Source: Asterias amurensis
Taxonomy: Eukaryota > Echinodermata > Asteroidea > Forcipulatida > Asteriidae
DNA: 64,000 nt
Assembly: GCF_032118995.1 (NCBI RefSeq)
Contig: NC_092657.1
Location: 16,102,181-16,166,180, forward strand
Reading direction: 5' to 3'
Positions 1 to 64,000 of this stretch are shown in pieces. Position numbers and translations under genes: made by a program. Position 1 is the stretch's first letter, and every line of letters begins with the position of its first letter. The notes beneath the pieces were generated by a model that was given only the letters and a program-made list of their open reading frames with translations, had not been told where the DNA came from and searched no databases.

Positions 1-786
1 TATTACATCTCTAGTTATGTTCAGGGGTGGTTATTGTAATGCTCTGCTTGCAGGTCTTCCTCAATCTACCATTGCACCTCTACAACGTGTCCAAAATTGT
101 GCAGCTAGAATTCTTACAGGTACTAGAAAATTTGATCATGTTACCCCTGTTCTCATGAAATTGCACTGGCTTCCGGTAAAGTATCGTATTATTTATAAAA
201 TTTGTCTGCTTGGTTTTAAATGTATAAACAGTCTAGCTCCAGGCTATCTTTGTGAACTATTGCTTACGGTTAACTCAACTTCACGTAGGACCACACGTTC
301 ATCCTCAGATAAAACTAGATATCAACCTGTGAACACTAGATTATGTACTTACGGTGACAGAGCTTTCTCTGCAATAGCACCTCGTCTGTGGAACCAGCTA
401 AATGTTTGTCTCAGGGAGGAAAACTCCCTCTGTAGCTTTAAATCTGGGCTCAAGACACATCTTTTTAGGGAAGCATTTTTAACTTAAAGTATTTTTCTAT
501 GTTCTTACTGCCCTGCTGCTTCATATAATTGTTGCGGTTTTTATAATTGTTATTATCATAATTCTTGTTTGTGTTTTTTACTGGATCAAACAATTCGGTG
601 GCTTTTACTCAATGTGTTTGATTGATTATATTCATCTTTTTACTTGTACTGTACATGTATCTTTATTGTTTTATGATCATGCTTTATGGATTTTTGTGGT
701 TAAAAATGTTTGTTGTTGTAAAGCGCCTGGGAGCATTTTTAATGGATCTGGCGCTATATAAATGTCTATTATTATTGTTATTATTA
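1..786 (+). mobile_element. LINE 3' part (CR1/L2-like), entering from the left edge
   Basis: The frame is open from base 2 to 487 and encodes the end of a non-LTR reverse transcriptase: the post-catalytic part with [24 protein letters not shown] and [16 protein letters not shown], typical of CR1/L2-type ORF2 proteins. The 3' UTR runs to a (TTA)n-type tail near 765-786 and includes a GGCGCTATATAAATG motif. By eye it is almost identical to the LINE copies at 43169-44505 and 54869-56205, so the family moved fairly recently. The catalytic YADD part lies left of the window. The exact clade within CR1/L2/Rex1 is not resolved. Confidence 0.85.
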
Positions 787-3150
787 ACGTTAAACCAGAC
801 GGGCAGCGGAATTCTGGATACGTTGAAGTTTAGCTATGTCTTTTTGGGGAATGTCAAACAAGAGAGAGTTGCAGTTATCCAGAAGGGAGCTTACACATGA
901 GTGGACCAGAATCTCTGTAGTTTGCTTATTGAGAAGATGGCGCACTTTGCCGACTCTATAAAGTGCGAACGATGCTTTGCTACATACTATGTTCAGATGC
1001 TGGCGTAGAGATAGATGGCTGTCTAGTGTCACCCCAAGATACCTCACTGCACCACTACATGAGACCCGGGTCTCACCAATGTGTACAGGAGGTAATTCTT
1101 GAGATCTCTTCTTCTGTGAAGTAACATGGAGAATTTTTGTCTTATTGTCGTTCAAGACGAGCTGATTTGTCTTCATCCAATACCGTACATTACGCAGACA
1201 AGCCTCTTGTGTTGATATGGCTAGGTGTTGCTTTCCTTGCTTTACTGACACATAGAGTTGTAGGTCATCCGCATACATCATGCAAGAAACTCCATGACTT
1301 TCAATTATTTATTGGAGAGGGGTAGTATAACATATGAATAGGAGCGGACCAATAACGGATCCCTGTGGAACTCCCCAGCGAATAGGGATCGCTTCAGACA
1401 TAACACCATGCACAATAACATGTTGTTCCCTTTCATGGAGAAATGATGTAAACCAGTCGGCTGGAATACCCGATACACCGAAGGTTACTTTCAGTCTGTG
1501 GAGAAGCATTCCGTGGTCCAAGGTGTCGAAAGCAGAACTCAGGTCCAAGAGAACAAGGATTCCCTCATTTTCATCGTCAAGCGATTGGAGCAGGTCATTC
1601 TGGACCCTCGTCAATGATGTCTCTACACCGTATGATGGCCTGTAAGCAGATTGTCTTGATGCCAAAAGAGAGTTTACATGAAGATGATTCAGAAGTTGTC
1701 GGCACACAACACGCTCCAACACCTTACTGACGAAGGGAAGGTTGGAGATTGGGCGGTAATGTGATAGACAGTCAGGGTCAAGGTTGGGCTTCTTGAGAGT
1801 CGGGACGACCAAAGCAGACTTGAATGATGCGGGGAAAACTCCTGTACGTAGAGACTGGTTAATGATATATGTTATGGCAGGGAGAAGCACAGGTAAGCAT
1901 TCCCTGAACACCGGGGCAGGAATAGGATCTAAAGTACACGACTTGATCTCCGTTGATTTGACAAGCTTTAGGATGTCATCTTCGCGGACAGGTTGGAAGC
2001 TCTGCATCACATTGGTCGCTGGTATGTTGGTAATAGCAAAGGTGGGTGGTGGCAACTTTTCAAGTGGTGTCCGAAGATTAGATATCTTGTCGACAAAGAA
2101 CTTTAAGAAATCCTGCGAGAGCTTAGATTTTGAAGTATGAGAGGGTAGACTCTGAACAGACCTTTCAACTGTAAGCTTGTTCACGATTTGATATAGTCCT
2201 TTGTTGCCTGAAGTCTGTATTAGTTTCCGATGGTAACTGCACTTAGATCTCTTAAGTAGACAATTGTACTCAGTCACTGCTTCATGCATTTCTAGTTTAG
2301 CTACAGTAGAACTAGGATTAGACTTTCTCCACTTTCTTTCTGACCGGCGGACCTTCTGCTTGGATGACCTCAGAGCGTTATTATACCATGGTGCATGTGG
2401 TCGTAATTGTATCTCCTTCTCACGAGCAGGGGCATACCCATCAAGAGTGGAAGAGAGGGTGACATTGTAAAGGTCCACTTTTGCATTGAAGTCCATTTCA
2501 TCTAGGTTTGAAGCTCCTTTAAAGATTGCTTCAATACTTTCCCTGAAAGATGTGTAGTCAACGTCACGTAGGTTACGTGTAACTATGGTTTTCTTATCAG
2601 CTTGTGGTCTAGCAAGTGTAGCTGGTAATGTGATTGCTGCATGATCCGATGGTGCAGATGCAAGAAGTGCAATATTCTTGACCTTCTCTTCATTGTCTCT
2701 GACAATAAGAAGATCAAGAGTGTGGCCTCGCGAGTGGGTTGGTTCTTGAATCAACTGCTTCAGCCCGGCTGAATCAAGAAGATCAAGGAATGTTCTTGCA
2801 TCTGAATTTGTTGGGTCGTCTACATGAATATTGAAGTCCCCGCAGATAATCAAGTGCCCTGCCAATATATTGACCGATTCAAGAAGTTGTGAAAACTATT
2901 TGAAGAATGCTGTCAAAGATGATCCCCTCTGTGATGATGGTGGCCTGTAGATGACAACTAGTGTAAGTGTCTCTTGACTAGTTGAGCTTATAGATAACTG
3001 TAAACATTCAAATGTATGGAATGAGTGAGGCTTGTTGAAGTCCTGTAGCGTATTCTGTATCTCCGCAATGCACGGACCATCTCTTGCATCTCCAGTATAT
3101 ACCTTCCCAATATTATTAGTACAAACTCGCAATCTTCTTCCCTAAGGCAT
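787..3150 (-). mobile_element. Minus-strand LINE, endonuclease-RT, nearly intact frame
   Basis: One minus-strand frame from about 3132 down to 790 encodes the end of an apurinic-type endonuclease (ICGDFNIHVDD, THSRGHTLDLLI, SDHAAI) followed by RT: HYRPISNLPFVSKVLER, LDLSSAFDTLDH, GVPQGSVIGPLLF and the catalytic MYADDLQLYV. Two in-frame stops split it, a TAG near 2883 and a TAA near 1311; no frameshift is needed across about 2.3 kb. The protein stops at QNSAARLV, where the plus-strand LINE tail begins, so its 3' end has been cut off by that insertion. The endonuclease start is missing or decayed above 3132. CR1/L2-like by motif. Confidence 0.9.
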
Positions 3151-3189
3151 GCAGCAATTATTTTCTTGAATTAACTTGACTTTGCATCA

Positions 3190-4240
3190 GTGTTTTTGCC
3201 CTTGGCGAGACGTGGCTCACTGGATGTTGCTTAATCCGGGAGGCTAAGTTTACTTTCTTTTGGAGTAGTTACCCAATGCCTCATGTCCTTCCGGATGTGT
3301 CTCAGTAGCGGATTTATTACTATAATTTCTGCCTACGCTCCTCCCCTGACTTCTGCTTTAGAGTCTCATACGATTTTTTCCAACAGCATCCCAGCTGGTG
3401 ACAGCATTGGTCTTATACGGGATTTCAATTATTACATTGACTCTGACTGCAATGTGGGGCGAGTGGAACTTATGGTCTGGGAAAAAAATTAACAACATTG
3501 ATCAACGGCTACTCGAGCTCTGTGCTGGTCTCCAACTCTGAATTGCTAGCACATTTTTTGCTTGCAGGCTCATCTCGCTTCCAGGTCACCTGGATGCACC
3601 CTCACTCGCTTTTAAGTGGTTTAAATCTTTTCGGTCCGGTAGATCACAACGTGTGCACACCAGTCAAGAGTTCTCAGCACCACAACACTTTCAATTCGGG
3701 ATTCCTCATGGATCAGTGTTCGGTCCACTCTTGTTTTTTACTCTACCACTAAGTCACATCATCCGCAGGCATGACATGGAGCTGCACATGTTCGCTGGCG
3801 ACACACAAATATACATCTCAATCTGCCCTGTTACACCTGATGAGGTCTCACAGGGTGTGTCTAGAGTAGAGGGTTGTATCATGGATGCACATGACTGGAT
3901 GTCATCTAACTTTACTAATCGAACTTAACGCTAAATCAGTTAGGAATATTTAAGTCATCTTTGACTCTGGAATGACTATGTCTCATCAGCTGTCAAGTAT
4001 CATCAAAGTTGCAAACTTTATAAAAATTTATCAAAAACTGAAAAAAGGCTCAAAATTTTCAGCGTACTGCCAAGTAGTTTCAAACAAACGGAAGTTCTAC
4101 TCCATCACTCCTGAACTTATCAAATTACACCGCTTCAAATCACGCAAAGAATCAACTAAAAGGTCATCATGCTTATGTTTAAAGCACACTGGAAACAAGA
4201 TCCTGCCTACATCACGGACATCTCCAAAATAATTAAGCTC
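3190..4240 (+). mobile_element. Decayed plus-strand LINE relic
   Basis: Scattered pieces of an endonuclease-RT polyprotein appear in different frames: an LGETWLT endonuclease motif near 3205, a piece ending in RDFNYYIDSD near 3420-3460 (compare GDFNIH), GIPHGSVFGPLLF near 3700-3735, and an FAGDTQIYIS catalytic site near 3792 with the first Asp of YADD changed to Gly. Several frameshifts and stops separate the pieces, so it is old. It abuts the minus-strand LINE head-to-head near 3150-3190. After about 3930 only weak similarity remains. Confidence 0.7.
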
Positions 4241-4544
4241 CAAGCAGCGATGACTTTGATCACCGACCTTCTGTTCAACACACTTTGTTTATCCTAGAAC
4301 CCATTGTTTGTTTTTGCCGATAGATCATATACTGATCCTGAGTTTAGAACCAACTTCATCGGAGAAACCACCTCACTGCGTACATTCAGGAAAGTCCAAT
4401 AAGCAGTCCTGTTTCAGAAGGGGTGTCATCAAGAACGTTTCTCCTGTTTGTGCCCATAAATCAGCGCCTTAGAGCAAACTTTTGATTTGGTGCCTTATAA
4501 ATTTATTTGAAATTTATTGAATCGAAGTAGGATGATACAGCTGC

Positions 4545-6360
4545 GGGATGTCAATCATAACCGTAGCATGCACTCCGCTCATTGCTGCACAGACCATGCT
4601 CTTGTTCATTGTAAGCTGAGAATACTCCCTAAACGGTTCCTGCAAGCTCAGCCGAGCCCTTCACATATATTTGAAGGAGATGGAGATAGCTACTGGATGT
4701 CAACCATTGCCGCAGCAGGTACTCTGCTGGATGCTACACAGACCATTCTCTTGTTCGCTGTAAGCTGTGAATGCTCCCTAAACGGTTGCACCAAGCTCAG
4801 CCGAGCCCTTCACCTGCAATTGAAGGAGGGAGATAGCTACTGGATGTCAATTATTACCGTAGCATGCACTCTGCTGATTGCTCCATAGACCATGCTCTTG
4901 TTTGCTGTAAGCTGTGAATGCCCTCTAAACGGTTCCATCAAACTCAGCCGAGCCCTGCACCTGCAACTGAAGGAGATGGAGACAGCTACAGGAAGTCAAT
5001 CATTGCCTTAGCATGCACTCTGCTGATTGCTGCACAGACCATGCTCTTGTTCACTGTAAGCTGTGAATGCTCCCTAAACGGTTCCACCAAGCTCAGCCGA
5101 TCCCTCCACCTGCTATTTAAGGTGAGGGAGATAGCTACGGGATGCCAATCATTGCCGTAGCATGCACTCTGCCGATTGCTGCACAGGCCATGCTCTTGTT
5201 CAATGTAAGCTGATAATGCAACCTAAACGGTTCCACCAAGCTCAGGCGAGCCCTCCTCCTGCAATTAAAGGAGATGGTGACAGCTACTGTATGTCAATCA
5301 TTGCCGTAGCATGCACTCTGCTGATTGCTGCACAGACCATGATCTTGTTCGCTGTAAGCTGTGAATGCCCTCTTAACGGTTCCACCAAACTCAGGCGAGC
5401 CCTTCACCTACATTTGAAGGAGATGTAGATAGCTATTGGATGTCAATCATTGCCGCAGCATGCACTCTGCTGATTGCTGCACCACCATGCTATTGTTCAC
5501 TGTAATTTGTGAATGCCATTCCTAAACGTTTCGAACTTGTTCAGGCGAGCCATTCACCTGCAATTGAAGGAGGGACACAGCTGCGGGACGTCAATCGCTG
5601 CCGTAGCATGCACTTTGCTGATTGCTGTACAGACAATGCTCTTGTTCACTCTAACCTGTGAATGCTCCCTAAACGGTTCCACCAAGCTCAGTCGAGCCCT
5701 CCACATGCAATTAAAGGAGATGGTGACAGCTACTGGATGTCAATCATTGCCGTAGCATGCACTCTGCTGATTGAATGCTTCCTAAACGGTTCCACCAAGC
5801 TTAGCCGAGCCCTTCACCTGCAATTGAAGGAGTTGTAGATAGCTACTGGATGGCAATCATTACCGTAGCATGCACTCAGCTGATTGCTGCACCGACCTTG
5901 CTTTTGTTCGTTGTAAGCTGTGAACGCTCCCTAAACGATTCTACCAAGCTCAGCCGAGTCTTCACCTGCTATTGAAGGAGAGGAAAACATTTCCGGGGTG
6001 TCAATTATTGCCGTAGCATGCACTCTGCTGATTGCTGCTAAGACCATGCTCTTGTTCGCTGTAAGCTGTGAATGCTCCCTAAACGGTTCTACCAAGCTCA
6101 GCCGAGCCCTTCACCTGCAATTGAAGGAGATGGAGATACCTACGGGATGTCAATCGCTGCCGTAGCATGCACTCAGCTGATTGCTGCACCGAGCATTATC
6201 TTGGTCGCTGTCAGCTGTGAATGCCCTCTTAACGGTTCTACCAAGCTCAGCAGAGCCCTTCACCTGCAATTGGAGGAGAGGGCTACATTTTCGGGGTGTC
6301 AATTATTGCCGTAGCATGCACTCTGCTGATTGCTGCTAAGACCATGCTCTTGTTCGTTTT
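4545..6360 (+). repeat. Tandem array of a 148-bp monomer, about 13 copies
   Basis: The landmark GCATGCACTC or a close variant recurs at about 4566, 4716, 4862, 5011, 5160, 5309, 5458, 5606, 5755, 5868, 6016, 6166 and 6313. Spacing is 146-150 bp, except one 113-bp unit (5755-5868) that lost about 35 bp. Each monomer also holds CTAAACGGTTCCACCAAGCT and a purine-rich GAAGGAGATGGAGATAGC stretch. Several monomers stay open in one frame for 80-90 codons, but with differing frames and stops, so I read no protein here. The last monomer grades into the RTE relic. Confidence 0.9.
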
Positions 6361-6419
6361 ATGCTAAAGTTGAAATAGAGAAGGAGACAGGGATGACAAC
6401 TATTGCCAAACATGCACAG

Positions 6420-7750
6420 ACCAAGCTTGTTCGCTCTGAGCTGATATTGCTCTCTAAATGGTTCCACCAAGCTCAGCCGAGAACTTCACCTTCAAACGCT
6501 ACTACTGCTACTAAGGACATACTGCACTTTGCCCAGTTTCAGAAATTGCTCACTGGTCAATTCAGCTCTTCCTCTTTGCCAGATAGCTCTGAAGATGCTA
6601 AGACCATGTTCCACTCTGAAGTCAGGGACAGCTAGTTGTCTCATCGCCAACATCAGCAGCATGACTGGTTCCGTGACAGAGCTGAGATACTACTTCCGGC
6701 TCGTAAGGCTAAGCGCATAGCTAGAGCTAAGGCCTGCTTACATAATACTCGCTCCTTCAAGGCAAGGCTTCGAGTTGCAAAGGCTGATTTTCAATGTCTA
6801 ACCCGCACATCCCCCAGTCGTTACTGAACCGAGGCCAATTTCATAGAGCTGCTTAAGCAACAAAATTTCTTAAGCACGAAAATAGCTTGCTTATTTTACA
6901 CATTTTAATTCTGGCCAAAATTTCATGCCATATACATTGCTTGTGACTGGTATTTAGCTACTGTTTACTTAGCATAACAATTGAGTGGAGTATTGGCCGG
7001 TTTGCTTAAGCAACATTTTGTGCTTAAGCAGCTCTATGAAATTGGGCCCTGGTCTTAATGATCGTATTCAACGGTATGTCAACTCAGTTGATACAAATAT
7101 ATCAAAGACGCCCCGACCCTACTCCTAAGGAATCCTCTTTGCTGCTCTCAGCAAGTACACTGGTTGCTCTCAGCAAGTGGTGAGGTTTTCATTGATCCTT
7201 CAGTAGAGCTGGACCGCTAGACAGAGTACTACAGTTCGATGTATGCTAGAGATGTTGAAGTGGACACTGCTGTCATAACTTCACTGCCAACAATTCCAAC
7301 TCTTCGTGATCTTGACAGTGACATCACACTAAATGAAGTAAAGGGTGCCACCATTGGGCTGAAAAGACAAGTCTCCTGGCATGGATGGCACATCGAGCAG
7401 AAGTGCCCAGAACGGGAAGTGAGACTCTTGTTGCTGGGCTCCAAAATGTCATTTCAAATTGTTGGAATTATGCTATGCAATACACAATACTTGAAAGGTT
7501 ATTACTTAATAACATTAACAAGAACAAAGGAAATCAGCTGCTTAATTACAGGGGATCTCTATTCCTAGCTGAGCTGGCAATGTGTTAACTCGTGTGCTAT
7601 TACATTGGCTGCAGGTCATTGCCAACAAGAGCATCATTTTAGTACAAGGTGTCGTTGTTTTCGATACGTAGGGATGTGTAGTGCTGTGGCATAATGTGTA
7701 CGTTGAAATACCACCCGTCATTGAGATCAGACTTGCCGCCCAGGCGGACA
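6420..7750 (+). mobile_element. RTE-type LINE relic
   Basis: Translated pieces match the region between endonuclease and RT of RTE elements: HRQHQQHDWFRDRAEILLP with a following basic helix (6640-6820), then NKNKGNQLLNYRG near 7517-7555, the counterpart of the RTE motif YKNKGDxxxCxNYRGISLL. Frames change several times and stops are frequent, so it is an old non-functional copy. A MITE (6832-7050) is inserted in it. No endonuclease catalytic motifs or YADD box could be placed. Confidence 0.65.
6832..7050. mobile_element. MITE inside the RTE relic, CCAATTTCAT family
   Basis: The two ends are inverted copies: CCAATTTCATAGAGCTGCTT at the left and AAGCAGCTCTATGAAATTGG at the right, about 30 bp of TIR around an AT-rich core of roughly 150 bp. 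RTE similarity resumes on the right side. The same end sequence (CCCAATTTCATGGATCTG) marks copies at 37672, 38034 and 62609. It has no coding capacity. Confidence 0.8.
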
Positions 7751-7947
7751 TTCATTATTGAAACAAGATGTGTGTGTCCAACTTCAATTTGAACTTCAAT
7801 ACACTGTATTTAGTTGACCAGCACTCGGCAGTTAACAATCACGAAATGATTTAACAGCAGTACATTGGTTTTTAAAATCAAGTGTGCTTCTTGCGAATTT
7901 GAAAGCTGGTGCTGTTAGTCACAACACAATCAAGGAAAGTTTGAGCT

Positions 7948-8714
7948 GTACCTATTGCTACTCTCACACTAGGGAGAATATGCTAGCGAATGTGCCTACG
8001 AACGGAAATATTTAACAATCGCTCAAACTTTGAAATATTCGCCACAAATTCACTACGTCCGCAAGTCATTCACCACCTCATTACGAAGACCGGTAACTCT
8101 ATTCTGCTATCAAACGGTTAATATGCTAGCGAATTTGCTAACGCAAGGAAATATTTTACACTCGCTCAAACTTCGCAACATTCGCCGTGTCTTCGTAAGC
8201 GTTGGTAACGTTCACAAATTATCCCCCACCTTCTTACGAAGATCGGTCAATTTACAAACTGGTTTGTAAATTTCAGCAAATGTTTCGAAGACGGTCATTC
8301 ACCGTCGATTTTCGTAAGATTAGTAAACGTTGGTAAAGCGTGCGTAAGTGTTAAAACATTCGTAAAGGCATTGGCAGTCGTTGGTAAGCACTCGTAATAT
8401 ATTCGTAAGATATTGGTAAGGAGAGGGCCGACCGAGGACGATCGAGGACGATCGAGGGTTGAGACCGAGATAAACATATTCACTATTCAACCTTCATGTT
8501 GGACGAATTCAACGCGAAATTTAAATTTCATCTTTCATCGAGGGGCGATACGAAGCGCTACCTAAATTTCAGCGAATGTTGCGAAGAAGGTAATTCGCCA
8601 TCGATTTTCGTAAGCATTGGTATAAGGCACTGGTACTGCGTAATAAATTGGTAATTCAAGCGCGAATTTCAAATATCATATTTGCAAGAATATTCGCCCA
8701 AGTGTGAAAGTAGC
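7948..8714. mobile_element. Non-autonomous TIR element with an internal duplication
   Basis: The left end ATTGCTACTCTCACACT and right end AGTGTGAAAGTAGCAT are imperfect inverted repeats of about 30 bp. A block starting GCTAGCGAAT at 7981 recurs at 8127 in direct orientation (about 115 bp, diverged), and the motif TTCGTAAGCGTTGGTAA recurs in degenerate forms across 8180-8640. There is no open frame of note. Superfamily not assignable. Confidence 0.5.
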
Positions 8715-8754
8715 ATAAATGAGCGTCGCCAACCTTGCGATATGGGTGGACAGC

Positions 8755-8965
8755 GCTCCAGTACAAATTAAAGAGGGCACAATTTCACGTCTATTTACCA
8801 TAAGCACACAATATCTGCGCTTAAGGAAGCAGGACATTTTGCGCTTACGTCAATCATAACGTTTGCTTAAGTGCGTGCACAGAAACTAAACCCTTCCACA
8901 GTAAGCATAGAGCGGTGATCGTTAGCCAATGCAGCAATAAGCAGAGCCTTGACTTTCAGGTCAGG
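8755..8965 (+). mobile_element. Degenerate fragment of the CCAATTTCAT MITE family
   Basis: GGGCACAATTTCACGTCTAT followed by phrases such as CTGCGCTTAAGGAAGCAGGA and GCGCTTACGTCA resemble the inner part of the MITE copies at 37672 and 38034. A clean right end is not seen. From 8966 to 9371 I see nothing recognisable. Confidence 0.4.
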
Positions 8966-9371
8966 TGACACAGTCCACCCGCTCAGACCCGATTTCGACA
9001 GTGGACACCTTGTGCAAAATTGCTTGGCTATGCTTACCGTTACCGAAGATGCTCCTCATACGTAGCAAGTTCCTCCTCGCCTACGTGAGGCATATTCCAA
9101 ATGTTAGCAGGAATTTTTTTGGTTGATGTTCGGCGCTTACAAAGAGTGATGATCGAACGTGACGGTAAGTAGAGACGGGAAATTTGGCCCTACAGAAAAG
9201 GGAAAGTGATGGACGGCCAACTTGTTTAGTAATTGTCTTTTGTGATGAGTGGTTTAGCAAGAACACTGCTTTGAAGCGAGTTCAGTTATCAAGTACTTAC
9301 ATTGCAAATTATTAACTCCAACTCAAAAAGCATTACATTGAAGTTACTCAGAGATTGTTCATTTTATTTAG

Positions 9372-9512
9372 TAATCCTTGAATTGACTGAGAGTAAGATG
9401 ATAGTTCATCATTTTGGACCACCTCCTGATGGTTATACTCCTGGTCAACACTGGGTCACACAAGTCATGAAACAGGTACCAAAACGGAATCGATGCCAGT
9501 CCACTGAAAAAG
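9372..9512 (+). other. Tentative upstream exon of the fibrinogen-discoidin gene
   Basis: A 141-nt stretch lies between an acceptor (TTTTATTTAG) and a good donor (AAAAAG|GTAAGC). It is phase 1 at both ends and joins in frame to exon 2, giving STEK|DTLTDCQALL. It encodes a linker-like segment with HHFGPPPDGYTPGQHW and a basic KRNRC. No domain is recognised. An ATG lies at 9398, but the following residues do not look like a signal peptide, so translation probably starts further upstream. The splice-phase match is the main support. Confidence 0.45.
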
Positions 9513-12500
9513 GTAAGCAGAAACTACTTTGAAGTTCATTGTTTAAATGGTGAACATCTTAACTCCAAAGTACAACCCTTTGGTTTTTATTTGAATACGG
9601 TAAGAATATCGAGAAGTCTTATATAGCGCACGTCCCCACCAATAATGTACTCAATGCGCTGAGTACAAACTTTAAGAAAGATAGGTTATTGAAGTGATGA
9701 ATTATGGGACCCAATTGTACACATAATAAGAGTTTACAAGGTGCTACGGCGCACTTAGCAATCATAGCCTTGGAACACTTGGGCGAACCCCTTCTCTTTT
9801 CGGCAAGTGCACTGGGTTACTTTACATGCGTTACACAACACATGGGACCAACGGATTCACGTCTCACAGAAGGACCAAGCAATACTGTTAAGTCTAGCTT
9901 AACCCGAACCCACACTCTGTTGATTAGAAACACCAGAGTTTGAAATTCGGTGCTCTTAACGGCTCGCCACGACACTTCCACGTATAGAGCCAGGTATACT
10001 TAACAAAGAACATATCATTCCACAGGCAACCAACATGGATGGGTTTCAAACCCTTGACTTTGCCATATTAAAGGTTAATGTTTTCAGAACTAGACCGCCG
10101 ATCTACGTCAATGACTAGAGTCAGTTTGCATCATTCTAGCACAGGGTACCGAAATACATGTTTCTCCTCACAACAAATGATAGCCGATCTACGTCAATGA
10201 CTAGAGTCAGTTTGCATCATTCTAGCACAGGGTACCGAAATACATGTTTCTCCTCACAACAAATGATAGCCGATCTACGTCAATGACTAGAGTCAGTTCG
10301 GATCATTCTAGCACAGGGTACCGAAATACATGTTACTCCTCACAACAAATGATAGCCGATCTACGTCAATGACTAGAGTCAGTTTGCATCATTCTAGCAC
10401 AGGGTACCGAAATACATGTTTCTCCTCACAACAAATGATAGCCGATCTACGTCAATGACTAGAGTCAGTTCGCATCATTCTAGCACAGGGTACCGAAATA
10501 CATGTTTCTCCTCACAACAAATGATAGCCGATCTACGTCAATGACTAGAGTCAGTTCGGATCATTCTAGCACAGGGTACCGAAATACATGTTACTCCTCA
10601 TAACAAATGATTTCAATTTCAATATCATTTTCTCTTGTCTAATCCAACAGATACATTAACCGATTGTCAGGCTTTGCTGGATGCTGGATACAAAGACAAT
10701 GGTATTTACACTATCCATCCCTACCAGAATGATGAAGGAATTAAAGTGTTTTGTGATATGACGAAGCATACAGGCTGGATTGTAAGTACATGGATTAAAA
10801 GGGTAGCTTTATATAGCTTTTGTACTGTCTTTTTGACAGATATGGGGGTTTAAAATTTTTCTTTTGTCCACAAGTTTAATGCATTATTTCATTTTGTCCA
10901 TTTCACCTTTTAAAGACGAACCTGGTCCACTGTTTAACTCAAAGTTTGCAACGTCTTCCATTTTTTGTTCATGAAAACTACTATAGAATAACAGCCAATG
11001 CAATAACTGTTTTTTAAATGTATTAAAATTGAGTCATTACTCCACGAAAATGATTGAATAGCGTGATTTGCATAGATGAATATTTATAACAACTGTGACG
11101 TAATTCTACATGTACGAATTTAGTTTTAGAGGGGGTATTATTCATACCGGTTACCCATGTTTAAAACAAAATTGAGATAAATCTGACGGCCAAGTCAAAA
11201 TATTATCATATAAATCATTGCTTTGAAGGTGTTCCAGCGGCGCGTTAATGGGTCAGTCAATTTCAACCGCAGTTGGGCAGAATACAAGAAAGGCTTTGGG
11301 TCAATGGATGGTGAGTTCTGGCTTGGCAATGAGATTCTACATAAACTGACTGATGCTGAAGGGAACTGGACAGTCCGTCTGGACCTAACCAATGAAGAAA
11401 ATAAAACGGGTCATTTCCTGAAGAAACAGTTCCGCGTCGGACCTTACAATTACACCATGTTTCTTGAGCACTCCGTGTTACCACCAACTGGTATGTCTAC
11501 TTTTAGTTTGTTCTCACCATTACCAGGGCTCCACTGATTATATTGATAATCTATCAGGTTGTTTTAAAGGCTCCATTTATTGTATTTTTTAGAAAGAATC
11601 ACAAACTATGTTTGACGGGCCTGTTCTCAACTACTATATATTGCTTTATGTTAACGTTTCAAAACCGCCATTCAATTTAACATTACATTTTACACAATTA
11701 AATATGTTAGTTGACTCCGGGCACGATCTAGACGAGCTATTTTTAATTCAACAGTTACTTAAAATAATTAAAGGCTGAATTGTTTTTTTTTTTTTTTTTC
11801 TTTCCAGTTGGTAGATATTGTCGACACAAACTAGGAATGGAAGACGGGAGTATTCCTGATGATAAGATCACAGCATCTAGTCATTGGAGTTCAGTTTTTC
11901 CGCCAAGTAATGCACGACTGAATCTGAACGGTTGTTGGGGACCAGCTAAAAATCAACTCGATCATTCATGGCTCCAAATATTTACTGGTTCAGAGCCAGT
12001 GCAGATTGAGGGCGTCATCACACAGGGCAGGCCAGACCGTTATTACTGGGTGACACAGTACCAGGTACAATACAGCATTGATGGCACTGCATGGCTGTAT
12101 GTCAATGGGGACTCTACTCCACAGGTAAGAGTACTCAGCAAAGACACACTCCATCTCGACACACCAATCAAGCTCTACAACCATTATTCATGACCAAAGG
12201 CTTAATTATAATTTTTATTTCTTTATTTTTTCCACCCTGTTTTTTTACAGACTCGTTGGCAACACTGATAAACACCCCAGTTACCAATATTCATTAAAAA
12301 CATAACCACTCCAATACTGCAGGACAGCCATTATTTATATCCAAAAAGTTAAATACAATTTGTATGTATTGTTGTCTCCACCTCTGGTTTGTATTTTGTT
12401 TTACAGACATTCATTGGCAACACTGATGGGAACACCCCAGTTACCAATATATTCCAGCAGCCTATTCAAGCACGGTACATCCGCATCAGACCAACAGCCT

Positions 12501-15015
12501 GGGTAACATACCCAGACCTACGTATTGAACTCCTTGGATGCAAAGGTATTGTTTCAATCAATCACCACCTTTTCAAACGTCAGGCTTATTGTCACTATAA
12601 GGATTGGGGTACTTTTTGTAACACAAAACACAAAGTCTACCGATTTACCTTTACATTTAACTTACACAGATTGATGATAATGTCAGTAAAAAGCTTATAT
12701 AAAAAATATTGCTTGCTGATGTGATGTAATTTTTGAGAAATGTGTAAAACAATGTCACGAAAATACGTTTTACATGCTAAAACAAATTTTATCTCCTGAG
12801 ACGAAAATTATGTTCGTGACTTGTTTTACAAATTTCTCAAAAACTACAGCACCAGCAACAATTTGTTTATTTAACTCACGAACCAGAGCCCAGTTTGAGC
12901 CTATCGTGTTATAGAGAAGCCTTTTAAAGACAATCCAAAATTTTACAGAACTGGAGAACAACACATTAAATTCGAATCTTCAATCAATCAAATGTTTGTA
13001 TTTACAGTACGCTGGGTATGTAGACAACGCCTTCTTAAGCAAGCCCATATCAATCCAGACGAATCACCACGGCTTCAGATTGACCTGCTGTTAGTAACTC
13101 TAGTTGAGGGAGTCATAGCTCAAGGGAAAAATGAACCGTCATTTCAAGTAGAATACAGCCTTGATAACGTTACTTGGGTTTATGTTAGCCACCAGGGAGC
13201 ACCTGAAGGAGAACCTCAGGTAAATGGTTCTGTCATTGCACAAACAAAATTTGTTTTGTACAGGGGCACACCGGCTGAATTGGGCTATTTTGGCTACGTT
13301 ATAGACTAAGATATGACTTCAAAGGTCTGCCAGGAATGGCTAAGAGCAGTCACTATAAAAATATGTTTTATGATCCTACACCACTAAATTGCGTATACGG
13401 TGAGCCGGTGTGCCTCTTTAAATTGACGAGTTTTGTTTCTCGTGGACTTGTTACTCAACTTAGCTTTAAACAAAGACAATTTGGTAATCCCAAAAACTCG
13501 TACGCACAAGGAACATTGCAACATTATGAACAATGTTTTACTTTGTGACTAAATAAAAGTAAAGGTATAAACCAAATTTGCCTTAATCATGTTGTTCTAT
13601 CTCCTGTGCTACAGACATTCCATGGTAATACTCTGCAATCCGCACCGCTAACCAACGTGTTTAAGCAGCCGATCCGAGCACGTTTCATCCGTGTCACTCA
13701 AACAGACGTCGGACATCCAGCCGTAAGCATTGAACTCATTGGATGCAGAAGTAAGTTCCTTGAAAATAATAACCCAACTGAATTGTAATTCCAACTGCTG
13801 GTGTGGTTTTACTTGTTGGTTTGGATTTAATCTTAATATAAAGAAATAAAAACGATCTGAAACGTGTGTAAAGCAAGCCTTGTATTAAAGTGTTTTGCAA
13901 CAGTATAGCCTGCTAATTTACACCTTTCAGTATAGCCTGCTAATTTACACCTTCCAGTATAGCCTGCTAATTTACACCTTTCAGTATAGCCTGCTAATTT
14001 ACACCTTTCAGTATAGCCTGCTAATTTACACCTTTCAGTATAGCCTGCTAATTTACACCTTTCAGTATAGCCTGCTAATTTACACTTTTCAGTATAGCCT
14101 GCTAATTTACACCTTTCAGTATAGCCTGCTAATTTACACCTTTCAGTATAGCCTGCTAATTTACACCTTTCAGTATAGCCTGCTAATTTACACCTTTCAG
14201 TATAGCCTGCTAATTTACACCTTTCAGTATAGCCTGCTAGTTTACACCTTTCAGTATAGGCTGCTAATTTACACATTTCAGTATAGCCTGCTAATTTACA
14301 CCTTTCAGTATAGCCTGCTAATTTACACCTTTCAGTATAGCCTGCTAATTTACACCTTTCAGTATAGCCTGCTAATTTACACCTTTCAGTATAGCCTGCT
14401 AATTTACACCTTTCAGTATAGCCTGCTAATTTACACATTTCAGTATAGCCTGCTAATTTACACATTTCAGTATAGCCTGCTAATTTACACCTTTCAGTAT
14501 AGCCTGCTAATTTACACCTTTCAGTATAGCCTGCTAATTTACACCTTTCAGTATAGCCTGCTAATTTACACCTTTGATACAACTTGTATTCTGGAACACG
14601 CGTGCAGTAATTTTTTTTAAAAACAAAAAAGCTTACCAGACATTAAAAATTGCTTACTTAATTTGTGAAAAAGTACCTGAATCCTTTAAAAGAGCATCAA
14701 CTAATATTTGTATTTTATTTTGTTTTTCCAGATGATATTCTTGAGACTGCCAACAATCAAGCCTTCAGCATTCACCATCATACAAATAATAACCAACACG
14801 ACACAAACTGCCCAGGTCTGAATAGTGAAGGAGGATGGTGGTTTAATAGATGCTCTGGTATTCCTGGTGTAGACAATAACCTTAATGCTGAATATATCCA
14901 ACCTGGTGATACTATGGGTCCATACAAACGAGTTATTAGAGCTACTGAATGGAATGGTTCTCGTATTGTAAAGACTGAAATCAAAATACGCCGCCAATCT
15001 CCACCTCGTGGCTAA
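9372..15015 (+). CDS. Secreted fibrinogen-domain protein with two inserted F5/8 type C (discoidin) modules
   Basis: The exons read as 9372-9512, 10651-10781, 11229-11490, 11808-12124, 12407-12545, 13008-13219, 13615-13750 and 14732-15015. All introns are GT-AG and all phases agree, giving 540 codons to the TAA at 15013. Exons 2-3 give the first half of a fibrinogen-related domain (FReD), exons 4-5 one F5/8C domain, exons 6-7 a second shorter one, and exon 8 the last part of the FReD. Both families are extracellular lectin or adhesion domains that bind sugars, lipids or matrix; a role in recognition or adhesion is inference. The start and signal peptide exon were not found, so the 5' end is incomplete. 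No poly(A) site is certain; AATAAA at 15805 is a candidate. It could be two interleaved genes, but shared strand and phase make one gene likelier. Confidence 0.8.
9600..9980 (-). mobile_element. tRNA-derived SINE relic in intron 1
   Basis: Read on the minus strand from 9978, it begins with a tRNA-like head: TGGCGAGCCGTTAAGAGC resembles a Leu/Ser-type A box, and TGGGTTCGGGTT, 45-50 bases on, resembles a B box. The rest (GGACCAACGGATTCACGTCT region and the TTATATAGCGCACGTCCCCA region on the plus strand) is the non-tRNA body of a repeat type I associate with echinoderms. The boxes are mutated, so it is not a tRNA gene. Confidence 0.55.
10097..10612 (+). repeat. 86-bp tandem array, 6 copies
   Basis: GCCGATCTACGTCAATGACT starts at 10097, 10183, 10269, 10355, 10441 and 10527, exactly 86 bp apart, and copies are almost identical. 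Copies 3 and 6 share the variants TTCGGATCATT and ATGTTACTCC, whereas the others read TTTGCATC or TTCGCATC and ATGTTTCTCC. This suggests a 258-bp higher-order unit that duplicated once. It lies in the intron just before the first fibrinogen exon. Confidence 0.97.
10651..11490 (+). other. Exons 2-3: N-terminal part of the fibrinogen-related domain
   Basis: Exon 10651-10781 encodes DCQALLDAGYKDNGIYTI and VFCDMTKHTGWI, the first cysteine pair region of a FReD. Exon 11229-11490 continues VFQRRVNGSVNFNRSW, AEYKKGFGSMDGEFWLGNE, a VRLDL strand and YTMFLEHS. The intron between them is phase 0, between WI and VFQRR, and the donor at 11491 is phase 1. About 130 residues match the first 60% of a FReD, ending where the family usually has the YSGxAGD loop. 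Confidence 0.93.
11808..12545 (+). other. Exons 4-5: full-length F5/8 type C (discoidin) domain
   Basis: Exons 11808-12124 and 12407-12545 give about 152 residues, the family's normal length: CRHKLGMEDGSIPDDKITAS, ARLNLNGCWGP, WLQIF, EGVITQGR, YQVQYSIDGTAWLYV, then NTPVTNIFQQPIQARYIRI and LRIELLGC. The first and last cysteines that close the domain are present. The module is phase 1 at entry and exit, with a phase-0 intron inside. GNTDGNT keeps the usual GNTD spike sequence. Confidence 0.95.
12240..12297 (+). pseudogene. Relic of a duplicated discoidin exon
   Basis: A pyrimidine tract and TTTTTACAG acceptor (12242-12250) are followed by TTGGCAACACTGAT and ACACCCCAGTTACCAATAT. This copies the acceptor and first 45 or so bases of the real exon at 12407, about 156 bp further on. 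It has lost the GGG in the GATGGGAACACC stretch, reads into stops, and has no donor. Similarity ends near 12297. Confidence 0.8.
13008..13750 (+). other. Exons 6-7: second, shortened F5/8 type C module
   Basis: Exons 13008-13219 and 13615-13750 give about 116 residues. The exon boundaries and phases (1-0-1) match exons 4-5, and EGVIAQGK, FQVEYSLDNVTWVYV, LTNVFKQPIRARFIRV and SIELIGC are clear. About 36 residues are absent after the first cysteine, the part equal to GMEDGSIPDDKITASS and onward in module 1. That part forms the first binding loop, so this module may not bind ligand as its neighbour does. It arose by duplication of exons 4-5 or of a common ancestor. Confidence 0.88.
13901..14575 (+). 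repeat. 27-bp minisatellite, 25 copies
   Basis: The unit CAGTATAGCCTGCTAATTTA plus CACCTTT repeats 25 times without length change from 13901 to 14575. Single-base variants occur in a few units, such as ACATTT or ACTTTT for ACCTTT. Because 27 is a multiple of three and the unit lacks stops in one frame on each strand, both strands show 240-codon open frames of a 9-residue repeat. It lies inside the last intron, so it is not coding. Confidence 0.98.
14732..15015 (+). other. Exon 8: C-terminal part of the fibrinogen-related domain
   Basis: After the acceptor TTGTTTTTCCAG the exon encodes NDILETANNQAFSIHHHTNN, then DTNCPGLNSEGGWWFNRC, the C-terminal hallmark with its cysteine pair, then LNAEYIQPGD and VIRATEWNGSRIVKTEIKIR before the TAA. 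The usual calcium loop DxDND is replaced by TNNNQ, so calcium binding at that site is probably lost. GGWWYNSC in the family is GGWWFNRC here. Confidence 0.93.
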
Positions 15016-18000
15016 AAATATTTCAGGATGAAAATTTGCTAAGCCCATTGACAGTCAAATGATTAGGAAACGCACAATCGCATGTTGGTGCGTTTATTTG
15101 TCAAATTGAAAAGCTGTTCAGCCGAGTATTAAACATGTGTTACAAAAATCCATTTAAAATTTGGTCTTTCACCGTCAAAAGATCAAGAAACGCAGATTAG
15201 TATGTTTGTGCATTATTTATCATACCCACATAACGGTTTGCCATACAAGATGGCGACTTTTCATGGCAAAAAGGGTTATTCAATACGGCCGTCAGCTAAA
15301 ACAAAACGAATGCAGCATGACTGGTAACCTGGTATTTTACTTGGCTAAAAATTGTTAAGCACTATTTTTTTCTTAACGTTTACTCACCCTCAAGTACACT
15401 CACTTAAACAGAAGCAAGCTCACACACCAATGAGAGCGGACTACTTGCTCTATGACTTGTTTGTTCTTTTAAGAGATGCAAAGCTTTACTACGATTGTAG
15501 AGTATATCAACCGCAGCCTGAAGTTAAATTGACATTCACATTGAGTAAGAACCGATTGGCGGTTTGGAATTATACGGCGTATTCAGATCAAGCTCTTAGT
15601 GTGTAAACAAAAAACTGCTTTCGGCTGAAAATATATTTTTAGATTACGTAATTGAATTTGCCAGGTTTGCCCTAAAATTTATTTATTCATATTGTGCACT
15701 TATTAAGCATTGTTTCAATCAAAGTAGTTTTGAATTGTATTTCGTAGATAGCTGCTGAAACCATCTTTAAAATTCAGAAGAAGTTATCACATTAATGTAA
15801 AGTTAAATAAACTTGTCGTACACAAGGGATACCTAAAAACAAACTGGTAAACAAGTTAATGTTACTCTACGGTTTAGGGGAAACACAGGTAGAAATGAAT
15901 TTATGGGCAATGAGTGGGGTTTAACTTAAGGAAAACAAAACCTTTGTAATTGATTTGAATTTTACAGAGTTCCAATTTTAAGAATGGTTTATTGTAGAGG
16001 TTGATGTAAACAACAATATTTAAAAGGGTTTATGAATATAGCGAACGGAATATTTAACTTGTCTGCACAAATTAAAGGAAGAAGTATTAAGTAGTTAGCA
16101 ATGCCGCTTTAAAAAAATATAACTTTATACAAATGTTCAGTGACTTTATCAAAATCACGCAAATGTAATACTTTGACTGTTTTTTTTTCTACAAACAAAA
16201 AGGCACAGCGTTTTGTCCCTTTTACCCAGCAAGTTAACTTGTCAAACAGCCATATCAAACAATGCGTACCGTGGTAAAATGAAACAGTTGCCATGGTAAT
16301 ACGTTAACCTTTTCAGTTTGTTCACCTGTATATGTAACATTAAAACAAGTCTTTTAAAACAAGTCACGAGCTTTGTGGTGATCAACATCCCCCTAACATA
16401 CCATAACAACATTGAAGGAAAATTATTACATTGTGTTCCCATGCCTAATTATCGATGGTTTTGATGTAATTTCGTTAGAGATACTCTAAGGGCCTTGTCA
16501 CACAAGGCCAATTTTACATGGCGGCAAACCAACTGCAGTGAATGTTACAGGACTACTTTGGAGGCAAATTTGTCAAACAATGGAGTTCTGTTCCCAGTTG
16601 GACAAACAACTTAGCCTTGCAAGGGAAAGATTTGTTCTTGAAACTTGAACAGAAACCTTCAAACATATCATTATGTATACAACTTTTAACAACGACTGCT
16701 GAATGATAAATGAACAGAGAAGTTGTACCTGTGCTTTGACATAGGTGGGAATACTTTTACAAAACTTTTGTTTTCCAATCTTAAGTATTACATTTCAGCT
16801 TGATTCAAGAACTTTTGTCACATGCAATTTTCACTAAATTTTAACTTAATTTAATTAATATCTGCACCTATCAATATTTGTGTGTTAAGGTAGTATTATA
16901 TTGGTGTTGATTAATATGGTAAATTATTGGTAAAATTGTCATCTCATAAACCATTTTCAAGACTAGGTTTAAACAAAAATGTTTTTAAAATTAAATACAT
17001 CAAAGCTGCGATTGAGTAGAATAATAAAAACAGTTTCATATTTGTCAACAAAGCAAACATGGCAAAAAACCTTAAAAGAAACATTACGTTTTACCAAACT
17101 GTGGTAAAAAGAAAAAAAAAAACTTTGTTTTAAGAATTGTTTCTGATTTTAAGTGTTGTTATTCAATTGTAATTGTTTTGAAAAGTTCCTAAATTTAGGG
17201 GAAAAGTGTTTATTTTAGTGGTGGTACTTGCCGTTAATTGTTTAAAAAATTCAGTAACTAGGGCAATGAGTTGGATTCAAATCCCGGTCGCTGGGTATGT
17301 ATGGCTAGATGGAAGATATGTAGTTATTGTGAGTGTTTGGATTAAGTTATAATGACTTATAAGTGACAACATGTCTGTCTACAGAGAGCTGAAATGGTTT
17401 AGGGGATAAAACAATAATCCGCAAAACTTATGGAAATTGTAAACAGAACAACCAATGTTGGTGGTATGTGTCAATGTAATCAAATAAGAATTACAAGCAA
17501 GCAAACTCAAGACGAGACAAACACATGAACACACTTGATAGTTAGCGGTTAAAATAGGTCACAGCTACTTGTTAAAAATCATTCAACTAAATTTTAAGTA
17601 AGAAGTAGATCATTATTGATTTACAAAGTCTCTTGGTTTTAGTGGAACAAAACATGATAAACTAGACTAAAATGGTACCAGAAAGATATCTTTTGAACAA
17701 CGATAATATTATTATAATTGACATTTATTTCTGAACACTGACCTTCAAAAGTTAAAAGCAAACGATGGTAACGAGCATCAACTGGTACTTGTTTTATAGT
17801 TCGCTATGGTAAGCAATGGAGTTCATAACATCTGGTGACCAAGCAGGTATTTTACACTATCACAGACGGTTTGTTAAAGTTTTGAATTCTGAACAATTCA
17901 TAATCAAATGAGAAATCAATAATATTTATCTAAGATTATTATATAATCAGTCATGATAACTTTTAAACCTTTCAACATTTGTTGAGTTATTATGTATTAT

Positions 18001-18518
18001 TATATCGATGTATGTATTAATGTTAATAGTTGAAATCATTGTTAAATGCTAGAATTCTCTTAGAAAAATAAAGTTGACTTAAAAGGAAGAATTGCAATGG
18101 TCGATAAAGGTCGATAATAATTATAACGTCACTATTCAAGTGCGCAAAACTGCACGCTGTAGCTGTTTTTATATGTTTAAAGACGTCCAGATTCTCTAGA
18201 GGTCGACTTACACAGTCTATTGAAGTTTTGTGGTTATGTGAGTACAGTATGTAGTATTTGTTCAAACTTAAAGTAATGTTTTGTCTTGTACAATGCTGGG
18301 GTCCATTATCAATATATAAAATCGTTGTTAATTGCCCCTTTGTTTACCACAGCCCGTTTAAAAATGTTGCATTTTATAAAATGGAAGGCTGTGCGTAATG
18401 TTTAAAATATAAGAAGACAACAAATATTACTTCTGGGTAGGGAACAAAGGACATTTTAAAAGACAACTTTGTCAAACAAATTTCTGTGTCAAATACAAAA
18501 AAATAAGGTTATTTTAAC
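15016..18518. other. Gene-poor DNA downstream of the fibrinogen-discoidin gene
   Basis: This AT-rich stretch contains the likely 3' UTR (AATAAA at 15805). Open frames here (for example 15352-15606) show no family motif, no codon pattern and no splice context I can support. A MITE-like fragment lies at 16488-16660. Otherwise I see nothing. Confidence 0.6.
16488..16660. mobile_element. Possible MITE fragment, GGGCCTTGTCACACAAGGCC end
   Basis: The sequence opens with the hairpin GGGCCTTGTCACACAAGGCC, followed by GGCGGCAAACCAACTGCAGT and TGTTACAGGACTACTTTGG. I recall such ends from repeats of marine invertebrates. A matching right end was not found, so it is probably truncated. Confidence 0.35.
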
Positions 18519-18909
18519 TTAAAGGAACACGTTGCCTTGGATCGGTCGAGTTGGTCTTTGAAAAGCGTTTGTAACCGTTTTTTATAAAATGCATATGGGT
18601 AGAAAGATGGTGTAAAAGTAGAATACAATGATCCACACAAACATGCCTCGAAATTGCACGGTTTTTCTTTTACCTCGTCGACTAACACGGTCGGCCATTT
18701 ATGGTAGTCAAATTTTTGACTCCCATAAATGGCCGACCGTGTTAGTTCGCACAGTAAAAGGAAAACCACGCAATTTCGAGGCAAACTTGTGTGGATCATT
18801 GTATTCTACTTTTAAAACATCTTTCCAACCATATGCATTTTATATAAAAAAGGTTACAAACGCTTTTTATAGACCAACTCGTCCGATCCAAGGCAACGTG
18901 TTCCTTTAA
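18519..18909. mobile_element. Foldback MITE, AGGAACACGTTGCC family, copy 1
   Basis: TTAA at 18519-18522 and 18906-18909 flank a 383-bp element that is one long imperfect palindrome. The left end is AGGAACACGTTGCCTTGGAT and the right end is its complement; the arms pair over most of their length around TTTTTGACTCCCATAAATGG. Open frames on both strands are by-products of the palindrome. It is related to copies at 20955, 33011 and 49934. Confidence 0.95.
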
Positions 18910-19602
18910 ACAGACTTTAAACTAGATCAGATACCCAATGTTTGTGTTATTCTATTGGTCACGTGACAAACCGATCATTTCAGTGAAATGTTTTAACAAC
19001 AGGTTGTTAATTATCTACGATTTTTGTTTGTTTATCTGTTTGGCTATAAACAGCAAATTTTCTTGAAGATGCCTTCTAAGTTGTTAAATTATGCTGTTTT
19101 CCATAAAATATGTCAGGAAGAACAAAGTGAATGTTGCACAAACTTAGCCAAAAAGAGAAGAGGATAGATTTGTTTATACTTTTGTGCCAAAATCAAGCTG
19201 AAAAACGGGAGGATTTATTGTTTATCCTTTTTGCAAATAAACAAACATTTAAAACTGCAGATAAATATGAACCTTTTAATATTTTTTAAAAGGGGGGATT
19301 AAGCCAGTTATTTTTTATCTCCGCTGGTCAAATGTCGAACTAATGTTATGTATTGTTGTAGAAAGAGGGCATAAATAAAAGATGTAATAAACATTGCTAG
19401 TCTTACAAGTAGTACTTCTTTCTTGCTAAAAATTGTTCTTTGGTAAAGGACCTCACTGACAAGTAATCATTTGTAACAATATACACACAGATAATGAAAA
19501 ATATTCACTCTGTATTTCCCCTATTGTAAATCGATGAATGATCTAATGTATACTTACACATTATTTCATTTAAACATTTGCTGAAAATGAGATTTGGAAC
19601 CC
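18910..19602. other. Non-coding DNA, nothing recognised
   Basis: AT-rich, no open frame with family features, no clear repeat ends. I see nothing that I can name. Confidence 0.5.
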
Positions 19603-19725
19603 TTTTAACTTTGACAACCGATTGAGCTCAAATGTTCACAGGTTTGTTATTGTATGCATATGTTGAGATTCACCAAGTGTGAAGACTGGTATTTGACAAT
19701 TACCAATAGTGTCCAGTGTCTTTAA
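19603..19725. mobile_element. Right-end fragment of the AGGCAGTGGACAC MITE family
   Basis: The piece begins near ACTTTGACAACCGATTGAGC and ends CCAATAGTGTCCAGTGTCT followed by TTAA at 19722-19725. It matches the right third of the full copy at 22804-23130. The left part is missing. Confidence 0.8.
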
Positions 19726-19741
19726 GCTTCTTTAGCCTTAA

Positions 19742-20121
19742 ATGCAGAGGAAACTATTGGTAATTACTCAACATAATTATTATCATAAAACCTTTCTTGA
19801 TTGCGAGTTATGGGAAGAGGTTGATAGTATAACACAGTGTGAGAAACAGCTTCCTCTAAAGTGACGTAGTTTTCGAGAAAGGAGTAATTTTCCACGAATT
19901 TGATTTCGAGACCTCGGATTTAGAATTTAAGGTCTCGAAATCAAGCATCTGAAAGCACACAACTTTGTGTGACAAGGTTTTTTTCTGTCAATATTATCTG
20001 GCAACTTCGACGGCCGATTGAGCTCAAATTTTCAGAGGTTTATTATTGTATGCATATGTTAAGATACACAACGTAAACAGACTGGTTTTTGACAATAGAC
20101 AAAATTGTCAAGTGTCTACAA
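19742..20121. mobile_element. Diverged copy of the AGGCAGTGGACAC MITE family
   Basis: TTAA at 19738 precedes ATGCAGAGGAAACTATTGGT. Internal landmarks of the family follow in order: TTTTCGAGAAAGGAGTAATT, GATTTCGAGACCTCGGATTT, GCATCTGAAAGCACACAACT. The end is worn (TTGTCAAGTGTCTACAAG). It starts only 16 bp after the preceding fragment of the same family. Confidence 0.8.
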
Positions 20122-20409
20122 GTGCCAGCAAATGTTTTGTTAGCAAAACCAATTTGGTACTGTTCCTTTAATCTTCAATAAACTTGTTGAGAATCCACTC
20201 ATAGTGTGTCCATGAGATAGCAAGCGTTGAGCCAAACTAGGTTCACAAATTACCAACGGGTTTTCGAGTCTGCGTGTAGTTTGTTTCTATTACGACTAGA
20301 TCTCAAGAATAAAGAATGTCTACTAAACATTCTTAAAGGAGAACATGGGGAAAAGACTGTCACACGGAATAGATTGTGCCTTTTGGAAAATACGTAACTG
20401 TTGACTGCT

Positions 20410-20769
20410 TTAAAGCCATTGGACACTTTCGGTAAACAGTAATGTCCAAGGCCCACACTTCGTGTATCACAACTTCTATATTAAATAACAAACCGGTGAA
20501 AATTTAGGCTCAATCGGTCATCGGAGTCGGGAGAAAATAATGGGAAAACCCACACTTGTTTCCGCACGTTTCGCCGTGTCATGACATGTGTTTAAAACAA
20601 ATCCGAGAATTGATAACAGTTTAAATGTTTTTGTTCAAAAAGTAAAGCATTTCATGGAATATAATTTCAAGGGAAGTCTATTACCATTACCTTCTGTAAT
20701 CCCTGTAAGTTATTTATATTATTGTGAACTTTTAAATTGTGTTATGTTCAGAAAATGTCCAATGGCTTT
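20410..20769. mobile_element. TTAA MITE, AGCCATTGGACAC family
   Basis: The left end is TTAA|AGCCATTGGACACTTTCGG and the right end GAAAATGTCCAATGGCT|TTAC, inverted repeats of about 20 bp with one base of the right target copy changed. The core of about 350 bp contains CATCGGAGTCGGGAGAAAAT and TCATGACATGTGTTTAAAAC. No coding capacity. The end begins AG after TTAA, like its neighbours. Confidence 0.85.
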
Positions 20770-20950
20770 ACGTTCCATTCTTGATTTGTGCGAATTGAAA
20801 ATTATTATTTCGAACAAATCTTTTGATCTACAAAATGGAGTCTTACAAATCAGTACATCATCGGAAAGGTCTTTAAAAACCGGGTGAACGTCCAAAAAAA
20901 TGACCCCCATTTTGACTTCGTCTTGCGATTCAAAATTGTTTAAATCTTGT

Positions 20951-21258
20951 TTAAAGGAACAAACTGTTTTGGATCGGTCGAGTTGGTCTTTTAAAAGCAT
21001 TCTTAACCGTTTGTTATAAAATGCATTTGGTAGAAAGATGGTGTAAAAGTAGAATACAATGATCCACACAAACATGCCTCGAAAATGCACGGTTATCCTT
21101 TTACCTCGTCGACTAACACGGTCGGCAAATTATGGGAGTTTGACTCCCATGGGTGGCCGACCGTGTTAGTTCGCAAAGTAAAAGGAAAACCGTGCAATTT
21201 CGTGGCAAACGCTTTTTATAGAACGACTCGTCTGCTCCAAGGCAACGTGCTCCTTTAA
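20951..21258. mobile_element. Foldback MITE, AGGAACACGTTGCC family, copy 2 (shortened)
   Basis: TTAA at 20951 and 21255 flank a 300-bp element with the same arms as the copy at 18523. The right arm has lost about 80 bp between the palindrome centre and the GCTTTTTATAGAACGACTC stretch. The left terminus is mutated (AACAAACTGTTTTGGATCGG). Confidence 0.92.
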
Positions 21259-22799
21259 AGAACTACGTGTTTCCACCATGGGTCGTACAACGTTTGGTCA
21301 CGCTACATCCTTTGAGCGCGCTATGTAGCTGTGTGTATATTCTATGTTCAAGGCGTTTTCAACATACGTTTCCCTTCATGTTAAATAGTCTCTTTTGTAG
21401 TCGTCAAATCGTAAATTGCTTTGAAAGGGCGTTAGTTGGCGGCTTTTAGGTTGAAATGTACATCTTTAGATGCTTCACAATATTTCACACCAAAACAATT
21501 TGTCCACTTTGATTTCTTTGCATTGACATTATTTTCATTGATTCAAACACTGACCCAACGACAGCCGACCACGTACATTGTAGTGTTTGTTTTCACAAAC
21601 ACATTTAAGTAGTTGGTTTTTAATAGACTTTAGATTTGCATCGGGGATAATGAATATTAATTTTACCCATTTACACGGATGTGTGTAGCACTGTATACTC
21701 AGTACTTTCCCGAGTCCTGTGAACAAAATCACAGGCATTTTTCGAATCAGGGTTCGCATCCCACCTTAGTAAAATTCCCTTTTTTTTCACAGGACTCGGG
21801 AAAGATAATGTTTGAAGCATTAGGTTTAAAACCAACACTTTATTATAAGTACAGTTTTATTAAAATCAACAAAATTCTAAAACGTAACACATCCTTCTCA
21901 AGCTCCTCGGTTTGGGCAGCCGTGAGATCGAGTGGCTACTATTTAGAATTTAGCCACAGGTTGTCCAGTGCCCTAAAAGCATAGACCTGATGAGTCGTTT
22001 CTCAGTGTACAATTGTTAGCAGCGCTGCTTACTACAGGTGCCATGCATCCCCAACACACAAATACTGCTGTTCATGGAACAGTCACGGTACGATATACAC
22101 GCATGCAATGGTCGTCGGTAGCGTTTGGCACGGTCATACTCTGTACGGCTTGAGTAGGTTGTTCCCAAAGGAATACTCGTTATGGTAAATAATACAAAAC
22201 GTATGCATGTGTTTTAATAAATAGGGCTAATCTGAGCTCGTCTGATAAGTTTCAAAATATTTGTCATGAGGAAAACCTGGGGGGTTTCTTGAGACAGAAA
22301 TCCAGATTGAAGAACTCCTGCCAATCAAATTAGAATATTAAAAACAAGTTGTCCTATACTGCGGTATAAGGTTAAAGGGTTTTGGGTACTTTTAGTAGGA
22401 CTCAAAACACAATTTGCACATCTTTGCGTTAAACTTACACGGTTTGAAAATAGTAGACAGCTTCCAGTGACATATTACTTCATGAGGTGCTGTAGTTTAT
22501 GATTAAACAATGGCACAACGTACACCCTATTTACCGGTTTTGTTTTTAAATTATGACTTTACCATTTTACCAAGCTCGCCTCGCGAAAAAAGAATATAAG
22601 AATGGATAATCATTTGCTCCTTAAAATAACAACATCCCTCGCAAAAAAAATAGACTAAGTACCAAACAGTGGCTCAGATTGCACGACAAAGCATCTCTAT
22701 GACCCAAACGCTTCTGGGGACCTCACTCTACGCCGTAAAACTGTTAATTGTAGCAGAATTACGGCAAAAACAATCACTTTGAAAAAATTATTTACCAGT
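21259..22799. other. Non-coding DNA with one foldback fragment
   Basis: At 21655-21811, TTTACCCATTTACACGGATG, CACTGTATACTCAGTACTTT, CCCGAGTCCTGTGA and the inverted TCACAGGACTCGGGAAAG match the foldback at 23966-24362. The rest of the interval shows no domain, no RNA gene and no clear repeat end. Confidence 0.5.
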
Positions 22800-23134
22800 T
22801 TAAAGGCAGTGGACACTATTAGTAATTACTCAAAATAATGGCACAAAACCTTACTTGGTAACGAGTAATGGGGAGATGTTGATAGTATAAAACATTGTGA
22901 GAAACGGCTCCCTCTGAAGTAAAGTAGTTTTCGAGAAAGAAGTAATTTTCCGCGAATTTGATTTCGAGACCTAAGATTTAGAACTTAAGGTCCCGAAATC
23001 AAGCATCTGAAAGCACACAACCTCGTTTGACCAATTGAGCTCAAATTTTCAAAGGTTTGTTTTGTATGCATATACTGAGATACTCCAAGTGAGACTAGTC
23101 TTTGACATTTACCAATAGTGTCCAGTGTATTTAA
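22800..23134. mobile_element. TTAA MITE, AGGCAGTGGACAC family, complete copy
   Basis: TTAA at 22800-22803 and 23131-23134 flank 327 bp. The left end is AGGCAGTGGACACTATTAGT and the right end ACCAATAGTGTCCAGTGTAT, its near complement. The core has an internal inverted repeat (ATTTCGAGACCTAAGATTTA with AACTTAAGGTCCCGAAATCA). Not coding. Confidence 0.92.
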
Positions 23135-23426
23135 GTGTTAACAGTTTTGCATAAACCACTAATATTAAATCCCGCCCAAAAGGAACCCATGTGCCAAATA
23201 GTGTCATAGTATAATTTGGTTGCAATACAGAGCATCTAGGAAACAAAAGCTTTCCACGTGAACCCACACCCCCAAGCCGTTGAGTTTTTGTGTTCTGCAC
23301 ATGCGCCATTTAGTTTATAAAAAAACACCGTTTTGCAACAAAATGTGTAAGTAATAATGTATATACAGCTAGGGTGTATACTATATGTGTATAAACGTTG
23401 TGTGTATATTTAATTACTCAGTGCAG

Positions 23427-23614
23427 GGAGGGAAGCTGTTGATCAACGCGCATACAAATTGTCGCCTCGGTAATAGATTGTCCTCTGCATCTGTTGGTAA
23501 AATTGCTACGTTGTTTAAAGAAGATTCAAGAACTCTGCCTGTCTCTGGTGATACAGAGAGTTTTTGTCAGTGGAGAGGACATGATGGGTCCTTTGCTGTT
23601 CCTGGTTCTTGGTG
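23427..23614 (+). CDS. Candidate first coding exon with a signal peptide (partial gene)
   Basis: A stretch between an acceptor-like TTACTCAGTGCAG and a strong donor (CTTGGTG|GTAAGTGC) carries ATG at 23581 followed by MMGPLLFLVLG, a short hydrophobic segment, ending in phase 1. A signal-peptide exon ending in phase 1 is usual for secreted animal proteins. An alternative frame through the same stretch is open (GKLLINAHTNCRLGNRLSS) but stops at the donor. No later exon that would join it was found before the repeat array, so it may be the start of a gene lying further right or a dead exon. Tentative. Confidence 0.25.
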
Positions 23615-23965
23615 GTAAGTGCACAGTTTTTTCTCCTCTGGGTAAAAACAAAAAAACAAGTATTGCAGACTCTCATCCAAATTTCAGTTGAATTTGATCT
23701 CGATTTTTAGATTTTTCGTAATTCTAACAAACTACTTAAGCCTGTATATTTCTTTGAAAAGTGTAATTGTTTCTCATGGTGTCATAATACGTTGGGCGTG
23801 CGTGTGAAGTAACTGTGCATTAGTTATTGATATAATGTAAGGCAACGGACCTGCTTCCGTCATGAGTAATTTGCTTGTTATCTTGATCATTAAGTTATGT
23901 ACTCTGTTTTCAATGTTTTTATTTTCAGGGGTGCTCTTACATCCTTGTAGAAATAATAGTTAGTA

Positions 23966-24362
23966 GGAAGCTGTTATTTTAAGTACGCTTAATACTTGTT
24001 AAACCTGTGCGAAACAAAATTCAACCTGCTGATAAAAAATAGCATTTATTTGTGTTTATTTTTTTTACCCATACACCGATGTGTGTTAGCACTGTATACT
24101 CAGTACATTCCCGAGTCTAGCCGAGTAACATGCCTGTGATATTTTTTCACAGGACTCGGGAAAGTAATGAGTATACAGTGCTAACACACATCGGTGTATG
24201 GGTAAAAAACAAAAATTCATATTCTTTATCCCGATGCAAATTTAACACCTATTATACAAAAAATAGCATGTTGTCAATCAGGTCAAACTGCTGTGCATCA
24301 CTCGCAGTAGGGGCGTTGGCAACATTTCTGAGCGATTGGATTAAATAACAGCTTCTTACAAC
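23966..24362. mobile_element. Foldback element with nested inverted repeats
   Basis: Outer ends are inverted: GTAGGAAGCTGTTATTTTAA near 23971 and TTAAATAACAGCTTCTTAC near 24341. The inner hairpin is much better conserved: TACCCATACACCGATGTGTG and TTAGCACTGTATACTCA at 24066-24102 pair with TGAGTATACAGTGCTAACAC and ACATCGGTGTATGGGTAAA at 24167-24206. The loop holds a second pair, CCCGAGTC with GACTCGGG. Not coding; related to the fragment at 21655. Confidence 0.8.
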
Positions 24363-25021
24363 TGTATGATGTCATTGTTAGATTGTGCAACTATAGTGTG
24401 TGATTGTTCTTTTAAATTGTGCGTTTTACAAGACTATGTTTGCATCAGCCAGCCACCGACGAAACAGTAAACCTGACATCGATCTTGAATGTTGTCATTT
24501 GTTTGTAAGGATGCTGGCCACCACTGAATTTGTGACTTTCAGGTGTTTAAATTAAGTAAAGAGTTATGATGCTCTTTGAGTCTAACCACCCAAATGTTAC
24601 CTATAATTATACGAACTGTTCATACATGGACCAATCTTCTTGAGATGGAATGATGTTTCCTAGTTTCCTGCGGTAACCCTTCGCAAACTTTTTACTATTG
24701 AAGGAATATGTTTCCTGCCGTGAAATATTCGGTCTGAATGATAAATACAATTTCAAATAAAATGACTCTCCTAAATTGACTTGAAAAGGAGTTTACTGTT
24801 AGTTGAACATAAAATCATAACACAGAACCCAAATTAGATGTAATACCATCTATACGTCATCGGAAAAGGGTACAAAGACTTTTTAAACATACAACACTAA
24901 GGAAAGTGACATCATCTGACATAAACTTCCTATCGGAATTTCCATCAAGAGCACACACTCTTTACCCACTCCCAGTTAATTTCAAATAATTTCACACGTT
25001 GTTAAAATATATCTTTATTAT
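24363..25021. other. Non-coding DNA, nothing recognised
   Basis: No open frame with motifs and no clear repeat ends. It precedes the left edge of the large repeat array, whose similarity begins near 25022. Confidence 0.5.
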
Positions 25022-25186
25022 TTAGGATTGCATCTCAAAAACCATGTGATGACGTCATCATAACGTCATTTTACAATTCACGAGAACTTGCCTTTATGTG
25101 TCATTACTTCGATACGACTTCAAAAAGTGCACCTTTAAGACTGGGTTGCTCTAAAAATCAAAGAAGTGGTGGCAGACTTTCAAAAA

Positions 25187-26222
25187 TGGATTTCGTTTAA
25201 ACTTTGCACAAGTGAAGGCCATCAACCAAAATGTAAAAATAAAGCATAAGTTTTGCATTTACACCTTCGTTGCCATGGCAACGGTCAAAAGTAGAAAATA
25301 ACCATGTTTCACCTAATTTAGCTCTTTTCATGAGTAAAAATTACCCAAAGTTGAGGGCTCCACTGTGTAAAAACCAAATAGTGGACCTACCTCTCAGCTG
25401 GATATGATAAATATGCATCCTTAATCTGTCCAAAAATGCGTTTGACAAAAGTACAGGCAATTGTGAATGGAATATTCCATTATTTCTAAAAGTCAATTTG
25501 GGAAATACAGGGGGTTGATAAAATTGTCAGAAGTCCCAAATTGCAATATTTAGGAAAGTTTTGCTTCTAGGCATGAAAGATAAGATACTGGTCTGTACGA
25601 ATTGCAAAAACAAAGTTTTGGTATATGTTGTACTGGGGAGCAGTGCTGTCATAAACTTCGTGCTTTTTTGGGAAAAAATGTGTTCATTTTCAAATTGCAT
25701 AACAAAACAAATATGAATTTCTGTTTTAATGGATTTTGTTTAATCTTTGCATATGTGAATTCCTTCAAGTGTAAAAAGAAAGCATAGTTTTTGCATTGCA
25801 CTTTGGTTGCCCTGGCGACGGTTAGAAATAAGAAAATTGCCATATTTCACCTAATATAGCTCTTTTCTGAAAATTACCCAAAGTTGAGGGCTTCACTGTG
25901 TAAATACCAAATATATTACCTGCCTTTCAACTGAATATGGTAAATATACACCCTTGGTCTTTCCAAAAATGCACCTGACACAAGTACAGTCAATTGTGAA
26001 TGGAATTATCCATTATTTCAAAAAGGGGTGTTTTGAACAAAGGTCAATTTGGGAAATAGAGGGGGTTGCTAAGTTTGTCAGAAGTCTGAAAGTAGCATAT
26101 TTAGAAAAGTTTGGCTACCAGGCTTGAAAGATAAGATACTGGTCTGTAGGAATTTCAAAATAATGTTTTGGTATTTGTTGAACTGGGAAGCAGTGTTGTC
26201 AGAAGCTTCATGCTTTTTGGTA
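25187..26222 (+). repeat. 543-bp tandem duplication inside element E
   Basis: The block from TGGATTTCGTTTAAACTTTG (25187) to GGGGAGCAGTGCTGTCA recurs from TGGATTTTGTTTAATCTTTG (25730) to GGGAAGCAGTGTTGTCAGAA (about 26210). Shared landmarks include TTACCCAAAGTTGAGGGC and AAAGATAAGATACTGGTCTG. Copies are perhaps 80% alike. A fragment of a third (CAGTGTTGCCAGAAACTTCA) lies near 26420. Confidence 0.88.
25269..25282. promoter_or_regulatory. Perfect palindromic RFX X-box, GTTGCCATGGCAAC
   Basis: The 14-bp palindrome matches the RFX-factor consensus GTNRCC(N0-3)RGYAAC exactly. Three more lie in the same element: 25806-25819 (GTTGCCCTGGCGAC, one mismatch), 27580-27593 (GTTACCATGGCAAC) and 28110-28123 (GTAACCATGGCAAC). 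The first two are equivalent positions of the 543-bp duplication. Binding is inference. Confidence 0.5.
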
Positions 26223-29200
26223 TTGTATACGTAGATTTAAAGTGATAAAATATATTTTTTTGTATGACTTTCTACATGGTTAACAATGATGAAAACTGAC
26301 AAAATATCAGGGCAAAATATAATAAAGCATACTATGAAAACATAACTGTCTGTTATATAAACATGCATCACATAATTAAAAAAGAAAGATTTTTGTATTT
26401 TTTTTTTAACTGTGGAGCAGTGTTGCCAGAAACTTCATGCCTTACACACAATCTTCAACAAAAATTTTCAATTTTCTTGACAAAATGGACGTTCACAGCT
26501 CTTCGTTTGAACATCAAAAATGTCTAACACGTCCTTAACACTGCGCAGAGGCAACACATAATCAGTGACTACAATTAATGTTGAAGTAAATCAATTAATT
26601 TCCAAGTTCCCTGATGGCAATTAGCCAGATAACACTATTACCAGCCGAATTAGCTTAGGGTGAGTCTTCGAACTGTATACTTTTTTTTTCAATCAACATC
26701 ATTGTTCAGCATGTAAGTAAGAAATGCTAATAAAGATAATTAATTTGTTCTATTTTTTTCAAATGTTACCATGTTTTAGGCAGTGTCACTACTTGATACA
26801 GTTGCATATTTGTGCTCCCCAGACATGAAAACACAAATAATCGCACAATCACAACCGAAATGGTAAATATTCTCTTAAGGTGACAGAAGACAACACAGAC
26901 TTTCCTACTATGAATGATGTGCAGTGGAAATTTTAAAAAGGGACTTTCAACAAAGGAGGCGCTTTGTAATGCATTGTCAAAAATTGTTGATATGCTTGCA
27001 TGCAGGGGAGGGGGGAGGGGTAGTATAAAATCTAAAACTTAGGTCAATAAAAATATTCTTGATCAATGTTGAGTAGTCCACAAGGCTACAGGGTGCTCAT
27101 GAAAGGTGCCGGATTGATGGAAGACTTAGAAGTATTATTTTATTAATGTTATTTATTCAATCTGAAGAACACAAGTTAAAAATGCATTTTTTTTTAGGCA
27201 GTACTGTTACAACAGGATACAATTGCCCAAGTAAAGTTTCTCTCAAAATGGAAGGACCAATGTTGGCCCGAAATACAACCGAAAGGAAAACATTCTGAAA
27301 CCCCTCGCAAATTGTCATTTTGAGGGCCAAAAACGGAGTAAAAATGTTGATTTGGCGAATTTCTAAAAACAAGCTCTAATGCTATTCTAAAAATAGCATG
27401 AGGGTAAAAACTACATCAATACAAAAAATTACAAGTTAAGCATAGGACGACTCAATGTATTGATGTGAAAGGTTTTATGAAAATAATGCACATTGGCTGG
27501 GTGGAGTTGCAAATAATATGCTAAAATACAGTTTTTAGACCCCCAAATTGGCAGTAAACAGCCAAAACACAAATGAGCTGTTACCATGGCAACGGGCTAT
27601 ATAGTGATTTCCAAAGTTTAGCTTGTTTGAATGCACCTCAAGTCCCTTCCACCCATAAGGTTTAAAAATATATATATAATTCTCTGATATTTTTACCCAA
27701 TAATAATGTATAATTTTTGGCCATTAGCTGCGTTTTTGCATCGCCAAAGTGCTAACTGTGTTCGCGCACTTATAATACCAAAACATTTTATTGCATTTTT
27801 ATGTAGGTTGGTAATTTATCGTCCAACTATAAAAGTGTCATAATCCACAAAGTGCCACTTTCGGACTTATGGCCCAATTCGATACCCCTGTTTTTCGCTA
27901 TAAGAAAATATGACAAAAACACCCCTATTTGAAACAGTGGTTTGATCCAAAGTTGATATTATTTTCTGAAAGAGTAAACATGGTTGTGCAACATGTGTGA
28001 AAGAAAAACTTCGACGTTTTCCCCTTTAGACGTACCAGTGCACTGCAGTGCTTTCAATTTACTTACATTTTAAAAAAGGTAAAAACTTGCTGAAAATCTT
28101 ATTTTAGCCGTAACCATGGCAACCAATGTCTGATATAACTTTTTGTTTCGATTTTTGAGTATTGTGTACCCATACCTACTCATACATGGAGTTTTGCCAA
28201 AAACCATTTTTTGAAGTCTGCCAACGTTTTAAAAATATCTTTGAATTTTACAGCAGCCCAGTCTTAATACCGCGTTACGTGACCCCCGATGACGTCATTT
28301 ATGTGAAATTTTACACACAACAAACATTATGACGCCTGCTGACAGTTTTGAGTTACAAGGCACTTCCGTTTTTGGCCCGTTTCGACCAGAAGTAGAGGTC
28401 ATGTTAGGTCACGCACACGAAACAAAATGAAGACCTAATTTATTCCTACCCAATCCCGCAAACAGAAACCTACGGTCTGTTTTGGCTAATATGATATAAA
28501 TGTTCAAACATTTAACATATAACACCTTTAAGATGACTTCACGTGCCCGGAGACGACGTCATCGTGACATCATTGCCCTTGGGTCATTATTGCACCATAA
28601 CCTTCGATCCCTGAAACATTGCTACAGCTCTTCTTTTCTATGCAAGAAATCGCGAGTTCGGCATCGGGAAAAGGGTCCCTCTTCTGGTCAGTCAAAGTCC
28701 CTCGGGGGAATAAATGTACACTAGTTACCTCATTGCCATTCAATATGTGTGTATTGGTAACTCCCGGGAGTACTATTTCCCGGGAATTTGCACGGTCGTT
28801 TCATGAAAAACGTTTCAGCCCGGGGTTAGCTTCTTACCCCTGAGCAGGGTTATTTTTTCCCCCACGAAAACGCTATTTTCCGGGCAACTGTGGTGAAATA
28901 ATTTATTAGACCGCCTTCGAACCAAATACACAAACTGCGGCAACCTCTGAGAAAAGTCGATATTGTATCATTGGAGCGGCATAACAACTCAAACGATCGG
29001 AACAGTGAGTTATTTACACTGCGGGTCCATTTTTAACAATACATCAACAAAATTCATCAGCGCTACCATATACACTTCTGACGATATTAAAAATGTCAGT
29101 TCAAGATCGGTTGCGGCTTCCGGTGGTTGAATGGATGACCCAGTAAAAGGGAGTGAGAACCTGTTGATGTTGATAGAGTAGTGTACAAAAGGCATGGCTT

Positions 29201-29639
29201 GTTTGAAGGACAGGCGTAGCGCGAGTACGTAAAACGTCAACATTGTGCAACGTATTTAATTAAGAGTGAACGGACACCAGTCGCAAGAATAATGTAAAAG
29301 GAGAGGCTTGCATCTTACCTTATTTTTTGTGTAAAACAAAAAAGAACAAAAACAAAACCATTAAGATGTGTGTCGCTATAGGGCTTTCCATGGGTCTTTG
29401 ATGTGATTAAAGGTCCTAATGAGCAATGAATGCAGACCAATGTTTAGCCCGATCGGACATACTATGTGGTCAGGGCAGAAACCACTAACATCTGACAATT
29501 TTAGGGTAAAATACCATCTTGTTGGTATAAATATGTCATAACCGGGTAAATTCTCGTCAAATAATATGCAAATTTGGTATCAAAATGATTAGAATTACAT
29601 GATCAAATCAGTTCTTTTGTCAAAAATAAATTTCCTGAA

Positions 29640-29990
29640 TTGTAGGTCACTGTAATACTTAACTATCGTTTTTAAAATAATGTATCATTCCAAAAATCAA
29701 CGAAATAAAAAACACTTGCTAGAGCATGTCTTTCTCTATCAGAATCCACTAAGAAACAGTTGGGCTCTTTAAAATCTACAACTTTATGACTATTTGTGTA
29801 CAAGTCACCATGATCTTTATTATGTTATCATGACCTTTGACCGATTTTTTTAAACAATGCATCATTCCGAAAATCAACAATATAAAAATCACTTGATAGA
29901 GCATGTCTTCTTCTATCAGAATCAACCAAAAAACAAGTGGGCTCTCCACAATTTACACTTTTATGACTATTTGTGTACAATTGTTAGGTT
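29640..29990 (+). repeat. Two 177-bp monomers
   Basis: GAGCATGTCTT occurs at 29722 and 29899; the unit includes CCGAAAATCAACAATATAAA, TCTATCAGAATC and TATGACTATTTGTGTACAA. The same monomer occurs inverted at 30540-30860 and again near 40768-41010, 48080-48410, 52465-52700 and 59770-60105, usually as pairs, in both orientations. Confidence 0.85.
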
Positions 29991-30206
29991 ACAAATAAGC
30001 CAAATTATATACTTCACATAGTACATCCACCAACAAAACTCACTCTTATGTTTCTAAAGTTACTAAAATTGTTCATGGTTTGCTATTTTTTCTTGCTAAG
30101 GGCTGATGTGGCTTAACCAGAATTTAAGCCCCTGTGATGAATCTTGAACAACAAATTTAAAAATGCATAATAACTCTCTAAGAAATCTTTAAGAAAAATG
30201 TGTCCA

Positions 30207-30348
30207 CCATGCTGCAACTCTGACTTCAGGGCCAATTTTATTAGAGCTGCTGTGTTAACTGTGCGATTTCCCTTTCATATCGACGCTAACCGTATAGCAC
30301 ACGAAAAGGCATGCTAACCTTCAGATGAAGTCAGAGTTGCAGCATGGT
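30207..30348. mobile_element. 142-bp hairpin MITE, CCATGCTGCAACTCTGACTT family
   Basis: Ends are CCATGCTGCAACTCTGACTT and its complement AAGTCAGAGTTGCAGCATGG around GATTTCCCTTTCATATCGAC. Counterparts at the same array position lie at 41278-41420, 52973-53116 and 60321-60462, some inverted. In the unit ending at 48630 only its first 10 bases or so survive, marking a deletion joint. Confidence 0.88.
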
Positions 30349-31616
30349 AACATATTTTGTTTACCATCTTGGAAAGAATTTTGTTTTGATCACTGCTGGT
30401 ATTTTACAGTATGATTCTGGTAAGACGACATCAGCCCTCAAAATGAAAAAATCCCAAACCATTAACATTTTTAATAACTTTGTAATTTTTTTGGTGGATT
30501 TATAAAGTAAAGTATATATAATTGACTAATTTGTAACCTACCAACTGTACAAAAATAGTCTTAAAGTTGTAATTTTTGAAGAGTCCAGTTGTTTCTAAGT
30601 GGATTTTCATAGAGGATGACATGCTCTATCAAGTGATTTTCATTTCGTAGATTTTTGGAATGATGCGTTATTTAAAAAATTGGGTCAAAGGTCACGATAA
30701 CACATTAAAGAGCATAGTGAGTTGTACAAAAATAGTCATAAAGTTGTACATTTTGAAGAACCCAACTGTTTCTTAGTGGATTATGATAGAGGAAGACATG
30801 CTCTATCAAGTGATTTTCATTTCGTTGATTTGTGGCATGATACATTATTTTGACAAAAGAGTTGATTTGAGCATGCAATTCTTTTCAGTGTGATACTAAA
30901 TTGGCATATATGTGAAAACAATTGACATGGTTATGACATATTTTTACAAAAAAAGTGGTATTTTACCCTAAAAATGTCAGATTTTAGTGGTTTCTGCCCT
31001 GACCTCACGGTAAGTCGGATCGGGTTAAAACTTGGTGTGCATTCATTTCTCATTAGGACGTACAAGCACAGCAATTTTTATCAGAATCGGAAGACATGCG
31101 ATAAAAAGGTGTTTGGTCTGACATGGAATGACAGTCGACAGTCAAGGGCTGTTTTAGAAGCAAAATTCGGAGGTAAAATCTCCTAGAAATTGAACATTTG
31201 AAGTTAAACATAACTTCCCCGAGAAAACAAAACAATGGTCACTATTAAGAGGTCACATGCACGACACGAAGACACATGGCTAAAGGGGGGAAACAATAAT
31301 TCCCTTCGCCATTTGTAAACGCGTGTATACCACCGGGATTAGGCTATTATTTAGAAAGAAAACCACATAGCGCAGCCCCCCCCCCCCCCCCATTTACCCA
31401 GATGGGCGGTATGTATAGTTCTGCGAGTGAATTATGTTATCCAGTGCACTGTTCATTGCCCATTATTTAGGACTGGGCGTACGCCAAATGGAACAATTAG
31501 GTACCCATGTGACGCGAACGAAATTGGTAGGTTTCCGTACGTCCTTTCGTTTACGTTCTGGTACATCCCTAGGAAGACGATAATCCAGAAAGACTGAATA
31601 GCCACCAGAAGGTATC

Positions 31617-31966
31617 TTAAAGGCAGTGTGCACTATTGGTATTTACTCAAAAAATATGCTGTTGATAGCATAAAACATTGTGAGAAACGACTCCCTCTGA
31701 AGTAGTTTACGAGAAAGAAGTAATTTTCCACGAATTTGATTTCGAGACCTCAGAATACATTTTTAGATCTCAAGATCAAACATCTAAAAGCACACAACTT
31801 CGTGTGACAATGGTGTTTTTTCGTTAATTAATATAATATTATCTCGAAACTTCGACAGCCAATTGAGTTTAAATTTTCACAGATTTGTAAATTTATGCAT
31901 TTGTTGAGATACACCAAGTGAGAAGACTGGTCTTTGACAATTACCAATAGTGTCCAGTGTCTATAA
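31617..31966. mobile_element. AGGCAGTGGACAC-family MITE in S1, plus orientation
   Basis: TTAA at 31617 then AGGCAGTGTGCACTATTGGT; the right end is ACCAATAGTGTCCAGTGTCT followed by a worn ATAA. About 100 bp near the left are shortened relative to the copy at 22804. Confidence 0.88.
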
Positions 31967-32330
31967 GCCGCAATTTGTTGTAATCTTTTTATTAGCTTTT
32001 GGTGAACTAAATCTGTGGTATTCGATCATGGGTTATTCTGTGCTATAGTTCCATTTTCATATTACCTATATTTTATTACTGTTTTCTGTTGTGTGTATTT
32101 GAAATAATGTCTTTATTATCTTTATTATATTTGTAAATATTCTTATCTGTAAAAAAAAAATTTCTTAATTCGGCCTCTGGCTGTGATGACTTTTTATAAA
32201 TAAAGCATAACAACACAATTCAATTTTCCCGGGGTTCTCTGATCAAGGGCCCCGGACAAAAAGCCCTTGTAGGTTTTAAAATCTGTAACGAATCGTGATT
32301 TTTCGCCGCGATCTTTTTCCAAGAAATGAA

Positions 32331-32697
32331 TTAAAGACACTGGACAATATTGGTTATTGTCAAAGACCAGTCTTCTCACTTGGTGTATCTCAACATATGT
32401 ATAAAATAACAAACCTGTGAAAATTTGAGCTTAATTGGTCGTCGAAGTTGCGAGATAATAACGGACGAAAAAAAACACCCTTGTCACAAGAAGTTGTGTG
32501 CGTTTAGATGGTTGATTTCAATACCTCGAGTTCTATAAACCTGAAAATTACTTCGTTCTCGAAAACTACGTCACTTCAGAGGGAGCCGTTTCTCACAATG
32601 TTTCATACCATAAACATCTCCCCATTACTCGTCACCAAGTAAGGTTTTATGTTAATAATTATTTTGAGTAATTACCAATAGTGTCCACTCCCTTTAA
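32331..32697. mobile_element. AGGCAGTGGACAC-family MITE in S1, minus orientation
   Basis: TTAA at 32331-32334 and 32694-32697. The left end is AGACACTGGACAATATTGGT and the right end ACCAATAGTGTCCACTCCCT. It faces the copy at 31617, and the two make a wide inverted pair. Confidence 0.92.
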
Positions 32698-33006
32698 AGG
32701 TTGAAAGGAAAAAAAAAAAAAAAGAAAAAAAATCAGCTTGAAAAAGCTCCAATAAATGTCAATGTTGTAACGAGTATTTGAATCCACAAACAGGACCCAT
32801 GCATGGTAGGGTTCGCGTTGATTATTTTTTTTGTTAATGTTGTGTTATTTTTTTAGTCAAGCATTTTACACAAAATTACACACTAGACTTTTCAAGGGAT
32901 TGACGTAAAACAATTGATTGGTTACCAATCTTGTTTAGGCACCTTTATGTAAAAATACACTCATAACCTCCTCCCTCGCCTTTTCACGTCTTACTTCACC
33001 TTTATA

Positions 33007-33393
33007 TTAAAGGAACACGTTGCCTTGGATCGGTCGAGTTGGTCTTTGAAAAGCGTTTGTAACCGTTTTTTATAAAATGCATATGGGTAGAAAGATGTAA
33101 AAGTAGAATACAATGATTCACACAAACATGCCTCGAAATTGCGTGGTTTTCCTTTTACCCCGTCGACTAACACGTCGGCCATTTATGGGGGTCAAAATTT
33201 TGACTCCCATAAATGGCCGACCATGTTAGTTCGCACAGTAGATGGAAAACCACGCAATTTCGAGGCAAACTTGTGTGGATCATTGTATTCTACTTTTAAA
33301 ACATCTTTCCAACCATATGCATTTTTTAAAAAACGGTTACAAACGCTTTTGTTTTGACCAACTCGTCCGATCCAAGGCTACGTGTTCCTTTAA
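33007..33393. mobile_element. Foldback MITE, AGGAACACGTTGCC family, copy 3
   Basis: TTAA at 33007 and 33390 flank 379 bp. The empty site TATATTAATAAAGA is preserved at 46241-46244 and 57941-57944, so both ends and the TTAA duplication are certain. The copy in S2 (49934-50314) is the same insertion duplicated with the array. Confidence 0.96.
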
Positions 33394-33565
33394 TAAAGAA
33401 GCTCAAAACCACAACACTAGATGTAGTAACAATTATGCATGTCACTTTCGCACGCACATGATACACATCCATTACTCTCCGTGACTACGGTTCTTGTCTT
33501 TGGAATTCGGTTGACCATACTATCAAAGCCTCATCCTCTGTGGCTAGGTTAAAAATACCTTATAA
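33394..33565 (+). mobile_element. LINE tail relic (RT C-terminus)
   Basis: Two frames give NHNTRCSNNYACHFRTH and then a stretch like RDYGSRLWNSVD...SSVARFKIPYK, the usual end of a non-LTR reverse transcriptase (HNTR, GxxLWNSL, FKxxLK). A frameshift separates them. Related copies lie at 45102-45360 (minus), 46245-46530 (plus), 56814-57058 (minus) and 57945-58226 (plus). Confidence 0.6.
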
Positions 33566-33811
33566 AAAGTAAAGTGTGCCATCGGCTGTTCGGGACAACG
33601 GCGCGCCCAATGTGAAGGGGGGGGGGGGGCATCGGGTGGCTTGAGCCCCCCCCCCCCCCCCCCTCCCCCAAGAGGGTAAAACAAACCCCCAAAAAATAAA
33701 TAACGGGGGAGGGGAGGAAGGGGAAAGGAACAAAGAGCCGAGGAGAAAAGTCGCAAATGCGTGTGTAGTTTTTGGTCTTTATTTCCGGTGGAAGTATTTT
33801 CTTTTCTTCCT

Positions 33812-34047
33812 TGCCATTCGCATTTTTTTCCCTGCCAAAATAACTCTTTTATCTGGGATTTTCGAGAACGCGAGGTGCGAAGTGCGAGGTGAAAGATATT
33901 GAACACATCTAATGCAATGATCTTATTACTGCCATTCGCATTTTTTTCCCTGCCAAAATAACTCTTTTATCTGGGATTTTCGAGAACGCGAGGTGCGAAG
34001 TGCGAGGTGAAAGATATTGAACACATCTAATGCAATGATCTTATTAC
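33812..34047 (+). repeat. 118-bp perfect tandem duplication
   Basis: TGCCATTCGCATTTTTTTCC begins at 33812 and again at 33930, with no visible difference over 118 bp. The sister spacer S2 has one copy only (near 50493), so the duplication arose after the array units separated. Confidence 0.95.
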
Positions 34048-37000
34048 AACTCCCTTGTAATTGTGTAAACTTGCAACAATAATGTAGTGGCTCGGCTAAT
34101 AGGAGAGCCGGTCCTCTAATGAATAAAGGACGAGCATTCGCCAAAATACAATAAATAAATAATAAATGCCAGTCAATGACAGCTAAAATATATCAATAGA
34201 ACTTATCCTGCATAGGTTTAGTTCATTTAACTCTTAGCACACATACAAAAAGTTACAACACTACAGTATACAATACAATACATGTAGCCTACATTACACC
34301 TTTCCAATGCAGAGTAAAAGTTCACAAAAAGGTCAAACATGTGGCTTCCATGCTACACACACACGGACGGGCGCACTACACACGATCTATAAATAATTTG
34401 ATCCAAACATGACCCTAAAAATCACAACAATTCAGGTATAAATGATAGCCAAAACACAGAATAATACTCACAGATAGCTCTATAAACTTATGCCTCCCAG
34501 ATAAGTAGGTTTTTGGAGCATGGCCAGAGCCATGCTCCCTTTAAAAATAGAGAGAAGTCCAGACCAATTAAAATGTGCTCTTCCAAGAACGAAGCTATTG
34601 AAAAAGAGAGTGAGTGTCGTGTTACACCACCAAAAGTAAACTTTGTAGAAGTTCAACAATGAAGACGCACTTGGCGGATCATTACAATAACATAATCATT
34701 TGAAACCCGTTGTCCAGGACAAAATTTATCTCACGTCGTTCTTGGTCGCTCCGGCATTCAATGGTTTTCTAGTACTACACTTAAATTTGAGAAACGTCGG
34801 ATAGTAATGTTTTTGTTTACCCGCGGTGTTTTTACTGAATATGCATGAAACCAGATACCGACCGACCCGATCGAATGTTGATCACCAGGCGTTGCTTCTT
34901 TACCACATTTTTCATTTTAGTCGGCTATGTTCAGGGATTAAAAGGTCTGCAATCCTACCCTTACAAATTACACATCACATTTATGCCCTGGTTAAAGTTA
35001 TATAATTTCATTTTGAACAGTAATCTGATAAAAAAATAATATTATGCGACACCACTTTCGCAAAACAAAGGTTTATATGTAGGTTCTGGGTTTGCCGCCT
35101 CCGTATTCATTAAATTTGCCGCCCAGTGATGTTAAGTAGCACCGCCTATACTGTTCTCTTTTCAACCACGTCCGCAGCATTACTATTTAAAACAAAAACC
35201 TTTGCTGACATATTGATTATGTATTAAGTGGGACATTTTTCATAAATACATAGAACAATATAGTATATAGATATCGATGACGTCTTCAATCGCATGGCAC
35301 TACAACATAGTTGGACTTTTCACCGTAATATTATTGCTTCACTAATTATTTAAAATTAAGATAAACATTTATTTATTTAATATATTTTCTTAACAACTAT
35401 CCTATGGGTAAAAGCATAATTTAAGATTAAAAGCCAGCTTTTTTAAACCCTTATAAAAAACCTACATGTATTCCTCTACAGGAGCACCTTTTCTTTTAAA
35501 GATGGACTATAACGGTACTCCTACATTAAAATCACTATCAGAACTTGTTTATGTTGTGTTCAGCTATCAATTCATTGTTGTGGTCATGTTTTTCTCCAAA
35601 TAATTTTGCTACAATTTGACCGAAAAAATTTGACCTCGATTCTTCGATTTTGAAATTTCCCGCCCTGGACTGGTTCCCGGCTATTAAACCAACACTGAAA
35701 TCAAAGCGGATTTGTAAACCAGCGGACGTCATGAACGCGGTCAAAAAATGGTGATGTCATACCCATGAAGCAACGAGAGTAAACAAAGATTACGCCATGT
35801 TACTCCGTGTGTTGTGTATGCGTTTTCATCCACACTATAGGCGTGCGTGTGTGCTACGAAGCTTTTTGTTTCTAATGTATCAGCTATAAATACTGCCGAC
35901 TATTTGGTTGTTTGTGGATGCACTAGAAGTTTCAAAGTTTGTGTAAGAAGCCTGGATCGATTCCGAAATTTAAACCTCTAAGCATCGAGAGAATTCAGGG
36001 GGATCTTCTACCACCAGGCCCCAGCCAGTGCTGCTTGTGCATGTTACGACGTCGGCGGGGTCCCTCTGCCGTGGCCCTGGTCGCAAGTGGCCGTGGAACA
36101 GCAAAAGAATCAAGTGGCATTACAGAAAAGAGAGAGAGAAAAGCCTGGTAAATACTTGTTAATAATTTTTAAAAATCTACTACTGAGAAACTATCTCCAT
36201 TATTAATTCAGGCCCAATACATGTACATGTAATTGTAATCAGAAAAATAGTAAACAATCTCTACCCTTTTCATGCAAGGACTCTAATCCTACCTCCATGG
36301 AACAATCATCTTGTTGTCAAATGACACGATGTGCATGCTCTGAATCTGACCCGACTACCATAAAATAGCTACATAGTGTATTGACTCTGTTGAGTGATGA
36401 ATCCATGTAGCCACCCAAGTGCTTTAGGCATGTTTATGCCCTGGTTTACACTTTCTGGCATGTTCAACCATGTGTGAACACTATATTAATCCATTTAAAA
36501 AGTTGATTGTTACAGTTAACAGTTTATTGGCCTCGCTGACATGTATTTATATTGGTCTATACTGGATTGCTGGACATTGTTTTTGCCAAAGCTGCCTAAG
36601 AATTGTTTGCTTTTTTTTTTTAAGGCACAGCTCAAAAATATGTTCAAACTCCCATCCATATAATTGCCCATCCATGGTCATTCAGAATTTTTCTCTCCTA
36701 ATTCAGGAATTACCAATTCCAGAGAAGTTTAGTCTGAAGTTTTCCTATAGCTGTGTTTATTGGCTTGGCACGGTTAATTATGGAGTGTTTACTATATTTG
36801 CATTTGTAAAATAAGGCCAGTTCTTTTTCAGCACTAGTTTTTTTGTTTATTTATTTATTTTTTGTTTTTATATTTTTTTGTACAGAAATAACTCGCAGCT
36901 CTACACTACAATGAGAATGCAGGACAAAGACAATGCAGTACGAAGACATGCTAGCCAGAACTAGAAATGGAGACCTAAGATTCTCAATAGCACTTTAGGT

Positions 37001-37671
37001 AAGTAGTAGGCCTATGCATGCAAATTTTCAGAGGATCAGATGATTTCTTCATTTTTAGTTTTTCAGCTGCCCCTTTGAAAACTGTTCACGGTGGAGGGGG
37101 GGGGGGGGGGGAGGGGATGGGGTGTTGAATCGCAACCCCCCCCCCCCCCCCCCCACCCCGATCTGTACCTGAACAGTTTTGTACTAGGTGTAGATCTGGG
37201 GGAGGGGGGTGGTTGGAGGTCATGTTTTCTATCAGACATAAAGAAAACCTGCCCCCTTGGTTTTGTTGCATGTGGACTCCTTTTGTACTGGTTTTGCGTT
37301 AACTCCTGTAAGGTTCTTTTCAAAACTACGCAAACTCAAAGAGAGATTGTCAGTACATGGTGTTACGTCAAACCTTCCGTGATTGTATTTCTGCCTTGTA
37401 AATTTTCAAGAAATCCCACATACTGATTATTTGGTTTTGTTTTTTATTTTTCATTAAACAGATACGCATAGAATGCATGCACAATGCACTTGTTCATTGT
37501 CAGCAGGGTGACAAGACACGAAAACAACTCCATCCGCAGCTGATGTGTAACCCCCGTGTTATTGACATCAACCTTCACCAGCCGGAAAAGGATGCAACAG
37601 CTTTTTTTTTTGGGGGGGGGTGGGGGTTCAAAGGTAGTGGGTTCAACTTTGTTTGAAGAAAGAATGACCTG

Positions 37672-37929
37672 TGTCCAGTTTCATGGATCTGTTCATCACC
37701 AAATTCTGCGCTTATGATCACCGTTCTCTGCTTACGTCCAAACGCTAAATTTCTGAGCTTACTTTGTAAGCGTAGAATGCCTGGTATAAACCAACTATGC
37801 ACCCATGACCGGCAAAAGCCAAAATTCGCTGGTAACCTGTGAAACGCGCTTGATGTAAGTACAGAATTCCCTGCTTTCGCAAGTGCCGATTCTTTGTTTA
37901 CAGTATGCAGATCCATGAAACTGGGCCCT
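37672..37929. mobile_element. CCAATTTCAT-family MITE, first of a twin pair
   Basis: Starts CCAGTTTCATGGATCTG and ends CAGATCCATGAAACTGGGCC, inverted repeats of about 20 bp. The core contains TGCCTGGTATAAACCAA and TTTACAG. Its twin follows about 100 bp on. Confidence 0.88.
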
Positions 37930-38031
37930 AGCTAGCCTGTACACATTGATTTTTTGGTGCTTTTTTTTTGGTAGGGGGGGGGGGGGGGGTCCATGGTAGT
38001 AAAATCAACTTTGTTTAAAGAAAGAATGACC

Positions 38032-38293
38032 TATGCCCAATTTCATGGATCTGTTCACCACCAAAATGTGCGCTATGGTCACGGTTCTCTGCTTACGTCC
38101 AAAGGCTAAATTTCTGCGCTTAATACTTTGTAAGCGTAGAATGCCTGGTATAAACCAAGTATGCACCCATGACCCGCAAAAGCCAAAATTTGCTGGTAAC
38201 CTGTGAAACACGCTTGACGTAAGCACAGAATTTCCTGCTTCCGCAAGTGTCGATTCTTTGTTTACAGTAAGCAGATCCATGAAATTGGGCCCT
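38032..38293. mobile_element. CCAATTTCAT-family MITE, second of a twin pair
   Basis: Starts GCCCAATTTCATGGATCTG and ends CAGATCCATGAAATTGGGCC. The flanks of the twins are also alike (CAACTTTGTTTAAAGAAAGA), so a block holding MITE plus flank was duplicated in tandem. Confidence 0.9.
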
Positions 38294-38849
38294 AGCTTGT
38301 ACACATTGATGTGGGTTTTTATTTTATTTTTTATATATATATTTTTTTTTTGGGGGGGGGGTAACCAGGGTAGTACAATCAACTTTGTTTAAAAACAGAA
38401 TGACATGGTCTGTACACAATGATTTTATTATATTCTTTTAATGTACAACTTAATTTACAATTTACAAAGAGAACCACAGCTAACTAGGTACATAACATGG
38501 CTTAGGTTTTCTTTTTTGGGGGGTAGGGGCGTTGACAGGGTTGTATAGTTAACTTTTTTTGATGACGGAATGTTCAGATGATTTCGCTATCACTAGGCAA
38601 CCTTTTTTCAATTTTGATATTTTAAACTCAAAAATAAACTATTGTCGTTTGCAAATACATACAGTTTTAGTGTTGTCGTTGATATGGAGGTGTACATGGC
38701 TTCTATTTTTTGTTTTGTTTTTATATTTCTGCTAACCAAGTTGAATGTTGTTACCATGTTAATCATAGTGTATTGTTGACAACAGGGGACAAGTTTATTG
38801 CACATAAGTGCTAAATTAATCAATTTGAACCACACACCTAATTTTATAA

Positions 38850-38940
38850 GCCATAGTAATTTACATTTTGTGTCTTTCAGAGGGGTGGGTGGTTCAAATT
38901 AAATTAATCAATTTGAACCACCCACCCATCTGAAAGAAAC
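38850..38940. repeat. Hairpin with splice-acceptor-like sequence on both strands
   Basis: GTCTTTCAGAGGGGTGGGTG and CACCCACCCATCTGAAAGAA pair around AATTAAATTAATCAATT, with arms of about 40 bp. Each strand reads a pyrimidine tract, TTTCAG and then a G-rich run. The hairpin is kept, inverted, at 61970-62035 in the second T copy. Confidence 0.8.
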
Positions 38941-40739
38941 AAAATGAAATAATATACATGTACATTTATACGTAAATTATTATGGCTTATCAAATTATTT
39001 CTCACTCCCTCCGGATCATTATAACTTGGAAAATTGTTACGACTGAAGACAAATAAACCAAAGCAAAGCTGCCTAATCCGTTGGTGGATACGAAAATCCT
39101 TCCACTGTACTGTACACGAGGGTTTGGAAACGTCCTTCGTGTTGCTGCCATCAAACATGATGTCAGTGGCAGCGGTTGAACGGACAAGATAGTCCTAAGC
39201 TCACCACTTGCTGATAATCATCATTGCAGTGTTTTCTGTAAAACAAAACAAAAGAATTCATACAAAATTATTAACAAAAGAATTCATACAAAATTATTAA
39301 CAACAGATTTGTGGTTTGCATGGTGAAGTGTTAATATTGCATGTGTGTACCTGAATTGCTTTAAAACTATACCCATGCCAGAAGGCAATCATAATCCAAA
39401 GTAGCAGTTACATACATGTACATGAGATATTTGTGTAGATGCACATGTGTCAACCACCATGCAGTTACTTGGTGGAGAAAAACAACAACAAAGGTTATCT
39501 ACAATATCAGTTTAAATTGATAATGTATGAATTTTGCCAACAAAGTATAAAACGCAAGACAAAAATTACCCCTCCCCTCACATTTCTATACTGCCCAAGT
39601 CAGTGCATGTGTTGTTCACATACATGTATTATAACGTGAATGGAGGTAAACAATAAACCTTGTCCATCATGTTCGTTCATGTTTTAATTTAGTCAAGGAT
39701 AGCCTTCAACTATTTTTGGGAGCAGAAATAAACTGATCAAACGAAGCATCATTCAGTATAATTCATGAAACGTTTTGTGGCCTTACCAGTCTGTCTTTAG
39801 CCGTCGATCATCAGGGTTTGGCTCATCGTCTTCGGCCTGACGATCATCGTCCCCGGGCTGGTTAACTACATGTACTCATAACACGTCTTCGGCTTCTCTC
39901 TCGTCCGGTGAGCTCCCCTTATCGCTAGAGCCCTCACTTTCCTCTGAAGTGCCTCCTTAAAATGCCTTTTCCTCATCTATACTGTGGTTTTCCCGAGACC
40001 CGCTGCCATCGGACAGTTTCACTGTTTTTTTGTGTCAAAAAAAAATGCAGCCTATAGTGTCCGATGTTATTCCACATTCAATGTACATGTAAAATGCACG
40101 CACACGATCGACCTGACACACTGTGTACAGAGCTTCGGTACGTGGTGTGACGTCACACACTGTGTATGAATGGTTCGTGGGTCACCGGCTTTTGCCGAAA
40201 CTGAGTTTTCTGGGTCGGAGTACGCCGCGCGAATTCGTGTTTTTTTTGCATGAAGGTAAAGGTTTTATTGAATACTACTAAAATATCAGTCCTTATTTTA
40301 CATTTCTTGTACAAAAATAGTAATATTGGCTATATCAATAATCTGTTATAGTCCACCTTTAAACAACATTACTTTCAATCCCTCTACTGGAACATTTGTA
40401 CATGGCTAAAAAGTGCTGCCCCCTATAAGTATTAATGGCACCGTGGTCTCGGAATCCCAGGCTAAAACTGCTATTTTCACAATGCCTATACAAAGTATTG
40501 TCATCTGGTTACGAATCACAATTATTGACTGATTTTTGCAGTTTGTACTTATATAAGATACATTTATATGAATCAGAAGTGCTTAAAAAGGGGGTTTTTC
40601 TTCTAAATTTATGCTTAAAAAGACTTGATTTTCACCCTCAAAACCCCAGAAAGCTCAGAGCTCCAGGAGGCTTCGCCCCTGGACCCCACCAGGGGCCGTA
40701 CGGCCGGCCCCTTGACCCCACCCAATAAATTGGTTAGAG

Positions 40740-40764
40740 CCCCCCCCCCCCCCCCCCCCCCCCC
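40740..40764 (+). repeat. Poly-C run of 25 next to GC-rich palindromic DNA
   Basis: Preceded by CCACCAGGGGCCGTACGGCC and GGCCCCTTGACCCCACC. Comparable C or G runs of 10-20 bases occur at 31376, 33615-33663, 37098, 37137, 37975, 38352, 41218, 45578, 49056, 52445 and 57278. The lengths differ between sister units, as expected for slippage. Confidence 0.9.
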
Positions 40765-43168
40765 ATGTCAAAATCCACTAAGAAACAGTTGGGTTCTTCA
40801 AAATTTACAACTTTATGACTATTTTTGTACAACTCACTATGATCGTTAATGTGTTATCGTGACCTTTGACCCAAATTTTGAAATAACGCATCATTAAAAA
40901 AATCAACGAAATGAAAATCACTTGATAGAGCACGTCTTCCTCTGTCAAAATCCACTTACAAACAACTGGGCTCTTCAAAATTTACAACTTCAAGACTATT
41001 TTTGTACAGTTGGTAGGTAACAAATTAGTCAATTTTTATACTTTACTTTATAAATAAATAAAAAAAACTTTCAAAAATAATTAAAATTGTTAATGGTTTG
41101 GTGTTTTTTCATTTTGAGGGCTGATGTGGTCTTACCAGAATCATACTTTTAAAATACCAGCAGTGATCCACCCATGATTTAATTTGGGTTGTTGTTGTTG
41201 TTTTTTTTTTTTTTTTTTTGGGGGGGGGGGATATTTCCCAAACAAAATTATTTCCAAGATGGTAAACCAAAAAAATCACCATGCTACAACTCCGACTTCA
41301 TCTGAAGGTTAGCATGCCTTTTCGTGTGCTATACGGTTAGCGTCGATATGAAAGGGAAATCGCACAGTAAGCACAGCAGCTCTATTAAAATTGGCCCTGA
41401 AGTCAGAGTTGCAGCATGGTGAACACATTTTTCTTGAGGATTTCTCAGAGAGTTATTATGCATTTTAAAATTTGCTGTTCAAGATTCATCACGGGGGCTT
41501 AAATTCTGGTTAAGCCACATCAGCCCTTAACTAGAAAAAATATCAAACCACGAAGACTTTAAGGAACTTTAAGGAAGTATACAAACTGACTTATTTGTAA
41601 CCTAACAACTGTACACAAATAGTCATAAAAGTGTACATTTTGGAGAGTTGATTCATAAGCGGTTAAAGCAAGACTGCATAAGTTATAAAGGTAAACAGCT
41701 TCTCCATCTCAGCTTTGATGGACCCTCTAACTGGGATCATTAATAATCAACTGTTTCTTAGTGGATTCTGATAGAGGAATACATGCTCTAGCAAGTGATT
41801 TTTATTTCGTTGATTTTTGGAATGATACATTATTACAAACTGACCTACATTTCAGCAAATTTATTTTTGACGAAAGTACTGATTTGACCATGCAATTCTT
41901 ATCATGTTGATACCAAATTTGCATATTATGTCTAGAGAATTGACCTGGTTATGACATATTTATACCAAAAGATGGTATTTTACCCTAAGATTGTCAGATT
42001 TTAGTGGTTTCTGCCCTGACCACATGGTAAGTCCGATCGGGCTAAAAACTGGTGTGCATTCATTGCTCATGAGGACCTTTAATCACAGCAAAGCTCCATG
42101 GAAAGCCCCATAGCGGCACACATCTTAATGGTTTTGTTTTTGTTCTTTTTTGTTTAAAAAAATAAAAAATATGAGGTAAGATGCAAGCCTCTCCTTATAC
42201 ATTATTCTTGGGACTGGTGTCCGTTCACTCTTAATTAAATACATTGCACAATGTTGACGTTATTCCCACTCGCGCTACGCCTGTCCTTCAAACATGTCAT
42301 GCCTTTTGTACACTACTCTATCAACATCAACAGGTTCTCACTCCCTTTTACTGGGTTATCCATTCAACCAGCGGAAGCAGCAAGCGATCTTGAACTGAAA
42401 TTTTTAATATCGTCAGAAGTCTATATGGTAGCGCTGATGAAATTTTCCCAGAGAATTGTTGATGTTTTGTTAAAAATGGACCCGGCAGTGTAAATAACTC
42501 ACTGTTCCAATCGTTTGAGTTGTTATGATAGCTCCAATTTTTCTCAGAGGTTGCCGCAGTTTGTGCATTTGGTTCGAAGGCGGGCTAATACATTTTTTCA
42601 CTATCAAGCCCCTTAGCACTATAGGTATTTTCTGGGAAATTCCCAGGAACTTTTGGCCCATCTTTTCACTCCCCGAGAGTTGCCCGGAAAATAGCTTTTT
42701 CTCGGGGACAAAATTAACCCTGCTCAGGGGTAGGCAGTTAACCCCGGGCTGAAACGTTTTTCATGAAACGACCGTGCATATTCCCGGGAAATAGTACTCC
42801 CGGGAGTTACCAATATACACATATTGAATAGCAATGAGGTAACTAGTGTACATCTATTCCTCCGAGGGACTTTGACTGACCAGAAGAGGGACCTATTTAC
42901 CGATGCCGAACTCGCGATTTTTTGCATAGTTCCCAAAGAAGAGCAATTGCAATGTTTCAGGGATCGAAGGTTATGGTGCAATAATGATCCGAAGGCAATG
43001 ACGTCATCTCTGGTCACGTAAAGTCATCTTAAAGGTGTTTTATGTTAAAATATGTTTGAAAATCTATATCAAATCAGCCAAAAGAGACCGTATGTTTCTG
43101 TTTGCGGGATTGGGTAAGGATAAATTAGGTATTCATTTTGTTTCGTGTGCTTGACCTAACATGAGCTC

Positions 43169-44505
43169 TACCGACTCGGAAACAGGTTCATCATCTTACC
43201 CCTTAAGGTACGGAGTCCCACAGGGGTCGGTATTGGGGCCCCTCTTGTTTAACATTTACATGCTACCCATTGGTCAAGTCATTCGCAATCATGGTTTGAC
43301 CAGTCACTTCTATGCAGATGATACTGTCCTGTATGTATCAGCTTCACCAACTTCAGATGGTGTAACAATGTGCACTTCATCACTTATTGAGAGATGTTGC
43401 ACTGACATCAAACGTTGGATGAACTCAAACTACATGAAACTCAACACTAACAAGACCGAGCTGCTTGTTATAGGTACACCTGGACATTTAAATAAAGTTC
43501 CTGCCTTCAACTTAAACATTGGAGATGACTGTGTAGAAGTTTCAAAACAAATCAAGAACCTAGTGGTTGTATTTGACCGTAACATTAAAGTGCAAACTCA
43601 TATTCGTGAAGTAGCTCGTAATGCAATGTACCATCTACATAACAGTAAAATTAAAAAATATCTGACTTACTCGGTTACTGAACAGGTTATTACATCTCTA
43701 GTTATGTCCAGGGTTGATTATTGTAATGCTCTGCTTGCAGGTCTTCCTCAATCTACGATTGCACCTCTACAACGTGTCCAAAATTGTGCAGCTAGAATTC
43801 TTACAGGTACTAGAAAATTTGATCATGTTACCCCTGTTCTCATGAAATTGCACTGGCTTCCGGTAAAGTATCGTAATATTTATAAAATTTGTCTGCTAAG
43901 TTTTAAATGTATAAACAGTCTAGCTCCAGGCTATCTTTGTGAACTATTGCTTACGGTTAACTCAACTTCACGTAGGACCACACGTTCATCCTCAGATAAA
44001 ACTAGATTCCAACCTGTGAACACTAGATTATGTACTTACGGTGACAGAGCTTTCTCTGCAATAGCACCTCGTCTGTGGAACCAGCTAAATGTTTGTCTCA
44101 GGGAGGAAAACTCCCTCTGTAGCTTTAAATTTGGGCTTAAGACACATATTTTTAGGGAAGCATTTTTAACTTAAAGTATTTGTATATGTTCTTACTGCCC
44201 TGCTGCTTCATATCATTGTTTGCGGTTTTTATAATTGTTACTATCGTAACTATTGTTTGTGTTTTTTACTGGATCAAACAATTTCGGTGGCCTCTACTCA
44301 ATGTGTTTGATTGATTATATTCATCTTTTTACTTGTACATGTATCTTTATTGTTTTATTATAATACTTTATGGATTTTAATTTTGGACGTTTTAATTTTT
44401 TTGTTTTTGTGGTTAAAATTGTTGGTGTTGTAAAGCGCCTGGGAGCATTTTTAATGGATTTGGCGTTATATAAATGTTTATTATTATTATTATTATTACT
44501 TCTGG
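43169..44505 (+). mobile_element. 5'-truncated LINE (CR1/L2-like) in the left arm of P1
   Basis: The insert begins CGACTCGGAAACAGG and ends in a (TTA)n tail. The empty site (CATGACCTCTACTTCTGGTC, read on the minus strand near 28389) shows that CTCTAC lies left and TTCTGG right of the insert, with at most 2 bp of target duplication. The open frame 43161-44174 (337 codons) holds [13 protein letters not shown], the catalytic [10 protein letters not shown] and the whole RT C-terminus with LWNQL, but no endonuclease. Its ATG and first three or four codons come from the flanking array DNA. Closely related to the LINE at 1-786. Confidence 0.93.
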
Positions 44506-45101
44506 TCGAACCGGGCCAAAAACGGAAGTGCCCTGTAACTCAAAAGTGGTAAAAGTTATGAAGTTGCTTTCCAAGGACGTAAGTGTCTAGCAAGCAAGGG
44601 TGGGCAGTTAAAAAAAAAAAAAAATATTGATGACGTCGCAAATTGCAACAGCCCCTCTTTAGCGGCAGGTTGAAAACTCTTCAAAATGGACTTTTTGAAG
44701 ATGTCTGTGGTGAATTTTTTTGTAATCACTCTAAATTTTACACACACGCTAACTGTCAGCAGGCATCATAATTTTTGTTATGTGTGAAGTTTCACATCAA
44801 TGACGTCATCGGGGTCACGTGACGCGATCTTAAAAGTGCACTTTTTAAAGTCGTATAACTCTCGAAGTAATTACGCGATTACGTTGAAACTTCGTAGATT
44901 GTTAGATATTGGCAAGTTCTCGTGAATTGTAAAATGACGTTATGAAGACGTCATCAAATTATTTTTAAAGATTTGTTTTCCATTTGTGCGTCTGTAACAC
45001 ATCAATTGCTATCTGAACATGGTATAATCCCAATTAGTTTTTATTTATGCCACATTGGGCAAATTGCTTTGAATACACAACAAGTCTACTTATTTTTTTT
45101 T

Positions 45102-45360
45102 TCAAAGATCATGCCTTGAAAATGCCCTTTTAACTGATACTAAGGCTTTCAATGCAAAGAGTCTTTTGATGTGCTTTCGCTCCTCGAACATCCGATGATA
45201 TACTAACTTTTTTATAAGGTATTTTGAACCTAGCCACAGAGGATGAGGCTTTGATAGTCTGGTCAACCGAATTCCAAAGACGAGAACCGTAGTCACGGAG
45301 AGTAATGGATGTGTATCATGTGCGTGCGAAAGGGACATGCATAGTTGTAAAAGATACTTT
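45102..45360 (-). mobile_element. LINE tail relic, minus strand, inner end of left arm
   Basis: In pieces on the minus strand it encodes RDYGSRLWNSVDQTIKASSS, then VARFKIPYKK, the end of a non-LTR RT. With the plus-strand copy at 46245-46530 it forms the innermost part of the P1 palindrome. Confidence 0.6.
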
Positions 45361-45659
45361 CTGGTGGCTATTCAGTCTTTCTGGATTATCGTCTTCCTAG
45401 GGATGTACCAGACCGTAAACGAAAGGACGTACGGAAACCTACCAATTTCGTTCGCGTCACATGGGTACCTAATTATTCCATTTGGCGTACGCCCAGTCCT
45501 AAATAATGGGCAATGAACAGTGCACTGGATAACATAATTCACTCGCAGAACTATACATACCGCCCATCTGGGTAAATGGGGGGGGGGGGGGGGGGGGCTG
45601 CGCTATGTGGTTTTCTTTCTAAATAATAGCCTAATCCCGGTGGTATAGACGCGTTTACG

Positions 45660-45914
45660 AATTAACGAAAAAACACCATTGTCACAAGAAGTTGTGGCTT
45701 TTAGATTTTTGATTTTGAGATCTAAAAATTTATTCTGAGGTCTCAAAATCAAATTCGTGGAAAATTACTTCTTTCTCGAAAACTATGTCACTTCAGAGGG
45801 AGCCGTTTCTCACAATGTTTTATACCATCAACCTCTCCCCATTAATCGTCACCAAGTAAGGTTTTATGCTAATAATTATTTTGAGTAATTACCAATAGTG
45901 TCCACTGCCTTTAA
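45660..45914. mobile_element. Truncated AGGCAGTGGACAC-family MITE in the P1 core
   Basis: Minus orientation; it ends ACCAATAGTGTCCACTGCCT followed by TTAA at 45911. The other end is cut at ACGCGTTTACGAATTAACG. The same truncated copy lies at 57360-57614. Confidence 0.88.
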
Positions 45915-46244
45915 AGGTTGAAAGGAAAAGAAAAAAAGAAAACAAATCAGCTTGAAAAAGATCCAATAAATGTCAATGTTGTAACAACGAGTATTTGTAT
46001 CCACAAACAGGGCCCATGCATGGTAGGCTTCGCGTTGATTAGCTTTTTTGTTCACCTTTTTCCATTTTCTTATTAATTTTGTGTTATTTAGTCAATCATT
46101 TTACACAAGATTACACACTAGACTTTTCAAGGGTTTAACGTAAAACTATTGATTGGTTACCAATCTTGTTTAGGCACCTTTATGTAAAAATACACTCATA
46201 ACCTCCTCCCTCGCCTTTCACGTCTTACTTCACCTTTATATTAA

Positions 46245-46530
46245 TAAAGACGTTCATAACCACAACACTAGATGTAGTAACAATTATGCATGTCCCTTTC
46301 GCACGCACATGATACACATCCATTACTCTCCGTGACTACGGTTCTCGTCTTTGGAATTCGGTTGACCAGACTATCAAAGCCTCATCCTCTGTGGCTAGGT
46401 TCAAAATACCTTATAAAAAGTATAGTATTTCATCGGATGTTCGAGGAGCGAAAGCACACCAACAGATTCTTTGCATTGAAAGCCTTAGTCTCAGTAAAAA
46501 GGGCATTTTCAAGGCATGATCTTTGAAAAA
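46245..46530 (+). mobile_element. LINE tail relic, plus strand, inner end of right arm
   Basis: Inverted partner of 45102-45360 and related to 33394-33565; it lacks the foldback MITE that splits the equivalent place in S1, so TTAA at 46241 is the empty site. Confidence 0.6.
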
Positions 46531-49295
46531 AAAAAAAAAAAAAATAGACTTGTTGTGTATTCAAAGCAATTTGCCCAATGTGGCATAAATACAAACTAAT
46601 TTGGACTATACCATGTTCAGATAGCAATTGATGTGTTACAGGCGCAAAAATGGAGAAAAAAAAAGATCTTTCAAAATCATGTGATGACGTCATCACGACG
46701 TCATTTTACAATTCACGAGAACTTGCCAATATCTAACAATCTACGAAGTTTCAACGTAATCGCGTCATTACTTCGAGTTATACGACTTTTTTGGCTGATT
46801 TGATATAGATTTTCAAAAATGTAACATAAAACACCTTTAAGATGACTTCACGTGACCGGAGATGACGTCATTATGACATCATTGTCTTAGGATCATTGTT
46901 GTACCATAACCTTCGACCCCTGAAACATTGCAATTGCTCTTCTATTGGGAACTATGCAAAAAATCGCGAGTTCAGCATCGGGAAATAGGTCCCTACTTCT
47001 GGTCAGTCAAAGTCCCTCGGAGGAATAGATGTACACTAGTTACCTCATTGCCATTCAATATGTGTATATTGGTAACTCCCGGGAGTACTATTTCCCGGGA
47101 ATATGCACGGTCGTTTCATGAAAAACGTTTCAGCCCGGGGTTAATTTCCTACCCCTGAGCAGGATTATTTATTTTCCCCACGAAAACGCTATTTTCCGGC
47201 AACTCTCGGGGAGTGAGAAGATGGGCCAAAAGGTCCCGGGAATTTCCCAGGAAATAAAAGGGGCTAAAAGGGGCTGATAGCAAAACAATTTATTAGCCCG
47301 CCTTCGAACCAAATACACAAACTGCGGCAACCTCTGAGAAAAATCGATATTGTATCATTGGAGCTGTCATTACAACTAAAACGATTGGAACAGTGAAATA
47401 TTTACACTGCCGGGTCCATTTTTAACAAAACCTCAACAAATATTTGGGGAAATTCCATCAGCGCTACCATATAGACTTCTGACGATATTAAAAATGTCAG
47501 TTCAAGATCGCTTGCTGCTTCCGGTGGTTGAATGGATGACCCAGTAAAAGGGAGTGAGAACTTGTTGATGTTGATTGAGTAGTGTACAAAAGGCATGGCA
47601 TGTTTGAAGGACAGGCGTAGCGTGAGTACGTATAACGTCAACATTGTGCAACGTATTTAGTTAAGAGTGAACGGACACCAGTCGCAAGAATAATGTATAA
47701 GGAGAGGCTTGCATCTTACCTTATTTTGTTTGTGTAAAACAAAAAAAGAACAAAAACAAAACCATTAAGATGTGTGCCGCTAAAGGGCTTTCCATGGGGC
47801 TTTTCTGTAATTAAAGGTCCTTATGAGCAGTGAATGCACACCAATTTTTAGCCCGATCGGACAAACCATGTGGTCAGGGCAGAAACCACTAAAATCTGAC
47901 AATTTTAGGGTAAAATACCATCTCTTTGGTATACATATGTCGTAACCAGGTCAATTCTCGTCACATAATATGCAAATTTGGTATCAAAATTATTAGAATT
48001 GCATGATCAAGTCAGTTCTTTTGTCAAAAATAAATTTCCTGAAATGTAGGTCATTGTAATGTTTAATTATCGTGACCTTTGACCCAGTTTTTAAAATAAT
48101 GGATCATTCCAAAAATCAACGAAATAAAAATCACTTGCTAGAGCATGTCTTTCTCTATCAGAATCCACTAAGAAACAGTTGGGCTCTTTAAAATCTACAA
48201 CTTTATGACTATTTGTGTACAAGTCACCATGATCTTTATTATGTTATCGTGACCTTTGACCCATTTTTTGAAACAATGCATCATTCCGAAAATCAACAAT
48301 ATAAAAATCACTTGATAAAGCATGTCTTCTTCTATCAGAATCAACCAAAAAACAACTGGCTCTCCAAAATTTACACTTTTATGACTATTTGTGTACAGTT
48401 GTTAGGTTACAAATAAGTCAAATTATATACTTCACATAGTACATCCACCAACAAAACTCACTCTTATGTTTCTAAAGTTACTAAAATTGTTCATGGTTTG
48501 CTATTTTTTCTTGCTAAGGGCTGATGTGGCTTAACCAGAATTTAAGCCCCTGTGATGAATCTTGAACAACAAATTTAAAAATGCATAATAACTCTCTAAG
48601 AAATCTTTAAGAAAAATGTGTCCACCATGCTCCACCAATCTGACATTTTACCCTAAAAATGTCAGATTTTAGTGGTTTCTGCCCTGACCTCACGGTAAGT
48701 CGGATCGGGTTAAAACTTGGTGTGCATTCATTTCTCATTAGGACGTACAAGCACAGCAATTTTTATCAGAATCGGAAGACATGAGATAAAAAGGTGTTTG
48801 GTCTGACATGGAATGACAGTCAAGGGCTGTTTTAGAAGCAAAACTCGGATGTAAAATCTCCTAGAAATTGAACATTTGAAGTTAAACATAACTTCCCCGA
48901 GAAAACAAAACAATGGTCACTATTAAGAGGTCACATGCACGACACGAAGACACATGGCTAAAGGGGGGAAACAATAATTCCCTTCGCCATTTGTAAACGC
49001 GTGTATACCACCGGGATTAGGCTATTATTTAGAAAGAAAACCACATAGCGCAGCCCCCCCCCCCCCCCCCATTTACCCAGATGGGCGGTATGTATAGTTC
49101 TGCGAGTGAATTATGTTATCCAGTGCACTGTTCATTGCCCATTATTTAGGACTGGGCGTACGCCAAATGGAATAACTAGGTACCCATGTGACGCGAACGA
49201 GATTTGTAGGTTTCCGTACGTCCTTTCGTTTACGTTCTGGTACATCCCAAGGAAGACGATAATCCAGAAAGACTGAATAGCCACCAGAAGGTATC

Positions 49296-49621
49296 TTAAA
49301 GGCAGTGGGCACAATTGGTATTTACTTAAAAAATATGCTGTTGATAGCATAAAACATTGTGAGAAACGACTCCCTCTGAAGTAGTTTACGAGAAAGAAGT
49401 AATTTTCCACGAATTTGATTTCGAGACCTCAGAATACATTTTTAGATCTCAAGATCAAACATCTAAAAGCACACAACTTCGTGTGACAATGGTGTTTTTT
49501 CGTTAATTAATATAATATTATCTCGTTTCATACCATAAACATCTCCCCATTACTCGTCACCAAGTAAGGTTTTATGTTAATAATTATTTTGAGTAATTAC
49601 CAATAGTGTCCACTCCCTTTA
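49296..49621. mobile_element. Chimeric MITE left by a deletion between two inverted copies
   Basis: The left part equals the MITE at 31617 up to ATATTATCTCG; the right part from TTTCATACCATAAAC equals the end of the MITE at 32331. The DNA between has gone in this unit. Confidence 0.85.
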
Positions 49622-49929
49622 AAGGTTGAAAGGAAAAGAAAAAAAAGAAAACAAATCAGCTTGAAAAAGCTCCAATAAATGTCAATGTTGTAACGAGTAT
49701 TTGAATCCACAAACAGGACCCATGCATGGTAGGGTTCGCGTTGATTAGCCTTTTTGTTAATGTTGTGTTATTTTTTTAGTCAAGCATTTTACACAAAATT
49801 ACATACTAGACTTTTCAAGGGATTGACGTAAAACAATTGATTGGTTACCAATCTTGTTTAGGCACCTTCGTGTAAAAATACACTCATAACCTCCTCCCTC
49901 GCCTTTTCACGTCTTACTTCACCTTTATA

Positions 49930-50318
49930 TTAAAGGAACACGTTGCCTTGGATCGGTCGAGTTGGTCTTTGAAAAGCGTTTGTAACCGTTTTTTTTATAA
50001 AATGCATATGGGTAGAAAGATGTAAAAGTAGAATACAATGATTCACACAAACATGCCTCGAAATTGCGTGGTTTTCCTTTTACCCCGTCGACTAACACGT
50101 CGGCCATTTATGGGGGTCAAAATTTTGACTCCCATAAATGGCCGACCATGTTAGTTCGCACAGTAGATGGAAAACCACGCAGTTTCGAGGCAAACTTGTG
50201 TGGATCATTGTATTCTACTTTTAAAACATCTTTCCAACCATATGCATTTTATAAAAAACGGTTACAAACGCTTTTGTTTTGACCAACTCGTCCGATCCAA
50301 GGCAACGTGTTCCTTTAA
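49930..50318. mobile_element. Foldback MITE, AGGAACACGTTGCC family, copy 4
   Basis: TTAA at 49930 and 50315 flank 381 bp; it is the duplicate of copy 3 at 33007, with few differences. Both arms are whole. Confidence 0.95.
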
Positions 50319-52064
50319 TAAAGAAGCTTGAGCCCCTCCCCCCCTCCCCCAAGAGGGTAAAACAAACCCCCAAAAAATAACTAACGGGGGAGGGGAGGAA
50401 GGGGAAAGGAACAAAGAGCCGAGGAGAAACGTCGCAAATGCGTGTGTAGTTTTTGGTTTTTATTTCCGGTGGAAGTATTTTTTTTTCTTCCTTGCCATTC
50501 GCATTTTTTTCCCTGCCAAAATAACTCTTTTATCTGGGATTTTCGAGAACGCGAGGTGCGAAGTGCGAGGTGAAAGATATTGAACACATCTAATGCAATG
50601 ATCTTATTACAACTCCCTTGTAATTGTGTAAACTTGCAACATTAATGTAGTGGCTCGGCTAATAGGAGAGCCGGTCCTCTAATGAATAAAGGACGAGCAT
50701 TCGCCAAAATACAATAAATAAATAATAAATGCCAGTCAATGACAGCTAAAATATATCAATAGAACTTATCCTGCATAGGTTTAATTCATTTAACTCATAG
50801 CACACATACAAAAAGTTACAACACTACAGTATACAATACAATACATGTAGCCTACATTACACCTTACCAATGCAGAGTAAAAGTTCACAAAAAGGTCAAA
50901 CATGTGGCTTCCATGCTACACACACGGACGGGCGCACTACACACGATCTATAAATAATGTGATCCAAACATGACCCTAAAAATCACAACAATTCAGGTAT
51001 AAATGATAGCCAAAACACAGAATAATACTCACAGATAGCTCTATAAACTTATGCCTCCCAGATAAGTAGGTTTTTGGAGCATGGCCAGAGCCATGCTCCC
51101 TTTAAAAATAGAGAGAAGTCCAGACCAATTAAAATGTGCTCTTCCAAGAACGAAGCTATTGAAAAAGAGAGTGAGTGTCGTGTTACATCACCAAAAGTAA
51201 ACTTTGTAGAAGTTCAACAATGAAGACGCACTTGGCGGATCATTACAATAACATAAGCATTTGAAACCCGTTGTCCAGGACAAAATTTATCTCACGTCGT
51301 TCTTGGTCGCTCCGGCATTCAATGGTTTTCTAGTACTACACTTAAATTTGAGAAACGTCGGATAGTAATGTTTTTGTTTACCCGCGGTGTTTTTACTGAA
51401 TATGCATGAAACCAGATACCGACCGACCCGATCGAATGTTGATCACCAGGCGTTGCTTCTTTACCACATTTTTCATTTTAGTCGGCTATGTTCAGGGATT
51501 AAAAGGTCTGCAATCCTACCCTTAACAAATTACACATCACATTTATGCCCTGGTTAAAGTTATATAATTTCATTTTGAACAGTAATCTGATAAAAAAAAT
51601 AGTATTATGCGACACCACTTTCGCAAAACAAAGGTTTGTATGTAGGTTCTGGGTTTGCCGCCTCCGTATTCATTAAATTTGCCGCCCAGTGATGTTAAGT
51701 AAGTAGCACCGCCTATACTGTTCTCTTTTCAACCACGTCCGCAGCATTACTATTTAAAACAAAAACCTTTGCTGACATATTGATTATGTATTAAGTGGGA
51801 CATTTTTCATAAATACATAGAACAATATAGTATATAGATATCGATGACGTCTTCAATCGCATGGCACTACAACATAGTTGGACTTTTCACCGTAATATTA
51901 TTGCTTCACTAATTATTTAAAATTAAGATAAACATTTATTTATTTAATATATTTTCTTAACAACTATCCTATGGGTAAAAGCATAATTTAAGATTAAAAG
52001 CCAGCTTTTTTAAACCCTTATAAAAAACCTACATGTATTCCTCTACAGGAGCACCTTTTCTTTT

Positions 52065-55000
52065 AAACAACATTACTTTCAATCCCTCTACTGGAACATT
52101 TGTACATGGCTAAAAAGTGCTGCCCCCTATAAGTACTAATGGCACCGTGGTCTCGGAATCCCAGGCTAAAACTGCTATTTTCACAATGCCTATACAAAGT
52201 ATTGTCATCTGGTTACGAATCACAATTATTGACTGATTTTTGCAGTTTGTAATTATATAAGATACATTTATATGAATCAGAAGTGCTTAAAAAGTAGGTT
52301 TTTCTTCTAAATTTATGCTTAAAAAGACTTGATTGTCACCCCCAAAACCCCAGAAAGCTCAGAGCTCCAGGAGGCTTCGCCCCTGGACCCCACCAGGGGC
52401 CGTACGGCCGGCCCCTTGACCCCACCCAATAAATTGGTTAGAGCCCCCCCCCCCCCTCTGTCAAAATCCACTAAGAAACAGTTGGGTTCTTCAAAATTTA
52501 CAACTTTGTGACTATTTTTGTACAACTCACTATGATCGTTAATGTGTTATCGTGACCTTTGACCCAATTTTTGAAATAATGCATCATTAAAAAAATCAAC
52601 GAAATGAAAATCACTTGATAGAGCACGTCTTCCTCTGTCAAAATCCACTTATAAACAACTGGGCTCTTCAAAATTTACAACTTCAAGACTATTTTTGTAC
52701 AGTTGGTAGGTTACAAATTAGTCAATTTTTATACTTTACTTTATAAACAAAAAAAAAAACTTTCAAAAATAATTAAAATTGTTAATGGTTTGGTGTTTTT
52801 TCATGTTGAGGGCTGATGTGGTCTTACCAGAATCATACATTTAAAATACCAGCAGTGATCCACCCATGATTTAATTTGGGTTGTTGTTTTTTTTTGTTTT
52901 TTTTTGTTTTTTTTTTTGGGGGGGGATATTTCCCAAACAAAATTATTTCCAAGATGGTAAACAAAAAAAAATCACCATGCTACAACTCCGACTTTATCTG
53001 GATGTTTGCATGTCTTTTCGTGTGCTATACGGTTAGCGTCGATATGAAAGGGAAATCGCACAGTAAGCACAGCAGCTCTATTAAAATTGGCCCTGAAGTC
53101 AGAGTTGCAGCATGGTGAACACATTTTTCTTGAAGATTTCTCAGAGAGTTATTATGCATTTTAAAATGTGTTGTTCAAGATTCATCACAGGGGCTTAAGT
53201 TCTGGTTAAGCCACATCAGCCCTTAACTAGAAAAAAATATCAAACCATGAAGACTTTAAGGAACTTTAGAAACAGAAGAGTGAGTTTTGTTGGTGGATGT
53301 ATTATGTAAAGTATACAAACTGACTAATTTGTAACCTAACAACTGTACACAAATAGTCATAAAAGTGTACATTTTGGAGAGTTGATTCATAAGCGGTTAA
53401 AGCAAGACTGCATAAGTTATAAAGGTAAACAGCTTCATTAATAATCAACTGTTTCTTAGTGGATTCTGATAGAGGAAGACATGCTCTAGCAAGTGATTTT
53501 TATTTCGTTGATTTTTGGAATGATACATTATTACAAACTGACCTACATTTCAGGAAATTAATTTTTGACGAAAGAACTGATTTGACCATGCAATTCTTAT
53601 CATGTTGATACCAAATTTGCATATTATGTCTAGAGAATTGACCTGGTTATGACATATTTATACCAAAAGATGGTATTTTACCCTAAGATTGTCAGATTTT
53701 AGTGGTTTCTGCCCTGACCACATGGTAAGTCCGATCGGGCTAAAAACTGGTGTGCATTCATTGCTCATGAGGACCTTTAATCACAGCAAAGCTCCATGGA
53801 AAGCCCCATAGCGGCACACATCTTAATGGTTTTGTTTTTGTTCTTTTTTGTTTAAAAAAATAAAAAATATAAGGTAAGATGCAAGCCTCTCCTTATACAT
53901 TATTCTTGGGACTGGTGTCCGTTCACTCTTAATTAAATACATTGCACAATGTTGACGTTATTCCCACTCGCGCTACGCCTGTCCTTCAAACAAGCCATGC
54001 CTTTTGTACACTACTCTATCAACATCAACAGGTTCTCACTCCCTTTTACTGGGTTATCCATTCAACCAGCGGAAGCAGCAAGCGATCTTGAACTGAAATT
54101 TTTAATATCGTCAGAAGTCTATATGGTAGCGCTGATGAAATTTTCCCAGAGAATTGTTGATGTTTTGTTAAAAATGGACCCGGCAGTGTAAATAACTCAC
54201 TGTTCCAATCGTTTGAGTTGTTATGATAGCTCCAATTTTTCTCAGAGGTTGCCGCAGTTTGTGCATTTGGTTCGAAGGCGGGCTAATACATTTTTTTCAC
54301 TATCAAGCCCCTTAGCACTATAGGTATTTTCTGGGAAATTCCCAGGAACTTTTGGCCCATCTTTTCACTCCCCGAGAGTTGCCCGGAAAATAGCGTTTTC
54401 GTGGGGAAAAAAAATAGCCCTGCTCAGGGGTAGGAAATTAACCCCGGGCTGAAACGTTTTTCATGAAACGACCGTGCATATTCCCGGGAAATAGTACTCC
54501 AGGGAGTTACCAATATACACATATTGAATGGCAATGAGGTAACTAGTGTACATCTATTCCTCCGAGGGACTTTGACTGACCAGAAGAGGGACCTATTTCC
54601 CGATGCCGAACTCGCGATTTTGTGCATAGTTCCCAAAGAAGAGCAATTGCAATGTTTCAGGGGTCGAAGGTTATGGTGCAATAATGATCCGAAGGCAATG
54701 ACGTCATCTCCGGTCACGTAAAGTCATCTTAAAGGTGTTTTATGTTAACATATGTTTGAAAATCTATATCAAATCAGCCAAAAGAGACCGTATGTTTCTG
54801 TTTGCGGGATTGGGTAAGGATAAATTAGGTATTCATTTTGTTTCGTGTGCTTGACCTAACATGAGCTCTACCGACTCGGAAACAGGTTCATCATCTTACC
54901 CCTTAAGGTACGGAGTCACACAGGGGTCGGTATTGGGGCCCCTCCTGTTTAACATTTACATGCTACCCATTGGTCAAGTCATTCGCAATCATGGTTTGAC

Positions 55001-58000
55001 CAGTCACTTCTATGCAGATGATACTGTCCTGTATGTATCAGCTTCACCAACTTCAGATGGTGTAACAATGTGCACTTCATCACTTATTGAGAGATGTTGC
55101 ACTGACATCAAACGTTGGATGAACTCAAACTACATGAAACTCAACACCAACAAGACCGAGCTGCTTGTTATAGGTACACCTGGACATTTAAATAAAGTTC
55201 CTGCCTTCAACTTAAACATTGGAGATGACTGTGTAGAAGTTTCAAAACAAATCAAGAACCTAGTAGTTGTATTTGACCGTAACATTAAAGTGCAAACTCA
55301 TATTCGTGAAGTAGCTCGTAATGCAATGTACCATCTACATAACAGTAAAATTAAAAAATATCTGACCTACTCAGTTACTGAACAGGTTCTTACATCTCTA
55401 GTTATGTCCAGGGTTGGTTATTGTAATGCTCTGCTTGCAGGTCTTCCTCAATCTACGATTGCACCTCTACAACGTGTCCAAAATTGTGCAGCTAGAATTC
55501 TTACAGGTACTAGAAAATTTGATCATGTTACCCCTGTTCTCATGAAATTGCACTGGCTTCCGGTAAAGTATCGTAATATTTATAAAATTTGTCTGCTAGT
55601 TTTTAAATGTATAAACAGTCTAGCTCCAGGCTATCTTTGTGAACTATTGCTTACGGTTAACTCAACTTCACGTAGGACCACACGTTCATCCTCAGATAAA
55701 ACTAGATTCCAACCTGTGAACACTAGATTATGTACTTACGGTGACAGAGCTTTCTCTGCAATAGCACCTCGTCTGTGGAACCAGCTAAATGTTTGTCTCA
55801 AGGAGGAAAACTCCCTCTGTAGCTTTAAATTTGGGCTTAAGACACATATTTTTAGGGAAGCATTTTTAACTTAAAGTATTTTTATATGTTCTTACTGCCC
55901 TGCTGCTTCATATCATTGTTTGCGGTTTTTATAATTGTTACTATCGTAATTATTGTTTGTGTTTTTTACTGGATCAAACAATTTCGGTGGCCTCTACTCA
56001 ATGTGTTTGATTGATTATATTCATCTTTGTACTTGTACATGTATCTTTATTGTTTTATTATAATACTTTATGGATTTTAATTTTGGACGTTTTAATTGTT
56101 TTGTTTTTGTGGTTAAAATTGTTGGTGTTGTAAAGCGCCTGGGAGCATTTTTAATGGATTTGGCGCTATATAAATGTTTATTATTATTATTATTATTACA
56201 TCTGATCGAACCAGGCCAAAAACGGAAGTGCCCTGTAACTCAAAAGTGGTAAAAGTTATGAAGTTGCTTTCCAAGGACGTAAGTGTCTAGCAAGCAAGGG
56301 TGGGCAGTTAAAAACAAAACAAAATATTGATGACGTCGCAAATTGCAACAACCCCTCTTTAGCGGCAGGTTGAAAACTCTTCAAAATGGACTTTTTGAAG
56401 ATGTCTGTGGTGAATTTTTTTGTAATCACTCTAAATTTTACACACACGCTAACTGTCAGCAGGCATCATAATTTTTGTGATGTGTGAAGTTTCACATCAA
56501 TGACGTCATCGGGGTCACGTGACGCGATCTTAAAAGTGCACTTTTTAAAGTCGTATAACTCTCGAAGTAATTACGCGATTACGTTGAAACTTCGTAGATT
56601 GTTAGATATTGGCAAGTTCTCGTGAATTATAAAATGACGTTATGAAGACGTCATCAAATTATTTTTAAAGATTTTTTTACCATTTGTGCGCCTGTAACAC
56701 ATCAATTGCTATCTGAACATGGTATAATCCCAATTAGTTTTTATTTATGCCACATTGGGCAAATTGCTTTGAATACACAACAAGTCTACTTATTTTTTTT
56801 TTTTCAAAGATCATGCCTTTAAATGCCCTTTTTACTGAGACTAAGGCTTTCAATGCAAAGAGTCTTTTGATGTGCTTTCGCTCCTCGAACATCCGATGAT
56901 ATACTAACTTTTGTATAAGGTATTTTGAACCTAGCCACGGAGGATGAGGCTTTGATAGTCTGGTCAACCGAATTCCAAAGACGAGAACCGTAGTCACGGA
57001 GAGTAATGGATGTGTATCATGTGCGTGCGAAAGGGACATGCATAATTGTAAAAGATACTTTCTGGTGGCTATTCAGTCTTTCTGGATTATCGTCTTCCTA
57101 GGGATGTACCAGACCGTAAACGAAAGGACGTACGGAAACCTACCAATTTCGTTCGCGTCACATGGGTACCTAATTATTCCATTTGGCGTACGCCCAGTCC
57201 TAAATAATGGGCAATGAACAGTGCACTGGATAACATAATTCACTCGCAGAACTATACATACCGCCCATCTGGGTAAATGGGGGGGGGGGGGGGGGGGCTG
57301 CGCTATGTGGTTTCCTTTCTAAATAATAGCCTAATCCCGGTGGTATAGACGCGTTTACGAATTAACGAAAAAACACCATTGTCACAAGAAGTTGTGGCTT
57401 TTAGATTTTTGATTTTGAGATCTAAAAATTTATTCTGAGGTCTCAAAATCAAATTCGTGGAAAATTACTTCTTTCTCGAAAACTATGTCACTTCAGAGGG
57501 AGCCGTTTCTCACAATGTTTTATACCATCAACCTCTCCCCATTAATCGTCACCAAGTAAGGTTTTATGCTAATAATTATTTTGAGTAATTACCAATAGTG
57601 TCCACTGCCTTTAAAGGTTGAAAGGAAAAGAAAAAAAGAAAACAAATCAGCTTGAAAAAGATCCAATAAATGTCAATGTTGTAACAACGAGTATTTGTAT
57701 CCACAAACAGGGCCCATGCATGGTAGGCTTCGCGTTGATTAGCTTTTTTGTTCACCTTTTTCCATTTTCTTATGAATTTTGTGTTATTTAGTCAATCATT
57801 TTACACAAGATTACACACTAGACTTTTCAAGGGTTTAACGTAAAATAATTGATTGGTTACCAATCTTGTTTAGGCACCTTTATGTAAAAATACACTCATA
57901 ACCTCCTCCCTCGCCTTTTACGTCTTACTTCACCTTTATATTAATAAAGACGTTCATAACCACAACACTAGATGTAGTAACAATTATGCGTGTCCCTTTC

Positions 58001-60594
58001 ACACGCGCATGATACACATCCATTACTCTCCGTGACTACGGTTCTCGTCTTTGGAATTCGGTTGACCAGACTATTAAAGCCTCATCCTCTGTGGCTAGGT
58101 TCAAAATACCTTATAAAAAGTATAGTATTTCATCGGATGTTCGAGGAGCGAAAGCACACCAACAGATTCTTTGCATTGAAAGCCTTAGTCTCAGTAAAAA
58201 GGGCATTTTCAAGGCATGATCTTTGAAAAAAAAAAAAAATAGACTTGTTGTGTATTCAAAGCAATTTGCCCAATGTGGCATAAATACAAACTAATTTGGA
58301 CTATACCATGTTCAGATAGCAATTGATGTGTTACAGGCGCAAAAATGGAGAAAAAAAAAAAGATATTTCAAAATCATGTGATGACGTCATCATGACGTCA
58401 TTTTACAATTCACGAGAACTTGCCAATATCTAACAATCTACGAAGTTTCAACGTAATCGCGTCATTACTTCGAGTTATACGACTTTTTTGGCTGATTTGA
58501 TATAGATTTTCAAAAATGTAACATAAAACACCTTTAAGATGACTTCACGTGACCGGAGATGACGTCATTATGACATCATTGTCTTAGGATCATTGTTGTA
58601 CCATAACCTTCGACCCCTGAAACATTGCAATTGCTCTTCTATTGGGAACTATGCAAAAAATCGCGAGTTCAGCATCGGGAAATAGGTCCCTCTTCTGGTC
58701 AGTCAAAGTCCCTCGGAGGAATAGATGTACACTAGTTACCTCATTGCCATTCAATATGTGTATATTGGTAACTCCCGGGAGTACTATTTCCCGGGAATAT
58801 GCACGGTCGTTTCATGAAAAACGTTTCAGCCCGGGGTTAATTTCCTACCCCTGAGCATGGTTATTTATTTTCCCCACGAATACGCTATTTTCCGGCAACT
58901 CTCGGGGAGTGAGAAGATGGGCCAAAAGTTCCCGGGAATTTCCCAGGAAATAAAAGGGGCTAAAAGGGGCTGATAGCAAAACAATTTATTAGCCCGCCTT
59001 CGAACCAAATACACAAACTGCGGCAACCTCTGAGAAAAATCGATATTGTATCATTGGAGCTGTCATTACAACTAAAACGATTGGAACAGTGAATTATTTA
59101 CACTGCCGGGTCCATTTTTAACAAAACCTCAACAAATATTTGGGGAAATTCCATCAGCGCTACCATATAGACTTCTGACGATATTAAAAATGTCAGTTCA
59201 AGATCGCTTGCTGCTTCCGGTGGTTGAATGGATGACCCAGTAAAAGGGAGTGAGAACTTGTTGATGTTGATTGAGTAGTGTACAAAACGTATGGCATGTT
59301 TGAAGGACAGGCGTAGCGTGAGTACGTATAACGTCAACATTGTGCAACGTATTTAGTTAAGAGTGAACGGACACCAGTCGCAAGAATAATGTATAAGGAG
59401 AGGCTTGCATCTTACCTTATTTTGTTTGTGTAAAACAAAAAAGAACAAAAACAAAACCATTAAGATGTGTGCCGCTAAAGGGCTTTCCATGGGGCTTTTC
59501 TGTAATTAAAGGTCCTTATGAGCAGTGAATGCACACCAATTTTTAGCCCGATCGGACAAACCATGTGGTCAGGGCAGAAACCACTAAAATCTGACAATTT
59601 TAGGGTAAAATACCATCTTTTTGGTATACATATGTCGTAACCAGGTCAATTCTCGTCACATAATATGCAAATTTGGTATCAAAATTATTAGAATTGCATG
59701 ATCAAGTCAGTTCTTTTGTCAAAAATAAATTTCCTGAAATGTAGGTCACTGTAATGTTTAATTATCGTGACCTTTGACCCAGTTTTTAAAATAATGGATC
59801 ATTCCAAAAATCAACGAAATAAAAATCACTTGCTAGAGCATGTCTTTCTCTATCAGAATCCACTAAGAAACAGTTGGGCTCTTTAAAATCTACAACTTTA
59901 TGACTATTTGTGTACAAGTCACCATGATCTTTATTAAGTTATCGTGACCTTTGACCCATTTTTTGAAACAATGCATCATTCCGAAAATCAACAATATAAA
60001 AATCACTTGATAGAGCATGTCTTCTTCTATCAGAATCAACCAAAAAACAAGTGGGCTCTCCACAATTTACACTTTTATGACTATTTGTGTACAGTTGTTA
60101 GGTTACAAATAAGTCAAATTATATACTTGACATAGTACATCCACCAACAAAACTCACTCTTATGTTTCTAAAGTTACTAAAATTGTTCATGGTTTGCTAT
60201 TTTTTCTTGCTAAGGGCTGATGTGGCTTAACCAGAATTTAAGCCCCTGTGATGAATCTTGAACAACAAATTTAAAAATTCATAATAACTCTCTAAGAAAT
60301 CTTTTAGAAAAATGTGTCCACCATGCTGCAACTCTGACTTCAGGGCCAATTTTAATAGAGCTGCTGTGTTAACTGTGCGATTTCCCTTTCATATCGACGC
60401 TAACCGTATAGCACACGAAAAGGCATGCTAACCTTCAGATGAAGTCAGAGTTGCAGCATGGTAACATTTGTTGTTTACCATCTTGGAAAGAATTTTGTTT
60501 TGATCACTGCTGGTATTTTACAGTATGATTCTGGTAAGACGACATCAGCCCTCAAAATGAAAAAATCCCAAACCATTAACATTTTTAAAGGTGG
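52065..60594. repeat. Array unit 2: palindromic unit P2
   Basis: Direct repeat of P1 at +11,700 bp, including the LINE, both LINE tail relics (56814-57058 minus, 57945-58226 plus), the truncated MITE (57360-57614) and the G-run at 57278. Unlike P1 it keeps the 142-bp hairpin at its right end (60321-60462) and runs on to TTAA at 60595, where element T is inserted. Left-arm hairpin at 52973-53116. Confidence 0.92.
54869..56205 (+). mobile_element. 5'-truncated LINE in P2 (duplicate of the P1 LINE)
   Basis: Same insertion point and ends as 43169-44505, so it was copied with the array and not inserted twice. The open frame 54861-55874 is 337 codons and keeps [10 protein letters not shown], but reads GVTQGS where the P1 copy has GVPQGS, a change in an RT motif. 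A few other substitutions separate the two. Confidence 0.93.
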
Positions 60595-63500
60595 ACTATA
60601 ACAGATTATTGATATAGCCAATATTACTATTTTTGTACAAGAAATGTAAAATAAGGACTGATATTTTAGTAGTATTCAATAAAACCTTTACCTTCATGCA
60701 AAAAAAACACAAATTCGCGCGGCGTACTCCGACCCAGAAAACTCAGTTTCGGCAAAAGCCGGTGACCCACGAACCATTCATACACAGTGTGTGACGTCAC
60801 ACCACGTACCGAAGCTCTGTACACAGTGTGTCAGGTCGATCGTGTGCGTGCATTTTACATGTACATTGAATGTGGAATAACATCGGACACTATAGGCTGC
60901 ATTTTTTTGACACAAAAAACAGCGAAACTGTCCGATGGCAGCGGGTCTTGGGAAAACCACAGTATAGATGAGGAAAAGGCATTTCAGGGAGGCACTTCAG
61001 AGGAAAGTGAGGGCTCTAGCGATAAGGGGAGCTCACCGGACGAGAGAGAAGCCGAAGACGTGTTATGAGTACATGTAGTTAACCAGCCCGGAGACGATGA
61101 TCGTCAGGCCGAAGACGATGAGCCAAACCCTGATGATCGACGGCTAAAGACAGACTGGTATGTCTTCGTTTGATCAGTTTATTTCTGCTCCCAAAAATAG
61201 TTGAAGGCTATCCTTGACTAAATTAAAACATGAACGAACATGATGGACAAGGTTTATTGTTTACCTCCATTCACGTTATAATACATGTATGTGAACAACA
61301 CATGCACTGACTTAGGCAGTAGAAATGTGAGGGGAGGGGTAATTTTTGTCTTGCGTTTTATACTTTGTTGGCAAAATTCATACATTATCAATTTAAACTG
61401 ATATTGTAGATAACCTATGTTGTTGTTTTTCTCCACCAAGTAACTGCGTGGTGGTTGACACATGTGCATCTACACAAATATCTCATGTACATGTATGTAA
61501 CTGCTACTTTGGATTATGATTGCCTTCTGGCATGGGTATAGTTTTAAAGCAATTCAGGTACACACATGCAATATTAACACTTCACCATGCAACCCACAAA
61601 TCTGTTGTTAATAATTTTGTATGAATTCTTTTGTTAATAATTTTGTATGAATTCTTTGTTTTGTTTTACAGAAAACACTGCAATGATGATTATCAGCAAG
61701 TGGTGAGCTTAGGACTATCTTGTCCGTTCAACCGCTCCCACTGACATGTTTGATGGCAGCAACACGAAGGACGTTTCCAAACCCTCGTGTACAGTACAGT
61801 GGAAGGATTTTCGTATCCACCAACGGATTAGGCAGCTTTGCTTTGGTTTATTTGTCTTCAGTCGTAACAATTTTCCAAGTTATAATGATCCAGAGGGAGT
61901 GAGAAATAATTTGATAAGCCATAATAATTTACGTATAAATGTACATGTATATTATTTCATTTTGTTCCTTTCAGATGGGTGGGTGGTTCAAATTGATTAA
62001 TTTAATTTGAACCACCCACCCCTCTGAAAGACACAAAATGTAAATTACTATGACTTATAAAATTAGGTGTGTGGTTCAAATTGATTAATTTAGCACTTAT
62101 GTGCAATAAACTTGTCCCCTGTTGTCAACAATACACTATGATTAACATGGTAACAACATTCAACTTGGTTAGCAGAAATATAAAAACAAAACAAAAAAAC
62201 AGAAGCCATGTACACCTCCATAATAACGACAACACTAAAACTGTATGTATTTGCAAACGACAATAGTTTATTTTTGAGTTTAAAATATCAAAATTGAAAA
62301 AAGGTTGCCTAGTGATAGCGAAATCATCTGAACATTCCATCATCAAAAAAAGTTAACTATACAACCCTGTCAACGCCCCTCCCCCCCAAAAAAAGAAAAC
62401 CTAAGCCATGTTATGTACCTAGTTAGCTGTGGTTCTCTTTGTAATATGTAAATTAGGTTGTACATTAAAAGAATATAATAAAATCATTGTGTACAGACCA
62501 TGTCATTCTGTTTTTAAACAAAGTTGATTGTACTACCCTGGTTACCCCCCCCAAAAAAAAATATATATATAAAAAATAAAATAAAAACCCACATCAATGT
62601 GTACAAGCTAGGGCCCAATTTCATGGATCTGCTTACTGTAAACAAAGAATCGACACTTGCGGAAGCAGGAAATTCTGTGCTTGCGTCAAGCGTGTTTCAC
62701 AGGTTACCAGCAAATTTTGCCTTTTGCGGGTCATGGGTGCATACTTGGTTTATACCAGGCATTCTACGCTTACAAAGTATTAAGCGCAGAAATTTAGCCT
62801 TTGGACGTAAGCAGAGAACCGTGATCATAGCGCACATTTTGGTGGTGAACAGATCCATGAAATTGGGCACAGGTCATTCTTTCTTCAAACAAAGTTGAAC
62901 CCACTACCTTTGAACCCCCACCCCCCCCCCCCAAAAAAAAAAGCTGTTGCATCCTTTTCCGGTTGGTGAAGGTTGATGTCAATGACACGGGGGTTACACA
63001 TCAGCTGTGGATGGAGTTGTTTTCATGTCTTGTCACCCTGCTGACAATGAACAAGTGCATTGTGCATGCATTCTATGCGTATCTGTTTAATGAAAAATAA
63101 AAAACAAAACCAAATAATCGTTATGTTGGATTTCTTGAAAATTTACAAGGCAGAAATACAATCTCGGAAGGTTTGACGTAACACCATGTACTGACAATCT
63201 CTCTTTGAGTTGGCGTAGTTTTAAAAAGAACCTTACAGGAGTTAACGCAAAACCAGTACAAAAGGAGTCCACATGCAACAAAACCAAGGGGGCAGGTTTT
63301 CTTTATGTCAGATAGAAAACATGACCTCCAACCACCCCCTCCCCCAGATCTACACCTAGTACAAAACTGTTCAGGTACAGATCGGGTGGGGGGGGGGGGT
63401 TGTTCTTGCGATTCAACACCCCATCCCCTCCCCCCCCCTCCACCGTGAACAGTTTTCAAAGGGGCAGCTGAAAAACTAAAAATGAAGAAATCATCTGATC

Positions 63501-64000
63501 CTCTGAAAATTTGCATGCATAGGCCTACTACTTACCTAAAGTGCTATTAAGAATCTTAGGTCTCCATTTCTAATTCTGGCTAGCATGTCTCCGTACTGCA
63601 TTGTCTTCGTCCTGCATTCTCATTGTAGTGTAGAGCTGCGAGTTATTTCTGTACAAAAAAATATAAAAACAAAAAATAAATAAATAAATAAAAAAACTAG
63701 TGCTGAAAAAGAACTGGCCTTATTTTACAAATGCAAATATAGTAAACACTCCATAATTAACCGTGCCAAGCCAATTAACACAGCTATAGGAAAACTTCAG
63801 ACTAAACTTCTCTGGAATTGGTAATTCTTGAATTAGGAGGGAAAAATTCTGAATGACCATGGATGGGCAATTATATGGATGGGAGTTTGAACATATTTTT
63901 GAGCTGTGCCTTAAAAAAAAAAAGCGAACCATTCTTAGGCAGCTTTGGCAAAAACAATGTCCAGCAATCCAGTATCGACCAATATAAATACATGTCCAGC
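60595..64000. mobile_element. 4.86-kb TTAA element (family T), copy 2, inverted, cut by the window edge
   Basis: TTAA at 60595-60598 is followed by AGGTGGACTATAAC; the rest matches 40358 down to about 36560 of copy 1 inverted. The empty site is TTAA at 30471-30474 in unit 0. The acidic frame is open here from 60787 to 61068 (IDEEKAFQGGTSEESEGSS), with a CRE-like TGACGTCA at 60793. Only one CCAATTTCAT MITE (62609-62869) is present where copy 1 has two. Confidence 0.93.
62609..62869. mobile_element. CCAATTTCAT-family MITE inside T copy 2
   Basis: Starts GGGCCCAATTTCATGGATCT and ends AGATCCATGAAATTGGGC. It is a single MITE joined to flanks that match the outer sides of the twin pair in T copy 1. 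Confidence 0.9.

Follow-up and report, generated by a model that had tools for sequence, protein, structure and literature searches.

Discoidin modules inserted within a fibrinogen-related domain in a gene family of the sea star Asterias amurensis

In mollusc FREPs, N-terminal Ig domains are joined to a fibrinogen domain, and the DxDND acidic cluster of fibrinogen-related domains (FReDs) binds calcium. A review describes the FREPs as a diversified fibrinogen-domain family (PMC13428168). Sea urchins have Sp185/333 (SpTransformer), described as a diverse echinoderm immune family with clustered genes and segmental duplications (PMC5103432). For insect fibrinogen-like domains, one study distinguishes a large part (B), a small part (P) with the binding pocket, and a last strand that returns from P to B (PMC1242226). 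As for discoidin (F5/8C) domains, the hydrophobic loops of factor VIII C2 are given as residues 2197-2200 and 2250-2252, and hairpin loops of this kind bind membranes (PMC9643838).

Here, we describe a gene whose FReD is interrupted by F5/8C modules. It lies in a stretch of 64,000 nucleotides on contig C10, which we call the window; copies were sought in the whole host genome (491,506,623 bases in 23 contigs). Both domains are already known. A discoidin module inside a fibrinogen domain was not found in the titles and abstract openings that we searched, which covered few subscription journals, and F5/8C arrays nested in a FReD, with diversity limited to the tips, are not apparent in that literature.

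The interrupted domain

The gene has seven exons with GT-AG ends, from 10651 to 15014 on the forward strand, and the spliced frame is open for 492 amino acids, counted from exon A (Table 1). Its FReD is not contiguous: F5/8C modules sit between residues 130 and 131. An earlier reading, made from the sequence only, had described FReD pieces of 130 and 94 amino acids, had placed the split where the family has YSGxAGD, and had proposed that its exon 3 joined to its exon 8 (our B and G) gives an unbroken FReD. All three claims hold. When aligned with MFAP4, the cut lies immediately 5' of the D in ..GAGDSLS.., and exons A, B, and G together match Fibrinogen_C (PF00147) at 133.6 bits, where the cutoff is 22 bits, over residues 3-217 and nearly the full profile (3-219 of 221).

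The spliced protein matches Fibrinogen_C in two stretches and F5_F8_type_C (PF00754) in two, the latter at 130.6 bits. The sequence-only reading also had two F5/8C modules in the FReD loop. They are indeed on one strand and in phase, but the second is not a whole unit. Module 1 is a near-full match to PF00754 (stretch 150-271, profile 1-118 of 127). The second, module 4, scores 47 bits, which is above the cutoff, yet it covers only positions 30-116 of 127 and is not near-full. Truncation of module 4 at its start was considered and rejected: alignment with modules 1 and 2 and with module 4 from contig C17 reveals an inner gap instead, of 33-34 residues, which removes the first two tip loops. 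All 24 C10 loci that were read have this same short form. Because the C17 module 4 (the sole part of that C17 gene that was read) is full-length, the gap in the C10 family looks derived. In the C10 family, where these loops are missing, module 4 may be a spacer.

Table 1. Exons of the split FReD gene in the window and their conservation among copies
Feature	Position	Strand	Content	Conservation
Upstream exon	9372..9512	+	Probably exon 1 of the sequence-only reading; phase 1 at both ends	Conserved across copies
Exon A	10651..10781	+	FReD residues 1-43	Donor GT in 24/24 copies; in 15/24, acceptor AG at the same base
Exon B	11229..11490	+	FReD residues 44-130; phase-1 end within the loop	AG and GT in 30/30 copies
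Exon C	11808..12124	+	First two thirds of F5/8C module 1	AG and GT in 29/30 loci
Exon D	12407..12545	+	Final third of F5/8C module 1; phase-1 end	
Exon E	13008..13219	+	Module 4, the second module of the window gene; internally gapped	Splice sites in 22/22
Exon F	13615..13750	+	Final third of module 4; phase-1 end	AG and GT in 30/30
Exon G	14732..15015	+	FReD residues 131-224 and stop TAA	AG and TAA in 30/30 copies

The exception among the 30 loci for the splice sites of exon C is a copy without module 1. The upstream exon encodes ILELTESKMIVHHFGPPP...STEK and is either internal or begins with a start ATG at 9398. In seven aligned copies, its conservation begins directly after TTTAG and ends at the GTAAGC donor. 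Besides the window, 13 fetched loci match it, one of them with a broken match. By eye, we saw no signal peptide in this exon, and no earlier exons were found; two further upstream stretches gave exon 1 alone or nothing.

The window contains several other features. A decayed start of exon D (ACTCGTTGGCAACACTGATAAACACCCCAGTTACC), with an acceptor, lies in the C-D intron at 12248-12300, about 160 bases 5' of the intact exon D, and may have been left by a duplication or recombination event within the module. Between exons F and G, the intron holds 25 copies of a 27-base tandem repeat (13901-14575), with a frame open on each strand. Another tandem repeat, with six copies of 86 bases (10097-10611), ends about 40 bases before exon A; the gene copy at 16.04 Mb seems to have a single copy of this unit. 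Two nearly identical open reading frames of 339 amino acids (43155-44174 and 54855-55874), which look like reverse transcriptases of non-LTR retrotransposons, are exactly 11,700 bases apart. The two occurrences of a tandem repeat (45712 and 57412) are separated by this distance too, and together these pairs suggest an 11.7-kb direct duplication. On the reverse strand, a 528-amino-acid frame (1309-2895), which looks like part of another retrotransposon, is followed by a frame at 790-1308. A search of the window against Rfam gave no match.

Related genes and the origin of the insertion

At an identity of at least 85%, exon G matches 38 sites, 36 on C10 and 2 on C17. Among the matches listed, each of the 36 C10 G exons is preceded on its own strand by a B exon, and F5/8C exons lie in the stretch that separates the two. 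Most of these genes (30) have modules in the order 1-2-3-4; two have 1-2-2-3-4, one has 1-2-3-1-2-3-4, two have 1-4 (the window copy and a copy at 19.45 Mb, both without modules 2 and 3), and one, at 13.36 Mb, has module 4 only. These counts come from the matches listed, with weaker cross-module matches and all matches off C10 excluded. C10 also has one extra B-1 fragment with no G exon. The reading of these exons as one gene is upheld, with a refinement: the window gene is a short member of a family that usually has four modules. Some C10 copies are identical across the exons read (for instance, those at 15.90 and 15.99 Mb), so haplotypes that were not collapsed, or duplicates of very recent date, may be among the 36 genes. 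The interval at 18.0-18.6 Mb on C10 holds a run of seven split FReD genes spaced 84-101 kb apart, a pattern that tandem duplication of a unit of about 90 kb would give.

Copies were found on other contigs as well. C11 has one gene with a single module, whose exons are 51-73% identical to those of the window, and C6 has one fully read gene, also with a single module, at 39-54% identity; both keep the order and phases of the exons. C17 has matches for exon B, modules 1 to 4, and exon G, in that order, at 2.78-2.80 Mb. An assembly join or a chance arrangement is ruled out by the recurrence of the layout on C10, C11, and C6, where it was read, and on C17, as ordered matches. At six further sites on C6 (22.87-22.91 Mb), a G-like exon adjoins C- and D-like exons, and at three of the six there is an in-frame TAA inside the G match. 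A second C17 site, at 4.90 Mb, has D- and G-like exons only. Across the whole genome, at least 150 matches to Fibrinogen_C were scored among 700 candidates. Those listed span almost the entire profile without a change of frame, a few have internal stops, and many are on C10, C6, and C19.

Two of the other FReD genes, L072 and L073 on C6, have A/B and B/G introns at the same positions as the split genes, with the B/G intron in phase 1. Searching the fetched stretches of 7-8 kb around them by tblastn, with F5/8C exons as queries, found no F5/8C exons. The F5/8C cassettes of the split genes are symmetric (phase 1-1), which matches a recipient intron in phase 1, and in L072 and L073 this intron is empty. 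That two related FReDs have the phase-1 intron without F5/8C points to exon shuffling as the probable route by which the modules came into an intron that was already there.

We also built an unrooted tree of 14 FReDs, which is a small sample with two of the split genes on long branches. The split genes group together (98/94), as do the two empty-intron genes (99/96), and these six split and empty-intron FReDs lie apart from the eight single-frame FReDs (100/100). On the evidence of these sequences, the simplest and most likely reading is that a single phase 1-1 module was inserted into an existing phase-1 intron and the module was later duplicated. Judging by the tree and the phases, a single insertion would predate the split of the C6, C11, and C10 lineages, with gene duplication and gain or loss of modules thereafter. 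Empty-intron relatives, one-module genes, and four-module genes in one genome display, side by side, the stages before and after a domain was interrupted in its middle, probably by exon shuffling.

Selection on the modules and how the protein might work

For the FReD exons A, B, and G, a one-ratio codon model gives omega values of 0.25, 0.35, and 0.39; for the module exons D, E, and F, the values are 0.60, 0.64, and 0.61. Medians from pair counts, taken over pairs with dS of 0.05-1.5 only, are 0.21 for A, 0.36 for B, 0.38 for G, and 0.67 for exon C of module 1; for exon G, the bootstrap interval of pN/pS extends to 1.01. The figures for exons A, B, and C are from the best 30 of 37 C10 matches to exon B, and those for exon G are from the best 30 of 36.

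Exon C is strongly variable between copies in three tip loops. Counted by hand along the alignment with factor VIII, loops 2197-2200 and 2250-2252 correspond to residues 28-31 and 77-78 of module 1, with 2252 in a gap. In module 1 (29 loci with 25 different sequences, after L062, which has no module 1, was dropped), 11 of the 15 most variable columns are within the 18 loop columns of 106 (P = 1e-7). For module 2, with 20 loci chosen from 36, the corresponding count is 9 of 15 within 22 loop columns of 108 (P = 3e-4). Module 3 (20 loci chosen from 34) has 7 of 15 in 31 loop columns of 112, which is not significant (P = 0.08). The bounds of the loops were set on the factor VIII alignment anchors, but after the variability had been seen.

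Under the codon model, omega of the loops is 1.81 in module 1 (2dlnL = 5.49 against omega of 1), 3.36 in module 2 (2dlnL = 11.14), and 1.03 in module 3 (2dlnL = 0.01), although these likelihood tests are open to distortion by gene conversion between copies. Plain counts on 12 and 10 disjoint pairs found no significant excess of amino acid change in the loops (P = 0.52 and 0.26). Constraint is weak for module 2 outside the loops (omega = 0.94) and for module 3 as a whole (0.84). Overall, the variation of modules 1 and 2 is concentrated in the loops that are predicted to form the discoidin binding tip.

The DxDND acidic cluster in the P part of the FReD reads HHTNN, HHTDN, or similar in the C10 copies read. 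It is DRDND in the C6 split gene and DQDND in L072, L073, and three intronless FReDs of the alignment. With both halves conserved but this cluster replaced in those C10 copies, the FReD may act as a platform, whereas diversified tips are borne by the first two F5/8C heads. By comparison with the fibrinogen fold, exon G would correspond to the P part plus the last strand, which would put the insert at the border of B and P.

We think it probable that these genes are a working multicopy family in which a conserved FReD platform presents diversified F5/8C heads. Splicing of the pre-mRNA would place one or more phase 1-1 F5/8C cassettes between FReD exons A and B on one side and FReD exon G on the other. 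In the folded protein, the modules would start and end at the loop where the larger (B) part of the fibrinogen fold meets the smaller (P) part. The tips of modules 1 and 2 perhaps bind microbial or other nonself glycans or lipids. The sequence-only reading had suggested a two-headed recognition protein. The half of this idea that concerns the modules is favored by the variation of the module 1 and 2 tips between genes, but the loss of the acidic cluster in the C10 copies read counts against a FReD head. Given the HHTNN or HHTDN cluster and the variable tips of modules 1 and 2, F5/8C heads on a FReD platform fit better than a two-headed lectin does. More tentatively, and with slightly less than even confidence, we suggest a loop-display repertoire diversified in the germ line: the conserved FReD would have lost its own ligand site, the number of heads would vary as in-frame 1-1 cassettes are gained or lost at the genomic level (splicing perhaps contributing as well), and the first two tips would be under positive selection.

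Several alternatives need to be weighed against the platform reading. First, the cassettes might be optional, with B also spliced directly to G, so that one gene would make both a plain FReD and the form with heads. The two cassettes of the window and the four of the copy at 16.04 Mb are all phase 1-1, so skipping them would keep the frame, and exons A, B, and G joined directly match the Pfam profile along nearly its whole length. Still, retention of the frame is no evidence that skipping is in use, and at least one module is retained in all 36 of the paired C10 copies; we consider such alternative splicing possible but unlikely.

Second, the product might be a matrix or adhesive protein, with loop diversity that reflects binding to self or to a substrate. 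F5/8C and FReD domains both occur in matrix and adhesive proteins. Recognition repertoires are the more usual setting for a large duplicated family whose diversity is confined to the tips, which is not decisive; we consider the matrix reading possible but unlikely, and the split FReD family may have an immune role.

Third, the window copy in particular might be a decaying pseudogene that has lost modules 2 and 3. Modules are missing from it, the copy at 13.36 Mb is down to module 4 alone, and the C-D intron near 12250 holds the decayed copy of the start of exon D. However, the spliced window gene has no stop or break in frame, and its shortened module 4 is the usual form in the C10 family. Decay seems improbable, and the window copy is most likely intact, a short version of the gene from which modules 2 and 3 are absent.

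Finally, the exons might belong to two genes with no relation to each other, or to a FReD gene with an F5/8C gene in one of its introns, and merely appear joined. We consider this extremely improbable: the F5/8C exons are internal and phase 1-1, omega is well under 1 for both FReD halves, and the exon order and splice sites are kept across many C10 copies and on other chromosomes.

Comparison with known fibrinogen-related and discoidin proteins

Among proteins of known structure, the joined exons A, B, and G align with MFAP4 over residues 4-222 (E = 4e-31), and ficolins also match. None of the best 60 of 68 structure matches to the joined FReD is named as a discoidin protein. The split genes share the cysteine pair of the P part and the GGWW core with MFAP4, ficolins, FIBCD1, and tachylectin 5A. 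They differ from these fibrinogen-related proteins in that the domain is interrupted by F5/8C and, in the C10 copies read, in that the acidic cluster is replaced.

Module 1 resembles the C domains of factors V and VIII and the b domains of neuropilin (PF00754): it matches factor VIII and neuropilin chains, and the hydrophobic loops of factor VIII C2 coincide with variable stretches of the module. In contrast to known F5/8C domains, the modules here are inserted inside another domain, their tips differ between paralogues, and module 4 of the C10 family is gapped. In our judgment, a whole-domain insertion into a lectin-type fold that is kept across tens of genes is unusual, and it is the insert, not the host fold, that carries the diversity.

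Two known repertoires are the closest parallels. Like the mollusc FREPs, the split genes are a diversified fibrinogen-domain family, but their variability lies in a nested F5/8C module. Like Sp185/333, they form a diverse and clustered echinoderm family with duplications; Sp185/333, however, is an unrelated protein without a FReD or F5/8C domain. If the heads do bind microbes, then the split FReD genes would be a diversified echinoderm family with a fixed platform, exchangeable heads, and variable tips.
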